Shown here piece after piece: positions 1 to 64,000 of a stretch of 64,000 nucleotides of DNA (position 1 is the stretch's first letter; every line of letters starts with the position of its first letter). Location of the stretch: the NCBI RefSeq assembly GCF_014203605.1, contig NZ_JACHJJ010000016.1, positions 62,001 to 126,000 on the forward strand, in the 5' to 3' direction. The translations under genes and the position numbers were made by a program. This stretch comes from Thiemannella venezuelensis. Its GTDB lineage: Bacteria > Actinomycetota > Actinomycetes > Streptosporangiales > Streptosporangiaceae. Below the pieces are notes generated by a model. It did not search any database. It was not told the origin of the DNA and was given only the letters and a program-made list of their open reading frames with translations.

Positions 1-2
1 CC

Positions 3-575
3 CGGCGGCTGGTCCAGGGAGTGGAAGGCGTCCGGGTCGCGGTGGAGGCACGGCTGGGGCCGCGGATGTTCGAGCGGTTCGGTGTCGACCTGGTGACCGG
101 CGTCTTCATCACCGGAATCCCGGAGACGGCCGCACCGCTCGTGCCGATGGCGGTCCCCGGGGTCGTCCAGCCTGACTACCTGCTCTATCCCCTGGTGGAC
201 ACTGTCGCCGACAAGGTCGCGGCGATGAGCGAGCGCAAGCAGGACCGGCCCAGCACCCGATTTCGTGATCTGGTGGACATCGTGCTGGTCGCACGGAACT
301 GCCCGCTCCAGGCGCGGGATCTCCGTGCGGCGTTCGCCTCGGAACGGCTGCGCCGCGCGCTGCCCGAGGTCGTCGCGCTCGACGTTCCGGATGAGAAGCT
401 CTGGCGCGCCGGGTATGCGAGCGTCGCACGCGACGCCGACGTGCCGAAGGATCTGGACGAGGCGCTCGGGATCGCGAAGGCGCTGGTGGATCCGGTGCTT
501 GACGGCCGGGTGCGGGCGGGACGCTGGGAACCCGCCGCCATGACGTGGGGTGACGGTCCGGTACGGCTCTGCTGA
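3..575 (+). CDS. AbiEii/AbiGii-type nucleotidyltransferase (5' partial)
   Basis: The reading frame is already open at the window edge, so the N-terminus lies outside; about 190 residues are present. The block DTVADKVAAMSER followed by RFRDLVDIVLVA is the conserved helix region of the AbiEii/AbiGii toxin family (DUF1814), DNA-polymerase-beta-like nucleotidyltransferases that act as toxin in type IV toxin-antitoxin or abortive-infection pairs. The N-terminal GS-D-D catalytic segment is not visible here. Any antitoxin partner (AbiEi) would lie upstream, outside the window. It ends 34 bases before a shortened CHAT gene, which suggests a defence-type neighbourhood. The family call rests on the C-terminal half only. 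Confidence 0.7.
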   Translation, partial: RRLVQGVEGVRVAVEARLGPRMFERFGVDLVTGVFITGIPETAAPLVPMAVPGVVQPDYLLYPLVDTVADKVAAMSERKQDRPSTRFRDLVDIVLVARNCPLQARDLRAAFASERLRRALPEVVALDVPDEKLWRAGYASVARDADVPKDLDEALGIAKALVDPVLDGRVRAGRWEPAAMTWGDGPVRLC

Positions 576-609
576 ATGCCGATTTTTCGGAACACGGTTT
601 TCCGGCGTG

Positions 610-1383
610 ATGGGATGGATCGCCGCGACGCGCGGAGCGCAGATCGAGTTGCGGGTGCTGCAGTACGGCGTGACCGAGGAGCGGTTGCGCGATGTCGTCA
701 AGGAGGACGAGGGCTGGGACGTCGTCCACGTCTCCGGGCATGGGAGCGGGGGGACGTTCCTGCTGGAGCGGGAGGACGGCTCGTCCCGCGAGATCACCGG
801 GAGTCTGCTCGCCGAGTGGCTGGAGCCGCTGGCCGGGCGGGTGAAGCTGGTGACGGCCTCGGCCTGCTCGTCGGCGGCGCTGACCGCGGCGGAGCACCTG
901 CGCCTGCTCGGCCTCGGGCCCGCCGTACGGGACGACCGGGCCGATCCGGCGGGCCGGGTGGACGCCGTGGACGCGGCGGACCGGGCGGACCGGGTCGGTT
1001 CCGTGGACGCGGAGGAGGCCGGAGAGGTCCCCGCGCTGGCGGTGGAGCTGGTGGATCGGCTCGGCTGCGCGGTGGTCGCGATGCGGTTCCCGGTCGTGGA
1101 CGACTTCGCGGTGGCGCTGAGCCGGGGCCTGTACGAGGGCATGGTCAGGCACGGGCAGACGCTGCCCGCCGCGCTGGCCACCGCGATCCGCGAGACGCTG
1201 GTGGAAGGGCCGAGTCCTGAATGCCCGGCGCTCTCGGCGGGGACTCCGGCGCTGTTCGGCGCGGCGGCCGGAGACCTGCGGCTCGGGGTGCGCGGCGGCG
1301 GGGAGCCGGTCTTCGGCGGTGAGACCCTCCGGATGGACGGCTTCCCGGACGAGCCGGAGCGGTTCGTCGGGGGGTCGGGGTGA
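610..1383 (+). CDS. CHAT-domain protease, N-terminally shortened
   Basis: About 257 residues from ATG 610 (an upstream in-frame start at 550 lies inside the previous gene). VVHVSGHG near residue 40 and TASACSS near residue 85 are the catalytic His and Cys motifs of caspase-like CHAT proteases, and the tail LSAGTPALFGAAAGDLRL is typical of the end of such domains. Complete CHAT domains have roughly 100 or more residues before the His motif; only about 40 are present, so the first half of the fold is missing. Catalytic residues survive, so it may be a truncated pseudogene or a split protein. The stop codon overlaps the start of a 52-codon gene (TGATG), indicating coupled translation. Confidence 0.7.
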   Translation: MGWIAATRGAQIELRVLQYGVTEERLRDVVKEDEGWDVVHVSGHGSGGTFLLEREDGSSREITGSLLAEWLEPLAGRVKLVTASACSSAALTAAEHLRLLGLGPAVRDDRADPAGRVDAVDAADRADRVGSVDAEEAGEVPALAVELVDRLGCAVVAMRFPVVDDFAVALSRGLYEGMVRHGQTLPAALATAIRETLVEGPSPECPALSAGTPALFGAAAGDLRLGVRGGGEPVFGGETLRMDGFPDEPERFVGGSG

Positions 1384-1541
1384 TGGCGCGGGCGGGCGCG
1401 GCGCTGTGCCGCCTGGTGAAGGAGGTCCCCGGCGTCAGCCTGGCCGAGCTGCTCGCCGTCCTCACCGATCCCGGCACCCTCCGGCACACCTACGACCAGA
1501 TCATCGAAGCGGTCACGACCGCCGCCGGCTCCCCGGACTGA
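1383..1541 (+). CDS. small 52-aa protein coupled to CHAT gene
   Basis: ATG at 1383 overlaps the TGA of the CHAT gene, so ribosomes can pass straight from one to the other. The product is 52 residues, helical, with Leu-rich segments (AALCRLVKEV, SLAELLAVLTD) and no membrane helix or signal peptide. I do not recognise a family. Small proteins next to CHAT proteases are often effector-associated adaptor domains, which is a possible role here, by position only. Third-position GC is high and fits coding. Confidence 0.5.
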   Translation: MARAGAALCRLVKEVPGVSLAELLAVLTDPGTLRHTYDQIIEAVTTAAGSPD

Positions 1542-1618
1542 CGGGAGGTGGGGTGGGCTGAAACGTCCGCCGTCTTCCGTCCGTTCTTCCCGTAGAACCC
1601 CAACCCCTGGAGGGACAC

Positions 1619-2080
1619 ATGGTCGGGAACCGGGTCATGGCGCTGTCGGACGGCGAGGCCGTCTCAGCTCTCTGGCTGGTCCTGGAGCAGCAGGGATCGC
1701 CGCTCGACGCGGCGCGGCTCCGGGCCGACGAGGCCAGGGTCGCGGAGGCGGCGGGCAGGGAGGACATCCGGGCGGAGATCGGGCCGGACGAGAAGGCCAC
1801 GCCGGGGGACGCGGCCAGGGCCGCGCTCCTGTACCTGGCCGAGAGCGACCCCGGCACGGTCGCCCGGGCCGCCGAGATCGCTGCGACCGGCCGGGCCGAG
1901 CGGTTCGATCCGGCGCTCATCGGGGTCGGCGCGCTGGTGCTGATCGCGGTCAGGACCGAGTTCAAGCTGGAGCGCGACCCCGAGAAGGGGTGGGCGTTCA
2001 AGCTCCACCACAGGCCGATGCGCGACTCCACGCTCGGCAGGCTGATCAGCAAGCTGATCGGCCTCTACCCGCCGCCCTGA
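1619..2080 (+). CDS. conserved hypothetical protein of CHAT cluster
   Basis: 153 residues; ATG 1619 has a good ribosome site (GGAGGG, 1609-1615 region). The N-terminal 100 residues are acidic and helical; the C-terminal part RTEFKLERDPEKGWAFKL followed by DSTLGRLISKLIGLYPP looks like a compact beta/alpha tail that I have seen in small partner proteins of actinobacterial CHAT and other conflict effectors, but I cannot name the family. No signal peptide or membrane segment. It is 77 bases downstream of the 52-aa gene and ends before a strong hairpin, so it probably closes the same operon. Confidence 0.55.
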   Translation: MVGNRVMALSDGEAVSALWLVLEQQGSPLDAARLRADEARVAEAAGREDIRAEIGPDEKATPGDAARAALLYLAESDPGTVARAAEIAATGRAERFDPALIGVGALVLIAVRTEFKLERDPEKGWAFKLHHRPMRDSTLGRLISKLIGLYPPP

Positions 2081-2101
2081 CACCCGGCACCCCTGATGCA
2101 C

Positions 2102-2155
2102 GCCGCCGTCGCGGTGCCGGCCGCGCCCTGATCCCGGCCGCGCCGTGACGGCGGC
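2102..2155 (+). terminator. hairpin after the CHAT cluster
   Basis: GCCGCCGTC (2102-2110) pairs with GACGGCGGC (2147-2155), with a further GC-rich inner pairing. No T-tract follows, as usual for actinobacteria. It lies 22 bases after the last gene of the cluster and probably ends its transcript. Confidence 0.45.
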
Positions 2156-2305
2156 AGCGCTCCGGCGCCGGCCGGTCCCTGAGACCGATCTCACGCCCGG
2201 AGCGGCACCCTTCCTGTTGGGTATGTGAACTCTGTCTGGCACGCTGTACGGCTCGCGGGAATGAAACCTGAGCTGGAGGGAATGTGACGCGGTCGGATAT
2301 CGTTA

Positions 2306-2325
2306 GCAAGAGTAATGAGTCTTGC
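2306..2325. promoter_or_regulatory. inverted repeat, likely MarR operator
   Basis: GCAAGA (2306-2311) and TCTTGC (2320-2325) form a perfect inverted repeat with an 8-base spacer, directly before and partly overlapping the start of the marR-type gene. MarR proteins usually repress their own operon through such sites over the promoter. The repeat overlaps the alternative TTG start at 2322, which favours ATG 2328 as the real start. Confidence 0.55.
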
Positions 2326-2327
2326 GA

Positions 2328-2783
2328 ATGAACACACCCAGGAAGGACCCCGTCGCGAACCTGCGCAGCGACGCCGGTCTGGCATCGGCGCTGCGCGTGT
2401 CACTGGCACGCCTGACCAGGCGCCTGCGCAGGCAGGGCACGGGCCACTCGCTGACCCCCACCCAGGTCGCGACGCTCGTCGCCGTGGAACTGCATTCCGG
2501 GATAACCCCCGGCGAATTGGCCGAGCACGAGAAGGTGCAGCCGCCCTCGATGACCCGCGTGATCGCCGCGCTGGAAGAGCGGGGGCTGGTGTCGCGTACA
2601 CCGCACCCGACCGACCGGCGGCAGGTGACGGTGAGCGTGACCGCCGAGGGTTCGGCGCTGCTGAAGGAGGAGCGCCGCCGCAGGGAGGCGTGGCTGACGC
2701 AGCGGCTGAAGGAGCTGACTCCCGAGGAGCGGGCGGTGCTCCGGCAGGCGGCTCCGATTCTGGAGAAGCTCAGCCGGATCTAG
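2328..2783 (+). CDS. MarR-family transcriptional regulator
   Basis: 151 residues, typical MarR length. The winged-helix block SLTPTQVATLVAVELHSG, then ITPGELAEHEKVQPPSMTRVIAALEERGLVSR (recognition helix), followed by the wing HPTDRRQVTVSVTAEG, is diagnostic. These dimers repress genes until a small aromatic or drug-like ligand binds. ATG 2328 was chosen over TTG 2322 because the operator-like repeat runs into the TTG. No strong Shine-Dalgarno is visible. The next gene is an MFS exporter, the classic partner, so this protein probably controls that exporter and itself. Confidence 0.9.
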   Translation: MNTPRKDPVANLRSDAGLASALRVSLARLTRRLRRQGTGHSLTPTQVATLVAVELHSGITPGELAEHEKVQPPSMTRVIAALEERGLVSRTPHPTDRRQVTVSVTAEGSALLKEERRRREAWLTQRLKELTPEERAVLRQAAPILEKLSRI

Positions 2784-2827
2784 CCGACCCCGAGGAACCC
2801 GGCGCCTCGGCCGTCCCCGCAGGGGCC

Positions 2828-2872
2828 GAGGCGCAAGTCACAGAGGCGCAAGCCGCAGAGGCGCGAGTCACC
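2828..2872 (+). repeat. three tandem 15-bp repeats before the MFS gene
   Basis: GAGGCGCAAGTCACA (2828-2842), GAGGCGCAAGCCGCA (2843-2857) and GAGGCGCGAGTCACC (2858-2872) follow one another. In the frame of the downstream MFS gene they would encode five-residue repeats EAQVT/EAQAA/EARVT, but there is no start codon in that frame between the marR stop and GTG 2984. Confidence 0.6.
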
Positions 2873-3037
2873 GGGCCGCGTGCCGTACCCGGGGCGCACG
2901 CGGACGCCGTACCCGGCAAGAGGCTCGGGATACGGGCGCGGCTGCGCCGGCGGCGGGCCGCGAGGCAGGCGGCCGCGCGCGAGGTGCAGGCCGTCGAGAC
3001 CGGGAGCGTCCAGGCCGTGCCGGAGGCGCGGGGCGGG

Positions 3038-4288
3038 ATGTTCCGGTCACTGGGCAACCGCAACTACCGGCTCTTCGCGATCGGCGGCGTGGTCTCCAAC
3101 GTCGGCGGGTGGATGCAGCGCACCGCGCAGGACCTGCTGGTCCTGGACCTCGCGGACGGGAGCTCCGCCGCCGTCGCCCTGGGCGTGACCACCGCGCTGC
3201 AGTTCCTGCCGATGGTGGTGTTCGGGCTCTGGGGCGGCATGCTCGCCGACCGCTACCCCAAGCGGAAGCTGCTCTTCGTCGCCCAGTCGCTCCTGGGCCT
3301 GCTCGCGCTGACCATGGGCGTGCTCACCGTGACCGGCGTCGCGCAGGTCTGGCACGTCTGGGTGATGGCCTTCGCGCTCGGCCTCATCGCCTGCGTCGAG
3401 GTGCCGACCCGGCAGTCGTTCGTGGTCGAGATGGTCGGCCGCAAGGACCTGTCCAACGCGATCGCGCTGAACGCCTCCAGCTTCAACCTGGCCCGCGTGG
3501 TCGGCCCCGCCGTCGCGGGTGTGCTGATCGCCGTGCTCGGCGGGACCGGGCCGATCTTCCTGATCAACTCGGTCTCGTTCCTGGCCGTGCTCGGCGGCCT
3601 GGCGATGATGCGCGCCTCGGAGCTCACCACCCCCGAGCCGGTGCCCCGGGAGAAGGGCCAGCTCCGCGAGGGCCTGCGCTACGTCCTGGAGCGGCAGGAG
3701 CTGCTCATGCCGATCCTGCTGATCGGCTTCGTGTCGCTGGTCACGCAGTCGTTCTCGATGTCGATAGCGCTGATGGCCGGGGAGGTCTTCGGTTCGGGCG
3801 CGGCCTCCTTCGGGCTGGCCTCCAGCATGTTCGCGGTGGGCGCGCTGGGCGGCGCGCTCATGGCGGCCCGGCGGGTCAGGCCCAGCAGGAGGCTGCTGAT
3901 CGGCGGCGCGGTCTCGTTCGGCCTGCTCCAGATCCTCACCGGCCTGGCCCCGTGGTACCCGCTCTACCTGCTCCTGCTCGTCCCCGCCGGCGTCGCGCTG
4001 ATCTCCGTCAACACCTCCGCGAACTCCAGCGTCCAGCTCGCCGTCTCGCCGGAGATGCGCGGCCGGGTGATGGGCATCTACGTGCTGGTCTTCACCGGCG
4101 GCGCCCCGATCGGCGCGCCGCTGATCGGCTGGATCTCCGATCTGGGCGGTCCGCGCGCAGGCGTGGTGATCGGCGGGGCGCTCACGCTGGCCGGGGTCGG
4201 TGCGGCGATAATGCTGGCGAAGGTGATCGGCAGGAGGTCGCATGCGACTGTTCGCGGCGTTGCTGCCGCCGCAGCGGGCGCGCGATGA
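3038..4288 (+). CDS. MFS exporter (MFS_3 / EntS-like)
   Basis: 416 residues with about 12 membrane helices. The opening MFRSLGNRNYRLFAIGGVVSNVGGWMQR and the loop GMLADRYPKRKLL (motif A, GxLaDRxgrkxxl) are typical of the MFS_3 group of proton-driven drug and siderophore exporters of the cytoplasmic membrane. ATG 3038 matches the family's usual N-terminus and has GGAGG at 3022-3026. The same frame stays open and coding-like upstream to the marR stop, with GTG at 2984 and 3017 as alternatives, so a basic, Ala-rich N-terminal extension is possible. It follows the MarR gene, which probably regulates it. Substrate unknown. It overlaps the next gene by 47 bases. Confidence 0.85.
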   Translation: MFRSLGNRNYRLFAIGGVVSNVGGWMQRTAQDLLVLDLADGSSAAVALGVTTALQFLPMVVFGLWGGMLADRYPKRKLLFVAQSLLGLLALTMGVLTVTGVAQVWHVWVMAFALGLIACVEVPTRQSFVVEMVGRKDLSNAIALNASSFNLARVVGPAVAGVLIAVLGGTGPIFLINSVSFLAVLGGLAMMRASELTTPEPVPREKGQLREGLRYVLERQELLMPILLIGFVSLVTQSFSMSIALMAGEVFGSGAASFGLASSMFAVGALGGALMAARRVRPSRRLLIGGAVSFGLLQILTGLAPWYPLYLLLLVPAGVALISVNTSANSSVQLAVSPEMRGRVMGIYVLVFTGGAPIGAPLIGWISDLGGPRAGVVIGGALTLAGVGAAIMLAKVIGRRSHATVRGVAAAAAGAR

Positions 4289-4904
4289 GCTCGCGCGCGC
4301 GCTGGAACCCCACCGCGCCGCCTGGCCGCGCCTGCGCTGGGCCGATCCGGGGAACTGGCATCTGACGCTGGCGTTCCTGGGGGAGGTGGCCGAGGAGGTC
4401 CTGCCCGAGCTGGAGGTCCGGCTCGCGCGCGCCGCCTCCCGCCACGCGCCGATGACGCTGGCGTTCACCGGTGCCGGGGCGTTCCCCTCGGCCCGCCGGG
4501 CGCGGGTCCTCTGGGCGGGGCTGCGCGACTGCGCGGACCCGCCCGGCGAGACGGGTCCGCACAGCGAGCCGGGCCGGTGGGGCGGCCGCCCGCGGGACGG
4601 CGCGGACCCGCGGCGGGGACGTCCCCGGATCGTCCGCCTGGCCGAGTCCGTCAGGGCGGGGGCCCGGCGGGCGGGAGCCGTACAGGTGGACGAGAGCAAG
4701 CGGTTCCGCCCGCACCTGACCCTGGCCAGGTCGCGGTTCGACGCCGACGTGAGCCCCCTGGTCGGGGCCCTCGGCCCGTTCGCCGGGACCCCCTGGGAGG
4801 CGGGAGCCGTCCACCTGGTGCGGAGCCGCCTCGGGGCCGAGATCCGGTACGAGACCGTGGCGGAATGGCCCCTTGCGGCACGGGCACCCGGTGGTCGGGG
4901 CTAG
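4242..4904 (+). CDS. thpR: RNA 2',3'-cyclic phosphodiesterase
   Basis: 220 residues. Two HxT motifs, H40-L-T in NWHLTLAFLGEV and H158-L-T in FRPHLTLARSR, form the active site of the 2H phosphoesterase superfamily (ThpR/LigT), which opens 2',3'-cyclic phosphates on RNA ends; older names call it 2'-5' RNA ligase. Usual length is 175-190; the excess comes from a Gly/Arg/Pro-rich insertion at about residues 98-128 between the two halves. It begins inside the MFS gene (47-base overlap), so translation is coupled, although the functions look unrelated. Confidence 0.88.
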   Translation: MRLFAALLPPQRARDELARALEPHRAAWPRLRWADPGNWHLTLAFLGEVAEEVLPELEVRLARAASRHAPMTLAFTGAGAFPSARRARVLWAGLRDCADPPGETGPHSEPGRWGGRPRDGADPRRGRPRIVRLAESVRAGARRAGAVQVDESKRFRPHLTLARSRFDADVSPLVGALGPFAGTPWEAGAVHLVRSRLGAEIRYETVAEWPLAARAPGGRG

Positions 4905-4914
4905 GCTCCAGGAC

Positions 4915-4998
4915 GTGGATCGTCCCCGTCGCTGGCTGCTGCCCATGGTGCTCGCACTGCTCGTGCTCTTCGTGGTGGTCGGCTCCCTGCTCTCCTGA
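4915..4998 (+). CDS. 27-aa single-helix membrane protein
   Basis: GTG 4915 opens a 27-codon frame, 11 bases after thpR. The product begins MDRPRRWLLP and then has one hydrophobic helix of about 18 residues rich in Leu and Val, i.e. a small inner-membrane protein with its basic N-terminus inside. Such tiny proteins are often missed. The coding call rests on composition and position; no function can be given. Confidence 0.4.
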   Translation: MDRPRRWLLPMVLALLVLFVVVGSLLS

Positions 4999-5005
4999 GC
5001 GCCTG

Positions 5006-5974
5006 CTACCAGGCGTACTCCTCGGGGGCCGTCTTGAAGCCGGGGAAGATCTCGTCGAGGCGGGCCAGTGCCTTCTCGTCGAGCTCGATCTCCAGCGCCC
5101 TGAGGGTGCCGTCGAGCTGCTCCAGCGTCCTCGGGCCGATGATCGGCGCGGTGACGGCCCGCTGGTGCAGCAGCCAGGCCAGGCCGACGTTGGCCGGGTC
5201 CTCGCCGAGCTCGTCGCAGAACGCCTCGTAGCGCTCGATCTTGTCGCGGTGCTTGTCCAGCTCCTTGACCATGGTCTCCGAGGCCGAGCGACCCTTGTCG
5301 ATCTTCCGCAGGATGCCGCCGAGCAGGCCGCCCGCGAGCGGGCTCCACGGGATCAGGCCGAGCCCGTAGTCCTCGCAGGCCGGGACGACCTCCAGTTCGG
5401 CGGCCCGGACGATCAGGTTGTAGTGGGACTGCTCGGAGACCAGGCCGACGCTGTTGCGGCGGCGGGCGGCCTCCTCGGCCTTGGCGATGTGCCAGCCCGC
5501 GAAGTTGGACGAGCCGACGTACAGGATCTTGCCCTGCTGCTTCAGGATGTCCATGGCCTCCCAGAACTCCTCGAACGGAGTGTTCCGGTCGACGTGGTGG
5601 GCCTGGTACAGGTCGATGTAGTCGGTCTGCATGCGCTTGAGCGAGGCGTCGCAGGCCCGGCGGATGTTGAGCGCCGAGAGCCGGTCCTCGTTGGGCCAGT
5701 CGCCCATCCCGCCGTAGAGCTTGGTGGCGATGACCGTCTTCTCCCGGCGGCCGCCGCCCTGGGCGAACCAGCGGCCGATGATGTTCTCGGTGATGCCCTC
5801 GCCCTTCTTCCACCCGTACACGTTGGCGGTGTCGAAGAAGTTGATCCCCAGCTCGTGGGCCCGGTCCATGATCGCGAAGGAGTCTTCCTCCGTGGTCGCG
5901 GGGCCGAAGTTCATGGTGCCCAGGCAGAGGCGGCTGACCTTCAGGCCGGTACGGCCAAGCTGCGTGTAATCCAT
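5006..5974 (-). CDS. aldo/keto reductase
   Basis: 322 residues, NADPH-dependent reductase of carbonyl compounds with a TIM barrel. The tetrad is visible: Asp in FFDTANVYG, Tyr in the same block, Lys in VIATKLYGG, His in YQAHHVD; the C-terminal cofactor block APIIGPRTLEQLDGTL is also present. The N-terminus MDYTQLGRTGLKVSRLCLGTMNFG fixes the start at 5974. It belongs to the YajO/Tas-like group. A perfect 18-bp MerR-type palindrome stands 18-35 bases upstream, so expression is probably induced by a thiol- or aldehyde-sensing MerR protein that is not encoded in this window. Confidence 0.92.
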   Translation of the reverse strand: MDYTQLGRTGLKVSRLCLGTMNFGPATTEEDSFAIMDRAHELGINFFDTANVYGWKKGEGITENIIGRWFAQGGGRREKTVIATKLYGGMGDWPNEDRLSALNIRRACDASLKRMQTDYIDLYQAHHVDRNTPFEEFWEAMDILKQQGKILYVGSSNFAGWHIAKAEEAARRRNSVGLVSEQSHYNLIVRAAELEVVPACEDYGLGLIPWSPLAGGLLGGILRKIDKGRSASETMVKELDKHRDKIERYEAFCDELGEDPANVGLAWLLHQRAVTAPIIGPRTLEQLDGTLRALEIELDEKALARLDEIFPGFKTAPEEYAW

Positions 5975-5991
5975 GGGACCCACCCTAGGTA

Positions 5992-6009
5992 CCTGGAGTG
6001 CACTCCAGG
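5992..6009. promoter_or_regulatory. 18-bp palindrome, MerR-type operator
   Basis: CCTGGAGTGCACTCCAGG is a perfect 18-bp palindrome. On the minus strand it is followed by TACCTAGGGT, which holds a TANNNT -10 element; a palindrome between spaced -35 and -10 boxes is the hallmark of MerR-controlled promoters. The downstream gene is the aldo/keto reductase. Confidence 0.65.
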
Positions 6010-6081
6010 CGAGTTCCGTTCCGGGCGCGTCCGTCACCGATCCACCGACGGCGGGCTCACCGGCGTCGGGACAGGGCACGC

Positions 6082-7554
6082 TCAGGCCGTCCGGCCGTAC
6101 AGGCGGGGGAGGTCGACGAGGACGATCCTGTCGTCGCCCGCCGCCGCGGCGCGGAGGTCGGCGTCGAAACCGGCGCCGCTGTAGCAGATCAGCCGGGTGC
6201 CCTCCGTGTCGTACTTCCTGACCGCCAGCAGGTCCCTGGCCGTGCGGAGCCGTTCGAGGTGGCGCAGGCCCATGGTCTTGCCCCACTTCGCCTCGCCCAG
6301 GGCGAGCAGGCGGGAAGGCCTGCCGGGCTCGCCCGGGGCCAGTGCGGCGACGTCGACCTGGATCTGCTTCCTCGTCGCGGGGTTCGGCACGATGCCGGAG
6401 GCCACCTGCGCCGGGAGCTCGCCGAACAGCTCCAGACTGTTGCGGATGGTGAACTCGCGGCACAGCTCCTCGAAGTGGGGGCCGACGACCTGGGAGCGGA
6501 AGCCGCTGCCGGAGACGGCCCAGGCCTGCTCGGCGAGTCCGCGTTCGAGGAAGCTCCACGTGCGGCGCATGACGCTCTCGTAGAAGGTGATGAGCGGTTC
6601 GGCGATCCGGTAGACGGACTTGCCGGAGGCGAACGCGTCCTGCTCGCGGATGATCAGGCGGCTGTCCTCCAGCACCGTCAGCGGGTGGCTGATGTGGGTC
6701 GAAGGGCGCCCGAGGTGGCTCGCGACGCCGCCGCGCGTGTTGTGCCCGGTGGCGATGGCCCCGAGCACGGCGTGGTAGAGGGCGGGGTCGCGGATGTCGG
6801 CCTCTTCGGCGAGGAGGTAGCGGGCCTCGCGGAAGAGCGGGACCATCGGGTTGAGCACGGTTCTGACCACCCAGTCGTCGAACTCGTCGCGTGAGGCGGG
6901 GGCGTCGGAGTAGACGAGCTCGTGCCGGTAGGCCGGGGTGCCGCCGACGACGGCGTGGAGGAGGACCGCCAGTTCGGGGTCGTGGTCGCAGCCCCAGAAC
7001 CGGGCGGCGGTGAGGTAGTCCATGGGATTCACGACGAGTTCGAGGCTCGCCCGGCCGCGGAGCGGGGCGTTGCCCGCCAGGAGACCGCCCATCACCGACA
7101 TTGCGGATCCGCAGAGCAGCAGTCTGGCCTCCGACCGCCGTGCCGTACCGCCCGGATCCAGGGCTCGCTGGAGCAGTGAGGGCAGGACGGGGCTGGCCTT
7201 GGCCAGGTAGGGGAACTCGTCTATGACGATGATGCCCTCGGGGACCGTGGCGTAGAGCCGGTCAACGGCCTGATCCCAGTTGTCGAAGTGGTACTGGCCC
7301 CCGCCGCTGGCGTGGAGGGCCAGTGCCTCGCCGAACCGGCGCAGGCCCTCGGTCTCGGTGTCGTCGGTGGCCACGAAGTAGAAACCGCCCACCTGCTCGG
7401 CGAGGGCGTTGAGGAGGAAGGTCTTGCCCTGCCTGTGCCGGCCGCTGACCACGCCCAGCCGGGTGCTGGGTGCCCGGCTCAGCGCGAACCGGCTCAGCGC
7501 GGCCCACTCGGCGTCCCGCGCGAAGACATGGTCGGTTTGTGGATCATCGGGCAC
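6082..7554 (-). CDS. AAA ATPase with C-terminal DUF234 nuclease-like domain
   Basis: 490 residues. Walker A GRHRQGKT at 38-45, Walker B GIIVIDEFPYL near 107-117, sensor-like LLLCGSAMSVM, then a winged-helix region (GGVASHLGRPSTHISHPL) and a C-terminal segment QIQVDVAAL...LGEAKWGKT that fits the PD-(D/E)XK-like DUF234 domain. This is the solitary archaeal-type ATPase family (STAND/MNS-like), cytoplasmic, often mobile, possibly a host-defence or addiction factor. The start is GTG 7554. The upstream region carries two 12-bp palindrome-like boxes 30 bp apart. The gene borders debris at 7.6-8.1 kb, in keeping with recent acquisition. Confidence 0.82.
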   Translation of the reverse strand: MPDDPQTDHVFARDAEWAALSRFALSRAPSTRLGVVSGRHRQGKTFLLNALAEQVGGFYFVATDDTETEGLRRFGEALALHASGGGQYHFDNWDQAVDRLYATVPEGIIVIDEFPYLAKASPVLPSLLQRALDPGGTARRSEARLLLCGSAMSVMGGLLAGNAPLRGRASLELVVNPMDYLTAARFWGCDHDPELAVLLHAVVGGTPAYRHELVYSDAPASRDEFDDWVVRTVLNPMVPLFREARYLLAEEADIRDPALYHAVLGAIATGHNTRGGVASHLGRPSTHISHPLTVLEDSRLIIREQDAFASGKSVYRIAEPLITFYESVMRRTWSFLERGLAEQAWAVSGSGFRSQVVGPHFEELCREFTIRNSLELFGELPAQVASGIVPNPATRKQIQVDVAALAPGEPGRPSRLLALGEAKWGKTMGLRHLERLRTARDLLAVRKYDTEGTRLICYSGAGFDADLRAAAAGDDRIVLVDLPRLYGRTA

Positions 7555-7560
7555 ATTCTT

Positions 7561-7602
7561 GAGGTATACCTCTTAGAACTATAACCCTAAGAGATATACC
7601 TC
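7561..7602. promoter_or_regulatory. duplicated AT-rich operator before AAA ATPase gene
   Basis: GAGGTATACCTC (7561-7572) is a perfect palindrome and GAGATATACCTC (7591-7602) is a one-mismatch copy exactly 30 bp away (three helical turns). Between them CTCTTAG (7570-7576) and CTAAGAG (7587-7593) form another inverted repeat. The block begins 7 bases before the ATPase start and is far more AT-rich than its surroundings, so it probably is promoter plus operator. Confidence 0.55.
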
Positions 7603-7947
7603 TGGCATGCGGACGACCCGTCCGCCCTGGGCCATGTAGCCCTCGGCGTGGCCGGTGAGCACGTCGCCCTGGCGCCCCAGCCCGCTCCCGTCCATGCCGA
7701 GCGGGGTGAGGGTCTCCCGCCGGACGTAGCCGTCGTAGGACTGGCCGGTGAGCCTCTCGACCACGGCGCCGAGCAGCACCCAGCCGGAGTTGCTGTAGCT
7801 CATCCGCTCGCCGGGGGCGAAGAGCGCGGGGCGGTCCCGGAAGCTCGCGATCAGCTCATCGCGCGTCCGCGGTGTGCCCATGATCTGCGTGAAGCCTTCG
7901 GTGGCGATGTAGGCCGCGTCCTGGATCCACCTGCTCCCCCGTGACGA
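7579..7947 (-). pseudogene. fragment of class C beta-lactamase-like serine hydrolase
   Basis: In the minus frame a stretch of about 105 residues matches the middle of serine hydrolases of the beta-lactamase/D-alanyl-D-alanine carboxypeptidase type: FAPGERMSYSNSGWVLLGAVVERLTG, with the YSN catalytic motif, then LTPLGMDGSGLG. The SxxK block and the N-terminal half are absent, and the C-terminal half ends abruptly in the operator region of the ATPase gene. A gene of this family is normally 350-450 residues, so this is a decayed internal fragment and not functional. Confidence 0.75.
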
Positions 7948-8139
7948 GGCCCTCGCGCAGCTGGGGAAGGCGGAGGAGGAACTGGCCGGGTCAGGCGACA
8001 CAACGAGCGGGGCCGGGAACTGAAAGCGGGCATCTCCCCGATGGCGGCCGCCCTGTTCGACAACGCCGCGGCGATCCTCGACGCGGACGAGCGCCTCCTG
8101 CGGCGCCTGCGCGAGCTGCTGTCAGGGCATGATCGCTGA
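7943..8139 (+). pseudogene. gene remnant with frame break, origin unknown
   Basis: A coding-like stretch DEALAQLGKAEEELAG starts at 7943 and runs into a stop; another frame then gives ERGRELKAGISPM followed by AAALFDNAAAILDADERLLRRL and a stop at 8137-8139. The two pieces read as one helical protein tail interrupted by a frameshift near 8000. No start codon with a ribosome site is seen. It abuts the serine hydrolase fragment, so two unrelated broken ends meet here. Family not recognised. Confidence 0.4.
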
Positions 8140-8217
8140 ATGGGGACGCCTGGTCAGAGGTCTCGCCGCTTGTCGTTGCACGTGTGCGCGGCACAGTCGA
8201 GGCATGATGGCTGAGTG
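8126..8217 (+). repeat. 17-bp near-identical direct repeat pair
   Basis: GGCATGATCGCTGAATG (8126-8142) and GGCATGATGGCTGAGTG (8201-8217) differ at two positions and lie 75 bp apart, flanking the junction between the gene debris and the next intact gene. They could mark a past deletion or insertion, or be a small duplication. Confidence 0.4.
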
Positions 8218-9372
8218 CGCAGCAGAGCGAGGGATGTCCTGATTCGAGGGGGTGTCGCGGCCGGGATGGTCACGGCGGCCGTGTTCGCCGGGGCGGGCGC
8301 GTGGGCGGAGACGGGATCCGCGGCGCGGGCGGGCATCGAGGCCGGGACCCGGACGGCCGGCGCGGCCGGGGTCCGGGTGGGGGCCGTACCGGTCGAGGGG
8401 GAGGAGGAGCGGGTCCTCTTCCGGTTCGAGGACGAGCGGATCACCGAGTCGAGCGGACTGGCGGTCTCGCCGGCGCACGAGGACGTCTACTACACCCACA
8501 ACGACAGCGAGGCGGGGCCGGTCTTCTTCGCCGTCGGGGGCGACGGGCGGACCCGGGCGACGTTCACCCTGCGGGGCGCGGCCGCCCGGGACTGGGAGGG
8601 GATGGCGGCGTCCACGGACCCGGAGACCGGGCGGGGGGTGCTCTGGTTCGCCGACATCGGCGACAACTTCGAGGGGGCGTGGCCCGACATCTCGGTCTAC
8701 AGGGTGGCCGAGCCCGCCTCGCTGCGGGACGCCGCCCTCCCGGCCGTGCGGTACCGCTTCCGCTACGAGGACGGCGGGCACAACGCCGAGGGGATCATGG
8801 TCCACCCCCGTACCGGGCGGCTCTACATCGTGAGCAAGGAGTTCTCCGGCTCGGTCTACGAGGCCCCGAAGCGCCTGCGCACCGGCAGGGCCAACATCCT
8901 GCGCCGGGTCGGCCCCGCGCCGATCATGGCGACCGACGCGGCCTACGCCCCCGACGGGTCGAGCTTCGTGATCCGCACCTACTTCTCCGCCACGGTCTAC
9001 AGCGCCCCCGGCGAGCAGCTCGCCAAGGTGGCGATGCCGCAGCTGGAGCAGGCCGAGTCGATCGCGTACACGGCCGACGGCACGGCGCTGCTGACCGGCA
9101 CCGAGGGGGCCGGCAGCCCGGTCCACCGGATTCCGCTGCCCGAGGAGGTCCTGCGGGCGGCGGCGCCCACGCCCACCCCGGAGCCGAGCACCGCCCCGGA
9201 GCCGAGCACCGCCCCGGAGCCGAGCACCGGTACGGAGGCGGCGGGGGGCGGTACGGCCGCCGCGGACGACCGGGGCGACGCCGGGGTGCCGACCGGGGCC
9301 GTGGCTCTCTGGCTGGCCGTGGCGGCCGGGGCCACCGGCGTCATCGCGCTCATCGCGCGCCGGACCCGCTGA
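8215..9372 (+). CDS. secreted, C-terminally anchored beta-propeller-like protein
   Basis: 385 residues. An N-terminal signal peptide (basic start, hydrophobic core to about residue 30, AWA), then a region with DVYYTHNDSEAGPVFFAV, WEGMAAS and WFADIGDNFEGAWP that resembles a family of actinobacterial secreted proteins with repeated beta-sheet blades. Residues about 325-345 contain tandem TAPEPS repeats, followed by a Gly/Ala linker and one hydrophobic helix with terminal RRTR, a membrane anchor. It is therefore likely displayed on the cell surface. GTG 8215 is the only in-frame start that leaves a good signal peptide. No enzymatic motif is evident. Confidence 0.65.
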   Translation: MRSRARDVLIRGGVAAGMVTAAVFAGAGAWAETGSAARAGIEAGTRTAGAAGVRVGAVPVEGEEERVLFRFEDERITESSGLAVSPAHEDVYYTHNDSEAGPVFFAVGGDGRTRATFTLRGAAARDWEGMAASTDPETGRGVLWFADIGDNFEGAWPDISVYRVAEPASLRDAALPAVRYRFRYEDGGHNAEGIMVHPRTGRLYIVSKEFSGSVYEAPKRLRTGRANILRRVGPAPIMATDAAYAPDGSSFVIRTYFSATVYSAPGEQLAKVAMPQLEQAESIAYTADGTALLTGTEGAGSPVHRIPLPEEVLRAAAPTPTPEPSTAPEPSTAPEPSTGTEAAGGGTAAADDRGDAGVPTGAVALWLAVAAGATGVIALIARRTR

Positions 9373-9490
9373 CGCCCCCGGGACCGGCGGACGCACCGCG
9401 CTCCCGGCGCCGGCCGCCACCCGTCCGGCCTCCGGGGCGGGGCCGCGCCTCGTGATCCGTACGGCGGCGGCCCCGTCACCGGGCGGCGTC

Positions 9491-11149
9491 TCAGTAGCGG
9501 AAGCGGGAGACCAGGTCGTGCAGGCGGGTGGACAGCTCGGCCAGGTTGGCCGCGGCCTTCCGGCTCTCCGACACGCCTTCGGCGGTCACCTGGGCGGCGT
9601 CGGCCAGCACCGAGATGTTGGTGGCGATGCCGGCGCTGCCCTGGGCGGCCTCGGCGACGCTGCGGTTCATCTCGTTGGTGGTGGCGCTCTGCTCCTCCAC
9701 CGCCGAGGCGATGGTGAGCTGGTAGTCGCTGATCCGCGCGATGATGTCGCTGATCTCGGCGATCGCGGCGACGGCGCTCTCGGTGTCGGCCTGGATGGCC
9801 TCGACCCGCCTGGCGATGTCCTCGGTGGCCTTGGCGGTCTCCTGGGCCAGGTCCTTGACCTCCCCGGCGACGACCGCGAAGCCCTTGCCGGCGTCGCCGG
9901 CGCGGGCGGCCTCGATGGTGGCGTTGAGCGCCAGCAGGTTGGTCTGCTCGGCGATGCTCGTGATCGTCTTGATGACCGAGCCGATCTCGGCGCTGGAGGC
10001 GCCCAGCTTGGCGACGGTCTCGTTGGTGGAGGTGGCCACCGACACCGCCTGGGAGGCGACCTTGGCGCCCTCGTTGGCGTTGTGCGCGATCTCCCGGATG
10101 GAGGCGCCCATCTCCTCGCTGCCCGCGGCGACGGTCTGCACGTTCTGCGAGACCTGCCCGGCGGCCGCGGCGACGTTGTTGGCCTGGGTGGAGGCCTCGT
10201 CGGCGGAGGCGGCGATGCGGGTGCTGACGTCCGAGAGCTCACCGGAGCTGGCGGTCAGGGTGTCGGCGCTGGAGGCCAGTGCCGCGATCGCCTGGCGGAT
10301 GGCGGCGTGGGCCTGGTTGACCGCCACCGCCATCTGGCCGATCTCGTCGTGGGAGGTCACCTCGGCCTCCAGGGTCAGGTCGCCCCGGGCGGCGGCCTCC
10401 AGGCTCCGGGAGAGCGTGTCCACCGAACGCGTCATCTGGCGGGAGACGATCCGCGCCAGTCCCAGGGCGAGCAGCAGGCCGACACCGAGCAGCACCAGGA
10501 TCAGGTCGCGGGCGCTTCCGTACTCCTCCGCGGCCGCGGCGGTCGTCGCCTCGGCGCCCTTCTGCTCGTACTCCGCCAGCCGCTTGAGGGCGTCCTTGAA
10601 CTCGGCGGTGACGGTGCCGAACTCGGCGAGCAGCGTCCGGATCTCGGCGGGGGTGCCGATCCCCTCCGCCGGGTTCTCACCGAACATGACCGCGTCGCGC
10701 ATGGACCGGAAACGCGTCCACGCCTCGTCGAAGTCCGCCACGGCCTTCTGCCACGCGGGGTCGGAGGGAGCGGCGGCCCGGTACGCCTCGAACTCGGAGG
10801 TCACCGCCGAGGTGTAGTCCTCCACGTTCTTCTTGGCCTCCGCCTTGATCTGCGGGTCGGGGATGGTGCTGTAGCCGAGGGTGGCGTCGATCATGTCGGC
10901 CATGTTGCCGCGCATGTCGCTGAGGTGGATGAGACGCTCGACGTTGCCCTGCTTGAGGGTGTTCAGATCGTCGTTCAGCCCGCTCATCCGGGTGAGCGCG
11001 ACGACGCCGACGCCTGCGCCCATGGCCGCCATGATCAGCACGGTGACAAGGATCTTGGTACTGATGCGGCGGTCGGCGAACCAGCCCAGCACCGGATTGC
11101 GGCGTACGGTCGCCACGGGTTCGGCGGCGCGGGCGGCGGAGTCGTTCAC
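9491..11149 (-). CDS. methyl-accepting chemotaxis protein
   Basis: 552 residues from GTG 11149, which has AAGGA nine bases upstream. Membrane helix 1 at about 33-53, a four-helix-bundle ligand domain, membrane helix 2 ([20 protein letters not shown]), HAMP, then the long coiled-coil signalling domain with the invariant tip [21 protein letters not shown] and [13 protein letters not shown]. Receptors of this kind control CheA. No other che gene is in the window, so the partner is elsewhere or the receptor has another output. Transcribed alone. Confidence 0.93.
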
Positions 11150-11319
11150 GGTCGGGTCCTTAATGTGAGTTCGGTGAGTCGGAGAGCAGCGCAGGACAGA
11201 GGGGCTGCGACTGCCCATCGGCAGCGGGATCCGGTACCTGAGCCGCCGGGGGAAGCGGATACTCAGGTCGAACTGAGTAGTTCACCGCAAGCGGGCTGCT
11301 GCTCGTCGTCGCGGCGGTC

Positions 11320-13731
11320 GTGTTCACGGTCGTGAGCTGGGGCCGGCTCGGCATCGGCGGGCGGGCCGCGGTCCTGGCCGGGTTCACCGCGGTGACGCTG
11401 GCCGTGCCGAAGCTCCTGGTGCGGCGCGGCCTGGCCGCCACCGCGGAGACGGTCGCGGTGCTCGGCGCCGCCCTGCTCCTCCTGGACTGCTACGCGGCCC
11501 GGCAGGCCGGACCCGCCGGGCTCGGCGACCTCGCCGGGAACGACTACGCGGCCGGGTCGCTGGCCGCGGTGGCGCTCGCCCTGGCGGGATACTCCCGGCT
11601 GGTCCCGCTGAAGCTGCCGCTGCCGGTCGCGATCGCCCTGGCCCAGTTCCCGCTCCCGCTGCTGGCGGTGGACCGGACGGCGGCCTGGGTCACCGCCGCG
11701 CTCGCGGCGACGGCCGCGGCCGACGCCGCTCTGCTGGTGTCCACCGCTCGGCGGGAGAGGCGCCTGCCGGGGGTCCGGGGGACGGCGGCGGTGTCGTTCG
11801 GGACCGTGTGGACGGCGGGGGTGCTGGTCGGTCTCCTGGACTCCGGTCTGGTGCCGGACTTCTCCTCCGGTGCGTGGCCGTCCTCCCTGGCCGGGGGCGC
11901 GCTGCTCGCCGTACTGGCGGTGACCGGGGTCGCCGTGGCGCTCCGGGCGGCCGCGGGAGTGCGCGAGATCCTCACGGCGGTGTCGGCGTCCGCGCTGGCC
12001 GCCGGGGCCGCGGCGGCCGTCCTCCCGCTCGTCCGCCCGGCGTGGCAGGTGCTCCCGTACACGGTCGCGGGGCTGGCGGTCGCCGCCGCGGCGCTGTACC
12101 TGCCCGGCCGGGCAGAGCCCTCGGTCCGGTCCGCCGGCGCGTTCGCCGGTGCCGCGGTGGCCGCGCTGACCCTGCTCCCGTCCTGGGACGACATCACCCG
12201 CACGCTGTCCGGGCCGTTCGCCCGCCTGGACGGGATCTGGTCGGGGGCGCACGGGTACGGCGAGGAGTGGTCCGCCGCGTCCCCCGCGCCGGTGGTCGTC
12301 CTCGGGCTCCTCGCGGCCGCCTCGGCGGCGGCCTGGAGGAGGGCCGCTCCCGGGGCGGCGCACGAGGGCGGGGGACCGGTGCCCGAGCCCGCGGGATCCG
12401 CGGCGGACGGTCATGAGCCGGCGGCCGGGGTGAGCGGGCGGACGCTGTCCGGAGCCGCCGCGCTGGTGCTCGGCACGCTCGGCGTGGCGCTCGCGCCGGC
12501 GGCCCTCGGCTGGGGCCTCCCGGGCGGGCTCGCCGCCCTCCTCGTGCCGGCGGTGGCGCTCGTGGCCGGGGCGGCGCTCACCGGAGCGGCCGGGACCGGC
12601 GGGCTGGGGCGGGCGGGGAACCGCACGGCCGGAACCTCCTCGTCCGGGGGGTTCACGGCCGGGGGGTTCACGGCCGGGGGGTTCACGGCCGGAGGTCTCG
12701 CGGTCACGGCGGGGGCGGTCACCCTGCAGGCCGCCGTCACGGCCCTGGCGGAGCGGACCGCCACCCACGTCGCGCTCACGATCCTGGCGCTCGCCTGGAC
12801 CGCGGCCGCCTGCGGGGGCCGGACGCGGACCGTGCGCGCCGCGGGTGCCGGGATCGCGGCGCTGCTCGCGGGCGGGGAGGTCCTGGCGGTCGAGGCGGAG
12901 CTCGGCCTGCAGCCCCGGTACGCGGCGTTCGGCCTGCTCGCCGCGGCCTGCCTGGCGGCGGCGGTGGCGGGATGGCGGCGCGGGCCGTACGGCCTGCCGG
13001 CGGCGCGGGAGGAGGGAGCGGGCACCGGCGCGGGGACCGGGTGGCGGCTCCGGGCGGCGGACGCCGCGACCGGACTGGAGGCGGCCGGCTACCTGCTGGC
13101 GGCCTGCGGGCTGGCGCTGGCCGTCCACGGTTCGCTGCTCCCCGGTGTCCGGGACCTGCCGATGATCAGCCTGGCCTGCGCCGTCGTCGGCGTGCTGCTG
13201 GCGGGTACGGCGCTGCGGCCCGACCGGCGGCAGGCGGCGTACGCGGGGACCGGGTTCCTGCTGGCGGCCACCTGGCTGCGGCTGCTCGCCTCCGACATCA
13301 CGGTGGTCGAGGCGTACACGGCGCCGTTCGCGCTGGTCCTGCTGGCCTTCGGCTGGTGGAGGGCGCGGGGCGGGGCGTCCTCCTCCTGGGCCGCCTACGG
13401 CTCAGGGCTCGTCTCCGGCCTGCTGCCCAGCGTGGTCGCGCTGCCCGGCGGCGGCTGGACCCGGCCGCTGCTGCTCGGCGCGCTCGCGCTCGCGGTGCTC
13501 CTGGCCGGGACCCGCTTCCGGCTCCAGGCGCCGGCGGTGCTGGGCGGTCTGACGCTGGCCGCCGTCGCCCTGCACGAGCTGGCGCCCTGGATCGCCCAGG
13601 CGGTCCTGGCGGTGCCGCGCTGGGTGCCGATGGCGCTGGGCGGGCTGCTCCTGGTGGTGGTCGGGGCGACCTACGAGGCCCGCCTGCGGGAGGTGCGGCG
13701 GTTGCGGGCGGCCGTGGGGCGGATGCGGTGA
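11320..13731 (+). CDS. SCO7613-like polytopic membrane protein, N-terminus missing
   Basis: About 803 residues, nearly all hydrophobic Ala/Leu/Val helices (20 or more segments) in the pattern of the SCO7613 C-terminal-domain membrane proteins of actinomycetes; function unknown. In that family an N-terminal zinc-ribbon-like part and a further helix precede the block WGRLGIGGRAAVLAGFTAV. Here the frame is closed by a stop at 11278-11280, and the remaining upstream codons (TASGLLLVVAAVV) are clearly homologous but lack ATG/GTG; the first start is GTG 11320, without a ribosome site. The gene therefore looks 5'-truncated, perhaps a pseudogene. Residues around 440-460 include tandem GGFTA repeats. 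Confidence 0.65.
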   Translation: MFTVVSWGRLGIGGRAAVLAGFTAVTLAVPKLLVRRGLAATAETVAVLGAALLLLDCYAARQAGPAGLGDLAGNDYAAGSLAAVALALAGYSRLVPLKLPLPVAIALAQFPLPLLAVDRTAAWVTAALAATAAADAALLVSTARRERRLPGVRGTAAVSFGTVWTAGVLVGLLDSGLVPDFSSGAWPSSLAGGALLAVLAVTGVAVALRAAAGVREILTAVSASALAAGAAAAVLPLVRPAWQVLPYTVAGLAVAAAALYLPGRAEPSVRSAGAFAGAAVAALTLLPSWDDITRTLSGPFARLDGIWSGAHGYGEEWSAASPAPVVVLGLLAAASAAAWRRAAPGAAHEGGGPVPEPAGSAADGHEPAAGVSGRTLSGAAALVLGTLGVALAPAALGWGLPGGLAALLVPAVALVAGAALTGAAGTGGLGRAGNRTAGTSSSGGFTAGGFTAGGFTAGGLAVTAGAVTLQAAVTALAERTATHVALTILALAWTAAACGGRTRTVRAAGAGIAALLAGGEVLAVEAELGLQPRYAAFGLLAAACLAAAVAGWRRGPYGLPAAREEGAGTGAGTGWRLRAADAATGLEAAGYLLAACGLALAVHGSLLPGVRDLPMISLACAVVGVLLAGTALRPDRRQAAYAGTGFLLAATWLRLLASDITVVEAYTAPFALVLLAFGWWRARGGASSSWAAYGSGLVSGLLPSVVALPGGGWTRPLLLGALALAVLLAGTRFRLQAPAVLGGLTLAAVALHELAPWIAQAVLAVPRWVPMALGGLLLVVVGATYEARLREVRRLRAAVGRMR

Positions 13732-13840
13732 CGCGGGCGCGGGGCGCGGCGGCCGTCGGGCGCGACGGGCCGGGTGCCGGGCGCGGTGATCCGCCCCGGT
13801 TCCTCTTCTCCCGCGGGCGGGTTGCCGCTAGCTTTCGGGG

Positions 13841-14866
13841 ATGCGCGTTCTGGTGACCGGAGCGTCCGGCTTCGTCGGCTCACACACGGTGGCGGCGCTG
13901 CTCGCCGCCGGGCACGAGCCGCTCCTGCTGGTGCGCGACCCGGACAAGGCACGCAGGGTCCTGGCCGCGGTCGGGGTCACCGGGCCGGTCCCGCTGCACC
14001 CGGCCGACATCCGCGACGCGGCGGCCGTACGGGCCGGGCTCGGAGAGTGCGACGCGGTCGTCCACGCCGCCGCCGAGATCGGCGTCGTCGGCCGGGCGGA
14101 CGACCTGGCGGGGACCAACGTGACCGGGCTCAGGAACGTCCTGGGGCAGGCCGCGGAGCTCGGTCTCGACCCGATCGTGCACGTCTCGACCGTCGCGGTG
14201 TTCGTCCCGCCGTCCGGGCAGGTGATCACGACCGGGAGCCCGCTCTCCTCGCCGCGCAACGCCTACGGCAGGTCGAAGGTCTCCGGCGAGCTGTACGCGC
14301 GCGAGCTGGCCGGGCGCGGGGTGCCCGTCGTGATCGTCTACCCGGGCGGGGTCGTCGGGCCGCACCAGCCCTCGCCGGACGCGCTGATGGAGGGGCTGCG
14401 CGCCGGGCTAGGCCAGGGCTGGCCGATCACCTCGGGCGGGGTCGGCGTGGTCGACGTCCGCGACCTGGCGGTGGTCCTGACCCGCACCCTGGAAGCGGGC
14501 CGGGGGCCGCGCCGGTTCATGCTGGGCGGGCACTTCCTGACCTGGGCGCAGCTCGCCGACGTCTGCGACGAGGTGACCGGCGGCCGGTGCCGCAGGTTCG
14601 GCGTGCCCGGCCGGCTGCTGCTGGGCGCGGCGGCGGTGCTGGACCTCCTCAAGCGGGTCAGGCCCTTCGCCTACCCGCTGACCAGGGACGCGGCGGAAAT
14701 GATGACCACGATGGTGCGCGCCGACGACGGGCCCACCCTGACCGAGCTGAAGGTGGATCTCCGGCCGGTCCGGGAGAGCGTCGCCGACGCGATCCGCTGG
14801 CTCGCCGCGGAGGGCCACCTCGCCCCGGCGAAGGCCGGCCGGCTCGCGGGCGGGGCCGCGCCGTGA
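13841..14866 (+). CDS. NAD-dependent epimerase/dehydratase family protein
   Basis: 341 residues of extended short-chain dehydrogenase type. N-terminal TGASGFVG at 6-13 is the NAD(P)-binding motif; NAYGRSKVSGE carries the catalytic YxxxK. It resembles dihydroflavonol-4-reductase-like and nucleoside-sugar epimerases; substrate unknown. A TANNNT -10 element (TAGCTT, 13829-13834) stands six bases before ATG 13841, so the mRNA may be leaderless. A 17-bp tandem repeat runs through the stop codon. Confidence 0.85.
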   Translation: MRVLVTGASGFVGSHTVAALLAAGHEPLLLVRDPDKARRVLAAVGVTGPVPLHPADIRDAAAVRAGLGECDAVVHAAAEIGVVGRADDLAGTNVTGLRNVLGQAAELGLDPIVHVSTVAVFVPPSGQVITTGSPLSSPRNAYGRSKVSGELYARELAGRGVPVVIVYPGGVVGPHQPSPDALMEGLRAGLGQGWPITSGGVGVVDVRDLAVVLTRTLEAGRGPRRFMLGGHFLTWAQLADVCDEVTGGRCRRFGVPGRLLLGAAAVLDLLKRVRPFAYPLTRDAAEMMTTMVRADDGPTLTELKVDLRPVRESVADAIRWLAAEGHLAPAKAGRLAGGAAP

Positions 14867-14918
14867 TCGGGGCCGCGCCGTGATCGGGGCCGCGCCGTGA
14901 TCGGGGCCGCGCCGTGAA
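14851..14918 (+). repeat. four tandem 17-bp repeats at the epimerase stop
   Basis: CGGGGCCGCGCCGTGAT repeats four times (14851-14867, 14868-14884, 14885-14901, 14902-14918 with a changed end). The first copy contains the stop codon of the epimerase gene; the other three lie in the 3' region before the lhgO-like gene. Replication slippage is the simplest origin. Confidence 0.8.
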
Positions 14919-14957
14919 CGCACCGGGCCGCGTCATGAACTCTCGGAAGGACACGCG

Positions 14958-16160
14958 ATGAAAGTCGGGATCGTGGGCGCGGGCATCGTCGGCCTGGCCG
15001 TGGCCAGGGAGCTCGCGCTGGCGCGCGGCGCCGAGGTGACCGTCCTCGACAAGGAGGACCGCGTCGGCGCCCACCAGACCGGGCACAACAGCGGGGTCGT
15101 GCACGCCGGGATCTACTACCGGCCCGGCTCGCTCAAGGCGACGCTCTGCCGGGAGGGGATGGCCCTGCTGCGCGAGTACTGCGCCGAGCACGCCATCGGC
15201 TACGACGAGGTCGGCAAGCTCGTCGTCGCCTCCACCCCCGCCGAGCGGCCCGGCCTGCGGGCCATCGCCGCGCGCGCCCGGGAGAACGGCGTGCCCGGCA
15301 TCGCCGAGCTGGACGCGCTGGCCCTGCGCGAGGTCGAGCCGCACGCCGTCGGGGTGGCCGCCGTGCACTCCCCGCACACCGCGATCGCCGACTTCCCGGC
15401 GGTCGCCCGCCGCCTGGCCCGCGACGTCGAGGAGAACGGCGGCTCCGTACGGCTCTCGCACCCGGTCCGCGCGCTGCGGCAGACCGCGGACGGGGTCGAG
15501 GCGCTGGTGGACGGCCCGGCCGGGCGGCGCAGGATGGGCTTCGACCGGCTGATCGTCTGCGCGGGGCTCGGCACCGACGCCGTCGCCCGGATGGCGGGGG
15601 CCGCCGGAGACGTGCGGATCATCCCCTTCCGGGGGGAGTACTACGCGCTGGCGGGCCAGGCGAAGGACCTGGTCCGAGGGCTGGTCTACCCGGTGCCCGA
15701 TCCCCGCTACCCGTTCCTCGGCGTGCACCTGACCCGCAGGATCGACGGCGAGGTGCTCGTCGGCCCCAACGCGGTGATGGCGCTCGCCCTGGAGGGCTAC
15801 TCCTGGCGCGACGTCGACCTCGCCGACCTGCGCCGGATCGCGGCCTGGGCGGGCACCCGGCGGATGGCCGCACAGCACTGGCGGACCGGGATCAGGGAGG
15901 TGCTCGGCTCCCTGTCCAGAGGCGCCTTCCTGAGGGCGGCGCGCCGCTACGTCCCCGCGCTCACCGCGGCAGACCTGGTCAGGACCGACGGCGGCGTGCG
16001 GGCGCAGGCCGTGGCCCGCGACGGGAGCATGAAGGACGACTTCGTCATCGACACCTCCGGCCGGGTCACTTTGATCCGCAACGCCCCGTCCCCTGCCGCG
16101 ACGTCAAGCTTGGCCATAGCCAGGCACTTGGTAGGGATAACCTCTGATCTGACTTCTTAA
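14958..16160 (+). CDS. lhgO: L-2-hydroxyglutarate oxidase
   Basis: 400 residues; ATG 14958 follows GGAAGG. The N-terminal GIVGAGIVGLAVARELA is a Rossmann FAD-binding motif, followed by TGHNSGVVHAGIYY, highly typical of L-2-hydroxyglutarate oxidases (LhgO/YgaF) of the DAO family; LIVCAGLGTDAVA and VRAQAVARDGSMKDDFVI complete the pattern. It oxidises L-2-hydroxyglutarate to 2-oxoglutarate, passing electrons to the membrane quinone pool. It is read in the same direction as the two-component genes behind it, but that appears to be a separate unit. Confidence 0.9.
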   Translation: MKVGIVGAGIVGLAVARELALARGAEVTVLDKEDRVGAHQTGHNSGVVHAGIYYRPGSLKATLCREGMALLREYCAEHAIGYDEVGKLVVASTPAERPGLRAIAARARENGVPGIAELDALALREVEPHAVGVAAVHSPHTAIADFPAVARRLARDVEENGGSVRLSHPVRALRQTADGVEALVDGPAGRRRMGFDRLIVCAGLGTDAVARMAGAAGDVRIIPFRGEYYALAGQAKDLVRGLVYPVPDPRYPFLGVHLTRRIDGEVLVGPNAVMALALEGYSWRDVDLADLRRIAAWAGTRRMAAQHWRTGIREVLGSLSRGAFLRAARRYVPALTAADLVRTDGGVRAQAVARDGSMKDDFVIDTSGRVTLIRNAPSPAATSSLAIARHLVGITSDLTS

Positions 16161-16195
16161 CGGCTTTCTCATGTGGGCGGGTGAAGATAATTCTC

Positions 16196-16903
16196 GTGAG
16201 CGAATCATCCGAGGCCCGCCTGCTGATCGTCGAGGACGAGCCCAACATCCTCGAACTGCTGGCCGCGAGCCTGCGTTTCGCCGGGTTCGGCGTGAACACC
16301 GCCGGCACCGGCACCGACGCGGTCGCCGCCGTCCAGCGGCACCGCCCGGACCTCATCGTGCTCGACGTGATGCTCCCCGACATGGACGGCTTCGACGTCG
16401 TCCGGCGGCTGCGCGGCGGCGGCACCGACACGCCCGTGCTGTTCCTCACCGCCCGCGACGCCGTCGAGGACAAGATCCGCGGGCTCACCGCGGGCGGCGA
16501 CGACTACGTGACCAAGCCGTTCAGCCTGGAGGAGGTCGTCGCCCGGATCCGCGCCGTGCTGCGCCGTACCGGCGGGAGGGAGCAGTACACCCGGCCGCCC
16601 CGGCTCACCTTCGCCGACATCGAGCTCGACGAGGAGAGCCACGAGGTCTGGCGCAAGGGCAGGGCCGTGCCGCTCTCCCCGACCGAGTTCAAGCTGCTGC
16701 GCTACTTCATGGCGAACGCGGGGCGGGTGCTCTCCAAGGCGCAGATCCTCGACCACGTGTGGGACTACGACTTCCGCGGCGACGTCGGGATCGTGGAGTC
16801 CTACGTCTCCGTGCTCCGCCGGAAGATCGACAACGCCGACCCCCGGATGATCCAGACCCTGCGCGGGGTCGGCTACGTGCTCCGCCTCCCCCCGGGCCCC
16901 TGA
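16196..16903 (+). CDS. OmpR/PhoB-family response regulator
   Basis: 235 residues. Receiver domain with acidic pair in LLIVEDEPN, phospho-acceptor Asp57 in LIVLDVMLPDMDG, Thr in LFLTARD, Lys in DDYVTKPF; C-terminal winged helix LSPTEFKLLRYFMANAGRVLSKAQIL...VESYVSVLRRKID. GTG 16196 gives a normal N-terminus; GTG 16181 is an alternative. It overlaps the histidine kinase start (TGATG) and is clearly its partner. A paralogue with the same architecture sits at 24260-24964. Confidence 0.93.
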   Translation: MSESSEARLLIVEDEPNILELLAASLRFAGFGVNTAGTGTDAVAAVQRHRPDLIVLDVMLPDMDGFDVVRRLRGGGTDTPVLFLTARDAVEDKIRGLTAGGDDYVTKPFSLEEVVARIRAVLRRTGGREQYTRPPRLTFADIELDEESHEVWRKGRAVPLSPTEFKLLRYFMANAGRVLSKAQILDHVWDYDFRGDVGIVESYVSVLRRKIDNADPRMIQTLRGVGYVLRLPPGP

Positions 16904-18309
16904 TGTTCGGCCGTCCGCCCCTGCGGGTCAAACTCATCCTGGTCGTCCTGCTGCTGCTGGCCGTCGCGCTGACCCTGATCGGCATCGGCAGCGTCTCGAT
17001 CATGCGGGGCTACCTGATCGACCGGGTGGACAACCAGATCGACATCACCACCGAGAACCTGCTCCGCCGCCTGAACCGCCCCGCTCCCTTCGACCTGGCC
17101 AACAAGATCATGCCGCCCGACATGAGGGCGGAGCTCCGCGGCCCGCAGGGCCGGGTGATCGTCCCGCTCAGCGGGGTGGACGTGGAGGGCAAGCCGCTGC
17201 CGCCGCTGCCCCCCGGCATGGGGACGGAGCCCGTCGAGGTCAGGGGATGGCGGGTCCGCGTCCAGCCGCTGGAGGGCGGCGGGAGCCTCGTGGTGGCCGT
17301 CGACATGGCGGAGGTCCGGCAGATCGTCGGGCAGCTCGCCCTGGTGGTGGTCCTCGGCGGCGGCGGGCTGATGCTGGTGCTCGCGGCGGTGGGCGTGGCG
17401 GTCATCCGGCGGAGCCTGCGCCCGCTGGAGGAGATCGAGCGCACCGCCGAGGCCATCGCCGCCGGAGACCTGAGCCGCCGCGTCCCCGACACGGACCCGA
17501 CCACCGAGGTCGGCCGCCTCGGCCGGTCGCTGAACGGCATGCTCGCCCAGATCGAGACGGCGTTCCGGGCGCGGTCGGAGTCGGAACGCGCGGCCCGCGG
17601 CTCCGAGGAGCGGATGCGCCGGTTCGTCGCCGACGCCTCGCACGAGCTCCGCACGCCGCTGACGTCGATCCGCGGGTTCGCCGAGTTCTACCGCCAGGCG
17701 CCCGGCACCGACCCCGGGCCGCTGATGGCCCGGGTCGAGTCGGAGGCGGTCCGGATGGGCACGCTCGTGGACGACCTGCTCATGCTGGCCCGGCTGGACC
17801 AGCAGCGCCCGATGGCCATGCGGCCGGTGGACCTGCTCGCCATCGCCGCGGACGCCGTGCACGACGCCCGGATCCTGGCCCCGGACCGTGGGATCACGCT
17901 CTCGGTCGACGGCGCCGCGCTGATCGTCTCCGGCGACGAGGTACGGCTCCGCCAGGTCGTGGGCAACCTGATGACCAACGCCCTCACCCACACCCCGGAG
18001 GGCACGCCCGTGCGGATGGTGCTCCGCGCGCGGGGCGAGACGGCCGTCGTCGAGGTGGCCGACGAGGGGCCCGGCCTCACCGCCGAGCAGCGCGAACGGG
18101 TCTTCGAACGGTTCTACCGGGTGGACTCCGCCCGGGGCCGCCGCGATCCGGGCGGCGGCGGCAGCGGTCTCGGCCTCGCCATCGTCGCGGCCATGGTCGA
18201 GGCCCACGGGGGCACGGTGGGCGTCGAGTCCGCCCCCGGCGGGGGCGCCGTCTTCCGGGTCGCCCTCCCCCTCGCCCCCGACGTCGACTTCGCCCCCGGC
18301 CCCGACTGA
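16903..18309 (+). CDS. membrane histidine kinase, partner of the 16.2-kb regulator
   Basis: 468 residues. Membrane helix 1 at about 10-35, an extracytoplasmic sensor of only about 105 residues, helix 2 at about 142-166, HAMP, HisKA with His247 in DASHELRTPLTSIRGF, and HATPase_c with NLMTNALTHTP, DEGPG and GGGGSGLGLAIV. It is of the TcrY/MprB/TrcS-like group that answers envelope conditions. It lies beside an adaptor/ABC efflux locus whose second regulator has no kinase, so it may serve both regulators. Confidence 0.93.
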   Translation: MFGRPPLRVKLILVVLLLLAVALTLIGIGSVSIMRGYLIDRVDNQIDITTENLLRRLNRPAPFDLANKIMPPDMRAELRGPQGRVIVPLSGVDVEGKPLPPLPPGMGTEPVEVRGWRVRVQPLEGGGSLVVAVDMAEVRQIVGQLALVVVLGGGGLMLVLAAVGVAVIRRSLRPLEEIERTAEAIAAGDLSRRVPDTDPTTEVGRLGRSLNGMLAQIETAFRARSESERAARGSEERMRRFVADASHELRTPLTSIRGFAEFYRQAPGTDPGPLMARVESEAVRMGTLVDDLLMLARLDQQRPMAMRPVDLLAIAADAVHDARILAPDRGITLSVDGAALIVSGDEVRLRQVVGNLMTNALTHTPEGTPVRMVLRARGETAVVEVADEGPGLTAEQRERVFERFYRVDSARGRRDPGGGGSGLGLAIVAAMVEAHGGTVGVESAPGGGAVFRVALPLAPDVDFAPGPD

Positions 18310-18372
18310 CGAGGGGCTTCCCCGTCGGGTCCCGCCCCGCGCGGAGAGGCGGGACGGAGGCGGGACCCCGGA

Positions 18373-20256
18373 TCACGGGGAGCTCTGCGGCCAGCTCCCG
18401 TCGGGGAACGCACTGCCGGTCGTGTTCGCCATGATGACCTGGTCGTTCTCGGAGAGCCCTTCGACGATCTCGACGTACTGGTCGCCGCGGACGCCGGTCT
18501 TCACCGCCCGGTGCTCGCCGTCCCGGATCGTGACCACCGGCGAGCCGTCCGAACCGGTCCTCACGGCCTGCGCCGGGACGTAGACCGTCTCCTCCGACTC
18601 CTCGACCGTCACCGTGACCGTGGCGCTCTGGCCGACCAGGAGGTCCTTCGGCGGGTCGTCGAAGGCGACGGTGACCGCGTACCGGACGAGCCGGTCCGTG
18701 GCGGTCGCGGCGGGATCGATGCGGGTGACCGTGCCGGGGTGCTTCTCGCCGCGGAGGGCGGCCAGGGTGATCGTCGCCCGCTGGCCGAGTCTCAGCTTCC
18801 CGATGTCGGACTCGGTGAACAGCGCCGACACCTGGAGCTCGTCGAGGTCGCCCAGGGTGACGAACGCGCCGGTGCCCGCGCTGTCGCCGACGGCTCCGGC
18901 CACGGACAGGACCGTCCCCGCCTTCGGGGCGACGATCCGCACGCCCGCGAACTCCTCCTCGGCGTCGGTCAGCTCGGCCTCCGCCCGCTTCACCTCGGCC
19001 TCGGCCTGCTCCACGCCGGGCTCGCGCCGCGCGCCGCCGGTCCCGCCGGCGGCGGTGGTCCCGGTGCCGTCGCGGCCTGCCGCCGTGCCGCCCGTGCCGG
19101 TCGGCGAGGCCGTTCCGGCGGTGCCCGTCCCGCTCGTCCGGGGGGTCGTGCCGGTGCCGCTGCCCTGCCCCGCGCAGGCGGTGGAGGCGTCCGGCGCGGG
19201 GGTGCCCCCTGCGGTCGGCCGGGAACCCGCGCCGGCCGTGGGCGTCGCGCTCGGCGTGGCGCCCGCGCCGGTCTGCGCCGTGGGCCGCGAGGAGGCCGCG
19301 GGGGAGGCCGGCTCCCGGCTCGCGGACGGGCCCCCGCCCGGCGCCGCCGACGGGGGCGCGGGCGGCGTGGCCGTGGCAGTGGCAGTGGCCGTGACGGTGG
19401 CAGTGGCCGTGACGGTGGCAGTGGCCGTGACGGTGGCGGTGGCGGTGGCGGTGGCGGTGGCGGTGACCGTGACGGTCACGGTGGGGGTCGCCGTGACCGT
19501 GACCGTCGGCACGGGCCGGGGCTCGGGGGGAACGGAGGCGGAGGGGGACGGCGACGCCGGGCCGGGCGTCGTGGCCGGAGCGTGGGTGTAGGCGGCGGGT
19601 ACGGCGCCGCCTGCGGGAGGGATCCGCCCCGGCTGCTCCGCCGCGGCCGGCCCGGACGGCGCCGCCGACCCGGACCCGGACCCGGTCGGGCCGGGGGCCG
19701 CGGTGGCGGCGGGACGGCCCGACGGGGCCGGGCCACCCGTGGCGGCGGGGGTCCTCGTGGCTGCGGGGGTCCTCGTGGCGGCCGCCCCGCCCGTGGGCGG
19801 GCAGCTCGCCTGAGGGGACGGCCCGGACCCGGTCTGCGTCCGGGCGGTGGCCGTACCGCCGGAACCGCTGGAGGAACCGCCGCTCTCCGCCTCCTGCAGG
19901 GACTCCCGGGCGGCGGCGAGCCGGGCCCGGGCGGCGGCGAGGCGCTCCCGGGCGGCGGTGGAGTCGATCCTGGCGAGCACGTCGCCCTCGCCGACCTCGT
20001 CCCCGGCCTTCACGTAGACCCGGGTGACCTTCCCCGAAGAGCCGAAGGCCAGTTCGCGGGTGTCGTCATCGACGGTGCCGCCCGCCGCGGACACCGCGGC
20101 CGTGACCGTTCCCCGCCTGGCCGCGGCGAGTTCGACCCGGGGCGCCTCGGACGTGTCGCCGCCCGTCGCGTAGATCGCGCCCGCTCCCGCCAGGACGAGG
20201 GCGGCCAGGACCGGTCCGCCCGTCCGCAGGGTCTTCGGGAGATTGCTCGGTCTCAT
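18373..20256 (-). CDS. periplasmic-adaptor-like (HlyD/MacA) protein with very long linker
   Basis: 627 residues versus about 380 for the neighbour of the same family. N-terminal membrane anchor (9-30), lipoyl half GKVTRVYVKAGDEVGEGDVLARID, a first coiled-coil arm (AARERLAAARARLAAARESLQEAE), then about 290 residues of Gly/Ser/Thr/Pro-rich low complexity (about 122-410) with an alternating Thr-Val/Thr-Ala tract, then the second arm (VEQAEAEVKRAEAELTDAEEE), the second lipoyl half RIVAPKAGTVLSVAGAVGD and the beta-barrel and membrane-proximal domains. The linker sits exactly at the hairpin tip that in Gram-negative pumps meets the outer channel. Divergent from the 20404 adaptor; direct-repeat boxes lie in the shared promoter region. 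Confidence 0.85.
   Translation of the reverse strand: MRPSNLPKTLRTGGPVLAALVLAGAGAIYATGGDTSEAPRVELAAARRGTVTAAVSAAGGTVDDDTRELAFGSSGKVTRVYVKAGDEVGEGDVLARIDSTAARERLAAARARLAAARESLQEAESGGSSSGSGGTATARTQTGSGPSPQASCPPTGGAAATRTPAATRTPAATGGPAPSGRPAATAAPGPTGSGSGSAAPSGPAAAEQPGRIPPAGGAVPAAYTHAPATTPGPASPSPSASVPPEPRPVPTVTVTATPTVTVTVTATATATATATVTATATVTATATVTATATATATPPAPPSAAPGGGPSASREPASPAASSRPTAQTGAGATPSATPTAGAGSRPTAGGTPAPDASTACAGQGSGTGTTPRTSGTGTAGTASPTGTGGTAAGRDGTGTTAAGGTGGARREPGVEQAEAEVKRAEAELTDAEEEFAGVRIVAPKAGTVLSVAGAVGDSAGTGAFVTLGDLDELQVSALFTESDIGKLRLGQRATITLAALRGEKHPGTVTRIDPAATATDRLVRYAVTVAFDDPPKDLLVGQSATVTVTVEESEETVYVPAQAVRTGSDGSPVVTIRDGEHRAVKTGVRGDQYVEIVEGLSENDQVIMANTTGSAFPDGSWPQSSP
19366..19507 (-). 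repeat. low-complexity 6/12-bp repeats encoding Thr-Val/Thr-Ala tract
   Basis: The plus strand reads runs of GTGGCAGTGGCC, GTGACGGTGGCA and GTGGCG. In the adaptor's frame this is an alternating Thr-Ala/Thr-Val tract of about 45 residues, a strongly beta-prone sequence inside the long linker. Units of 6 and 12 bp imply expansion by slippage and probable length variation between strains. Confidence 0.8.
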
Positions 20257-20291
20257 GGCGGACCATCCTGGCCCGCGTGATTCATTTCCCC

Positions 20292-20319
20292 CTCAGGGGC
20301 GCCTGAAGGTTGCCTGAGT
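20292..20319 (-). promoter_or_regulatory. 11-bp-spaced direct repeats (response regulator box A)
   Basis: Minus strand: CTCAGG (20314-20319) and TTCAGG (20303-20308) start 11 bp apart, with a weaker third copy at 20292-20297. Eleven-bp spacing of direct repeats on one helix face is the binding mode of OmpR/PhoB-type regulators. It lies 36-63 bases upstream of the divergent adaptor gene (start 20256). Confidence 0.5.
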
Positions 20320-20352
20320 GCCCTCTCCCCCTTCCGGCGTCTGGAGTGAACC

Positions 20353-20369
20353 TTCAGCTTCACTCGGGC
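20353..20369 (+). promoter_or_regulatory. weak direct repeat (response regulator box B)
   Basis: TTCAGC (20353-20358) followed 11 bp on by TCGGGC (20364-20369), upstream of the adaptor-ABC operon starting at 20404. The second half-site is poor, so this is only a candidate member of the same motif group. Confidence 0.3.
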
Positions 20370-20403
20370 TTGGCCCAAGCATCGTGCGCGAGGGTCTGCC
20401 CCT

Positions 20404-21551
20404 GTGAAGGTGTCGACCAAGCGCAGAGCGCTGATCGTGAACGGGGCCCTGGGGGTCCTGCTGCTGGGCGGGGCCGGGGTCGCCTACTCGTCCCTCGGCG
20501 CCCCGGCCTCGCCGGCCGGGGCCGAGTCCGGCGCCGCGGTGCGGACCGTGACGGTGGGCCGGGGCACGGTGACCGCCTCGGTGACCGCCTCCGGAACCGT
20601 GGAGAGCGGCCGGGCGCGGGCGCTGGCCTTCGGATCGAGCGGCACGGTCGAGAAGGTCTACGTCAGGGCGGGGGAGAAGGTCGGCAAGGGGCAGATCCTC
20701 GCCCGGCTGGACGACGCCGCGGCGCAGGAGAGCCTGGACGCGGCCGCCGCCGCCCTCGGCACCGCGGACGACGACACCTCCACCGCCGCCGGGTACGCCC
20801 AGTACATCGAGGCGAGGAACGCCTACCGGGAGGCGAAGCGCGCCGTGGCCGGAACGGTGATCAAGGCTCCCTTCGCGGGCACGGTCATCGCGGTCAATGG
20901 CACCGTCGGCGGCTCTTCGGGGCCCTCCGGCTCGTCGGGCTCGACGGGGGCGTCCGGCGGCTCGGGCGGATCGAGCGGCTCCACCGGTACGGCCGGCGGC
21001 TTCATCGAGCTCGCCGACACCGGGAAGCTCCAGGTCACCGGCTCCTTCACCGAGTCGGACGTGATCAGGATGAAGGTCGGCCAGACCGCCTCGATCACCT
21101 TCGACGCGCTGACCGGCGTCACCGCGACCGGGAAGATCACTCAGATCCAGCCGACCGCGGCCACCAGCGACAACGTGGTCCAGTACCCGGTGACGATCTC
21201 CTTCACCGAGGTGCCGGACGAGGTCAGGCTCGGCCAGACCGCGACCGTGAAGGTCGTCGTCGAGGAGGCCGGGAACGTGCTCGCACTCTCCTCCACCGTG
21301 ATCTCCACCGCGGGCGGGCAGAGCACCGTGACCGTCCTGCGCGACGGCCGGCAGGTCTCCGCCCCGGTCGAGCTCGGCGTGAAGGGCGACCAGCTCACGG
21401 AGATCGTCTCGGGGCTCGCCGAAGGCGACCGGGTGGTACGGCCGGCCGCCGCCACCGGTACCACCCAGCAGGGCGGCGGCCTCCCCGGCCTCGGCGGCAC
21501 CGGCGGCAACCGCGGCGGCTTCGGCGGGCCAGGCATGAGCGGGGTCGGCCG

Positions 21552-21555
<4 letters not shown>
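20404..21555 (+). CDS. periplasmic adaptor subunit (HlyD/MacA family)
   Basis: 383 residues from GTG 20404. Membrane anchor at about 9-30, lipoyl half KVYVRAGEKVGKGQILARLDD, a short helical hairpin, a Gly/Ser tract (SSGPSGSSGSTGASGGSGGS), second lipoyl half VIKAPFAGTVIAVNGTVG, then beta-barrel with LQVTGSFTESDVIRMKVGQTASI and a Gly-rich tail. In monoderm bacteria such proteins bridge a MacB-type ABC transporter to the outside of the membrane. It overlaps the ATPase gene by 4 bases (GTGA), forming adaptor-ATPase-permease order. Confidence 0.9.
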
Positions 21556-22366
<811 letters not shown>

Positions 22367-22370
<4 letters not shown>

Positions 22371-23614
22371 GCCCGCTGGAGATCCTCCGTTTCGCGCTGC
22401 GCGGCCTGGCGGCCAACAAGCTGCGCAGCTTCCTGACCACCCTCGGCATCCTCATCGGGGTGGCGGCGGTGATCCTCCTGGTGGCCTTCGGCGAGGGCGC
22501 CTCGCAGAGCATCCAGCAGAGCATCCAGCGGCTCGGCGCCAACACCCTCACCGTCTCGGCCTCCTTCGCCGGGGGCGGCGGGGGCTTCGGAGGGGGCGGC
22601 GGGGTCAGGCAGTCCGGGCCGCGCACCCAGGCCAGGCAGCTCACCCTGGAGGACGCCAGGGCGCTGGCGGACCCCGAGCAGGCCCCGTCGGTCAAGAGCG
22701 TCTCCCCGGTGGTGACCGCGAACTCCTCCGCCGCCGTCCACGAGGGCGCGAGCCACACGATCTCCCAGCTCGTCGGGACCTACCCGAGCTACTTCGAGGC
22801 GACGAACAAGCCGGTCGAGACCGGGACCTACTTCGTCAACGACGACGTGCTCGCCGCCCGCAAGGTCATGGTGATCGGCAAGACCGTGGCCGAGGCGCTG
22901 TTCGGCGCGGTGAGCCCGGTCGGCAGGCAGGTCAGCGTCTCCGGGGTCCCGTTCACCGTGGTCGGTGTGCTCAAGGAGTCGGGATCCTCCGGGATGCAGG
23001 ACGCCGACGACGTGGCCGTCGTGCCGCTGCCCGCCGTACAGCAGAGCCTGACCGGGTTCGGCCCGCTCGGCTCGATCATCGTGCAGGCCACCGGCGCCGA
23101 GACCGCCGACTCGGCGCAGGCCGAGGTGACGGCCATCCTCGACCAGCGGCACGGGATCACCCCCACCGGCACCGCCGACTACCGCATCCTCAACCAGGCC
23201 GCCCTGCAGGAGACCGTCAGCTCGACGATCGGGGTCTTCACCACGCTGCTCGGCGCGGTCGCGGCGATCTCCCTGCTGGTCGGCGGGATCGGAATCACCA
23301 ACATCATGCTGGTCACCGTCACCGAGCGGACCCGGGAGATCGGCATCAGGAAGGCCATCGGGGCGCCCCGGGGCGCGATCCTCGGCCAGTTCCTGGTGGA
23401 GTCGACGGTGCTGAGCCTGGTGGGCGGCCTGTCGGGGCTCGCCGTCGCCTTCGCCGGCACCCGGTTCACGATCGCCGGGATCGAACCCGTGCTCGTGCCC
23501 TCCTCGATCGTGCTGGCACTCGGCGTCTCGGTCGGCATCGGCCTGTTCTTCGGGAGCTACCCGGCGAACCGGGCGGCCAAGCTCCGTCCCATCCAGGCCC
23601 TGCGCCACGAGTAG
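22367..23614 (+). CDS. ABC transporter permease (MacB family)
   Basis: 415 residues with four membrane helices: one near 20-40 (FLTTLGILIGVAAVILLVAFGEG) and three at the C-terminus (VFTTLLGAVAAISLLVGGIGITNIMLVTV, STVLSLVGGLSGLAVAFAG, SIVLALGVSVGIGLFFGSYPA). Between them lies the large extracytoplasmic MacB periplasmic core domain. TERTREIGIRKAIGA is the coupling-helix motif of MacB/FtsX permeases. Works with the preceding ATPase and adaptor, probably exporting peptides, antibiotics or lipids; substrate unknown. A Gly-rich stretch (AGGGGGFGGGGG) is present near residue 65. Confidence 0.95.
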
Positions 23615-23621
23615 GAGAGAC

Positions 23622-24197
23622 ATGGTCGAGAAGAAGAACGACGCGGAGCTGCTGGAGACCTCTCCGTTCGCCGGGGACCTGGACCGGGAGCTGGCCGTAC
23701 GGCCCGGGCGGAGCTTCTCCGCGCTGACCGTGGCGCTCGCCGCCGGGGTGACGCTGGTCGCGGGCGTGGTCGCGGGCATCCAGTTGGAGAAGGCCGTGGG
23801 CGGCGCCTCGGGGAACGCCGCGGCGCCGCAGGGCCCGGGCGGGCAGGGCGTCCCGCAGGGATACGGCGGGTCCGGTGGTTTCCGCGGCGGACAGAGCGGA
23901 CAGCAGGGCGGCCAGCAGAGCGGGCAGCAGGGCGGCCAGAACGGCCGGCAGGGCGGTCCGGGCGGCATGACCGTCGGCACGGTGCAGAAGGTGGAGGGGG
24001 ACAAGGTCTACGTCCAGGCCGCGGACGGTTCCGTCGTCACCGTGACCACCACCGGTGAGACGGCCGTGCGGATCAGCCGGGAGGGGAAGGTCGCCGACCT
24101 CGGCGCCGGGAAGACGGTCGTCGTCCAGGGGGCCAGGGGCGAGGACGGGTCGGTGACCGCCACGTCGATCAGCGAGGGGGCCGCCCGTGGCCGGTGA
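23622..24197 (+). CDS. membrane-anchored DUF5666-like protein
   Basis: 191 residues. A short acidic cytoplasmic start, one membrane helix at about 31-54 (FSALTVALAAGVTLVAGVVAGIQ), a Gly/Gln-rich linker with QGGQ and QSGQ repeats, then a small beta-rich domain VGTVQKVEGDKVYVQAADGSVVTVTTT...GKTVVVQGARGEDGSVTATSISEG. The last part matches the pattern of DUF5666 (OB-fold-like) domains commonly encoded next to MacB systems in actinobacteria. It follows the permease by 8 bases and likely belongs to the same operon. Confidence 0.75.
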   Translation: MVEKKNDAELLETSPFAGDLDRELAVRPGRSFSALTVALAAGVTLVAGVVAGIQLEKAVGGASGNAAAPQGPGGQGVPQGYGGSGGFRGGQSGQQGGQQSGQQGGQNGRQGGPGGMTVGTVQKVEGDKVYVQAADGSVVTVTTTGETAVRISREGKVADLGAGKTVVVQGARGEDGSVTATSISEGAARGR

Positions 24198-24204
24198 CCT
24201 GGCT

Positions 24205-24232
24205 CTCAGGAAACGTTCAGCCGATGCTGAGC
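24205..24232 (+). promoter_or_regulatory. 11-bp-spaced direct repeats (response regulator box C)
   Basis: CTCAGG (24205-24210), TTCAGC (24216-24221) and CTGAGC (24227-24232) start at exactly 11-bp intervals, 28-55 bases before the response regulator start at 24260. This suggests autoregulation by an OmpR-type regulator. Confidence 0.5.
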
Positions 24233-24259
24233 CCTTCCCCAGGGAGGTGAGCAAGCCTC

Positions 24260-24964
24260 ATGGATGTGCTGGACAGAGTTGAGGCCCGCCTGCTGGTGGT
24301 GGACGACGAACCGAACATCCGGGAGCTGCTCTCGGCCAGCCTGCGCCTGTCGGGGTTCGAGGTCATGACCGCGGCCGACGGCAGGGAGGCCGTGCAGTTC
24401 GCCGAGCGGATCCGCCCCGACCTCGTCGTTCTCGACGTGATGCTGCCCGACATGGACGGGTTCGCGGTGGCCGGGAGGCTGCGGGAGATGGGCGGGCAGA
24501 TGCCCGTGCTCTTCCTGACCGCGCGGGACGGCACCGACGACAAGGTGACCGGGCTGAAGGTGGCCGACGACTACGTCACCAAGCCGTTCAGCCTGGAGGA
24601 GGTCCTGGCCAGGATCCGGGCCGTGCTGCGCCGTACCCGGGGGGACCTCGACCTGCCCGTGCGGCTGCGCGTCGGCGACCTGGAGCTGGACGAGGAGGCC
24701 CACCAGGTGTGGAAGGGCGGTGCGATGGTGCGGCTCTCGCCGACGGAGTTCAAGCTCCTGCACTACTTCATGATCAACACTGGCAGGGTGCTGTCCAAGG
24801 CGCAGATCCTCGACCACGTGTGGAACTACGACTTCGGCGGCGACGCCGGGGTCGTCGAGTCCTACGTCTCCTACCTCAGGCGGAAGATCGACACGGCCGA
24901 GCCCCGGCTCATCCACACCCTGCGCGGCGTGGGGTACGTCCTCCGGCCGCCGCAAAGTGATTGA
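24260..24964 (+). CDS. OmpR/PhoB-family response regulator, orphan
   Basis: 234 residues. Receiver with phospho-acceptor Asp59 in LVVLDVMLPDMDG and Lys in DDYVTKPF; winged helix LSPTEFKLLHYFMINTGRVLSKAQIL and VESYVSYLRRKID. It is a close paralogue of the regulator at 16196-16903 and no kinase follows. In the loop before DDYVTKP it reads GLKVADDYV where the paralogue reads GLTAGGDDYV, one residue shorter, which may affect signalling. Direct-repeat boxes lie on both sides (24205-24232 and 24968-24984). Confidence 0.92.
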   Translation: MDVLDRVEARLLVVDDEPNIRELLSASLRLSGFEVMTAADGREAVQFAERIRPDLVVLDVMLPDMDGFAVAGRLREMGGQMPVLFLTARDGTDDKVTGLKVADDYVTKPFSLEEVLARIRAVLRRTRGDLDLPVRLRVGDLELDEEAHQVWKGGAMVRLSPTEFKLLHYFMINTGRVLSKAQILDHVWNYDFGGDAGVVESYVSYLRRKIDTAEPRLIHTLRGVGYVLRPPQSD

Positions 24965-24967
24965 ATT

Positions 24968-24984
24968 TTCAGCTTATCTTCAGG
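24968..24984 (+). promoter_or_regulatory. 11-bp-spaced direct repeats (response regulator box D)
   Basis: TTCAGC (24968-24973) and TTCAGG (24979-24984) are 11 bp apart, three bases after the regulator's stop codon, in an AT-rich spot. It is the clearest pair of the group. The next gene downstream is the first dynamin-like GTPase, 230 bases away. Confidence 0.5.
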
Positions 24985-25070
24985 TTGGCCGGACCTGCCC
25001 CTGAGCTTGGTGCGGTCCAATGAGGGGAGTACGACCCCAGATCGCCCCGGAAGACGAGGAAGGCCCGGGG

Positions 25071-25097
25071 CCCGTCTCCAGCTGCGGGGGAGACGGG
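25071..25097 (+). terminator. hairpin after the orphan response regulator
   Basis: CCCGTCTCC (25071-25079) pairs perfectly with GGAGACGGG (25089-25097) around a 9-base loop. No T-tract. Likely the transcript end for the regulator gene. Confidence 0.5.
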
Positions 25098-25132
25098 TCC
25101 GCCACGGACCTTCCGAGAATCCGGGGTACGGG

Positions 25133-25181
25133 CCCCACCGCTCTACCGGGTTCGCCCCCGTGACCCGGTCGAGCGGTGGGG
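25133..25181 (+). other. long stable hairpin before the dynamin-like genes
   Basis: CCCCACCGCTC (25133-25143) and GAGCGGTGGGG (25171-25181) pair over 11 bp; inside them CCGGGT (25146-25151) pairs with ACCCGG (25163-25168). It ends 32 bases before the GTPase start. It could be a second terminator, an attenuator, or a structured 5' UTR. It does not fold as a tRNA. Confidence 0.5.
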
Positions 25182-25213
25182 CACGATGACGTCTAGGGCC
25201 CGTTCTGCGGGGA

Positions 25214-27025
25214 ATGACCGGTCCTGTGGACGGGAACGGCGGTCTGCTGGAGGCGCTGCGGAGGCTGCGGCGCCACCTCGACCGCGACCTCTTCCCGTTC
25301 GCGGTCGGGGATGCCGGAGCCGACCGCCGGGCGCTGCGGGAGCTGACCGGCCAGCTCGACGACTACCTGATCCCCCGGCTGAGCGCGATCGACGCCCCGC
25401 TCCTGGCCGTCGTCGGCGGCTCGACCGGCGCGGGCAAGTCGACCCTGGTGAACTCGCTGGTCGGCGCCGACGTCACCGAGCCCGGCGTGCTGCGCCCCAC
25501 GACCCTGGCCCCCACGCTGGTGACCAGTCCCGCCGACCGGACCTGGTTCACCGCCCAGCACGTCCTGCCGGGCCTGCCCCGCGTCACGGGAGGCCCCGGG
25601 GGTTCCGGAGGGGCGGGCGAGCCGGGCACGCTCCGGGTGGTCGTCGCCGGGACGCTCCCGCCGGGCCTGGCCCTGCTCGACGCGCCGGACATCGACTCGG
25701 TCGTCGCGGCCAACCGCGAGCTGGCCGCCCAGCTCCTGGCCGCCGCCGACCTGTGGCTGTTCACCACCACGGCCTCCCGCTACGCCGACGAGGTGCCCTG
25801 GAGTTTCCTGCGCGCGGCCCGGGAGCGGAGCACGGCGCTGGCCGTGATCCTGTCCCGCGTCCCGCCGGAGGCCATGGGGGTGGTCGCCGGGGACCTCGCC
25901 CGCCTGCTGGAGGCCAACGGCCTGGGCGGGACGCGCCTGTTCGAGGTGGCGGAGCTGCCCCTGCCGGAGGAGAACGCCCGGCTGCCCCGCGCCGCCGTCG
26001 GGCCCGTCGCCGACTGGCTGGCCGGCATCGCGGCCGACGTCCAGGCCAGGGACGACGTGGTCCGCCAGACCTTGTCGGGGGCGCTGGAGAGCCTCGCCAC
26101 GCGCGTGCCCGCGCTCGCCGACGCGGTGGACCGCCAGCGTGCCGGGGCCGAGGAGCTCCGCGCGGCGGTCGCCGCCGCCTACGCCGCCGGGCTGGCCTCC
26201 TTCGACGAGGGCATGCTGGACGGCTCGCTGCTCCGCGGCGAGGTGCTGGCCCGCTGGCAGGACTTCATCGGCACCGGTGATCTGATGCGCTCCCTGGAGA
26301 GCCGGGTGGGATGGCTGCGGGACCGCGTCGTCTCGCTGTTCACCGGCCGGCCCGCGCCCGACAGCGAGCTCCGGGTGGCGCTGGAGCACGGGGTGGAGGC
26401 CCTGGTCAGGGCGGCGGCCGACGGCTCGGCCGAGCGCGCGCTGGAGTCGTGGTCGGCCCTGCCCGCCGGGCGGGCCCTGCTGGAGGAGGCCGGGGCCGTC
26501 GAGGCCGGGCGCCTCGGCCGGGCCTCGCCGGGACTGCGCCCGGCCGCGGAGGCGGCGGTGCGCGGCTGGCAGGGGTACGTGCTCGACCTGGTCCGCCAGG
26601 AGGGCGCGGAGAAGCGGACCACGGCCAGGATCGCCTCGTTCGGCGTCAACGGCGCCGGGCTGCTGCTCATGATCGCGGTGTTCGCCTCCACCGGGGGACT
26701 GACCGGGATCGAGGTCGGCATCGCCGGGGGCACCAGCGTGCTCAGCCAGAAGCTGCTGGAGGCCGTCTTCGGCGACCAGGCGGTCCGCACCCTGACCGCC
26801 CGGGCCCGCGAGGACCTGCGCGCCCGGGTCGAGGGCGTCCTGAAGGACGAGGCCGCCCGCTTCACCGGCCTGCTCGACGCGGTCCGGCCTCCGGAGGAGA
26901 CCGCCCATGCCCTGCGCGCCGCGGCGCAGGCCGTACGGGAGCACCGGAGCGAGCTCCCGGACGGGAGCGGCCCGCTCCGCGATCCGGGCGGCGGACTCCC
27001 GCCGGGGAGCGGGGACGGGCGGTGA
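25214..27025 (+). CDS. dynamin-like GTPase, first of a pair
   Basis: 603 residues. P-loop GGSTGAGKST at 68-77, a G2-like Thr in RPTTLAPTLV, G3-like LLDAPDIDS, and long helical middle and C-terminal parts. A hydrophobic hairpin near residues 475-515 (FGVNGAGLLLMIAVFAS...GIEVGIAGGTS) could dip into the membrane. It overlaps the second GTPase by 4 bases. Paired bacterial dynamin-like proteins (DynA/DynB in Streptomyces sporulation septation, LeoA/B/C, IniA) remodel membranes; this pair may do so too, but it could equally be of the YfjP GTPase group. No septation gene is nearby. Confidence 0.75.
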   Translation: MTGPVDGNGGLLEALRRLRRHLDRDLFPFAVGDAGADRRALRELTGQLDDYLIPRLSAIDAPLLAVVGGSTGAGKSTLVNSLVGADVTEPGVLRPTTLAPTLVTSPADRTWFTAQHVLPGLPRVTGGPGGSGGAGEPGTLRVVVAGTLPPGLALLDAPDIDSVVAANRELAAQLLAAADLWLFTTTASRYADEVPWSFLRAARERSTALAVILSRVPPEAMGVVAGDLARLLEANGLGGTRLFEVAELPLPEENARLPRAAVGPVADWLAGIAADVQARDDVVRQTLSGALESLATRVPALADAVDRQRAGAEELRAAVAAAYAAGLASFDEGMLDGSLLRGEVLARWQDFIGTGDLMRSLESRVGWLRDRVVSLFTGRPAPDSELRVALEHGVEALVRAAADGSAERALESWSALPAGRALLEEAGAVEAGRLGRASPGLRPAAEAAVRGWQGYVLDLVRQEGAEKRTTARIASFGVNGAGLLLMIAVFASTGGLTGIEVGIAGGTSVLSQKLLEAVFGDQAVRTLTARAREDLRARVEGVLKDEAARFTGLLDAVRPPEETAHALRAAAQAVREHRSELPDGSGPLRDPGGGLPPGSGDGR

Positions 27026-28731
27026 AGCTGCTGCGGCGCAGGGGCGCGGTCTCGCTGGACGACCGGCTGGCGGCCCTGGAGGAGGCGGCGGACCTGGCCG
27101 ACGGACGGCTGGAGGCCGCCGCGGTCGCCGGGGCGCGCGCCGTGGTCTCCCGGGCGGGGGCGCGGCGGAGCCTCTCGGTGGACCACACGGTGGCGGCTCT
27201 GGCCGGGGCGACCGGGAGCGGCAAGTCGTCGCTGTTCAACCTGCTCTCCGGCACCGCGCTCGCCACGGTCGGGGTGACCCGGCCGACCACCTCCACCGCC
27301 CAGGCCGCCCTGTGGGAGGGAGCCGGGTCGGGGCCGCTGCTCGACTGGCTGGAGATCCCGAACCGCCACGAGGTGGACGGTACGGCGGGCGGCGGGCCGG
27401 AGGGGGCGGAGGGCATGGCCGGGCTGGTCCTGCTCGACCTGCCCGACCACGACTCGATCGAGCTCGCGCACCGGCTGGAGGTGGACCGGCTGGCCCGCCT
27501 GGTCGATCTGCTGGTGTGGGTCCTCGACCCGCAGAAGTACGCCGACGCGGCCGTCCACGACCGCTACCTCGCACCCCTGGCCCGGCACAGGGACGTGACG
27601 GTGGTCGTCCTCAACCAGATCGACCGGCTCTCCCCGGAAGCCGCCGAGCGGTGCCTGGCGGACCTGCGGCGGCTGCTCGACGCCGACGGGCTGACGGGGG
27701 TGCCGGTGCTCGGCGTCTCGGCCCGGACCGGGGCGGGCGTCGCGGAGCTGCGCGCCCTGCTGGAGTCCCGGGTCGCCGACCGGCGCTCCTGGGCCGACCG
27801 GCTGGCCGCCGACGCGGGCGCCGCCGCCGACCTCCTGGCCCGCGCCTCGGCCGGAGCGGGGGCCGGGGACTCCGGCGACCGGGCCGGAGCACCGCGGGCC
27901 GCTGAACCCGTGAAGGCCCCGGAGACCTCTGCGGACGCCTTGGCCGGGCCGCTGACCTCGGCGCTCTCCCAGGCGGCCGGGGTCCCGCTCGTCGTCGCCG
28001 CCGTCGCGAAGGCGCACCGGCACCGCTCGGTCGCCGCCACGGGCTGGCCGGTCACCCGGTGGATCCGCCGGTTCCGCCCCGACCCGCTCCGCCGCCTCCG
28101 CCTGGGCGCGGCCTCCGCGCCAGAGGGGGACGCGGTGGGGCGGACCTCGATCCCGGCCGCGACCACGGTGCAGCGCTCCCAGACGGACACCGCGGTCCGG
28201 GACGCGGCCGCCGCGGCCTCCGCGGGACTCCCCGAACCGTGGGCGGCGGCCGTACGGCACGCGGCCCGCTCACGCGCGGACGAGCTGGAGGACGGGCTCG
28301 ACCGGGCCGTGGCCACCACCTCGCTCGGGGCCTCGCGCAGGCCCGTGTGGTGGCGGGTGGCCGGGGCGGCGCAGTGGCTGGTGCTCGCGGCGACGGCGGC
28401 GGGCGCGCTCTGGCTGCTCGGCCTGTTCGCCATGGACTACCTGCGCCTGCCCGAGCCGCCGGTGCCGACCGCGGGCGAGGCGCCCTGGCCCACGGTGCTG
28501 CTGCTCGGCGGCGTCCTGACCGGCATCGTGCTCGCGCTGCTGTCGCGGGCCGTGGCCTGGCTCGGCGGCCGCCGCAGGGCGCGGAAGGCGGCCAGAGCGC
28601 TGCGCGCGAGCGTGGAGCAGGTGGCCCGCGCGCTCGTGCTGGAGCCGGTGACCGAGGAGCTGTCCCGCCACCGCCGCTTCACCGAGGCGGTATCGGAGGC
28701 TCGGGACGAGGTCCGTCCGGGTCGCGGATGA
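27022..28731 (+). CDS. dynamin-like/YfjP-type GTPase, second of a pair
   Basis: 569 residues from GTG 27022, overlapping the previous stop. P-loop AGATGSGKSS at 61-70, Thr in VTRPTTST, G3 LLDLPDHDS and G4 NQID, so all four GTPase motifs are present. Two membrane helices near residues 455-475 and 495-515 (QWLVLAATAAGALWLLGLFAM and TVLLLGGVLTGIVLALL) anchor it, followed by a cytoplasmic basic tail (GRRRARKAARAL). It most likely forms a heteromeric membrane complex with the first GTPase. Confidence 0.8.
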   Translation: MKLLRRRGAVSLDDRLAALEEAADLADGRLEAAAVAGARAVVSRAGARRSLSVDHTVAALAGATGSGKSSLFNLLSGTALATVGVTRPTTSTAQAALWEGAGSGPLLDWLEIPNRHEVDGTAGGGPEGAEGMAGLVLLDLPDHDSIELAHRLEVDRLARLVDLLVWVLDPQKYADAAVHDRYLAPLARHRDVTVVVLNQIDRLSPEAAERCLADLRRLLDADGLTGVPVLGVSARTGAGVAELRALLESRVADRRSWADRLAADAGAAADLLARASAGAGAGDSGDRAGAPRAAEPVKAPETSADALAGPLTSALSQAAGVPLVVAAVAKAHRHRSVAATGWPVTRWIRRFRPDPLRRLRLGAASAPEGDAVGRTSIPAATTVQRSQTDTAVRDAAAAASAGLPEPWAAAVRHAARSRADELEDGLDRAVATTSLGASRRPVWWRVAGAAQWLVLAATAAGALWLLGLFAMDYLRLPEPPVPTAGEAPWPTVLLLGGVLTGIVLALLSRAVAWLGGRRRARKAARALRASVEQVARALVLEPVTEELSRHRRFTEAVSEARDEVRPGRG

Positions 28732-28847
28732 CGGCGGGCTCCCTCCGGAGACCGGTGACCTCCCCCACCACGACCGCGGTGAAGAACAGGCAGGCGCCGG
28801 TGACGTGGGTCGAGGCGGGCACCTGGGCCGGTGGAGACCATACCCCT

Positions 28848-29627
28848 ATGGTTTCTTCCGTCACTCCCCTAACATCCGTTCATGTGATCATTAGAGCATT
28901 TGCTGTGGCAACGGTGGGAATCGCGCTTTTCGCCGCTCCGGCCGCCGCCTATCCGATCCAGGGCGCCCCCGAGCTCACCCACAACCCGCTGTACAAGAAG
29001 GGCAAGCTCCCCAAGATCTCCTGCAAGTTGAGCAAGGGCACGACCGAGGCCTCCACCCGCAAGTACCTGACGAAGCTGGTCGGGTGCCTGAACGACGCCT
29101 GGAAGCCGATCGTCGACGACTACCGACCGGTCTCCGTGGACATCAAGCGCAAGCAGGACCCCATGTGCACCAGCGGCACGGAGATGGTCAACTCCTACGC
29201 CATCGCCTGCCTGACCTCCATCACGGTGCAGCTCGGCGATGACTGGATCAAGGCCAAGGACGACCTCCCCATCTTCCTCCAGGTCACCGAGGCGTTCGGC
29301 GGGGTCGTCCAGGGGCAGACCGGCATCGGCAAGGCGTGGTGGGCGCTGAGCACGCCCGACGAGAAGGAGTACGAGGAGCAGTACCGCCGCTTCACCCTGC
29401 AGGGGTACTGCCTGTCGGGCGCGGCGGTGAAGAGCCTGGGTCGTACGGCCAGGAACTGGAAGCCCCTGCTGCACGCCGAGGACCCCGAGACCAAGGACAA
29501 GGGCTTCAGCAAGCACTTCACCCACAAGGTCACCGCGAGCGAGGTCGCCTGGTTCACCCGGGGCTACAAGGCGGGCGGGCCCGGCGCGTGCAACACCTGG
29601 ACGGCCTCCTCCGCCAAGGTCGCGTAG
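28848..29627 (+). CDS. secreted neutral-zinc-metallopeptidase homologue without active site
   Basis: About 259 residues with a signal peptide (AFAVATVGIALFAAPAAA). The scaffold LPKISCKLSKGT...YLTKLVGCLNDAWKPIV...GYKAGGPGACNTWTASSAKVA matches secreted actinobacterial putative neutral zinc metallopeptidases, which carry HEYGHHVQ and LQADC for zinc binding. Here the first motif reads EAFGGVVQ (residues 148-155), losing both His and the catalytic Glu, and the second reads LQGYC. Four Cys remain for disulphides. So it is probably a pseudoenzyme with a binding role. The start could be ATG 28848 (GGTGGAG upstream) or GTG 28884. Confidence 0.7.
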   Translation: MVSSVTPLTSVHVIIRAFAVATVGIALFAAPAAAYPIQGAPELTHNPLYKKGKLPKISCKLSKGTTEASTRKYLTKLVGCLNDAWKPIVDDYRPVSVDIKRKQDPMCTSGTEMVNSYAIACLTSITVQLGDDWIKAKDDLPIFLQVTEAFGGVVQGQTGIGKAWWALSTPDEKEYEEQYRRFTLQGYCLSGAAVKSLGRTARNWKPLLHAEDPETKDKGFSKHFTHKVTASEVAWFTRGYKAGGPGACNTWTASSAKVA

Positions 29628-29683
29628 GGCTCTCAAGGGCGCTGTCGCAGGGAGGCCGGTCCGGCCGTCCTGGCCGGCGCCCG

Positions 29684-30895
29684 TCACCGCCGCGGGTGGA
29701 AGCGGACCGGCATGTGCTTGATGCCGTTGATGAAGTCCGAGCGCATGCGCCGGGGCGGGGCGGTGAGCTCGGCGGAGGGGAACCGGCGGAGCAGCTCGCG
29801 GAGCATCGCGGTGATCTGGGCGCGGGCCAGCCCGGCGCCCAGGCAGAAGTGGGCGCCCCCGCCGCCGAAGGTCACGTGCTCGTTGGGGGTGCGGCGGATG
29901 TCGAGGGTCAGCGGGTCGGTGAAGACCTCCTCGTCGTAGTTGGCCGAGGCGTAGTAGGTGACGACCTTCTCGCCCTCGGCGATCCTCTGGCCGTGCAGCT
30001 CGGTGTCGCGCAGCGCCGTACGGCGGAAGTTCTGGATCGAGGAGCCCCAGCGCAGGAACTCCTCGGTGGCCGAGCGCCACAGGTCGTCGTCGCCGGGGTT
30101 CGCGGCCAGCTCGCGGTAGACGTCCGGGCGTTCGATCAGCGCCAGTACGGCGTGCGCGATCAGGTTGCGGGTGGTCTCGTTCCCGGCCACGGTCAGCATG
30201 ACGAAGAAGGCGTCGATCTCCTCCCGGGTGAGCCGGTCGCCGTCGATCTCGGCCTGGACCAGCAGGGTGAGGATGTCGTCGCGGGGGTGCGCGCGCCGCT
30301 GCTCGACCAGCTTGTCGCAGTAGAGGAACATCTCCCCTCCGGCGATGTCGCCGTCGCCGGGGGCGGCGGGGAAGTCGGGGTCCTGGAAGCCGATCATCTG
30401 GTTGGACCAGTCGAAGACCTGCTGCCGGTCGGACTCGGGCACGCCGACCATCTCGCAGATCGTCTGGAGCGGGAGGTGCTGGGCCACGTCGGTGACGAAC
30501 TCGACCTCCCCGCCCTTGTCCGCCACGGCGTCGGCGATCCGCGCGGCGCGGGCCCGGATGCCCTCCCCGAGCTTCCCGATCATGCGGGGGGTGAACCCGG
30601 AGCTGACCAGCCTGCGGTAGCGGGTCTGCCGGGGCGGGTCCATGTTGAGCAGCATCAGCCGCGCGACCGCCAGTTCCTCCGGCGCCGGCGTGCGGATGAA
30701 GGTGCTCCCCGCCTCGGTCGACCAGGTGTGCTGGTCGCGGCTGACCGCGCGGACGTCGTGGTAGCGCGTGACGGCCCAGAAGCCCGTGTCGTCGGGCACG
30801 TCGTGCCAGTGGACCGGCGCCTCGCGGCGCAGATACGCGAACTGGTCGTGCGGGACCTCCCGGGCCCAGGTGTCCTCCAGCAGATCGATCCGCAT
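29684..30895 (-). CDS. cytochrome P450
   Basis: 403 residues, soluble bacterial class. I-helix AGNETTRN, ExxR in EEFLRWGS, and heme-binding FGGGGAHFCLG with the thiolate Cys351. The GNETTRN form and MLLNMDPPRQTRYRRLV block resemble CYP124/125/142-type enzymes that hydroxylate branched fatty acids or sterol side chains, but substrate cannot be told from sequence alone. ATG 30895 follows AAGGAGGAGG, an excellent ribosome site. No ferredoxin gene adjoins, so electron partners are elsewhere. Confidence 0.92.
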   Translation of the reverse strand: MRIDLLEDTWAREVPHDQFAYLRREAPVHWHDVPDDTGFWAVTRYHDVRAVSRDQHTWSTEAGSTFIRTPAPEELAVARLMLLNMDPPRQTRYRRLVSSGFTPRMIGKLGEGIRARAARIADAVADKGGEVEFVTDVAQHLPLQTICEMVGVPESDRQQVFDWSNQMIGFQDPDFPAAPGDGDIAGGEMFLYCDKLVEQRRAHPRDDILTLLVQAEIDGDRLTREEIDAFFVMLTVAGNETTRNLIAHAVLALIERPDVYRELAANPGDDDLWRSATEEFLRWGSSIQNFRRTALRDTELHGQRIAEGEKVVTYYASANYDEEVFTDPLTLDIRRTPNEHVTFGGGGAHFCLGAGLARAQITAMLRELLRRFPSAELTAPPRRMRSDFINGIKHMPVRFHPRR

Positions 30896-30916
30896 GTCGG
30901 TGCCTCCTCCTTGTGC

Positions 30917-30962
30917 GCCCCGCCGGACGGCGGGGCCGGGGCCTCGTCAGGGGCCCGGCCCC
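30917..30962 (-). promoter_or_regulatory. two mutually exclusive hairpins upstream of the P450
   Basis: GCCCCGCC (30917-30924) pairs with GGCGGGGC (30929-30936); alternatively GGGGCCGGG (30932-30940) pairs with CCCGGCCCC (30954-30962). The two helices share 30932-30936, so only one can form. They lie 22-67 bases before the P450 start codon, a layout that could work as an attenuator or mask the ribosome site. Confidence 0.35.
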
Positions 30963-31077
30963 GCACCGCTTCCGAGCCTGCGGAGCGGTCCGCCTCATGG
31001 AGTGTCGGAGTTCCTATGGGCGTACCTCCCGATATCTCATGGCGTTCGCCGTACGTAAAGCGGTCCTCCGGGGAACG

Positions 31078-32334
31078 TCACTCATCGATCCTCGCGAGGT
31101 CGATGATCACGTACTCGTCCTCGACCGGGTAGGCCACCAGGCGGCCGTCGGTCGCACCGGGGATCACGCTGATCATCCCGCCGTCGGCGTCGGGCCGCAG
31201 TCCCAGGTCGCCGGACCTGCCGGTGGCCAGGTCGAGGAGGTACTGGCCGCCGGGCGGCCGGGGGAGGTGCACGGCGTGGAAGCGGTCGGCGGCCAGTCCT
31301 TCGAGGAACGGCTGACCGGGGATCTCGCGTTCCCGGGAGCCGTCGCGCAGCCGGAAGAAGGTGGACCTGCCGTCGGGCCTCGTGCCGATGCACGTCGTCA
31401 CGCCGCATCTCACGTTGCGCTCGCCGGGCCGGACGACCGCCTCGTCCATGTCGCCGTTCTCGGCGTTGAACAACTCCCTGAACACGGCCGCGCCGTCCGG
31501 CGCGTACCTGCCCGGCGTGCCCACCCAGGGCCAGCGCACGATGTGGTGGCGGTCGGCCCCCTGCACCGGCTCCATGGTCCCGCCCCCGAGAGGAACCGTG
31601 AAGACGCCGCCCCGCTCAAGGGAGAAGGCCAGCTTGCCGCCGGTCACGACGAGCCGGTCGGCGCCTCCCTTCAGGGTGCGGTCCATGCGGATGGCCGTGG
31701 GCTCGCCGCCTCCGACCGGGATCGACCAGAACTTCGTGGTCCTGGGCGCCGTGTTCTCGTCGCCGTCGGCCTCGTCGATCGTCTGCCAGACGATCAGCCC
31801 GTCACCCACCGTGTACTTGGAGGCGAACACCCCCTTCGGCGTGCGGATGTCGGCGAGCTTGCGGACCCGGTGGCTCTCCAGGTCGTAGGAGTAGATCGCG
31901 TTGGCCTTCTCGAAGCTCTTCCAGGCCTCCAGGAGCAGCGTGTGGTCGTCGATGAACGCCTGCGGCTGGAACTTCCGCCCGCCGGGCAGCTCGGCCGGGA
32001 TTTTCCAGAGCGCCTCCGGCCAGACCTTCTCCACCGGATCGGGCACCTCGGCCACCGGTTCGTCGGAGGGGGACGGCGTCCCGGGGGTGCTCTCGGCGCT
32101 CGGCGCCGGGGGCGGGTTCGCCGCGGGATCCACGGTGCCGGTGCCGCGCACGGCGATCCCGGCCCCGCCCGCCACCAGCACGACGACGGCGGCGGCGACC
32201 AGGGCCTGCGCGTGCACCCTGCGTCGCCGGGAGCGGGTCACGACGCGCGCCGACAGAGTGCCCGGGGCCCGCGGAGCGTGTTCGGCGGCGTGGCCGAGGG
32301 CCGTGCGGAGGTGGTCTTCCAGGTGGTCGTTCAT
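31078..32334 (-). CDS. membrane-anchored partner of the ECF sigma factor
   Basis: 418 residues. A cytoplasmic N-terminus of about 40 residues (DHLEDHLRTALGHAAEHAP...RRRRVHAQ), one membrane helix at about 43-62 (ALVAAAVVVLVAGGAGIAV), a Pro/Ser linker, then about 310 extracytoplasmic residues with repeated short beta strands and WSIPVGGGEP-like blades suggesting a beta-propeller. It overlaps the sigma gene by 4 bases. Position and topology fit an anti-sigma or sensor protein, but no zinc anti-sigma motif (HxxxCxxC) is present, so that role is inferred. Confidence 0.6.
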   Translation of the reverse strand: MNDHLEDHLRTALGHAAEHAPRAPGTLSARVVTRSRRRRVHAQALVAAAVVVLVAGGAGIAVRGTGTVDPAANPPPAPSAESTPGTPSPSDEPVAEVPDPVEKVWPEALWKIPAELPGGRKFQPQAFIDDHTLLLEAWKSFEKANAIYSYDLESHRVRKLADIRTPKGVFASKYTVGDGLIVWQTIDEADGDENTAPRTTKFWSIPVGGGEPTAIRMDRTLKGGADRLVVTGGKLAFSLERGGVFTVPLGGGTMEPVQGADRHHIVRWPWVGTPGRYAPDGAAVFRELFNAENGDMDEAVVRPGERNVRCGVTTCIGTRPDGRSTFFRLRDGSREREIPGQPFLEGLAADRFHAVHLPRPPGGQYLLDLATGRSGDLGLRPDADGGMISVIPGATDGRLVAYPVEDEYVIIDLARIDE

Positions 32335-32930
32335 CGGGTCCTCCCGCCGGTGGTTGTCGGATTCGGTGCGCCGGGGCCGGTCGAGCCCGCCGGGCCGGGA
32401 CCGGCAGGGCCCGCCGTGCCGGTCCCGGCCGGGTCCGGTACGGCCGAGCGGAGCCTGCCCAGTCCGAGGGACGCGTGGCTGCGGACGGTGCCCCGGGAGA
32501 CGCCGAGCACCCCGGCGATCTCCTCGTCGGTGAGCTGCTCGTAGTAGCGCAGGACGAGCACGGCCCGCTGCTTGCGGGGCAGGGCCCCGAGGGCCTGCCA
32601 GAGCTCCTGTTCGACGCCGGAGGGGAGCGTGTCCAGGTGGGAGCCCTCCGGCAGGTCCCAGACGAGCCGCTCACGGCGGCGCAGCCGCCAGGCGCTGACG
32701 TGCAGCCGGGCCATCGTCGTCCGGGCGTAGCTCTCCGGATCGTGCTTGCGGTGCACCCGCGGCCAGGCGCGGTGCAGCCGGATCAGCGTCTCCTGGGTGA
32801 GGTCCGCCGCGTCGTGCGGGTTGCCGCTGAGCACGTAGCCGTAGCGCAGCAGCGCGTCGGCCCGCTCGGCGACGAAGTCCGCGAAGCGGGAGTCGTCGTC
32901 CACTACCTCCGCCTTCCTGAGTTCCGTCAC
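32331..32930 (-). CDS. SigE-family ECF RNA polymerase sigma factor
   Basis: 199 residues. Region 2: FVAERADALLRYGYVLSGNPHDAADLTQETLIRLHRAW; region 4: LPRKQRAVLVLRYYEQLTDEEIAGVLGVSRGTVRSHASLGLGRL. This is the actinobacterial SigE70-type ECF group, commonly followed by a membrane protein gene as here. The C-terminal 30 residues are Gly/Pro/Thr-rich. It directs RNA polymerase to its own promoters under an unknown signal, presumably relayed by the downstream gene. Confidence 0.9.
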   Translation of the reverse strand: MTELRKAEVVDDDSRFADFVAERADALLRYGYVLSGNPHDAADLTQETLIRLHRAWPRVHRKHDPESYARTTMARLHVSAWRLRRRERLVWDLPEGSHLDTLPSGVEQELWQALGALPRKQRAVLVLRYYEQLTDEEIAGVLGVSRGTVRSHASLGLGRLRSAVPDPAGTGTAGPAGPGPAGSTGPGAPNPTTTGGRTR

Positions 32931-33021
32931 CTCCCAGACGGGTTCAGGGGCGGAAGTGTTGAATCCGGTGGTCCACCCGTGTCACTTCTTGCGCCGGGCC
33001 CGCTCCTCCCGCCGCCTCGTC

Positions 33022-33627
33022 CTACGCCCTGCGGCGGTCCCGGTCCGCGGGCGGTGCGGCTATGCCGTGCATCAGCGTGTCGATCACGCGGGTGGCCAGC
33101 GCGTCGGGGCCGGGACCGGAGTCCCGGGCGGCGCCGTGCGCGGCCTCGGACAGCAGGGCGAGGTACGCCTGCCTGGCCCAGGTCGTGTCGGCGTCCGGAC
33201 CGAGCAGCCCGGACTCCTTGGCCCGGGCGAAGACCGTCTCGCAGGCGGCCATCACCCCGGCGTGGACGGCCTGCGCCTGCGGGCTGAGCGGGACCGGGCG
33301 GGCCAGGGTGAAGCGCCATCCCGGCTTGATCTGCAGGATGTTCGCGGTGGCCTGGTGGAGGGCGACCAGAGGGGGCGCGGTGTGCGGGCGGGCGGCCTCG
33401 ACGGCCTGCTCGAGCTCACGCCAGGCGGCGACCTCCATCGCCTCGATCAGTGCTTCGCGGCTGGCGAACCTGCGGTGGACGGTGGCCCGCGCCACGCCGG
33501 CCGCCTCGGCGATCTGCTCCATGGTGGCCGCCGGGTTGGCGCCGAGCAGGTCCTCGGCCGCTTTCATGATCGCCTTGATGCTGCGTTCCGCGTCTGCCCG
33601 CAGTGGTCTGCCGGTCGGGGTGCCCAT
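33022..33627 (-). CDS. TetR-family transcriptional regulator
   Basis: 201 residues. N-terminal HTH: IMKAAEDLLGANPAATMEQIAEAAGVARATVHRRFASREALIEA, the standard TetR domain; the rest is the helical ligand domain. It is divergent from an SDR gene with 85 bases between, and the intergenic region holds inverted copies of TGAGACT, so it likely represses the SDR gene and itself. Confidence 0.92.
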   Translation of the reverse strand: MGTPTGRPLRADAERSIKAIMKAAEDLLGANPAATMEQIAEAAGVARATVHRRFASREALIEAMEVAAWRELEQAVEAARPHTAPPLVALHQATANILQIKPGWRFTLARPVPLSPQAQAVHAGVMAACETVFARAKESGLLGPDADTTWARQAYLALLSEAAHGAARDSGPGPDALATRVIDTLMHGIAAPPADRDRRRA

Positions 33628-33665
33628 ACGGGAACGTTACACGGTGGTGCGGCTTCGCGAATAAT

Positions 33666-33713
33666 TGAGACTTTATGTTGCATATATCGATTGATTTGAT
33701 ACTGTCAGTCTCA
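33666..33713. promoter_or_regulatory. operator region between TetR and SDR genes
   Basis: TGATACTGTCAGTCTCA (33697-33713) is a near-perfect palindrome (one mismatch), ending on the SDR start codon. A further half-site TGAGACT (33666-33672) is inverted relative to AGTCTCA at 33707-33713. The DNA between is AT-rich (TATGTTGCATATATCG) and contains the promoters. Likely target of the divergent TetR. Confidence 0.5.
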
Positions 33714-34525
33714 TGAAGCTGCAGAACACCACAGCCCTGGTGACCGGTGCCTCCTCCGGCATCGGCGCCGAGTTCGCCCGCCGGCTGGCCGCCCGCGGAT
33801 GCCACCTCGTGCTGGTCGCCCGCTCGTCGGCCGCCCTGGAAGCGCTGGCCGCAGAGGTGCGGAGCGCCCACGGGGTGCGGGCCGAGGTCGTGGTCCAGGA
33901 CCTGTCCGCGCCCGACGCCGCCGCACGGGTCGCCGAGACGCTCGCCGCGCGGGGGATCACCGTCGACCTGCTGGTCAACAACGCGGGGTTCGGCACGGCG
34001 GGGCGGTTCGAGAGCATCGCGCCGGAGCGCGAGCACGAGGAGCTCATGGTCAACGTCGTGGCCCTGGTGGGGCTGACCCACGCGTTCGTGCCCGGCATGC
34101 TCGCACGCGGTTCCGGCGCGGTGGTGAACGTGGGCTCCACCGCGGGCTTCAACATCGCGCCCTACTTCGCGACGTACGGAGCCTCCAAGGCCTTCGTCCT
34201 GAACTTCAGCCTGGCCCTGTGGAGCGAGTTGCGCGGCACCGGGGTGAAGGTGCTGGCCGTCGCGCCCGGCCCGGTCGAGACGGCGTTCTTCGACAGGATC
34301 GGCACGCGGAAGGCGGCGATCGGGGCGAAGATGAACACGCCCGAGAAGGTCGTCACCTCGGCGCTGCGCGCGCTCGACCGCGACCGCGGCTACGTGGTGC
34401 CCGGCCGGAGCAACTTCGCGGTGGCCCACCTGATGCCGAGGCGGCCGCGCAAGCTCGTCGCGCTGATCGGCCGGATGGCCACCAGGCGGGTGGCCGACGA
34501 GCTCACCCCCAGCGCGGCGCGGTGA
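33713..34525 (+). CDS. short-chain dehydrogenase/reductase
   Basis: 270 residues. NADP-binding TGASSGIG at 10-17, NNAG in LLVNNAGFGTAG, catalytic Ser in VNVGSTAGF and YxxxK in YGASKAF. Classical SDR of the YqjQ/DltE-like (oxidoreductase of unknown substrate) group with a C-terminal hydrophobic/basic tail (LMPRRPRKLVALIGRMATRRV). Controlled presumably by the divergent TetR protein. Confidence 0.92.
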   Translation: MKLQNTTALVTGASSGIGAEFARRLAARGCHLVLVARSSAALEALAAEVRSAHGVRAEVVVQDLSAPDAAARVAETLAARGITVDLLVNNAGFGTAGRFESIAPEREHEELMVNVVALVGLTHAFVPGMLARGSGAVVNVGSTAGFNIAPYFATYGASKAFVLNFSLALWSELRGTGVKVLAVAPGPVETAFFDRIGTRKAAIGAKMNTPEKVVTSALRALDRDRGYVVPGRSNFAVAHLMPRRPRKLVALIGRMATRRVADELTPSAAR

Positions 34526-34592
34526 CCTTCCCCGGGGCCGCCGCGACGCGCCGCATCGCCGGGCGCCCCGCGGGACGGGACGGCGGCTCCCG

Positions 34593-35507
34593 TCACGGCG
34601 GCGGGGGCCGGCGCAGCTCCGCGGCGGCCGCGCGGAGGGCGTCCAGCAGGGGGACGAGCAGGGGGTGGCGCTCGGCGCCGCGCCGTACCGCGGCGAAGAC
34701 CCGGCGCTGGGGGCCCGCGACCGGGCAGACCACCACGCCGGACAGGTCCGTCCCGCGCAGCGCCAGGCGCGGCACCATGGCCACGCCCGCTCCCGCCGCG
34801 GCCAGCGCGACCACCGCGCTGAAGTCGTCGGAGGAGTGCGCGAACTCCGGGGTGAACCCCGCGTGCTCGCAGGCCAGGGCGATCACGTCATGGCAGGGGT
34901 TGCCGGGGTAGGGGCCGATCCACGTCTCGCCCGCCAGGTCCGCGACGGCGATCTCGCCGTCCACCAGGCGGTGCCCGCGAGGGAGGACGACGTCGAACGG
35001 CTCGGCGTAGAGCGGGATGCGGGACAGGCGGCGGTCGTCCTCGGCCGGGGCGCCGCGGTATTCGACGGCGACGGCGACGTCCACCTCGCCGTCCAGCACC
35101 ATGGTGAGGCTCTGGTCGCCCTCGGCGTCCAGCACCCGCACCTGGATGCCCGGCTCCTTCTCCCGGAGCCCTGCCACCGCCGGGGCCACCACCAGGCCGA
35201 TCGCGGTGGCGAACGAGGCGGCCTTCACCTCGCCCGCCGTACCGGTCGTGTAGGCGGCGATGTCGGCCCCGGCCCGTTCGAGCTGGGCCAGGACCTCGTT
35301 GGCGTGGCCGAGCAGGATGCGGCCCACGGCGGTGAGCCGGACGCCCCGGGCGTCGCGCTCCAGCAGCTTGTGGCCGACCTCGTGCTCCAGGGCGAGGAGC
35401 TGCTGGGAGACGGCGGAGGGGGTGAGGTGCAGCGCGGCGGCCGCGGCGGTGACCGTCCGGTGGTCGGCCACCGCGCGCAGTGTCCTCAGCCGCCGCGTGT
35501 CAATCAC
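34593..35507 (-). CDS. LysR-family transcriptional regulator
   Basis: 304 residues. N-terminal HTH LRTLRAVADHRTVTAAAAALHLTPSAVSQQLLALEHEVG, then the periplasmic-binding-like effector domain (FATAIGLVVAPAV...YAEPFDVVLPRGH...). Start is GTG 35507 (next in-frame residues IDTRRL). It is not divergent from an obvious target; its upstream region holds three 15-bp-spaced direct repeats. Target and ligand unknown. Confidence 0.92.
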   Translation of the reverse strand: MIDTRRLRTLRAVADHRTVTAAAAALHLTPSAVSQQLLALEHEVGHKLLERDARGVRLTAVGRILLGHANEVLAQLERAGADIAAYTTGTAGEVKAASFATAIGLVVAPAVAGLREKEPGIQVRVLDAEGDQSLTMVLDGEVDVAVAVEYRGAPAEDDRRLSRIPLYAEPFDVVLPRGHRLVDGEIAVADLAGETWIGPYPGNPCHDVIALACEHAGFTPEFAHSSDDFSAVVALAAAGAGVAMVPRLALRGTDLSGVVVCPVAGPQRRVFAAVRRGAERHPLLVPLLDALRAAAAELRRPPPP

Positions 35508-35510
35508 CTC

Positions 35511-35553
35511 TTCATTGTCTTCCAGTTCACCGTCTTCCCGTTCACCGTCTTCC
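35511..35553 (-). repeat. three 15-bp-period direct repeats upstream of lysR
   Basis: Plus strand GTTCACCGTCTTCC at 35525-35538 and 35540-35553, and the related TTCATTGTCTTCC at 35511-35523. They sit 4-46 bases before the LysR gene's start, where autoregulatory binding would be expected, although LysR sites are usually T-N11-A palindromes. Confidence 0.55.
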
Positions 35554-35597
35554 GGCGCCCGGACCGCGGAGGCCGTGCCGCCCGGACGGCGGGCCGG

Positions 35598-36974
35598 TCA
35601 GCGGACCAGGCCGAACCCGCCCCTGCTGAGGGAGATCATCTCGGCGGCGGCGGCGGTCTCGTCGAGGGGGGCGCGGCTGTCGCTCGCCAGCGTGGTGACG
35701 ACGTACGTCCGCCCCTTGGCGGTGCGCCCCAGGAAGGCCATGGCGAGCACGCCCGCCTCGGAGCCGCCCTTGTACCAGACGGACGGCCAGGCGCCGGGGT
35801 CGAGGCGGAGCCCGGCGTCGTTGGCCGACATCACGTCGTGGAGCTTGTCGCTGTTCAGCTTGAGCAGGCCGGCGTAGGCGCGGCAGACGTCGCGCGGGGA
35901 GCCGAACCACTCGATGCTGTCGATCTTCCGGGGGCCCTTCCACGTCGAGTAGTCGGCCTCCGAGAGCGGGAGCCCGGCGACGGTGCCCTTGAGGTAGGCG
36001 CGGCGGCCCTCGGTGCCGCGCGCCAGGTAGGCGCGGGCGTGCCGGGGGTAGTCGACGGTCTTCAGCAGGAACCACTCACGGGTGGTGAGGAAGGGGATGT
36101 TCCGCTCGGCGTGGTCCGACCACTGGCGGACCTTCTTCTCCACGGCCTTGCGCCCGACCGTCTGGATGAGGAGGTCGGTGGCGGTGTTGTCGCTGATGGA
36201 GATCATCAGCTTGGCCGCCTCGTGGACCGTGACGGTGCTGTTGTCCGGGCGGACGCCCAGGCCGTCCTGGGCGGGCAGCTTCACCTCGGGCGTGACGGTG
36301 AGCTTGGTGCCCCAGCTCAGCTTGCCCGCGCGGACCTTCTCGGCCACCGCGCCCAGCACGTAGAGCTTGAAGATCGAGCCCAGCGGCCGGGGGGTGTCCG
36401 CCTTGACCGCGTGGACGGTCTCGCAGCGGCCCCGCGCGTCGATCTCGGCGGCGAGGAAACCGGTCGTGCGGGCGACCTTGCCGAGCCGGGCGTCGAGCTT
36501 GGCCCAGCTGGTGGGCGCGGACGGGATCGCCGGTGCCACCCCCACCCCTGCGATCCTCCCGTCGGCGTCCACGGCGAGCTGGAGGTCGAACTTCTGCCCG
36601 GCGAGGGTCGCCGTGCCGGTCAGGGAGGTGGGGGTGACCTGGGTCAGCGTGTCGAGCTTGAGCCCGGCCGTCTGCTTGAGGAAGCCGTTGAAGCCGTCGA
36701 CGGTCACGTGCTTGAGGAACTCCGCGCTCAGGTGCTCCTCGATCTCGCTCGCGGCGAGCGGCGCCCGTCCGGAGGCCTCCAGGAACCAGCGGAGCTGCCG
36801 CCCGGCCGGGCTGTCGGGGATCTCGGGAGCGGCGGAGGCCCCCAGGGCGGCCTGAGTGGTCTGGGCGGTCTGGGCGGCGGCCGGGAGCGCGCCGCCCGCG
36901 CCCACCGCCAGGGGGGCGGTCACGGCGAGGGTCGCCAGTGCCAGAGCGCGTGTCATCCGGGGCCGAAGGTGCAC
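35598..36974 (-). CDS. secreted class A beta-lactamase-like serine hydrolase
   Basis: 458 residues from GTG 36974, which has AGGAG nine bases upstream. Signal peptide ends near residue 35 (ALPAAAQ). An N-terminal domain of about 100 residues (LSAEFLKHVTVDGFNGFLKQTAGLKLDTL) resembles DUF3887-like modules. The catalytic domain has SxxK as S200-IFK, SDN in ISISDNTATD and KGG in WYKGGSEAG in place of KTG, all in the order of class A beta-lactamases and related D,D-peptidases. No Glu-166 style omega loop was confirmed, so it may be a transpeptidase-like or esterase enzyme and not a resistance determinant. Confidence 0.8.
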   Translation of the reverse strand: MHLRPRMTRALALATLAVTAPLAVGAGGALPAAAQTAQTTQAALGASAAPEIPDSPAGRQLRWFLEASGRAPLAASEIEEHLSAEFLKHVTVDGFNGFLKQTAGLKLDTLTQVTPTSLTGTATLAGQKFDLQLAVDADGRIAGVGVAPAIPSAPTSWAKLDARLGKVARTTGFLAAEIDARGRCETVHAVKADTPRPLGSIFKLYVLGAVAEKVRAGKLSWGTKLTVTPEVKLPAQDGLGVRPDNSTVTVHEAAKLMISISDNTATDLLIQTVGRKAVEKKVRQWSDHAERNIPFLTTREWFLLKTVDYPRHARAYLARGTEGRRAYLKGTVAGLPLSEADYSTWKGPRKIDSIEWFGSPRDVCRAYAGLLKLNSDKLHDVMSANDAGLRLDPGAWPSVWYKGGSEAGVLAMAFLGRTAKGRTYVVTTLASDSRAPLDETAAAAEMISLSRGGFGLVR

Positions 36975-37159
36975 GAGAATCTCCTCTGCGAGCTGCGGTA
37001 CGCCGCCACCTGCACGGCGGCGGCCTCGATCTCCACGCTAGGGAGGGCGCCGGTGACGGGGTATGCGGAGGGCCGCCGCGTTCCCGGGTGCGGCCGTCCT
37101 CCCCGGATGTGCGGTCAACCTCATAGACGCCGGCCACCGAGGGGGACACACTGCCTTCC

Positions 37160-38926
37160 GTGATCTCCCCCACCTCGGCCCGCTTCCTCGCCGCGTCCAT
37201 GGCGGCGGTGGCGGTCCTCGGGGCCGCCGCCGGGGCGGCGATGGAGACCGGGTTCCCGATGCCGCCCGGTCAGTGGGCGTTCACCGCCCTGGCCCTGCTC
37301 CTGCCCGCGCTGGGCTGGCTCGTCGCCGACCGGCGGCCCGGCAACCTGTACGGCTGGCTGCTCCTGGCGACCGCGGACTGCCTGGGCCTGGGCGCCCTCG
37401 GCGTCGGCCTCCTGATCGTGTCGGATTCCGGACGGCCCGTCCCGGTGACCGTTCTCGGTGTCCTGCTCGCCTCTCTTTTCGTCCCCTTCTACGGGCTCTC
37501 CTGGGTGTTCGTCCCGCTGTTCTTCCCGGACGGGCGGCTTCCCTCACGCCGCTGGCGCGTGGCGGCGTGGACCGCGGGGGTGGCGATCACCATGCACTGG
37601 CTGGGGGTGCTGCTGGCCTCGGACGAGGTCTACGTCATCTCGCCGATCGGCGGCCCCCTCGGGATCACCGGTCCGGGCGAGCTGGTCGTGGCCGGGCTGG
37701 GCGGGCTGGGCCAGCTCGCCACCTTCGCCGTGGCGCTGGTGGTGCTGGGCTCCCTCGTCGCGCGCACCCGGCGGAGCACCGGGGCCGAGCGCCGCCAGCT
37801 CCGCTGGATGACCGCCGGGCTCGCCGGCACCCTCGGCGGGTTCCTGCTCACCTCGGTCTTCCTCATCGTGGACTCGGCGGCGCTCTGGCTCGGCCTCGTG
37901 ACGCTGCTCGGCGCGATGCCCGCCGCGATCGCGGCGGCCGTGTTCCGGCACAACCTGCTCGACATCCGGGTGGGCATCCGGGGCTCGCGGTTCTTCCTCG
38001 TCTTCGACCTGCGGCCCACGGTCGACGAGCTGCTGTCGGAGCTGGCGCCGGGCCTGGAGGAGGCGGAGCCCGGCGAGCAGCTCGGGCGGCTGGCGGGAGC
38101 CGTGCGGACGGCCCTGGACGCCAGGTGGGCGGCCGTCACGCTGGCGGACGGCACCCGGGTCGTGGCCGGATCGGAGGAGGGCGCGGCGGAGCTGACCGTC
38201 CCCGCCGGGCAGGGGCGCATCGCGTGCGGTCCGAAGGGAGCCGGACGGTTCACCGGCGACGACCGGCGGCTGCTGCGCGCGCTGGCCGTACCGGTCGGGC
38301 TGGCGATCCAGAGCGCGGGCCTGGCCGCGCGGCTGGTCAACGCGCAGGAGGCCGAGCGACGGCGGATCGAGCGCAACATCCACGACGGGGTGCAGCAGGA
38401 GATCGTCGCGCTCATCGCGGGCCTGGAGCTGGCCCGGGCCACCGGCGGGGACTCCGCGATGCTGGCGCTCCTGCGGGACCAGGCCCGGCAGACCCTGGAC
38501 GACCTGAGGGAGCTGGCGGCGGGCATCCATCCGTCGGTGCTCAGCCAGGGCGGGCTGGCCGAGGCGCTGGAGGAGCGCTGCTCGCGCCTGCCGGTGGCCT
38601 CGACGGTGCACGTCGATCCGGAGGTGCGTGTGAGACGCTTTCCCGACGAGGTCGAAGGGGCGGTGTACTTCACGGTGAGCGAGGCGGTCGCCAACGCGCT
38701 CAAGCACGCCCGGGCCTCCGCCCTGGACGTACGGCTCGCGCTCGCCGGCGGGCGGCTGCAGGTCGAGGTCGCCGACGACGGGGCGGGGTTCGACCCGGCG
38801 ACGGCCGTCCGGCGGGGGCTCGTGGCCCTCGCCGACCGGATGGCCGCCCTCGGCGGCGGGCTGGACGTGGTGAGCGGCGAGGGGAAGGGGACGCGGGTGC
38901 GAGCCTGGGTGCCGGTCCATGACTGA
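37160..38926 (+). CDS. NarL-type sensor histidine kinase
   Basis: 588 residues from GTG 37160. Eight or so membrane helices in the first 270 residues, a GAF-like middle, then HisKA_3 with ERRRIERNIHDGVQQEIVAL (His408) and a C-terminal HATPase with SEAVANALKHARA and DDGAGFDP. Such kinases autophosphorylate in the dimerisation helix and pass phosphate to NarL-type regulators. It overlaps its regulator gene by 8 bases. Confidence 0.92.
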   Translation: MISPTSARFLAASMAAVAVLGAAAGAAMETGFPMPPGQWAFTALALLLPALGWLVADRRPGNLYGWLLLATADCLGLGALGVGLLIVSDSGRPVPVTVLGVLLASLFVPFYGLSWVFVPLFFPDGRLPSRRWRVAAWTAGVAITMHWLGVLLASDEVYVISPIGGPLGITGPGELVVAGLGGLGQLATFAVALVVLGSLVARTRRSTGAERRQLRWMTAGLAGTLGGFLLTSVFLIVDSAALWLGLVTLLGAMPAAIAAAVFRHNLLDIRVGIRGSRFFLVFDLRPTVDELLSELAPGLEEAEPGEQLGRLAGAVRTALDARWAAVTLADGTRVVAGSEEGAAELTVPAGQGRIACGPKGAGRFTGDDRRLLRALAVPVGLAIQSAGLAARLVNAQEAERRRIERNIHDGVQQEIVALIAGLELARATGGDSAMLALLRDQARQTLDDLRELAAGIHPSVLSQGGLAEALEERCSRLPVASTVHVDPEVRVRRFPDEVEGAVYFTVSEAVANALKHARASALDVRLALAGGRLQVEVADDGAGFDPATAVRRGLVALADRMAALGGGLDVVSGEGKGTRVRAWVPVHD

Positions 38927-39638
38927 GCCGGGCACGCCGCCGGAGGCGCGGCCGTCACCGGAGCAGCCGCAGAGGTTTCCGCGCGTGGTCGTCGCGGACG
39001 ACCACTACCTCGTCCGCGAGGGCGTCCGGCGGTTGCTGGAGACGTCCGGGCAGGCCGTCGTCGCCGGAGCGGTGGGCACCGGCGACGAGCTGCTGGACGC
39101 CGTGCGCAGGCTCCGGCCGGAGGTGGTCATCACCGATATCCGCATGCCGGGGGGCTCCTTCCGGCCGGGCTTCGAGGGCATCGACGCGGCCCACCGGATC
39201 CGCGCCGAGCACCCGGCGGTCGGCGTCGTGGTGCTCTCCCAGTTCTCCGACGCGCTCTACGCCTTCGAGGTGTTCAAACACGGCACCGAGGGCTTCGCCT
39301 ACCTGCTGAAGGACCGCGTCGGCGATCTGGAGGAGCTGCTCGGCGCCGTGCGGGCGGTGGCCGGGGGCGGCTCGGTCATCGACCCCAAGGTCGTGGAGGG
39401 CCTGCTGGCCCGCCGCGCCGTACGGGGCGGCCGGGGAGAGGAGCTGACCCCGCGGGAGCGCGACGTGCTGCGGGAGATGGCCCGCGGCAGGTCCAACGGC
39501 GGCATCGCGCGGGCGCTCCACCTGTCGGTCTCGGCCGTGGAGAAGAACGTCAACTCGATCTTCATGAAGCTGGAGCTGGAGAACAGCCCCGACACCCACC
39601 GGCGCGTGGCGGCGGTCCTGGCCTACCTCGGCACGTAG
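38919..39638 (+). CDS. NarL-family response regulator
   Basis: 239 residues. Receiver: VVVADDHYLVREG, phospho-acceptor Asp73 in VVITDIRMPGG, Lys in YLLKDR; C-terminal LuxR-type HTH LTPRERDVLREMARGRSNGGIARALHLSVSAVEKNVNSIFMKL. It has an N-terminal Pro-rich extension of about 20 residues. Clearly the partner of the overlapping kinase; target genes not evident in the window. Confidence 0.94.
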   Translation: MTEPGTPPEARPSPEQPQRFPRVVVADDHYLVREGVRRLLETSGQAVVAGAVGTGDELLDAVRRLRPEVVITDIRMPGGSFRPGFEGIDAAHRIRAEHPAVGVVVLSQFSDALYAFEVFKHGTEGFAYLLKDRVGDLEELLGAVRAVAGGGSVIDPKVVEGLLARRAVRGGRGEELTPRERDVLREMARGRSNGGIARALHLSVSAVEKNVNSIFMKLELENSPDTHRRVAAVLAYLGT

Positions 39639-39679
39639 GAGGGGCCGCCGGGACGCGCTCCCCCACCGGCCCCGCGCCG

Positions 39680-39711
39680 CCCGGCGGGGCGTACGGACCG
39701 TCCCCGCCGGG
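39680..39711. terminator. bidirectional terminator hairpin
   Basis: CCCGGCGGGG (39680-39689) pairs perfectly with CCCCGCCGGG (39702-39711) around a 12-base loop, between the convergent response regulator and TetR genes. Confidence 0.6.
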
Positions 39712-39713
39712 CG

Positions 39714-40358
39714 TCATCCGGCCGGGCGGACGGCGTAGTCCCCGAGCGAGGGCTCCAGGGCGTCGAAGGCGGTGCCGATGTAGCCGGTGAGAGCCGCCGC
39801 TATCTCCTCGTTGCGCTGCCCTCCGACGGTGCGCCGGAGCGTCTCGTCGAACAGCAGCCGGTGGACGCCGCCCAGCTGGGCGGCGGCCACCCTGGGCAGG
39901 ATGTCGCCGGGTCCGGCCGCCGTCTCCTCGGCGAGCACGTCGGCCAGCGCCTTCTCGCGCTCGTCGTGGAACTCCCGCAGCCGGGCGGTCAGCGCGGGAC
40001 TGCCGACGATCATGCGGGCGAACTCGGGGCCGGAGAAGCCGATGACCGGGCTGTGCTCGGCGACCGCGGCGAGGTAGGCGCGGCGCAGCGCGGCCAGCGC
40101 CGACTCGCCGGCCCCTCTTGCGCGGACGGTCCCGGCCAGGGACCGCACGAACACCTCGCTCAGGTCGAGGGCGAGGTCCTCCTTGCGGGGGAAGTAGTTG
40201 GTGACCGTCATCTTGGCCACCTGCGCGGCCGCCGCCACGTCGGCGATCGTCACCCTGTCGAATCCGCGCTCAAGGAACAGCCGGGTGGCCTGGTGGGAGA
40301 TGTTCTCCCTGGTCTGCTGCTTCTTCAGCTCTCTGAGACCCGTCGTCTGCGTGCTCAT
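39714..40358 (-). CDS. TetR-family transcriptional regulator
   Basis: 214 residues. HTH block TRENISHQATRLFLERGFDRVTIADVAAAAQVAKMTVTNYFPRKEDLALDL is canonical; the KMTVTNYFPRKEDL form is frequent in actinobacterial TetR repressors of exporters. A perfect 18-bp palindrome lies 55-72 bases upstream with a second partial copy at 40380-40393, so it most likely represses itself and the small divergent ORF. Confidence 0.93.
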   Translation of the reverse strand: MSTQTTGLRELKKQQTRENISHQATRLFLERGFDRVTIADVAAAAQVAKMTVTNYFPRKEDLALDLSEVFVRSLAGTVRARGAGESALAALRRAYLAAVAEHSPVIGFSGPEFARMIVGSPALTARLREFHDEREKALADVLAEETAAGPGDILPRVAAAQLGGVHRLLFDETLRRTVGGQRNEEIAAALTGYIGTAFDALEPSLGDYAVRPAG

Positions 40359-40379
40359 GGCCCCACCTTACATCGAATC

Positions 40380-40430
40380 GACCTAAATTTAGTGTTGACA
40401 TGATTCTAGGTTTGACCTAAATTTAGGTCA
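40380..40430. promoter_or_regulatory. TetR operators and consensus promoter
   Basis: TGACCTAAATTTAGGTCA (40413-40430) is a perfect 18-bp palindrome and GACCTAAATTTAGT (40380-40393) a partial copy. On the plus strand TTGACA (40395-40400), a 17-base spacer and TAAATT (40418-40423) make a near-consensus promoter whose -10 is inside the palindrome. A minus-strand promoter (CTGACC, 17 bases, TAGAAT) also overlaps. Binding of TetR would shut both. Confidence 0.75.
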
Positions 40431-40463
40431 GACAAACGAGCAGTGACCGAAGGGACCGCCGAC

Positions 40464-40724
40464 ATGGCCGAGCGCACCACCAGCACCACCAGCACCGCCC
40501 GCGTCGCGGAGCAGATCCGCCGGGCCGTCGGCCTCGGACCGGACGCCCTGCGACCCGAGGCCAGGCCCGCCGCGCTCCCGTCCGCGCGGGTGCCCGCCGC
40601 CGCGCCGCAGCCCGGAAACCGCTCCGCCCGTGCGGCGGGCGGGCGCGACCACCGCCTCACGGGCACGCGGCGGGGGAACCCCGTCCCGGCGCACCGCCCC
40701 CGCCGCGTGCCCGGCCGCGGCTGA
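40464..40724 (+). CDS. small basic protein under TetR control
   Basis: 86 residues from ATG 40464 (GAAGGGA upstream); GTG 40443 would add 7. The first 30 residues (MAERTTSTTSTARVAEQIRRAVGLGP) look like a real helical N-terminus, while the remainder is Arg/Pro/Ala-rich and disordered. No family recognised. The strong, operator-controlled promoter just upstream implies that something is made from here. It could be a real small protein or the remnant of a TetR-controlled gene that lost its body, with a deletion joining it to the sigma factor region. Confidence 0.4.
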   Translation: MAERTTSTTSTARVAEQIRRAVGLGPDALRPEARPAALPSARVPAAAPQPGNRSARAAGGRDHRLTGTRRGNPVPAHRPRRVPGRG

Positions 40725-40799
40725 CCGTCCCCGGCGCCGGGAATCGAACTCCGCCTCCCGGCGTTCCCGCCAACCCGTATCCGGTGAAAGGACCTGCCT

Positions 40800-41762
<963 letters not shown>

Positions 41763-41765
41763 TCC

Positions 41766-41807
41766 GCGCAGGGCGGCCCTGCCGAGCCGTGCAGGGCCGC
41801 CCTGCGC
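41766..41807. terminator. 17-bp-stem bidirectional terminator
   Basis: GCGCAGGGCGGCCCTGC (41766-41782) is perfectly complementary to 41791-41807 around an 8-base loop, between the convergent sigma factor and kbl genes. Confidence 0.75.
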
Positions 41808-41861
41808 GCCTCGTCCTTCCGGGGCCCGGGCCGCCCCCGCGCGGCTCCACGGGCCGGCGGC

Positions 41862-43042
<1,181 letters not shown>

Positions 43043-43043
<1 letters not shown>

Positions 43044-44071
43044 CAGGCGGTCCAATCCATAATGATCTTTCCGGTCCTGCCGCTCGCCGCGGTGTCGAAG
43101 GCCGCGTCGAAGTCACGGTAGGAGAAGCGGTCGGTGATGACGGGGGAGAGGTCGAGACCCTTCTCCAGCAGGACCGACATGGCGTACCACGTCTCGAACA
43201 TCTCCCGCCCGTAGATCCCCTTGATGGTGATCATCGAGGTCACGATCGTCGCGAAGTCGACCGCGAACTCCTCGGCGGGCAGTCCCAGCATGGCGATCTT
43301 CCCGCCGTGCGTCATGCTCGCGATCATGTCGCGGAGCGCCTGCGGGTGCCCGGACATCTCCAGGCCCACGTCGAAGCCCTCGCGCATGCCGAGCCGCGCC
43401 ATGCCGTCGGCGATGGTGGTCTCCGCCACGTTCAGCGCCAGGCTGACCCCGAGCTTGCCGGCGATGGCCAGGCGCTCGGGGCTGAGGTCGGTTACGACCA
43501 CGTTGCGCGCGCCGACGTGGGCGGCGACGGCCGCGGCCATCAGCCCGATCGGCCCGGCGCCGGTGATCAGGACGTCCTCGCCGACCATCGGGAACGACAG
43601 GGCGGTGTGCACGGCGTTGCCGAACGGGTCGAAGACCGCCGCGATGTCCGGGTCCACCGGCGCCCGGTGCACCCAGACGTTGGAGGCGGGCAGCGTCACG
43701 TACTCGGCGAAGGCGCCGTCGCGGTTCACGCCGAGACCGATCGTGTTGCGGCACAGGTGCCGCCGCCCGGCCATGCAGTTGCGGCACTTGCCGCAGACGA
43801 TGTGCCCCTCCCCGCTGACCAGGTCGCCGACCGCGATGTCCTCGACCCCCGGGGGCACCTCCACGACCTCGCCGCAGAACTCGTGCCCCACGATGAGCGG
43901 GAGCTCCAGGGTCTGCCGGGCCCACGCGTCGAAGTTCCGGATGTGCAGGTCGGTGCCGCAGATCCCGGTGCGCAGCACCCTGATCAGCACCTCGCCCGGC
44001 TCCGGCCGCGGCTCCGGCACGTCCGTCAGCCACAGGCCGGGTTCGGCCCTCTCCTTGACCAGCGCCTTCAT
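43043..44071 (-). CDS. tdh: L-threonine 3-dehydrogenase
   Basis: 342 residues; ATG 44071 follows GGGGGGA. Zinc-dependent medium-chain dehydrogenase: catalytic-zinc segment [18 protein letters not shown] and [11 protein letters not shown], structural zinc [20 protein letters not shown]-binding [13 protein letters not shown]. The [19 protein letters not shown] block is typical of Tdh. It oxidises threonine to 2-amino-3-ketobutyrate. Forms a two-gene operon with kbl. Confidence 0.95.
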
Positions 44072-44143
44072 CGGAAATCCCCCCTCGGATACGACCTTAC
44101 GCACTGTGCCCGGTCATCTCCGAAGGTGTCCATCGCGGTTTTC

Positions 44144-44632
44144 TTAACCCGGGCGACAGCCTGGCTTCACGCCGGGGCGGCGGCCGTGCCGTACGGCCAT
44201 GAGCAGCACGGCCGGGACGACGAAGTCGATGTAGTCCAGTCCGCTGGACCCGATGGTGATCGCACCGCCGAAGACGTAGAGGAACAGGATGATGATGATC
44301 ATTGGCAGGGCGATGTTCACGATGAGGGCGTCGGGGGTGCGTACCTCGTGGCGGATCCCGCTCCCGCCCTCCGCGCTCGCGGACAGGGCGGCGCCGGCGC
44401 GGGGCACGTCCTCGGACCGGGCCAGGCGCAGCTCCAGCCGGTCGGCGCCCACCTGGCGCTTGAGCGCGGCCGGGGTGTCGTCGGCGACGACCCGGCCGCC
44501 GTGGATCACCGCGATGCGGTCGGCGAGGAAGAGGATCCGGGGGGCGGCCACCATGCTCGCGGCGAGATCGAGCCGGCGCGCGTAGGACGGGCTCCGGCCG
44601 CCCGCGGTCTGCGGGGGATCGACGGGAAGCAC
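44144..44632 (-). pseudogene. decayed fusion of drug-resistance ABC ATPase and permease
   Basis: 162 codons that read as three joined pieces of a DrrA/DrrB-type daunorubicin-resistance exporter. The piece YARRLDLAASMVAAPRILFL follows the ATPase signature region; it jumps to LADRIAVIHGGRVVADDTPAALKRQVGADRLELRL from the DrrA C-terminus, skipping Walker B and the D and H loops; then comes the N-terminal part of an ABC-2 permease (VRTPDALIVNIALPMIIIILFLYVFGGAI). Internal deletions keep the frame open, but no functional domain is complete. Confidence 0.8.
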
Positions 44633-44660
44633 GAAGGCCCCTCCCGGGGGAGGGGCCTTC
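44633..44660. terminator. 13-bp-stem bidirectional terminator
   Basis: GAAGGCCCCTCCC (44633-44645) pairs perfectly with GGGAGGGGCCTTC (44648-44660). It separates the cellulase gene from the decayed exporter fragment and is the probable end of the cellulase transcript. Confidence 0.75.
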
Positions 44661-44728
44661 TCTGTGAAGCGGCCCGGAGGGCCGGACCGGCCGGTGGGGG
44701 GAAGAGGGGGTGGGCCGGTGGGGGAGGG

Positions 44729-46255
44729 TCAGCTCGTGGGGAAGACGTCCGCGGTGCGGATGCGGTCGCGGATGTAGACGCCGGACTGGTTGAGCACCCC
44801 GGTGCCGGCGTAGGTGCCGCCCGAGCAGGTGCCGGGCTTGAAGGCGGCGCTGCTCTCACCGGCGTCGGAGTAGGTCCAGTTGGCGTAACCGATCTTCAGC
44901 TGGTCCAGCATGTCGAGCCAGGCGGCGGTGCCGGCGAGGTCGACCTCGCCGTTCCCGCTGGCGGTCACCGTGCCGAACTCGGAGACGAACAGCGGCAGCT
45001 TCTCGGCCGCCCGGCTCACCACGTGCCGGTAGTTGTCCTTGTGCGAGGCGGCGTAGAAGTGGAAGGCGTACATGATGTTCTCGGCCTTGACCGGGTTGTT
45101 GACGATCTCGGTCTCGTTGGAGCCCTCCGAGACGCCCAGCGACGACCAGGCCCGGGTGCCGACGATGATCACGGCGTCCGGGTCCGCCGCCCGGATCACC
45201 GGGATGACCTGCTCGGCGTAGCTCTTGATCGACGCCCAGCTCACCCCGTTGGGCTCGTTGGCGATCTCGTAGATGACGTTGTCCTTACCCGCGTTGCGGG
45301 CGGCGACCGAGGCGAAGAAGGTCTTCGCGCGGGCCAGGTTGTGGTTGGGGTCGCCCGGCGTCAGCGTGTGGAAGTCGATGATCGAGTACAGGCCGCGCGC
45401 GGTGGCCATGTCGACGTACTTGTTCACCTGCTCGGTGAAGGCGGCCGGGTTGGTCTCGTACCCGCCCTCCTGCACGTACATCGAGATCCGGAAGAGGTCG
45501 GCCTTCCAGTCGCCGGCCAGCGCGTCCAGCGAGGCGTCGTTGTAGCACTTGGCGAACCACTGGATGCCGTGGGTGCTCATGCCGCGCAGCTGGATCGGGC
45601 GGTTGTACCGGTTGCACAGGTGGACGCCGCAGACGTGCAGCTTGCCGTTGATCCCGACGGGGGTACCGGTGGCGGGGGGCTTCGTGGCGGTCGGCGTCGG
45701 TGTCGGGGTGGCCGTCCGGGTGGGCGTGGGGGTGGGCGTGGCCGTCCGGGTCGCGGTGGGGCTGGGCGTCGGCGTGGCCGTCCGGGTGGGGGTGGGCGTG
45801 GGGGTGGGCGGCGCGGGCGGCCTGGTGGCCGTGTCGCTGCAGGTGACGCCGTTGAGGGTGAACGTCGCCGGGATCGGGTTGCCGCCGGTCGTGCTTCCGA
45901 TGAACCCGATGTGCGCCGACTCCCCGGTGGCCAGCGACTTGTTGTAGCCGACGTTGGCGGCGGTGACGGCGGTGCCGTTCTGCTCGTAGACCGCCGACCA
46001 GCCGTTCCCGACCTTCTGGCCGGAGCTCGGGAAGGAGAAGCCGAGCTTCCAGCCGTTGACGGGGGCGCCGAGGTTCTTGATGGCGATGTTGGCGCTGAAG
46101 CCGCCCTGCCAGCTGCTGGTGGTGTAGGTGACCGCGCAGCCGGCGGCGGTGGCCATGGCGTTCCCGGCCGGCATGGCCGCCAGCGAGCCCAGGGCGAGCG
46201 CGACGGTGGTGCCGATCCCCAGCAGTCCGCGGCGCGGACGCGCGAGAGGTTTCAC
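44729..46255 (-). CDS. secreted cellulase, CBM2 plus GH5
   Basis: 508 residues from GTG 46255 (AAAGG upstream). Signal peptide to about residue 36, then a CBM2 cellulose-binding domain (CAVTYTTSSWQGGFSANIAIKNLGAPVNGWKLGFSF) with conserved Trp residues, a 55-residue Pro/Thr linker with repeated TPTPTRTAT, and a GH5 catalytic domain of subfamily 2 type. Acid/base Glu334 lies in EIANEPNG and the nucleophile Glu426 in FVSEFGTV. It is an endo-beta-1,4-glucanase acting outside the cell on cellulose. A GAAACTTTC palindrome 274 bases upstream may bring LacI-type control. Confidence 0.95.
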   Translation of the reverse strand: MKPLARPRRGLLGIGTTVALALGSLAAMPAGNAMATAAGCAVTYTTSSWQGGFSANIAIKNLGAPVNGWKLGFSFPSSGQKVGNGWSAVYEQNGTAVTAANVGYNKSLATGESAHIGFIGSTTGGNPIPATFTLNGVTCSDTATRPPAPPTPTPTPTRTATPTPSPTATRTATPTPTPTRTATPTPTPTATKPPATGTPVGINGKLHVCGVHLCNRYNRPIQLRGMSTHGIQWFAKCYNDASLDALAGDWKADLFRISMYVQEGGYETNPAAFTEQVNKYVDMATARGLYSIIDFHTLTPGDPNHNLARAKTFFASVAARNAGKDNVIYEIANEPNGVSWASIKSYAEQVIPVIRAADPDAVIIVGTRAWSSLGVSEGSNETEIVNNPVKAENIMYAFHFYAASHKDNYRHVVSRAAEKLPLFVSEFGTVTASGNGEVDLAGTAAWLDMLDQLKIGYANWTYSDAGESSAAFKPGTCSGGTYAGTGVLNQSGVYIRDRIRTADVFPTS

Positions 46256-46588
46256 GACGGTGGCCTTTCGTGTTCTGGTCCGGCCCCGGCGAGGAGGGAC
46301 CGCGCCATGGTTTCCCGGGCGCACCGCCCCTCGCGGACCGTATGGGCAGGGGCCGTGGGAGGCCCCCGAGCGCTGCAAAGTTCGGAGGGGTTTCTACCAG
46401 TTCGATAGCCACGAGCAGCATTTGAATGGATATGGCCGATTGCCGATCCGGCGGCGGAGGATCCGCCGAGCCCGCTCTTGTCCCTGCTCACGCGCGGTCT
46501 CCCGGTACGGCGGGCCGCCGCCGGCGCGGATGAAAGTTTCATCGCGGGCGCGGCCGGGCGGGGCGGTACGGGACCGGGGAAGAGAACC
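46256..46588. other. 333-base regulatory gap upstream of the cellulase gene
   Basis: No gene is supported here. The stretch contains the cellulase ribosome site, an AT-richer spot (CATTTGAATGGATATGG near 46420) that may be the promoter, the GATGAAA/TTTCATC palindrome and a GAGCGCT element near 46368 that only partly resembles CebR/CelR boxes. Confidence 0.5.
46529..46543. promoter_or_regulatory. LacI-type operator-like palindrome
   Basis: GATGAAAGTTTCATC is a perfect 15-bp palindrome about a central G. Its core GAAAGTTTC/GAAACTTTC is that of operators described for LacI-family regulators of xylanase and other glycoside hydrolase genes in streptomycetes. Upstream of the cellulase gene; distance (274 bases) is long, so confidence is modest. 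Confidence 0.4.
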
Positions 46589-46615
46589 GCCCCGCCGTAC
46601 GGTGGACGGCGGGGC
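46589..46615 (-). terminator. hairpin after the SPFH-NfeD operon
   Basis: GCCCCGCCGT (46589-46598) pairs with ACGGCGGGGC (46606-46615), 7-base loop, 22 bases beyond the SPFH stop codon. Confidence 0.6.
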
Positions 46616-46637
46616 GGGAAGGCGGACCGGCGGGCGG

Positions 46638-47732
46638 TCAGGGGGCGGGGTTCCGCTGCTCCTGCCGGAGGTGCTCTTCCTGGAGGTGGGCGAGGGCGTC
46701 GGGGGTCACGGCGCCGGGGCCGAGCTGGCGAGGGCCGGTGGTGGGGTCGGCTTCGGCGGCCTCGGCGACCGCCTCGGCGGCGGCCTGCTGGGCCTCGGCG
46801 GCCTCCTTGGCGGCGGAGGAGTGCTCCTCCCGGGAGAGTTCGCGGGTGGCCGGGGACTGGGGCAGGGACTCGGTGAAGGCCTTGGAGACGCCCTGGAGGG
46901 CGGAGGTGACCTCGCTGGGGATGACCCAGAAGGTGTTGCCCTGGCCCTTGGCGAGTTCGGGAAGGACCTGGAGGTACTGGTAGGCCAGGAGCTTGGGGTC
47001 GGGGTCGTTGCGGTGCACGGCCTGGAAGACCTCGTCGATGGCCTGGGACTGGCCCTGGGCCTTGAGGATGGCGGCGCTGCGCTCTCCCTCGGCGCGCAGG
47101 ATGGCGCTCTGCTTGTCGCCCTCGGCGGTGAGGATCTGCGACTGGCGCTGACCCTCGGCGTTGAGGATCGAGGCGCGCTTGTCCCGCTCGGCGCGCATCT
47201 GCTTCTCCATCGCGTCCTTGATGCTCTTCGGCGGGTCGATGGCCTTGATCTCGACCCGGTTGACCCGGATGCCCCACTTGCCGGTCGCCTCGTCGAGCAC
47301 GCCCCGGAGCTGGCTGTTGATCGTGTCACGCGAGGTGAGCGTCATCTCCAGGTCCATGGAGCCGATGACGTTGCGCAGGGTGGTGACCGTGAGCTGCTCG
47401 ATCGCCTGGATGTAGTTGGCGATCTCGTAGGCCGCCGCGCGCGGGTCGGTGACCTGGAAGTAGAGCACGGTGTCGATCTCGACGACGAGGTTGTCCTCGG
47501 TGATCACCGGCTGGGGGCGGAAGGAGACGACCTGCTCGCGCAGGTCGATCATGGGGTAGACCCGGTCGATGTAGGGGATCACGAAGTTGAGGCCGGGTTT
47601 GAGCGTGGTGTGGTACCGGCCGAGCCGCTCGACGTTCCTGGCCCGCGCCTGGGGCACGATCCGCACCGATTTCATGACCGTGAACACGGCGAACAGGACG
47701 ATGAGCACCCCGACGATCAACAGCGGGTCCAT
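46638..47732 (-). CDS. SPFH/Band 7 (stomatin-like, slipin) membrane protein
   Basis: 364 residues. N-terminal membrane helix at about 4-24, then SPFH domain VRIVPQARARNVERLGRYHTTLKPGLNFVIPYIDRVYPMIDLREQVVSF..., a coiled-coil with repeated AEGQRQSQILTAEGDKQSAILRAEGE, and an Ala/Glu-rich tail. Such proteins form oligomeric scaffolds in membrane microdomains and usually pair with NfeD; the NfeD gene is immediately upstream with 3 bases between. Confidence 0.93.
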   Translation of the reverse strand: MDPLLIVGVLIVLFAVFTVMKSVRIVPQARARNVERLGRYHTTLKPGLNFVIPYIDRVYPMIDLREQVVSFRPQPVITEDNLVVEIDTVLYFQVTDPRAAAYEIANYIQAIEQLTVTTLRNVIGSMDLEMTLTSRDTINSQLRGVLDEATGKWGIRVNRVEIKAIDPPKSIKDAMEKQMRAERDKRASILNAEGQRQSQILTAEGDKQSAILRAEGERSAAILKAQGQSQAIDEVFQAVHRNDPDPKLLAYQYLQVLPELAKGQGNTFWVIPSEVTSALQGVSKAFTESLPQSPATRELSREEHSSAAKEAAEAQQAAAEAVAEAAEADPTTGPRQLGPGAVTPDALAHLQEEHLRQEQRNPAP

Positions 47733-47735
47733 GGG

Positions 47736-48170
47736 CTACTCCCTGGGATAGACGAGGGCGGTCGCGCCCTCGATCTCGATGACGTCGACGGCCGCCCCGG
47801 CCGGGATGACCAGCGTCTCGTCGTAGGCCCTGGCCGACCACTCCTCGCCGCCGAGCTTGATCCGGCCGTCCCGCCCGGTGACCTCGCTCGTCACGTAGGC
47901 GGTCTTCCCGACGAGGGCCTGCACGCCGAAGCGCTGGCCCGGCGGGGGCGGCCGGAGGTGCCGCCTGGCGATGGGCCTGACCACGACGATCCCGGCGGCG
48001 AGCGAGCCGGCGAAGACGATGAGCTGGAGCGGGACGGGCAGGCCGACCAGGGCGGCGAGGGAGGCGAACAGCGCCGCACCGCCGAGCAGGCCGAGGGCGG
48101 TGGTCAGCGTGAAGAGCTCGGCGACTCCCAGTGCCACGGCGAGAATCAGCCAGATGACCCAATCATCCAT
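47736..48170 (-). CDS. NfeD-like membrane protein
   Basis: 144 residues. Two to three membrane helices in the first 75 residues (WVIWLILAVALGVAELFTLTTALGLLGGAALFASLAALVG, LQLIVFAGSLAAGIVVV) and a C-terminal OB-fold domain of about 60 residues (LVGKTAYVTSEVTGRDGRIKLGGEEWSARA) as in short NfeD proteins. Partner of the SPFH protein in the same operon. Confidence 0.9.
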   Translation of the reverse strand: MDDWVIWLILAVALGVAELFTLTTALGLLGGAALFASLAALVGLPVPLQLIVFAGSLAAGIVVVRPIARRHLRPPPPGQRFGVQALVGKTAYVTSEVTGRDGRIKLGGEEWSARAYDETLVIPAGAAVDVIEIEGATALVYPRE

Positions 48171-48307
48171 GCTCCGGCCCTCCTATCCGTGTAACGGGCC
48201 CGGCGTCCGCGAAGGTTCCCATCTCCACGGTATGTCGCCGTCGCCGTACCTGTCAGGGGCCGGACGCGGGCCTGGGGCGCCTTCCGGAGGGGGCGCGGGC
48301 CCGCGGG

Positions 48308-49474
48308 TCAGGAGTCGGCGGACCCGGAGTGCAGGGCGCTGCCCTTGAGCCAGTCGGCCCAGGACAGCTGCCAGTAGCCCCAGCCGTTGTCCCACTCCAG
48401 CTGGCGGTCGGTGCCCCGGATGATCACCGGGTCGCCGCGCAGCGCGTTCGTGTAGAACCAGGCGGCCTGGTCGGGGCGGGCGTTGATGCAGCCGTGGCTG
48501 ACGTTGGTGCGGCCCTGCGCCCAGACGTTGTCCTTGGCGTGGATGTACTCGCCGCTGTCGGAGATCCGCACGGCGTGGTCGATCATCACGTCGTAGTAGC
48601 CGGGGTCGCCCTCGCGGCGGTTCGGGGAGACCATGCGGACCGGGTTGGCCTTGTCCATGGTCAGGTGGGCGCCGCTCGTGGTCGTGTACTCCCTGGTGGT
48701 GGCCATGCCCGCGCTGATGGCCATGCGCTGGACGACCTTGCCGTCCCGGCTGACCGTCATCCGGTGGGTCCGGGTGTCGATGGTGCTGATCTGCGCGCGC
48801 CCGACGGTGAAGCGCACGGCGTGGTCGGCGGTGCCGTACACGTCCTTGGCGGCGCGGACGCCGGACAGGTACGCGGTGAAGCCGACCTTCTCCCCGGCCG
48901 GCCAGTGGTGGCGGGGGCGGTAGATCGCCCGGGTCTCGCCCACCCAGCGCCAGGCGCCCTCGACCGCGCTGGAGGAGCGGACCTCCAGGGCCTTCTCGAC
49001 GGCGGCCCGGTCGCGCACCGGCACGTCGAAGTCGACGATGATCGGCATGCCGACGCCCACGGTCTCGCCGGGCTCCGGGGTGACGGACACGATCCGGAAG
49101 GTCTGCTCGGGGGTGAAGGTGCGGAACCGGCCGGTGGTGCTCGCCCGGACGCCGTCCGCGTTGGTGGCGGTGGCGCTCACGGAGTAGTCCCGCCCGGGGG
49201 CCAGCGGCCGGTCGGAGCGCCATACGGTCCGGGTGGCGTCGAAGCGGCCCGGCACCGGGGCGTCGCCCGCGTAGGCGACCACCCCGGTCAGCACGCCCGA
49301 CCCGGCCCGCACGGTCAGCCCCTGGCCGGTCGGGGCCTGCTCCGTCCCGGGTCGCGGCTCGATCCGGAGCACGGGCGCGGCCGTCCCCGCCCCCCGGTCG
49401 TCACCGGCCGGGGAGCAGCCCGCGAGGGCGAGCAGGAGGAGAAGGATCGTGAGAGGGCCCGCGGCGCGCCGCAT
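48308..49474 (-). CDS. L,D-transpeptidase lipoprotein
   Basis: 388 residues. Lipobox LALAGC near residues 15-20, then two Ig-like domains (about 30-130 and 130-230) and a YkuD catalytic domain with YDVMIDHAVRISDSGEYIHAKD and SHGCINARPDQAAWF, catalytic Cys329. This is the architecture of mycobacterial LdtMt2-like enzymes, which make 3-3 cross-links in peptidoglycan and resist most beta-lactams. Anchored to the outer face of the membrane. Transcribed alone. Confidence 0.94.
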   Translation of the reverse strand: MRRAAGPLTILLLLLALAGCSPAGDDRGAGTAAPVLRIEPRPGTEQAPTGQGLTVRAGSGVLTGVVAYAGDAPVPGRFDATRTVWRSDRPLAPGRDYSVSATATNADGVRASTTGRFRTFTPEQTFRIVSVTPEPGETVGVGMPIIVDFDVPVRDRAAVEKALEVRSSSAVEGAWRWVGETRAIYRPRHHWPAGEKVGFTAYLSGVRAAKDVYGTADHAVRFTVGRAQISTIDTRTHRMTVSRDGKVVQRMAISAGMATTREYTTTSGAHLTMDKANPVRMVSPNRREGDPGYYDVMIDHAVRISDSGEYIHAKDNVWAQGRTNVSHGCINARPDQAAWFYTNALRGDPVIIRGTDRQLEWDNGWGYWQLSWADWLKGSALHSGSADS

Positions 49475-49563
49475 CGGTTCCCGCCTTCGTGAGGTTCGCG
49501 AACGGTCGGCTGCAAATGGTAGCGCTGTGTAGTCACCAAAGCACGCTGAGCCGCATCACGGAC

Positions 49564-50709
49564 CTAACGGGCGGGCTGGACGGTTCCGGACACCTCTCCG
49601 AGGGCGATCACGCCCCCGCCGGGACCCGGCGCGGTCGCGGTGATCGTGACGGTGTCGCCGTCCTCCAGGAAGCCCCGCACCGACCCGTCGGAGAGCTTGA
49701 CCGGCTCGGCCCCGTTCCAGGTCAGCTCCATGAGGGAGCCCCGCCGGTCCGCCTCGGAGCCGGAGACCGTACCGCTGGCGAACAGGTCGCCGGTCCGCAG
49801 GGACGCGCCGTTGACGGTCATGTGGGCGAGCATCTGGTCGGGCGTCCAGTACATCTCCCGGTACGGCGGGCGCGAGACGACCTCGCCGTTCAGCGCGACC
49901 TCCAGGGTCAGGTCGAGCCCCCACGGCTCGTCGCGCCGCAGGTACTCCAGGGGCTCGGGGTCCTGCGCCCGGCCCGGCACGCGGGCGGCGCCGAGCGCCT
50001 CCAGCGGGGTGATCCACGGCGAGATCGAGGTCGCGAATGATTTACCGAGAAAAGGCCCGAGCGGGACGTACTCCCACCCCTGGATGTCCCGCGCGCTCCA
50101 GTCGTTGACCAGCGTCACGCCGAACACGTGGTCGGCGAACCGGCCGGCGCGCGAGCCCAGCTCGGTCGGGGCGCCGACCACGAAGCCGAGCTCCGCCTCG
50201 ATGTCCAGCTTGGCGGAGGGGCCGAAGACCCCGGCGCCGCGCTGCCCGCACGGGCGCACGATCGGGGTGCCGGAGGCGACGACCGTCCCGGCCCTGCCGT
50301 GGTAGCCCACCGGCAGGTGCCGCCAGTTCGGCTTCAGCGGCTCGTCGCCGGGGCGGAGGATCCGGCCGAGGTTGGAGGCGTGCTCCAGCGAGCAGTAGAA
50401 GTCGACGTAGTCGCCCACCTCGATCGGCAGGTGCATCGTGACCCGGCCGAGCGGGACCAGGTGCGGCTCGACGGCGGACGGGTCGGTGCCCAGCTTGTTG
50501 CGGATCAGCGCGCGGGTGTCCCGCCACGCCGCCGCGCCCCGCGCCATGAAGGCGTTGAGCGAGCCGGTGGCGAAGACCTCGTCGTGCAGCGCCCCGGCCA
50601 GGTCGAGCACGTGGTCGCCGTACCGGACGCCGACGCGCGGGGTCTCGCCGGCGGACCGGGAGAAGACCCCGTAGGGGAGGTTGTCGATGCCCCAGGGGCT
50701 CGCCGCCAT
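49564..50709 (-). CDS. fahA: fumarylacetoacetase
   Basis: 381 residues from ATG 50709, overlapping the stop of the upstream gene (ATGA). N-terminal SH3-like domain, then catalytic domain with DFYCSLEHASNLG, LPVGYHGRAGTVVASGTPI, KLDIEAELGFVVG (metal-binding acidic residues) and NDWSARDIQGWEYVPLGPFLGKSFATSISPW. It hydrolyses fumarylacetoacetate to fumarate and acetoacetate, the last step of tyrosine/homogentisate catabolism. Third gene of the hmg operon. Confidence 0.95.
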   Translation of the reverse strand: MAASPWGIDNLPYGVFSRSAGETPRVGVRYGDHVLDLAGALHDEVFATGSLNAFMARGAAAWRDTRALIRNKLGTDPSAVEPHLVPLGRVTMHLPIEVGDYVDFYCSLEHASNLGRILRPGDEPLKPNWRHLPVGYHGRAGTVVASGTPIVRPCGQRGAGVFGPSAKLDIEAELGFVVGAPTELGSRAGRFADHVFGVTLVNDWSARDIQGWEYVPLGPFLGKSFATSISPWITPLEALGAARVPGRAQDPEPLEYLRRDEPWGLDLTLEVALNGEVVSRPPYREMYWTPDQMLAHMTVNGASLRTGDLFASGTVSGSEADRRGSLMELTWNGAEPVKLSDGSVRGFLEDGDTVTITATAPGPGGGVIALGEVSGTVQPAR

Positions 50710-51527
50710 CACACGTTCTCCTCTTCGAGCGGTTCTTCGGTCAGGCCGAGGGCGCGCAGGTCCTCGACCGGGGCGCTCGTGCTGCACGAGCCGTAGGAGA
50801 CCAGCAGCTCCCTGGCCCGCCGCGCGGTCTCCTCGGGTACGGCCCGCGCCAGCCGTACCAGCTCGCCCACGTCGGTGAGCTTCAGCACCGGCACCGGATC
50901 GCGGCCCCCGACCGCCTCGCAGACCGCGAGGACCAGGTTGAGGAAGCCGTGCCGGTCGGCGCCGAGCGCCGGATCGAAGTGCCGGACGGCGTGGTGCAGC
51001 CCGGCGGTGGCCTTGAACGGCACGCCCTCGGCCGCGCAGTACGCGATGAAGGCGCCCAGGTCGTGGGCGCCGGGGAAGGACTCGGCGGTGAGGCCGCCGC
51101 ACCTGACCTTCAGCCCGGTCCCCTCGGGCAGGTGGACGGGGAGCTGCCCCGCGGTGACCTCGACGAACCGGCGGGCCTTCAGGCCGGGCGGCGCGGCGGG
51201 CACTTCGACGCGCCCGGCCGGCGTCGCGAACCGGGCGCCCGGGATCTCGACCAGCTCGACCTCCAGGCCGTCGAGGTCCTCGGCGGAGGGCAGGTCCGGG
51301 GTGTCGGCGATCAGGCCGAGCCTGATCGGGGAGCCGTGCTCCGCGAGCCCGGCGCGGAGCGCGGGCAGGCGGCTCGCCGGGCAGAGAAAGCGGTGGGTGA
51401 GGACCGGGTGCGCCCTCTCCAGGTCGCTGCGGTGCCGGGCCAGCGCCTCGGCCATCGGCAGGGCGGTGGGCGGGAAGAGCCCCGCGTCGTCGACGAGGTC
51501 GTGGAAGAGCGGTGTCGTCACGGTCAT
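50709..51527 (-). CDS. conserved unknown protein in homogentisate operon
   Basis: 272 residues. Not recognised. Soluble, no signal peptide. Notable blocks: FHDLVDDAGLFPP at the N-terminus, THRFLCPASRLPAL, GLKVRCGGL, FKATAGLHHAVRH and SYGSCST, which look like conserved active-site or ligand loops in an alpha/beta (possibly barrel) fold. Start ATG 51527 overlaps the hmgA stop and its own stop overlaps the fumarylacetoacetase start, so it is locked into the pathway operon. A maleylacetoacetate isomerase gene is missing from this operon, so the protein may supply that step or another accessory step; this is inference from position alone. Confidence 0.6.
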   Translation of the reverse strand: MTVTTPLFHDLVDDAGLFPPTALPMAEALARHRSDLERAHPVLTHRFLCPASRLPALRAGLAEHGSPIRLGLIADTPDLPSAEDLDGLEVELVEIPGARFATPAGRVEVPAAPPGLKARRFVEVTAGQLPVHLPEGTGLKVRCGGLTAESFPGAHDLGAFIAYCAAEGVPFKATAGLHHAVRHFDPALGADRHGFLNLVLAVCEAVGGRDPVPVLKLTDVGELVRLARAVPEETARRARELLVSYGSCSTSAPVEDLRALGLTEEPLEEENV

Positions 51528-52693
51528 CGCGCCCACGTCCAGGCGTAGGCGGGGTCCTCCACCGACAGGGCGGCCGGGCCCAGGTCCAGCGGGCGGAAGG
51601 TGTCGACCATCACGGCCAGCTCGTTGGTGCGGGTGTGCCCCTGCCGCACCGCCTCGACGGCCGCCTCGACGGCGCCGGGCTGCGGGCCGTGCGTGAACCC
51701 GGCCGGGTGCAGCGAGATCGAGCCGACGTCGATGCCGGAGCCCTTGCGCGCGGTGTAGTCGCCGCCCGCGTAGAACATCAGCTCGTCGGAGTCGACGTTG
51801 TGGTGGTTGTACGGGATCGGCACGGCGTCGGGGTGGAAGTCCAGCGGCCGGGGGCAGAAGGAGCAGATCACGAAGTTCGGGCCCTCGAAGGTCTGGTGGA
51901 CCGGGGGCGGGGCGTGGATGCCCTTCACGATCGGCTCGAAGTCGTTGATGTTGAAGGCGTAGGGGTACAGGCAGCCGTCCCAGCCGACCACGTCGAACGG
52001 GTGGTTCCGGTAGACCAGCCGGGTCAGCCCGCCGCGGGTGCGGACCAGCACCGGCACCTCCTCGCCCTCGACGGTCAGGGTCTCCTGCGGGGTGCGCAGG
52101 TCGCGCTCGCAGTAGGGGGCGTGCTCCAGGAACTGGCCGTACTTCGACAGATAGCGCTTGGGCGGGCGGATGTGCCCGGCGGCCTCGACGGTGAAGGCGC
52201 TCACCCGGCCCTGCGGCACCCAGCGGTGGATGGTCCCGGTCGGGACGACGACGTAGTCGCCCTCGCCGGCCTCGATGACGCCGTAGGTGGACTCGAAGGT
52301 GACCCGGCCGCTCGCGATGTAGACGCACTCGTCGCCCATGGAGTTGCGGTAGAGCTCGCTGGGGGTCTCGGCCGCCGCGTACGACATGCGGACGTCGGCG
52401 TTGCCCGCGAGCAGGCCGCGCCCGGTGACCAGGTCGCCGCCCGCGGGGAGGTCCTGGGTGCGGAAGTGGCGGGGGGAGAGCGGCAGGTTCGGGGTCAGGA
52501 CCGAGGCCGCCGTGGGCTCGACCGCCTCGGCCTTGATGATCGCCGTGGGGAGGTGGCGGTGGTAGAGGAGCGACGAGTCGCTGGAGAACCCCTCCTCGCC
52601 CATCAGCTCCTCGGCGTACAGCCCGCCGTCGGGTCGGCGGAACTGGACATGTCGCTTGCGGGGTACCTCACCCACCATGCGGTAGTACGGCAT
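51524..52693 (-). CDS. hmgA: homogentisate 1,2-dioxygenase
   Basis: 389 residues. Cupin-type iron dioxygenase: MPYYRMVGEVPRKRH start, GDYVVVPTGTIHRW, and the iron-ligand region YNHHNVDSDELMFYAGGDY with SLHPAGFTHGP. It cleaves the ring of homogentisate to maleylacetoacetate. First gene of a three-gene overlapping operon. A perfect 17-bp palindrome lies 18-34 bases upstream, over the expected promoter, and matches the one in front of the IclR gene at 62.3 kb. Confidence 0.96.
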   Translation of the reverse strand: MPYYRMVGEVPRKRHVQFRRPDGGLYAEELMGEEGFSSDSSLLYHRHLPTAIIKAEAVEPTAASVLTPNLPLSPRHFRTQDLPAGGDLVTGRGLLAGNADVRMSYAAAETPSELYRNSMGDECVYIASGRVTFESTYGVIEAGEGDYVVVPTGTIHRWVPQGRVSAFTVEAAGHIRPPKRYLSKYGQFLEHAPYCERDLRTPQETLTVEGEEVPVLVRTRGGLTRLVYRNHPFDVVGWDGCLYPYAFNINDFEPIVKGIHAPPPVHQTFEGPNFVICSFCPRPLDFHPDAVPIPYNHHNVDSDELMFYAGGDYTARKGSGIDVGSISLHPAGFTHGPQPGAVEAAVEAVRQGHTRTNELAVMVDTFRPLDLGPAALSVEDPAYAWTWAR

Positions 52694-52710
52694 CTGGCCT
52701 CTCCCACCTA

Positions 52711-52727
52711 TGTCCGATTATCGGACA
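52711..52727. promoter_or_regulatory. 17-bp palindrome, probable IclR operator of hmg operon
   Basis: TGTCCGATTATCGGACA is a perfect palindrome around a central T. It sits in the hmgA promoter region. Thirteen of 17 positions match TCCCCGATTATCGGGGA at 62353-62369 in front of the IclR gene; the central 11 bases CCGATTATCGG are identical. Confidence 0.65.
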
Positions 52728-52991
52728 TTAGCGTCCTCTATACGAACAACCATCCGCCACCAGGCGGGGGATGTCAAACAGGGGCGGGGTCCGCGGCGCC
52801 GGGGCGGAGCGCGGACGGACCCGGCCGGAGGGTGCCCGGCGATCGGCCCGCGGCCCGGCGGCGGACCGGGTGGCGGCCGGGGCGCGGACGCCGCCCGGGA
52901 GGCCGCCCTCCCGGTTGTGCTCAACCCGGCGGCATCCGCGTCGATAGGAACCACGATACGTGTGCGCCCGGTCACGGAAGGAGGGCGGTCC

Positions 52992-54605
52992 ATGGAGGTG
53001 CTCCTCGTCGCCGCGTTCGCGGTCTCGGCCGCCGTGGCGGGTGCGGCGACGGTCGTCAACCGGCTCCGGCGCTGGCAGTCCCCGCTCTCCGGCGTGAACG
53101 CCTTCATGGGGGCGGGGGTCGCCGTGATGTCCGTCCTCGGGCTGGTCCAGGTCCTCGCACCCGGCCCCACCGGCGCGTGGCCGGCCGCGGCCGTCTCGTT
53201 CGTCGTGTCGGCCGCCGTCGTGGCGAGCGTCCTCTGCCTGTCCATGATCGTGTCGAACCGCGCCTGGCGGGTCTCCCGCCGGACCGTCCTGCTGCTGGCG
53301 GCCGATCCCGTGGCGGTGGCGGTCATGGCGCTGACGGATCCCCTGCACCACCTGTTCTTCGCCGGCTTCGAGCCCGCCGGTCCGGCGGGGATGTTCGTCT
53401 CCGCCCCGGGTCCGGCCGCCTGGCTGCACACGGCCTACGTCTACGTCCTGCTCTCGGCCAGCCTGGCGCTGGTGGTCCGCGCCCGGCGGCACGCGCCTCG
53501 GGGCGGGCGGCAGGTGCACGCCTGGACGGTCGCCGCCTTCGTCCCGCCCGTGGTGGCCAACATCGCGGTCATGTCGTCGCCGGTGCTCCTGCCGGACCTG
53601 ACCGCGATCGGGCTCGCCGTCACGATGGTCATCGCCTACGGGGCGATGGTCAGGTCGCTGCCGCAGCAGCAGATCCAGGTGGCGCACGGGCAGGTGTTCG
53701 ACACGATCACCGACGCGGTCGCCGTGCTCGACAGCTCCGGTCTGGTCCTCAACGTCAACGCCTCCGCCCGCAGGCTGCTGCGCAGGGCCGGGCTCCCGGA
53801 GCAGGTGATCGGGGTGCCGCTCGGCGAGACGCTGGGGCTGGGCCTCGCCCTGTCGGAGGGCGGCGACACCGAGCAGACCATGGTGAACGCGCTGGGCCGC
53901 GGCGTCGACCTGCACGTGCGGACCAGCGTGGTGCGGGACCGCCGCGGACACTGCGTCGGCTGGGTGCTCGCCGCACGGGACGTCACCGAGCTCAACCGGC
54001 GGCGCCGCGAGGCCGAGGAGGCCAACACGCGGCTCCGCGGGCAACTGGAGACCATCGAGGCGCTCCGGGCCGACCTGGCCGAGCAGGCGGTCCGGGACCC
54101 GCTGACCGGGCTGTACAACCGCCGCCACCTCATGGAGACCCTCGCCCGGGAGGTCTCCCGCGCCGTCGGGGAGGGCACCCCCCTCAGCCTGGCGCTCATC
54201 GACGTCGACCACTTCAAGCAGATCAACGACACCTACGGGCACGGCGGCGGCGACACCGTGCTGGTGCACCTCGCCAGGCTGCTCGCCGGGGAGGTCCGCC
54301 ACGACGACGTGGTCGCCCGGTACGGCGGCGAGGAGTTCGTGATCCTGCTGCCCGGAGCCACGGCCGAGTCCGCCTGGGAGCGGGTCGACGAGCTGCGCCG
54401 CCGGATGGGCCGGGCCGGGATCGGCGTCGCCGGGCGGCCGCTCTCGGTCACCTTCAGCGGAGGTGTCGCCGCGCTGGTCCCGGGACAGGAACCGTCGGAC
54501 CTGCTGCGGGCGGCCGACGAGGCGCTGTACGAGGCGAAGCGGCTGGGCCGGGACCGGGTCGAGCGGGCCGTACCCGGTCCGCCCGGTGCCACGGCGGCGG
54601 CCTGA
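52992..54605 (+). CDS. diguanylate cyclase with 7TM sensor and PAS domain
   Basis: 537 residues from ATG 52992 (GGAGG seven bases upstream). Seven or so membrane helices in the first 230 residues (histidine-kinase N-terminal 7TM type), a PAS domain (VFDTITDAVAVLDSSGLVLNVNASARRLL), a coiled coil, then GGDEF: RDPLTGLYNRRHLMETLAREV, IDVDHFKQINDTYGH and active-site RYGGEEFVILLP. The intact GGEEF motif predicts synthesis of c-di-GMP, which controls development in actinomycetes. No I-site RxxD is evident just before it. The 264-base upstream gap holds only the hmgA operator and presumed promoters. Confidence 0.93.
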   Translation: MEVLLVAAFAVSAAVAGAATVVNRLRRWQSPLSGVNAFMGAGVAVMSVLGLVQVLAPGPTGAWPAAAVSFVVSAAVVASVLCLSMIVSNRAWRVSRRTVLLLAADPVAVAVMALTDPLHHLFFAGFEPAGPAGMFVSAPGPAAWLHTAYVYVLLSASLALVVRARRHAPRGGRQVHAWTVAAFVPPVVANIAVMSSPVLLPDLTAIGLAVTMVIAYGAMVRSLPQQQIQVAHGQVFDTITDAVAVLDSSGLVLNVNASARRLLRRAGLPEQVIGVPLGETLGLGLALSEGGDTEQTMVNALGRGVDLHVRTSVVRDRRGHCVGWVLAARDVTELNRRRREAEEANTRLRGQLETIEALRADLAEQAVRDPLTGLYNRRHLMETLAREVSRAVGEGTPLSLALIDVDHFKQINDTYGHGGGDTVLVHLARLLAGEVRHDDVVARYGGEEFVILLPGATAESAWERVDELRRRMGRAGIGVAGRPLSVTFSGGVAALVPGQEPSDLLRAADEALYEAKRLGRDRVERAVPGPPGATAAA

Positions 54606-54620
54606 GCCGCCCGCGTCCAG

Positions 54621-54646
54621 GGGAGGGCGCCGGCCGGCGCCCTCCC
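54621..54646. terminator. bidirectional terminator hairpin
   Basis: GGGAGGGCGCCGG and CCGGCGCCCTCCC form a perfect 26-base palindrome between the convergent GGDEF and histidine kinase genes. Confidence 0.65.
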
Positions 54647-54682
54647 GGACCGGACTCCCGGGCGGGGCCTCGGCGGGGCGGC

Positions 54683-57271
54683 TCACGTCTTCGGCGGGGA
54701 CTCCACGGGCAGGCGCACCGTGAAGACCGTGCCGCCGCCGGGCCGGGGGGACGCGTCGATCGTGCCGCCGTGGGCCTCGACGATCGCACGGGTGATCGCC
54801 AGGCCGAGCCCGGTGCCCTTGACCCCGGACTCCAGGGCGGTGGAGGCGCGGAAGAACCGGTCGAACAGCTGCGGGTACTGCTCGGCGGGGACGCCGATGC
54901 CCGTGTCGGAGACGGAGATCACGGCGCTGCCGCCTTCGCGCTCCGCGGTGAGGGTGACGGTGCCGCCGGCCGGGGTGTACCTGATCGCGTTGGACAGCAG
55001 GTTGTCGAGCACCTGGCGGAGCCGTACGGGGTCGGCGTGCACCGGGACCCGCCAGGTCAGGTCGGCGTCGAGAGTGAGCTTCTTGGCGTCGGCGGCGGGC
55101 CGGTGGTCGTCGACGGCCTGCTGCGCCAGCTCGGTCAGGGAGAGCGGCCGGGCGTCGAGGCTGATGTGACCGGCGTCGAGCCGCGCCAGGTCCAGCAGGT
55201 CGTCGACGAGGCGCTGCAGGTGCGCGCTCTTGCGGTCGATGACGTCGGCGAACATGAGCTGCTCGTCGTCGAGGCCGGAGCTGTCCTTGAGCATCTCGAT
55301 GTAGCCGCGGATGGCTCCGATGGGGGTGCGGAGTTCGTGGCTGACCACGGCGACGAGCTCGTCCTTCATCCGGTCGAGGTCGCGCAGCCGGCGCACCTGC
55401 TCCTGCTCCTGGACGAGCAGGCGCTCGCGCTCCTCGTCGAGCTGGTGGCGCTCGGTGACGTTGGTGGTGATGCCGTCGATGAACAGGCGCCCGCCCTCGA
55501 AGCGGGGTATCGCCCGGGTCCAGAGCCAGCGCACGACCCCGTCGGAGCCGGTGGCGCGGTACTCGACCTCCGCCGGTTCCCCCGACGCCAGCGCGGCCCG
55601 GTAGGTTTCGAAGGCGGCCAGGTCGTCGGGGTGGATGTGCTTCCTGATGAGGGTGAGGATGTCCACGCCGGGGGGGAGCGGGCCGCCGTATATCCCGGTG
55701 CTGTCCGGGCTGGTGTAGACCGGCACGATCCGGTGGCCGGCGGTGACCTCCAGGGTCCAGACGAAGTCGCTGAGCTGGGCGATGATCCGGTCGAGATGGC
55801 GCCGGCTGGCGTCCAGGGCCTCGGTGAGCTTCTCCGCGCGGCGGCGCTCCTTGTAGCGGCCGAGATGGGCGCAGATGCCGTCGAGCACGGAGATGAGGTC
55901 CTCGTCGGGCTCCTCGACCGTCCGGGCGAAGAACGTCAGCACGCCGAACACCCGCCGGCCGCTGGTCACGGGGAGCCCGGCGCCGGTGTGCAGGCCGCAC
56001 TCGCGCGCGGCCTCCCGCCGGACGAAGTCGTGCGGGTCGGTCGGCATGTCCCGGATCCAGACGTCTTTGCCGGTGTCCCAGACCAGGCCGGGCAGTCCCT
56101 GCCCCCGCCGGAGCGTGATCGGCCGGTCGTCGGTGAAGGCCGACAGGTCCAGGCCGGGCCTGCTCCAGGAGCAGACGCGGGTGATGCCGGTCTCGCCGGG
56201 GCCGACCCTCCAGTATTCGCCGCAGGCCCAGCCCAGCGCCTCGGTGGTGGCGGCCACCGTGTCGGCGGCGGCCTGCTCGGTGGAGACGGCGTCGGCCAGC
56301 GCCCGCGCCACGGCGTACTGCGTCTCGCGCAGCATCTCGGCCCGGTGCCGCGCGCTGGTGTCGTGCAGGAAGGCGTGGAAGACCGTCTCGCCGCACTCCG
56401 CGTCGACCTGCAGGGTCATCTCGATGGGGAACTCCCGGCCGTCCCGGTCCATGGCGACCAGCTCCATGCGCCGGCCCGCCATGGCCGACCTGCCGCTCTC
56501 CCGTACCCGGCGCAGGCCGCGGTAGTGCGCCCGCCGGAACCGTTCGGGGATGATCAGGTCGGCGACGTCCCGTCCCCGGGCCTCCTCCGGCGTCCAGCCG
56601 AACAGCCGCTCCGCGGCGGCGTTCCACGCCGTCACCACCCCGTCGGCGTCGATCGAGACGAACGCGTCGGGAGTGCGGTCGAGGATCGTTCCCAGGCGGG
56701 CCGCCGAGAGCAGGGCCTCGCTGCGGGACAGGAGCAGCGCGATCTCCGACTCCGCCGCCGCGGCGAGGTCGGCGGCGGTCCGCAGGTGCTCCGGGCTCCA
56801 CTGCCGGGGGCGCGTGCCGACCAGGGAGAGCGAGCCGAGCACCTCGCCGTCGGCCGTGCGGAGCGGGAAGGCCGCGTGGGTCGCGACCTCGAGCCCGTGG
56901 ACCGCCCCGGCGCCGCCGCGCCGCGGGGAGTCGCGGATGTCGTCCAGGGCCAGCGGCGTGCCGGAGGCGGTGACGTCCTCGCAGAAGGGGCAGGGCGTGC
57001 CGTCCCGCCCCTCCTCCGGGGGCTCCGCCGTTCCGGCCGGTCCCCGCGGGGGCGCCCCCGCGCTCGGCGGCGTTCCCGGGGGGCCCGCCGAGCCCAGGAC
57101 CGTCTGGCGGTCGTGGTCGATCAGGGACACCGTCGCGGCGGGCACGTCCAGCAGCCGGGCCGCCAGCCGGGCCAGCCGGTCCAGCGAGGGCGCCGGGGAC
57201 GCGTCGAACAGGCCCATGGTCCGCAACGCCCGCAGCCGCTGCGAAACACGAGCAGGATCCAACGCCGTCAC
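54683..57271 (-). CDS. multi-sensor histidine kinase (GAF-PAS-GAF-PAS)
   Basis: 862 residues from GTG 57271. Order: N-terminal GAF (LDRLARLAARLLDVPAATVSLIDHDRQ...), PAS (ILDRTPDAFVSIDADGVVTAWNAAAERLFGW), second GAF (YAVARALADAVSTEQAAADTVAATTEALGW), second PAS, then HisKA with His645 in VVSHELRTPIGAIRGY and HATPase_c ending TGLGLAITRAIVEAHGGTI. No membrane helix, so it senses cytoplasmic or redox/light-type ligands. No regulator adjoins. It is convergent with the c-di-GMP synthase, which may or may not be functionally linked. Confidence 0.92.
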   Translation of the reverse strand: MTALDPARVSQRLRALRTMGLFDASPAPSLDRLARLAARLLDVPAATVSLIDHDRQTVLGSAGPPGTPPSAGAPPRGPAGTAEPPEEGRDGTPCPFCEDVTASGTPLALDDIRDSPRRGGAGAVHGLEVATHAAFPLRTADGEVLGSLSLVGTRPRQWSPEHLRTAADLAAAAESEIALLLSRSEALLSAARLGTILDRTPDAFVSIDADGVVTAWNAAAERLFGWTPEEARGRDVADLIIPERFRRAHYRGLRRVRESGRSAMAGRRMELVAMDRDGREFPIEMTLQVDAECGETVFHAFLHDTSARHRAEMLRETQYAVARALADAVSTEQAAADTVAATTEALGWACGEYWRVGPGETGITRVCSWSRPGLDLSAFTDDRPITLRRGQGLPGLVWDTGKDVWIRDMPTDPHDFVRREAARECGLHTGAGLPVTSGRRVFGVLTFFARTVEEPDEDLISVLDGICAHLGRYKERRRAEKLTEALDASRRHLDRIIAQLSDFVWTLEVTAGHRIVPVYTSPDSTGIYGGPLPPGVDILTLIRKHIHPDDLAAFETYRAALASGEPAEVEYRATGSDGVVRWLWTRAIPRFEGGRLFIDGITTNVTERHQLDEERERLLVQEQEQVRRLRDLDRMKDELVAVVSHELRTPIGAIRGYIEMLKDSSGLDDEQLMFADVIDRKSAHLQRLVDDLLDLARLDAGHISLDARPLSLTELAQQAVDDHRPAADAKKLTLDADLTWRVPVHADPVRLRQVLDNLLSNAIRYTPAGGTVTLTAEREGGSAVISVSDTGIGVPAEQYPQLFDRFFRASTALESGVKGTGLGLAITRAIVEAHGGTIDASPRPGGGTVFTVRLPVESPPKT

Positions 57272-57415
57272 GGCCCCCGTCTCCCCCCTGAGCTCGCCCT
57301 GACGAGTTCGGTCTGCCCACGGGAGAGGCAAGCAATCCGTTTTCGGGAGGAAACAGATATTCCAGGTCACCGCGACGGAGGTCCCGCCGGCCGGCGGGGC
57401 GGGCGGCCCCGCGGG

Positions 57416-57452
57416 AAAACCGTTTGTGCGCGGGTACGGCGGTGCCTAGCCT
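57416..57452 (+). promoter_or_regulatory. WhiB7-type promoter of the erm unit
   Basis: AAAA (57416-57419) stands five bases before a -35 TTGTGC (57424-57429); after a 17-base spacer comes -10 TAGCCT (57447-57452). An A/T-rich patch just upstream of the -35 is the hallmark of promoters co-activated by the antibiotic-responsive WhiB7 protein. The leader-peptide ATG follows 8 bases after the -10, so its mRNA would start at or next to the ATG. Confidence 0.5.
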
Positions 57453-57459
57453 GATCCGC

Positions 57460-57528
57460 ATGTCACCGACGTGCCACGCGCCCCTGTTCTTCGTCCGCAT
57501 CCGCCGCGGCCCGGTCCCGGGCCGGTAG
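57460..57528 (+). CDS. 22-aa leader peptide of erm attenuator
   Basis: ATG 57460 to TAG 57528 encodes 22 residues: MSPTCHAPLFFVRIRRGPVP and a final GR. Macrolide-responsive leader peptides stall the drug-bound ribosome at defined motifs; RIR here fits the +x+ (Arg/Lys-any-Arg/Lys) stalling motif known from ErmDL, and the hydrophobic FFV before it recalls IFVI of ErmCL. Placement directly behind a promoter, upstream of hairpins and erm, supports the role. Length 19-36 is usual for such leaders. Confidence 0.55.
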   Translation: MSPTCHAPLFFVRIRRGPVPGR

Positions 57529-57549
57529 AGAGGGCGTCCACCCCATCCG

Positions 57550-57632
57550 GGAACCCCGGAGGGGACCTGTCCCGCGGGGTTCCACCCCGTCTCTGCGCGT
57601 GCCCCGGGCCTTCCGAGACCGATTCCTCTCGG
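57550..57632 (+). promoter_or_regulatory. attenuator hairpins between leader peptide and erm
   Basis: GGAACCCC (57550-57557) pairs with GGGGTTCC (57576-57583) with an inner GGGA/TCCC pairing, and CCGAGA (57613-57618) pairs with TCTCGG (57627-57632) just before the ribosome site AAAGGG (57638-57643). Such a series can switch when a ribosome stalls on the leader, freeing translation or transcription of erm. The exact alternative pairing was not computed. Confidence 0.45.
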
Positions 57633-57651
57633 ACCCGAAAGGGCGACACCT

Positions 57652-58476
57652 GTGGCGCAGTCCTTTGCTCACGGAAACTACTCCCACACCCAGAAGAAAG
57701 CCCGCACCGGCGGAAGAACCGCCCGCGACCAGGCCAGACGCGTCCTGTCGCAGAACTTCGTCGTCGATCCGGACGCCGTCGCCAGGATCGTGGAGGCCGC
57801 AGGCCCGCACGACCTGGTCCTGGAACCCGGCGCGGGTGAGGGCGTCCTGACCCGGGCGCTCGCCGGAACCTGCGGCCAGGTCGTCGGCTACGAGATCGAT
57901 CCGCTGCTGGCCGGGAGACTGGCCGCCCGGACCCGCGGCGACACCCGCATCCGCGTCGTCCGGGGGGATTTCCTGGCCGCCCGCGCGCCGCGCGAGCCGT
58001 TCGCGGTCGCCGGGAACATCCCCTACGCGGTCACCTCGAAGATCGTCGACTGGTGCCTGCGGGCGCCGGGGCTCACCTCGGCCACCCTGGTCACCCAGCT
58101 GGAGTACGCCCGCAAACGCACCGGTGACTTCGGCCGCTGGAGCATGCTGACCGTGCAGACCTGGCCCTGGTACGGCTGGCGCCTGCTCGGCGGCATCGGC
58201 CGCGAGGCGTTCCGGCCCGTGCCGGCGGTCGACTCGGCCGTCCTGCGGATCGACCGCCGCCCGCACGCGCCCGAGCTGCCCGGCTACCGGGACTTCGTGG
58301 CGTACGGCTTCACCGGGCTGGGCGGCTCGCTGCACGCGACCCTGCGGCTGCGCTATCCGGCGCCGCAGGTGGACGCCGCCTTCGCCGAGGCCGGGATCGA
58401 CCCCGGCGCGGTCGTCGCGCACGTCCACCCCGACCGCTGGCGGACCCTCTTCGACCGCCTCCACCCCACCGGTTGA
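57652..58476 (+). CDS. erm: 23S rRNA (adenine-N6)-methyltransferase, Erm family
   Basis: 274 residues from GTG 57652 with AAAGGG eight bases upstream. RRVLSQNFVVDPDAVARIV is the conserved Erm/KsgA start, LEPGAGEGVLTRAL the SAM-binding loop, YEIDPLL the acidic ribose contact, NIPYAVTSKIV the catalytic NIPY motif, and the C-terminal helices follow. It methylates A2058 of 23S rRNA and gives macrolide-lincosamide-streptogramin B resistance, here intrinsic, in the group of ErmE-like enzymes of actinomycetes. Expression is probably inducible through the preceding leader peptide and WhiB7-type promoter. Confidence 0.94.
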   Translation: MAQSFAHGNYSHTQKKARTGGRTARDQARRVLSQNFVVDPDAVARIVEAAGPHDLVLEPGAGEGVLTRALAGTCGQVVGYEIDPLLAGRLAARTRGDTRIRVVRGDFLAARAPREPFAVAGNIPYAVTSKIVDWCLRAPGLTSATLVTQLEYARKRTGDFGRWSMLTVQTWPWYGWRLLGGIGREAFRPVPAVDSAVLRIDRRPHAPELPGYRDFVAYGFTGLGGSLHATLRLRYPAPQVDAAFAEAGIDPGAVVAHVHPDRWRTLFDRLHPTG

Positions 58477-58481
58477 CCACC

Positions 58482-58514
58482 CGGCCGGGGACCGCACCTC
58501 GCGGCCCCCGGCCG
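58482..58514 (+). terminator. hairpin terminator after erm
   Basis: CGGCCGGGG (58482-58490) pairs with CCCCGGCCG (58506-58514), 6 bases after the erm stop. Confidence 0.6.
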
Positions 58515-58537
58515 TACCCGCTTCCCTGGTATCACGG

Positions 58538-58558
58538 TATCAAGTATCTTGATATCAA
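58538..58558. promoter_or_regulatory. overlapping palindromes before the VOC gene
   Basis: TATCAAG (58538-58544) and CTTGATA (58548-58554) form an inverted repeat, overlapping a second perfect palindrome TTGATATCAA (58549-58558). The AT-rich block lies 21-41 bases before the VOC start and is likely promoter plus operator for an unknown repressor. Confidence 0.5.
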
Positions 58559-58578
58559 GTTAATAGTGAGGAGCTGCG

Positions 58579-58932
58579 ATGCTGCACCACGTGCAACTGG
58601 CCTGCCCGCCGGGGAGTGAGGCCGCGCTGCGGGACTTCTACGAGGGCGTGCTCGGCCTGGCCGAGGTCCCCAAACCGCCGCTGCTCGCCGCGCGCGGCGG
58701 CTGCTGGTTCCGGGGCCACGGCGTCGAACTGCACCTCGGCGTCGAGGACGACTTTCGCCCCGCCCGCAAGGCCCACCCCGCCCTCCTGGTCCACGACCTC
58801 GACGCCTGGGCCCACCGCCTGGCCGAGGCCGGCTACCCGGTCGCCTTCGCCGACGACATCCCCGGCATGCGCCGCTTCCACAGCGAGGACTGCCACGGCA
58901 ACCGCCTGGAGTTCCTCGAACCCCTCTCGTGA
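58579..58932 (+). CDS. VOC-family (glyoxalase/bleomycin-resistance-like) protein
   Basis: 117 residues; ATG 58579 after GAGGAG. One VOC domain: LHHVQLACPPGSEAALRDFYEGVLGLAEV, a Trp-rich GCWFRGHGVELHLGVEDDF strand, and C-terminal FHSEDCHGNRLEFLEPL with metal-site Glu. Usually homodimeric; could be a dioxygenase-, glyoxalase- or drug-binding type protein. Operator palindromes upstream show it is specifically controlled, but no regulator adjoins. Confidence 0.88.
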   Translation: MLHHVQLACPPGSEAALRDFYEGVLGLAEVPKPPLLAARGGCWFRGHGVELHLGVEDDFRPARKAHPALLVHDLDAWAHRLAEAGYPVAFADDIPGMRRFHSEDCHGNRLEFLEPLS

Positions 58933-59014
58933 CGCTCGATCACGCCGGGTGCGGCGGGAGGCTTATCGATCTTGACGTCATGGTGGTTTCGGCGGTGTTT
59001 TCCGCCCGATCTGG

Positions 59015-60095
59015 TCATGATCGATACGGGGCCGCGCTCAGGGCACGCTCGATCTCCTCTCCCGGGTACGGCGTCGCCCGATCGACGCCGAAGATGTCCC
59101 AGTAGAAGTCGTTCATGGCCGCCGCCACGGGTGCGTACCGGCGGATCACCGCGGCGACGGCCGGGGGAGCACCGACGGGGTCCGCGCCGTCCGCACACAC
59201 GCGGATGTACTCGTTGCGTTCCCGTACGTCGTTCTGCGGTGTCTTCACCGCGCAGAGGTTGGTGACGAGCCAGTTGACCAGCCGCATCAGCGCGTACCCG
59301 AGATCGTGGGTCCGGTTGCGCTCCAGGAACCCGATCTCCTGTGCGGACAGGTCGAACCGGCGGGAGGTCGCCAGTCCGAGGTCGGCGATGTACAGGCGTT
59401 CACCGTCGGTGAGGATGTTGCCGAAGTGGCCGTCGAAGTGCATCAGCCCCTGGCCGTTCATGAAGGCCACATCGGTGAGCAGGCACGACTCGACCATGGC
59501 GCTCGCCGCGATCGCGGCGTCCCGGCCGGCGGTGAGCTGAGCGGCGAGCCAGTCGCCGAGGTTGTGGGGGATGAACTCCTGGAACAGCACGACGCTCGCC
59601 GAGGCCCGGGCAAGGGCATGGAGGCGGTCCCGTACCGCCCGTTGACCCGTCCCAGTACCGCACGACGGCCTCGACGTCGGCGTGCTCGTCGCCGGGTGGT
59701 GGCGCTCCCGGCAGCACCCGCCAGTGGTACAGCAGCGGAAAGGCCGCACTGCGCCCGGCCAGGACCCAGTTGGTCGTCATGACTCCGGCCGCGAGCTCAC
59801 GCCACGCGCCGAAGCCCGGCCCGGGGAGAGCGGTGATTCCGTACTGGCAGAACGCGGGCACCCCGAACAGGTTCGCCGTGGACATCACGTTGTCCGCACG
59901 CCGCTCCAGGTCGGTCAGCGGTAGCCGCTTGGCGAAGACCGGCACGCCGGCGACGTCCAGCAGCACCGAGGTGCCGCCTACCCCCGAGCCCAGGACCCGC
60001 GCCCGATCCAGCAGCCCGGCGAGCTGCCGGTCGCTGCGCAACGCCAGCGCGCTCGCCACATCGCCGTACCTGCTGACACGCCCACCCTGGGACAT
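59015..60095 (-). pseudogene. protein-kinase-like / phosphotransferase gene broken by a frameshift
   Basis: Two minus-strand frames make one protein. The first (from ATG 60095) holds LGSGVGGTSVLLDVAGVPVFAKRLPL, a P-loop and catalytic Lys region; the second holds VVLFQEFIPHNLGDWL, the catalytic loop MHFDGHFGNIL and metal motif IADLGLA. They join at about 59640-59650 (after VVRYWDGS; before RAVRDRLHALA) by a one-base slip. Together about 360 residues, of the eukaryotic-like/aminoglycoside-type kinase fold found in lanthipeptide-like and unknown clusters. Either a recent pseudogene or a sequencing slip in a GC-rich spot. Confidence 0.7.
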
Positions 60096-60204
60096 GTCCA
60101 ACCGTGCGTCTCGCGGTTCCAACGGCAGGCACCCTTCATGATCGGCTTCGGCTGTCAGACGCTACACCCACCGGAGGCGGGTCCTTCGGCCCATGCCGCT
60201 CGGG

Positions 60205-61452
60205 CTACGGGCGCGGCGTGGTCCAGAGGGCGGAGATGGGAAGGCAGGTGAGGCCGTCTCCGAAGCTCAGGGACTGCGACCCGCAGTACAGGACGAACCC
60301 CGCGAGGAACCGTGTTCCAAGGCGGTTCCGGAGCAGGCGCAGCCCCTTGAAGTCTTCGGATCGCACGGTCTCCGCCGCTTTCACCTCGATGCCGATGACC
60401 CGGCCGGAGTTGTCCTCGATGATGCCGTCGACCTCGTGTTTATCGCGATCACGATAGTGATAGATGCTTGCTCCGATGTCGGACCATGAGAGCTGCCGGG
60501 CGATCTCGCCGAGCACGAAGTTCTCCATCAATCCGCCGACGGAGAGATCTGCCAGTGGTCCTGCAGTGAGGTGGGCGGCGAGGCCGGTATCAACGAAAGT
60601 GACTTTGGGGGTCGCCAGCGCACGGGTGGTCGCGTTGGTCGACCATCCAGGGATGAGACGGATCAAGTAGATCGTTTCCAGGATCTCCAAATATCTCTGG
60701 ACGGTCGAGCGGACGATGCCCAGCTCGCCTGCGAGCCGATTGGCACTCAGCAGTCCTCCGGTCTGAGCCGCGAGCAGCGAGATCAGCCGTCGCATGTCTC
60801 CGGCGCGCTGGATGTCCGCCACCTGCTTGATGTCACGCGAGATGAGATCATCGATGTAGCTCTGGAAGAAACGCTGACGCCGCCGTGGTGTTTCCCGCTG
60901 GACCGCTTCGGGGAATCCCCCTCGTTCCACTCTCGTCAGGTAGTCCTTCCGGCGTAGGTCTCGCGACTCTGCCCGGAGGTCGGCGCCGTGCGTGAACGCC
61001 GCGTCGACGAAGCCGTCCGGTTCGTCGTCGATCTCTCCTTGGGAGAGCGGCCAGAGCTCGATCGTCTCGGATCTCCCCGGCAGACTGTCGGGCAGGCTGC
61101 TCAGGCTGAGCAGCCGCGCGGACCCCGTCAGGAGGAACCGCCCCGGTCGTGGGTCTCGGTCGACCAGGTACTTGATGGCAAGCCAGAGATCGGGAACACG
61201 TTGAACCTCGTCGATGAGCATCAGTCCGTCGTGGTCGATGAATCGGATCGGGTCTTCTACCGCCGCGCTGCGCGTCAGAGGATGGTCCAGGAACCTGGTT
61301 GTTCCGTTGGGATGCTGGCGGACGACGAGTTCGGCGAGTGTGCTCTTTCCCACTTGGCGGGCGCCGTTGATGACGACGACGCGCGTGTCGAGGAGCGCTT
61401 CCGCTACAAGATCGGAAGCTCGACGAGGGCGGTAGTCAGTGGCTCTCCGCAT
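60205..61452 (-). CDS. AAA ATPase with DUF4143 domain
   Basis: 415 residues. Walker A GARQVGKS at 30-37, Walker B LMLIDEVQRVPDLW, arginine-finger-like LTGSARLLSLSSLPDSLPGR, a winged-helix GLLSANRLAGELGIVRSTVQRYLEIL, and C-terminal nuclease-like DUF4143 part with HEVDGII...GIEVKAAETV (D-x(n)-E-x-K pattern of the PD-(D/E)XK fold). Widespread, mobile, patchily distributed family of unknown role, perhaps in conflict or toxin systems. Its upstream region is occupied by a 23-bp tandem repeat array, which is unusual. Confidence 0.88.
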   Translation of the reverse strand: MRRATDYRPRRASDLVAEALLDTRVVVINGARQVGKSTLAELVVRQHPNGTTRFLDHPLTRSAAVEDPIRFIDHDGLMLIDEVQRVPDLWLAIKYLVDRDPRPGRFLLTGSARLLSLSSLPDSLPGRSETIELWPLSQGEIDDEPDGFVDAAFTHGADLRAESRDLRRKDYLTRVERGGFPEAVQRETPRRRQRFFQSYIDDLISRDIKQVADIQRAGDMRRLISLLAAQTGGLLSANRLAGELGIVRSTVQRYLEILETIYLIRLIPGWSTNATTRALATPKVTFVDTGLAAHLTAGPLADLSVGGLMENFVLGEIARQLSWSDIGASIYHYRDRDKHEVDGIIEDNSGRVIGIEVKAAETVRSEDFKGLRLLRNRLGTRFLAGFVLYCGSQSLSFGDGLTCLPISALWTTPRP

Positions 61453-61475
61453 CCTCCCACCCTAGCTGGATCGGC

Positions 61476-61681
61476 AATTTGTCGCTGGGTCTGTGCGCAG
61501 ATTGCCGATGAGGTGACGAGCGATTTGCCGATACCCTGATGCGCAGATTGCCGACCTATCGGTGCGCAGTTTGCCGATGGGTGTGTGGTCGTTCTGCCGA
61601 GGGATACGTGGGCAGTCTGCCGAAGATCCATGCCTGTGCTGCCGGGGGATCCGCCGATGATCTACCGACTTCGCGGAGGGG
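61476..61681. repeat. 23-bp degenerate tandem repeat array
   Basis: A core TGCCGA recurs at exact 23-base steps (GCCGA at 61504, 61527, 61550, 61573, 61596 and 61619; degenerate copies at 61481, 61641 and 61664). Aligned units give a consensus close to AGATTGCCGATGGG then TNNGTGCGC. About seven good and two decayed copies, last ones 22 and 23 long. The period is not a multiple of three, so it is not a coding repeat. It begins 24 bases upstream of the DUF4143 ATPase start and ends 12 bases from the IclR stop. It resembles an iteron or a multi-site operator. Confidence 0.75.
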
Positions 61682-61692
61682 GGGAAGGACGG

Positions 61693-62325
61693 TCAGGACA
61701 GGGAGCGGGAGAGGGCCTCGGCGGCGGTGGTGAGGAGGGGGCCGGTGACGGCGGGGTCGAGGGGGGCGAAGGAGATCACGCCGACGGAGGCCTCCAGCCA
61801 CGGCAGGCCCGGGACGGGGGCGGCGATGCCGTGGGCGCCCTCCTGGAGCTGGCCCTCGGTGGCGACGTAGCCGGTGCGGCCCCCGCGCAGGGCGAGGATG
61901 GCCAGACCCGCCGCGCCCCTGCCCAGCGGGTGCCGGGAGCCCTCGCGGTAGGCGACGTGCATGTCCGTCCAGGACGGCTCGACCACCGCCACCGCGAGGC
62001 CGTCGTCGCCCTCGGCGATGGTGAGGTGCGCGGTCGCGCCGACCTCCTCGGCGAGCCGGCGCAGGGTGGGCAGCGCCCCCTCGCGGAGCAGGGGCTGCAC
62101 GGCGCGCGCCAGGACGAGCACGCCGAAGCCGAGATGCGCCCGCCCCTCGCCGTCCCGGCGGACGAACCCTCCGTCCTGCAGGGTCGTGAGCAGCCGGTAG
62201 ACCGCCGGACGGCTCAGCCCCAGCTCGGCCGCGAGCTCGGTGGGGGTGCGCCCCCGGTGGTCGTCGGCGAGCAGGCGGAGCAGGCGCAGGCCGCGCTCCA
62301 GGGTCTGCGAGGACTCGGCCGCCAT
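61693..62325 (-). CDS. IclR-family transcriptional regulator
   Basis: About 210 residues from ATG 62325 (GGAGA eight bases upstream); the frame is open further but the longer version would cover its own operator. HTH: SQTLERGLRLLRLLADDHRGRTPTELAAELGLSRPAVYRLLTTLQDGGFVRR; C-terminal IclR effector domain with AYREGSRHPLGRGAAGLAIL and VGVISFAPL. The palindrome 28-44 bases upstream matches that at hmgA, so it is the likely regulator of homogentisate catabolism, functionally like pseudomonad HmgR, as well as of itself. Confidence 0.9.
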   Translation of the reverse strand: MAAESSQTLERGLRLLRLLADDHRGRTPTELAAELGLSRPAVYRLLTTLQDGGFVRRDGEGRAHLGFGVLVLARAVQPLLREGALPTLRRLAEEVGATAHLTIAEGDDGLAVAVVEPSWTDMHVAYREGSRHPLGRGAAGLAILALRGGRTGYVATEGQLQEGAHGIAAPVPGLPWLEASVGVISFAPLDPAVTGPLLTTAAEALSRSLS

Positions 62326-62352
62326 CAGGACGTCTCCGGGGTCTGGCGCATG

Positions 62353-62369
62353 TCCCCGATTATCGGGGA
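62353..62369. promoter_or_regulatory. 17-bp palindrome, probable IclR auto-operator
   Basis: TCCCCGATTATCGGGGA, perfect around a central T, in the leader/promoter of the IclR gene. Shares the 11-base core CCGATTATCGG with the hmgA operator at 52711-52727. Confidence 0.65.
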
Positions 62370-62394
62370 TGGCGGGAGGCGGAGGTCTGACCGG

Positions 62395-62427
62395 CCGGTT
62401 GTCGCTTGTCATGCCGGTAACAACCGG
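62395..62427. promoter_or_regulatory. inverted repeat between IclR and acyl-AMP ligase genes
   Basis: CCGGTTGT (62395-62402) and ACAACCGG (62420-62427) are perfectly complementary, 17 bases apart, in the divergent promoter region. Could be a second operator or a hairpin. Confidence 0.35.
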
Positions 62428-62518
62428 AGACGAGGAATGTGCAGGCGTTTGGCAAGAACTGCGCGGAATGCCTGCCGTAAGTTGCTAGGTCCCTGTACAC
62501 CGGCGAGGGGACCCGAGC

Positions 62519-64000
62519 ATGAGCGAGCCGCTGATCCTCCGAGTCGCACGGTGGGCGAGGGAGATCCCGGACGCCCCGGCCTACACCTTCCTGGACTACG
62601 CGGACTCCCCCGGCGGGACCCGGCGCACCCTCTCCTGGGCCGGGGCCGACCTGCGGGCGCGGGCGCTGGCCGTACGGCTGCGCGAGGTGGCGCGGCCCGG
62701 GGAGCGGGCGGCGATCCTGGCGCCGCAGGGGCTGGAGTACGTGGTCGCCATGCTCGGCGCGATGTACGCGCGGGTGATCGCGGTGCCGCTGTTCGCCCCC
62801 GACCTGCCCGGCCACGCCGACCGGCTGGTCCGGGCCTACGCCGACGCCGACCCGGTCTGCGTGCTCACCACGACGTCCGCGCTGGCGAGCGTCGAGACGT
62901 TCATCGACGGGCGGCCCGCGCCCAGGCCCAAGGCGATCGTCACCCTCGACACGGTCTCCGACCTGCTGGCCGACGAGTGGGAGCCGGAACCGATCGGCCT
63001 GGGCGACCTGGCCTACCTGCAGTACACCTCCGGCTCCACCCGCGCCCCCGCCGGGGTCGAGATCGGCCACGGCAACGTCACCGCCAACGCCGAGCAGCTC
63101 TGGACCGCCTTCCGCGCCACGCCCCGCACGTCCACGGCGGCGCTCTGGCTGCCGCTCTTCCACGACATGGGCCTGATCGCGACGATCGCCGCGCCGATCG
63201 TCGGCGGCAACCACGCGGTGTTCATGGACCCGGTGGCGTTCGTCATGCACCCGGTCCGCTGGCTGCGCATGCTCAGCGAGTACGACGACGTGTTCACCGG
63301 CGGCCCCAACTTCGCCTACGAGTACACGGCGAGCCGGGTCACCGAGGCGGAGAAGGCCACGCTCGACCTGTCGGGGGTCGCGGTCATGCTCAACGGCGCC
63401 GAGCCGCTGCGGGGCAGCACGATCAACCGGTTCTCCGAGGCGTTCGCCGCGTGCGGGCTCCGCCCCGAGGCGCACACCCCCGGGTACGGCCTGGCCGAGG
63501 CGACCGTCTTCGTCACCGCGATGGACCGGGACCTGCCCGCGCGGGTGACCGTGTTCGACCGGGACGAGCTCACCGCCGGGCGGGCCGTACCGGTGGCGGA
63601 GCCGTACGGCGGGCGGGTCAGCGAGCTGGTCTCCTGCGGCGTGCCGACCGGCCAGGACGTGGTCGTCGCGGGGGAGGACGGCACGGCCAGGCCCGACGGG
63701 GAGGTCGGCGAGATCTGGGTGCGCGGGCCGAACGTGGCCCGGGCCTACTGGCGCGACGCGGAACGCACCGCCGAGACCTTCGGCAACGTGCTCGAAGGCG
63801 CGCAGGGGTCCTGGCTGCGCACCGGGGATCTGGGCGTGATCCACGGCGGCGAGCTCTACATCACCGGGCGGATCAAAGATCTGATCATCGTCGACGGGCG
63901 CAACCACTATCCACAGGATGTGGAGGTGACCGTGCAGGAGGCCGACGACGCCGTCCGCCGGGACCACGTGGCGGCGTTCGCGGAGCCGGGGGAGGAGACC
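62519..64000 (+). CDS. fatty acyl-AMP ligase (FadD32-like), 3' partial
   Basis: 494 codons to the window edge, frame open. Adenylate-forming enzyme: phosphate-binding loop LQYTSGSTRAPAGVEIGHGN, then WLPLFHDMGLIATI, NGAEPLRGSTINRF, GYGLAEATVFV, and LRTGDLGVIHGGELYITGRIKDLIIVDGRNHYPQDVE. The WLPLFHDMGL and NHYPQDVE forms are those of fatty acyl-AMP ligases, which activate fatty acids and load them on polyketide or peptide synthases. So a lipid or lipopeptide pathway may continue beyond the window. Divergent from the IclR gene. Confidence 0.92.
   Translation, partial: MSEPLILRVARWAREIPDAPAYTFLDYADSPGGTRRTLSWAGADLRARALAVRLREVARPGERAAILAPQGLEYVVAMLGAMYARVIAVPLFAPDLPGHADRLVRAYADADPVCVLTTTSALASVETFIDGRPAPRPKAIVTLDTVSDLLADEWEPEPIGLGDLAYLQYTSGSTRAPAGVEIGHGNVTANAEQLWTAFRATPRTSTAALWLPLFHDMGLIATIAAPIVGGNHAVFMDPVAFVMHPVRWLRMLSEYDDVFTGGPNFAYEYTASRVTEAEKATLDLSGVAVMLNGAEPLRGSTINRFSEAFAACGLRPEAHTPGYGLAEATVFVTAMDRDLPARVTVFDRDELTAGRAVPVAEPYGGRVSELVSCGVPTGQDVVVAGEDGTARPDGEVGEIWVRGPNVARAYWRDAERTAETFGNVLEGAQGSWLRTGDLGVIHGGELYITGRIKDLIIVDGRNHYPQDVEVTVQEADDAVRRDHVAAFAEPGEET

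Follow-up and report, generated by a model that had tools for sequence, protein, structure and literature searches.

A 64,000-nucleotide stretch of the Thiemannella venezuelensis genome (contig NZ_JACHJJ010000016.1; hereafter the window) holds a tandem repeat with a 23-base step between a gene for an IclR-type regulator and a gene for a DUF4143 ATPase. The question raised by this locus is whether the repeat has a function and, if so, which protein reads it. A sequence-only reading of the region had considered a protein-binding array for the ATPase-nuclease itself or for a separate regulator, as well as a decaying minisatellite. Our analysis indicates that the array probably serves the ATPase gene as its operator and is read by the gene's own product through two elements of the protein, with several protomers taking part and repression lasting until a signal arrives.

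The array and the gene that it precedes

The core TGCCGA occurs six times on the forward strand (positions 61503, 61526, 61549, 61572, 61595 and 61618) at steps of exactly 23, and both these coordinates and a shuffle test bear out the spacing first noticed in the sequence. Self-alignment of the intergenic region (61453-61692), a check proposed with that reading, returned lag 23 as the top self-match, with a score of 30.4 that was reached by none of 5000 dinucleotide shuffles (mean 7.5, maximum 15.2). Elsewhere in the window, 24 of 1054 overlapping 240-base stretches score equally high when lags 15-35 are tested, and the lags among those listed are 15, 17, 18, 24, 30 and 33, with no instance of 23. 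Tandem Repeats Finder reports just 2.7 copies (61494-61554). Based on the self-match and the sequence, the array comprises seven clear 16-base units in 23-base steps (61470..61623, minus strand), located at 61608-61623, 61585-61600, 61562-61577, 61539-61554, 61516-61531, 61493-61508 and 61470-61485, and two degenerate further units on the same strand (61630-61645 and 61653-61668). Read on the minus strand, the sense of the ATPase gene, the clear units are of the TCGGCAAACTGCGCAC type, and the gene-proximal unit (61470-61485) reads GCGACAAATTGCCGAT.

In CRISPR arrays, near-identical repeats alternate with unique spacers of about 25-40 bases. A CRISPR array was rejected here, as it had been from the sequence alone, since the unit is only 22-23 bases long with about seven variable bases. 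Within the window's genome, the unit pattern is matched exactly nowhere outside the array; with up to two mismatches the pattern has 162 genome matches, versus 91 for the reversed control, so further targets may exist. A two-unit pattern occurs at six places outside the array, versus 11 in the control, and on the exact and two-unit counts a regulon elsewhere was discarded as a candidate. Tandem GTGGCG-/GTGGGC-like repeats are also present in the window at 19367-19506 (periods 6, 18 and 36) and at 45689-45810 (periods 6, 12, 30 and 36).

Both flanking genes, the ATPase gene (60205..61452, start codon at 61452) and the Pfam-identified IclR-type regulator gene (61693..62412), lie on the minus strand. 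The array sits between the 3' end of the IclR gene and the ATPase start, and is upstream of the ATPase gene alone, not of the IclR gene. We judged the IclR gene not to be part of the system and its neighbourhood to be incidental.

A TAGGGT hexamer (61459..61464, minus strand), a -10-like TANNNT box, ends six bases ahead of the ATG, a placement that points to a leaderless transcript from a predicted promoter. Of the 114 homologues that are at least 50% identical, 61 have a TANNNT box placed 5-8 bases ahead of an in-frame ATG or GTG (6 bases in 37), compared with a mean of 6.6 and a maximum of 16 in 100 shuffles. The distance from the last-unit core to the start codon was 32-36 bases in 17 and 44-49 bases in 33 of the 53 measurable loci, and the last unit would thereby lie over the -35 region of the predicted leaderless promoter. 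This position (50 of 53 loci) also fits an activator, and the array reaches far upstream of -35, as it might if the ATPase activated its own promoter in the manner of a class II activator overlapping -35. A nuclease is easier for a cell to carry when it represses itself, however, and we consider positive autoregulation unlikely.

The ATPase gene encodes a protein of 415 residues with an AAA_14 domain (Pfam, residues 23-141, E 8.8e-25, 87.6 bits against a cut-off of 27) and a DUF4143 domain (residues 206-359, E 9.2e-40, 136.4 bits against a cut-off of 28.1). Within the DUF4143 match lies a match to HTH_11 (residues 222-261, E 5.6e-5) that at 23.4 bits is below its cut-off of 25, and the helices in the AlphaFold2 model (pLDDT 90.6, pTM 0.90) fit a winged helix. 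The protein matches the PADLOC model for PDC-S01 (PDLC04790) over residues 5-411 (E 6.8e-166), and had no match among NCBIfam models at E up to 0.001 or, by sequence, among PDB chains at E up to 0.1. Residues are numbered here from Met = 1, one more than in the AlphaFold2 model and the alignment (D341, E355 and K357 there).

Two segments of the protein are central to what follows. A predicted recognition helix (codons 248-260, 60673..60711, minus strand), which includes S249 and R253, was delimited from the AlphaFold2 helix and from the covariation of R253 with motif positions 13 and 14. A DUF4143 beta-hairpin (codons 328-347, 60412..60471, minus strand), with R336 at its turn, was delimited from the AlphaFold2 strands and the covariation of R336, and runs into E340-V341-D342. 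In the model this hairpin adjoins the predicted nuclease residues D342, E356 and K358 (codons 342-358, 60379..60429, minus strand), which come from an alignment of 43 relatives with D342 and K358 invariant and E356 conserved in at least 90%. We take these residues to be catalytic from the PD-(D/E)XK pattern. The ATPase carries the conserved D...ExK of PD-(D/E)XK nucleases and is a predicted nuclease.

Foldseek matches of the model include P. abyssi PABY2304 (2qen), STAND proteins and RuvB. The match to 2qen (E 1.2e-6) has a TM of 0.43 by query and 0.49 by target length; 0.43 is the best value by query length among the 50 matches listed, and the rmsd is at least 9 for nearly all of the listed matches, a weak superposition overall. 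The presence of STAND and AAA+ proteins among these matches, and of several equal sites at a fixed step, would suit an assembly or storage platform, on which the array mainly keeps the ATPase-nuclease oligomeric and either poised or inhibited, with transcription control as a secondary role. This is compatible with the other readings, but the position of the array relative to the predicted promoter is more simply explained by regulation, and as the main role of the array we find a platform distinctly unlikely.

Conservation of the array across the ATPase family

With the window protein as query, 67 of the 150 genomes searched at the level of the taxonomic family contained homologues, as did 112 of 297 at order level and 104 of 394 at class level. 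All homologues were found with this query, and the array rates below therefore describe its own branch. For each upstream region, nearly always of 265 bases, the best lag in the range 8-60 was determined and compared with 200 shuffles. In a first set, p was at its floor of 0.005 for 75 of 91 loci, and in 74 of these the lag was 22, 23, 44, 45 or 46; L001, L002, L009 and L010 (duplicates or fragments) and L034 (too short) were left out of this set. The named set, consisting of the best 80 of at least 475 confirmed loci, had 63 significant arrays, 62 of them with a lag of 22/23 or double, and a further set that includes a few duplicates of the first had 90 of 98, 89 in the same lag class. Eight of 172 loci were excluded for having fewer than 330 residues before the first stop.

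A non-redundant set was obtained by reducing 262 proteins to 220, with the removal of 41 that were more than 95% identical and one with a short upstream region. Among these homologues, 27-100% identical to the window protein, 181 of 220 are significant and 179 have a period of 22/23 or double; the 41 that failed the array test count against the reading of the array as the operator of this ATPase. The array is present in 106/114 homologues at 50% identity or more, 40/61 at 40-50%, 29/41 at 30-40% and 4/4 below 30%. By phylum, among the best 80 of at least 475 named loci, it was found in 41/45 Actinomycetota, 15/22 Pseudomonadota, 3/4 Verrucomicrobiota, 3/3 Acidobacteriota and 0/6 others, with a step that is mostly 23 in actinobacteria and mostly 22 elsewhere.

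Control positions within the same loci were significant in 14 of 365 cases, with none in the lag class, and the upstream regions of other open frames in 12 of 134, two of these at lag 23. One of the two (L196) precedes an open frame whose beginning resembles that of a further family ATPase; the other (L151) is an array of the family's motif type, GCGACRAATCAACCA, ahead of an open frame. In L196, at about 4236-4308, a second ATPase-like gene stands beside the first with a 23-base repeat of its own. The L151 array (Nocardia seriolae, about 782-869) is some 1.6 kb from the ATPase gene and is perhaps a solitary remnant of a lost ATPase gene.

A Pfam search across the phylum gathered more distant members at 30 loci; 10 that the P-loop pattern missed were dropped, leaving 20, one of them the window genome's own paralogue. 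Half of the 20 are significant at 0.01, at lags of 22, 23 or 46 in seven, 32 in two and 12 in one; the distant homologues L126 and L127 have the 32-base upstream period, not 22-23. In ten plasmid and phage records picked from 49 listed matches, the lag test was significant in three (L313 at 23; L315 and L316 at 22). Inverted repeats within 70 bases of the start reached p 0.01 in L317, L318 and L319 and 0.05 in L310, and were not significant in L311, L312 and L314. The more distant ATPase genes of L317-L319 thus combine strong inverted repeats near the start with no significant tandem array, as if single operators were used there.

Units within an array agree well over core positions 1-15 (0.78) and poorly over spacer positions 17-22 (0.33) in 102 loci, with peaks of agreement at positions 1-6 and 9-14 and a dip at 7-8. 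The same contrast separates the window from a same-genus orthologue, which has a 93% identical protein and the same IclR gene upstream: 12 of 112 core bases differ, compared to 20 of 42 spacer bases (Fisher p 2e-6). Selection keeps the putative sites and their spacing, not the intervening DNA. Conservation of the cores without the spacers points to predicted binding sites and not to a minisatellite, and with spacers near the level of unrelated DNA and cores kept, the array was rejected as a MINISATELLITE.

A functionless, decaying minisatellite would be in keeping with the variable copy number, from three to nine units in the 126 arrays over the cut-off, and with arrays that look freshly expanded, such as that of L130. 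The randomised spacers and retained cores, both within arrays and between orthologues, and the constancy of the period over four phyla speak strongly against it, leaving this explanation with a negligible probability. The earlier reading would have called the array a chance minisatellite had it been missing near orthologues or lacked a conserved core; it is present near orthologues and its core is conserved. The mean step is 22.65 bases, as measured by a unit finder that chains steps of 21-24 only (the lag scan covers 8-60).

Covariation between the motif and the ATPase

The motif itself varies widely across the family (CGGCAGATCCACCAC, CGACCATCTCACC, TCCGGATTGGACGG, CTTTCAATTGGTCG and CCGCGAATCGGCGA, among others), differing between clades and between paralogues. 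The window genome encodes four ATPase paralogues, one in pieces and with a stop, all with other upstream motifs; three of their arrays are significant and that of L008 is not (p 0.08). The fragmented, stop-bearing paralogue (L009-L011, contig C15) retains its 23-base array. The array of another paralogue in this genome (L006, contig C19) has two alternating unit types, CGGCTGATCGGACA and CGTCCAATCGGACA, and a best lag of 46.

We scanned 3124 residue-base pairs, controlling for overall identity, in 102 homologues that were at least 50% identical; 12 of the 114 loci in this range were left out for a low chain score or by another filter. The top five pairs all involve R253 or R336 (R253-13, 0.77; R336-5, 0.73; R336-3, 0.72; R336-6, 0.63; R253-14, 0.52), the best pair without either being S198-14 (0.49), and nine of the top 20 columns fall in the winged-helix or hairpin segments versus 3.7 expected. 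Across these 102 loci, counting readable bases, base 3 is G in 59/59 loci with R336 and in 5/33 with K336, and base 5 is A or T in 57/58 with R336 and C in 30/35 with K336. Similarly, base 13 is C in 82/87 loci with R253 and in 0/11 with another residue, and base 12 is A in 16/16 loci with P249 and in 4/83 without it.

Independent contrasts were counted on a tree that omitted residues 237-286 and 325-348. The mean numbers of supported contrasts for and against were 3.5/0 for R336-5, 4.4/0 for R336-3, 3.0/0 for R253-13, 4.8/0 for P249-12, 2.4/0 for N249-11 and 2.0/0.3 for M/Q249-11. Each test had three to seven supported pairs, with none at p 0.05 alone and some pairs showing no difference in the base, and the residues tested were picked after the data were seen.

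Other scans gave a more mixed picture. Over all pairs, a sliding-window scan of 103 loci gave the top rank to residues 193-205, outside both elements, and the next ranks to 268-280 and 328-340; for pairs of 50-70% identity, 247-259, 331-343 and 265-277 were among the best. When 65 loci were scanned by mutual information, the leading pair was S249 with motif position 12, but residues 236-282 showed no enrichment, supplying 3 of the top 30 columns versus 3.4 expected. In a second set of 76 loci below 50% identity, outside the residue-level scan (34 of the 82 eligible loci were already in the sliding-window scan), one of the other 392 windows equalled or outranked the hairpin window 332-339, and all eight top-ranking windows of 12 residues begin at 230-235, in the first HTH helix, or at 330-332, in the hairpin. 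The recognition helix 246-257 was unremarkable in this set (157 of 380 windows as good), and helix and hairpin together were equalled by 19 of 407 random window pairs. The two sets hence support the hairpin and the HTH region twice, while the evidence for what R253 and S249 do exactly comes from the first set.

These data bear directly on the possibility that a separate host regulator, such as the IclR protein or a global factor, binds the array. The IclR gene adjoins it, and defence genes are reportedly controlled by a separate repressor in the case of RptR. The array nevertheless tracks the ATPase across four phyla, its motif shifts with ATPase residues, and paralogues within one genome have different motifs; an IclR-like match was found at one of the best 80 of at least 475 named loci, and that match is weak (E 6e-5). 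The IclR protein was accordingly dropped as a candidate owner of the array, and a separate regulator, one of the two binders first envisaged, appears very unlikely. The other, the ATPase-nuclease itself, is favoured by the array in 179 of 220 homologues and by the covariation with two ATPase segments, which are what would be expected if the protein bound it.

A model of autoregulation and its relation to known systems

The likeliest reading is that the DUF4143 ATPase represses its own gene by binding co-operatively to the promoter. Each 22-23-base unit would be a bipartite site of about 14 bases, in which motif positions 3-6, in the 5' half, are read by the DUF4143 hairpin, and positions of about 11-14, in the 3' half, by the winged helix, the two reading elements being roughly one helical turn apart. 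Protomers would line up in a row, approximately one per unit, just upstream of and over the -35 region. We infer negative autoregulation and a releasing signal, with the gene kept low until the ATPase is titrated away, or switched by a nucleotide or another signal. Counting against self-reading, an ATPase-nuclease bound at its own promoter must be stopped from cutting there.

A more speculative and unlikely elaboration of the same model is that the ATPase binds as a side-by-side helical or ring-like oligomer with one protomer per unit, its nuclease domain reading a half-site, and that the promoter acts as a dock where this common defence nuclease stays scarce and inert, to be set free by invading DNA or by a signal from the cell. 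With 10.5 bases to a turn, the 22.65-base step corresponds to about 57 degrees per protomer, near one sixth of a circle. To our knowledge, a nuclease domain helping to read an operator would be unusual.

The retention of the array across four phyla, while its letters follow the protein, suggests that the ATPase is very likely a sequence-specific DNA binder. The array provides a predicted target sequence for array-bearing members of the family, together with candidate reading residues, and makes a candidate defence gene directly assayable. As far as the accessible text of the source goes, PDC-S01 ranks with the commonest candidate defence genes of prokaryotes, being the fourth most common system across prokaryotes in that dataset, and is described as an ATPase domain fused to a PD-(D/E)XK superfamily member (PMC12988326). 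The window protein matches the model of this PADLOC single-gene phage-defence candidate (AAA_14 and DUF4143) over residues 5-411. The accessible parts of the published PDC-S01 descriptions are silent on a promoter array, on self-regulation and on any recognition of sequence by the protein, and they give no tested mechanism. Searches for DUF4143, COG1373 and PDC-S01, with most subscription journals outside their range, likewise returned partial texts without mention of promoter repeats or self-binding, and a search for operator arrays with an ATPase and a nuclease returned nothing alike among the matches listed, as far as their accessible text goes.

Expression data for a family member come from Thermus thermophilus HB27, where, in the accessible part of the report, RNA of TT_P0211 (AAA_14/DUF4143) is up 6.6-fold with a plasmid present, as one of twelve plasmid-raised genes in the strain with Argonaute and not in the strain without it (PMC4406477). 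L310, a plasmid-borne homologue from another T. thermophilus strain, has no significant array in the lag test and a marginal inverted repeat, and this hint therefore concerns the family, not the array.

Among systems of known architecture, STAND and AAA+ ATPases with a winged helix (2qen, Avs5, Apaf-1, RuvB) are fold matches to the window ATPase with weak superposition, and we know of none with a promoter array of this kind. Autoregulated toxin-antitoxin operators have repeated sites over the promoter that are read by the operon's own product. Unlike these, the ATPase locus has no identified partner gene, combines ATPase, reader and nuclease in one polypeptide, and belongs to a family whose arrays have three to nine units at a fixed 22-23-base step. 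The iteron arrays of plasmid origins are tandem sites in the same orientation, about two helical turns apart, bound by the protein of the adjacent gene. The window array is likewise tandem, with units in the same orientation at about two helical turns, and a Rep gene is absent among the three genes scanned around it (ATPase, IclR regulator and AMP-binding enzyme). It differs from iterons in that it precedes a predicted promoter and that its presumed binder is an ATPase-nuclease.
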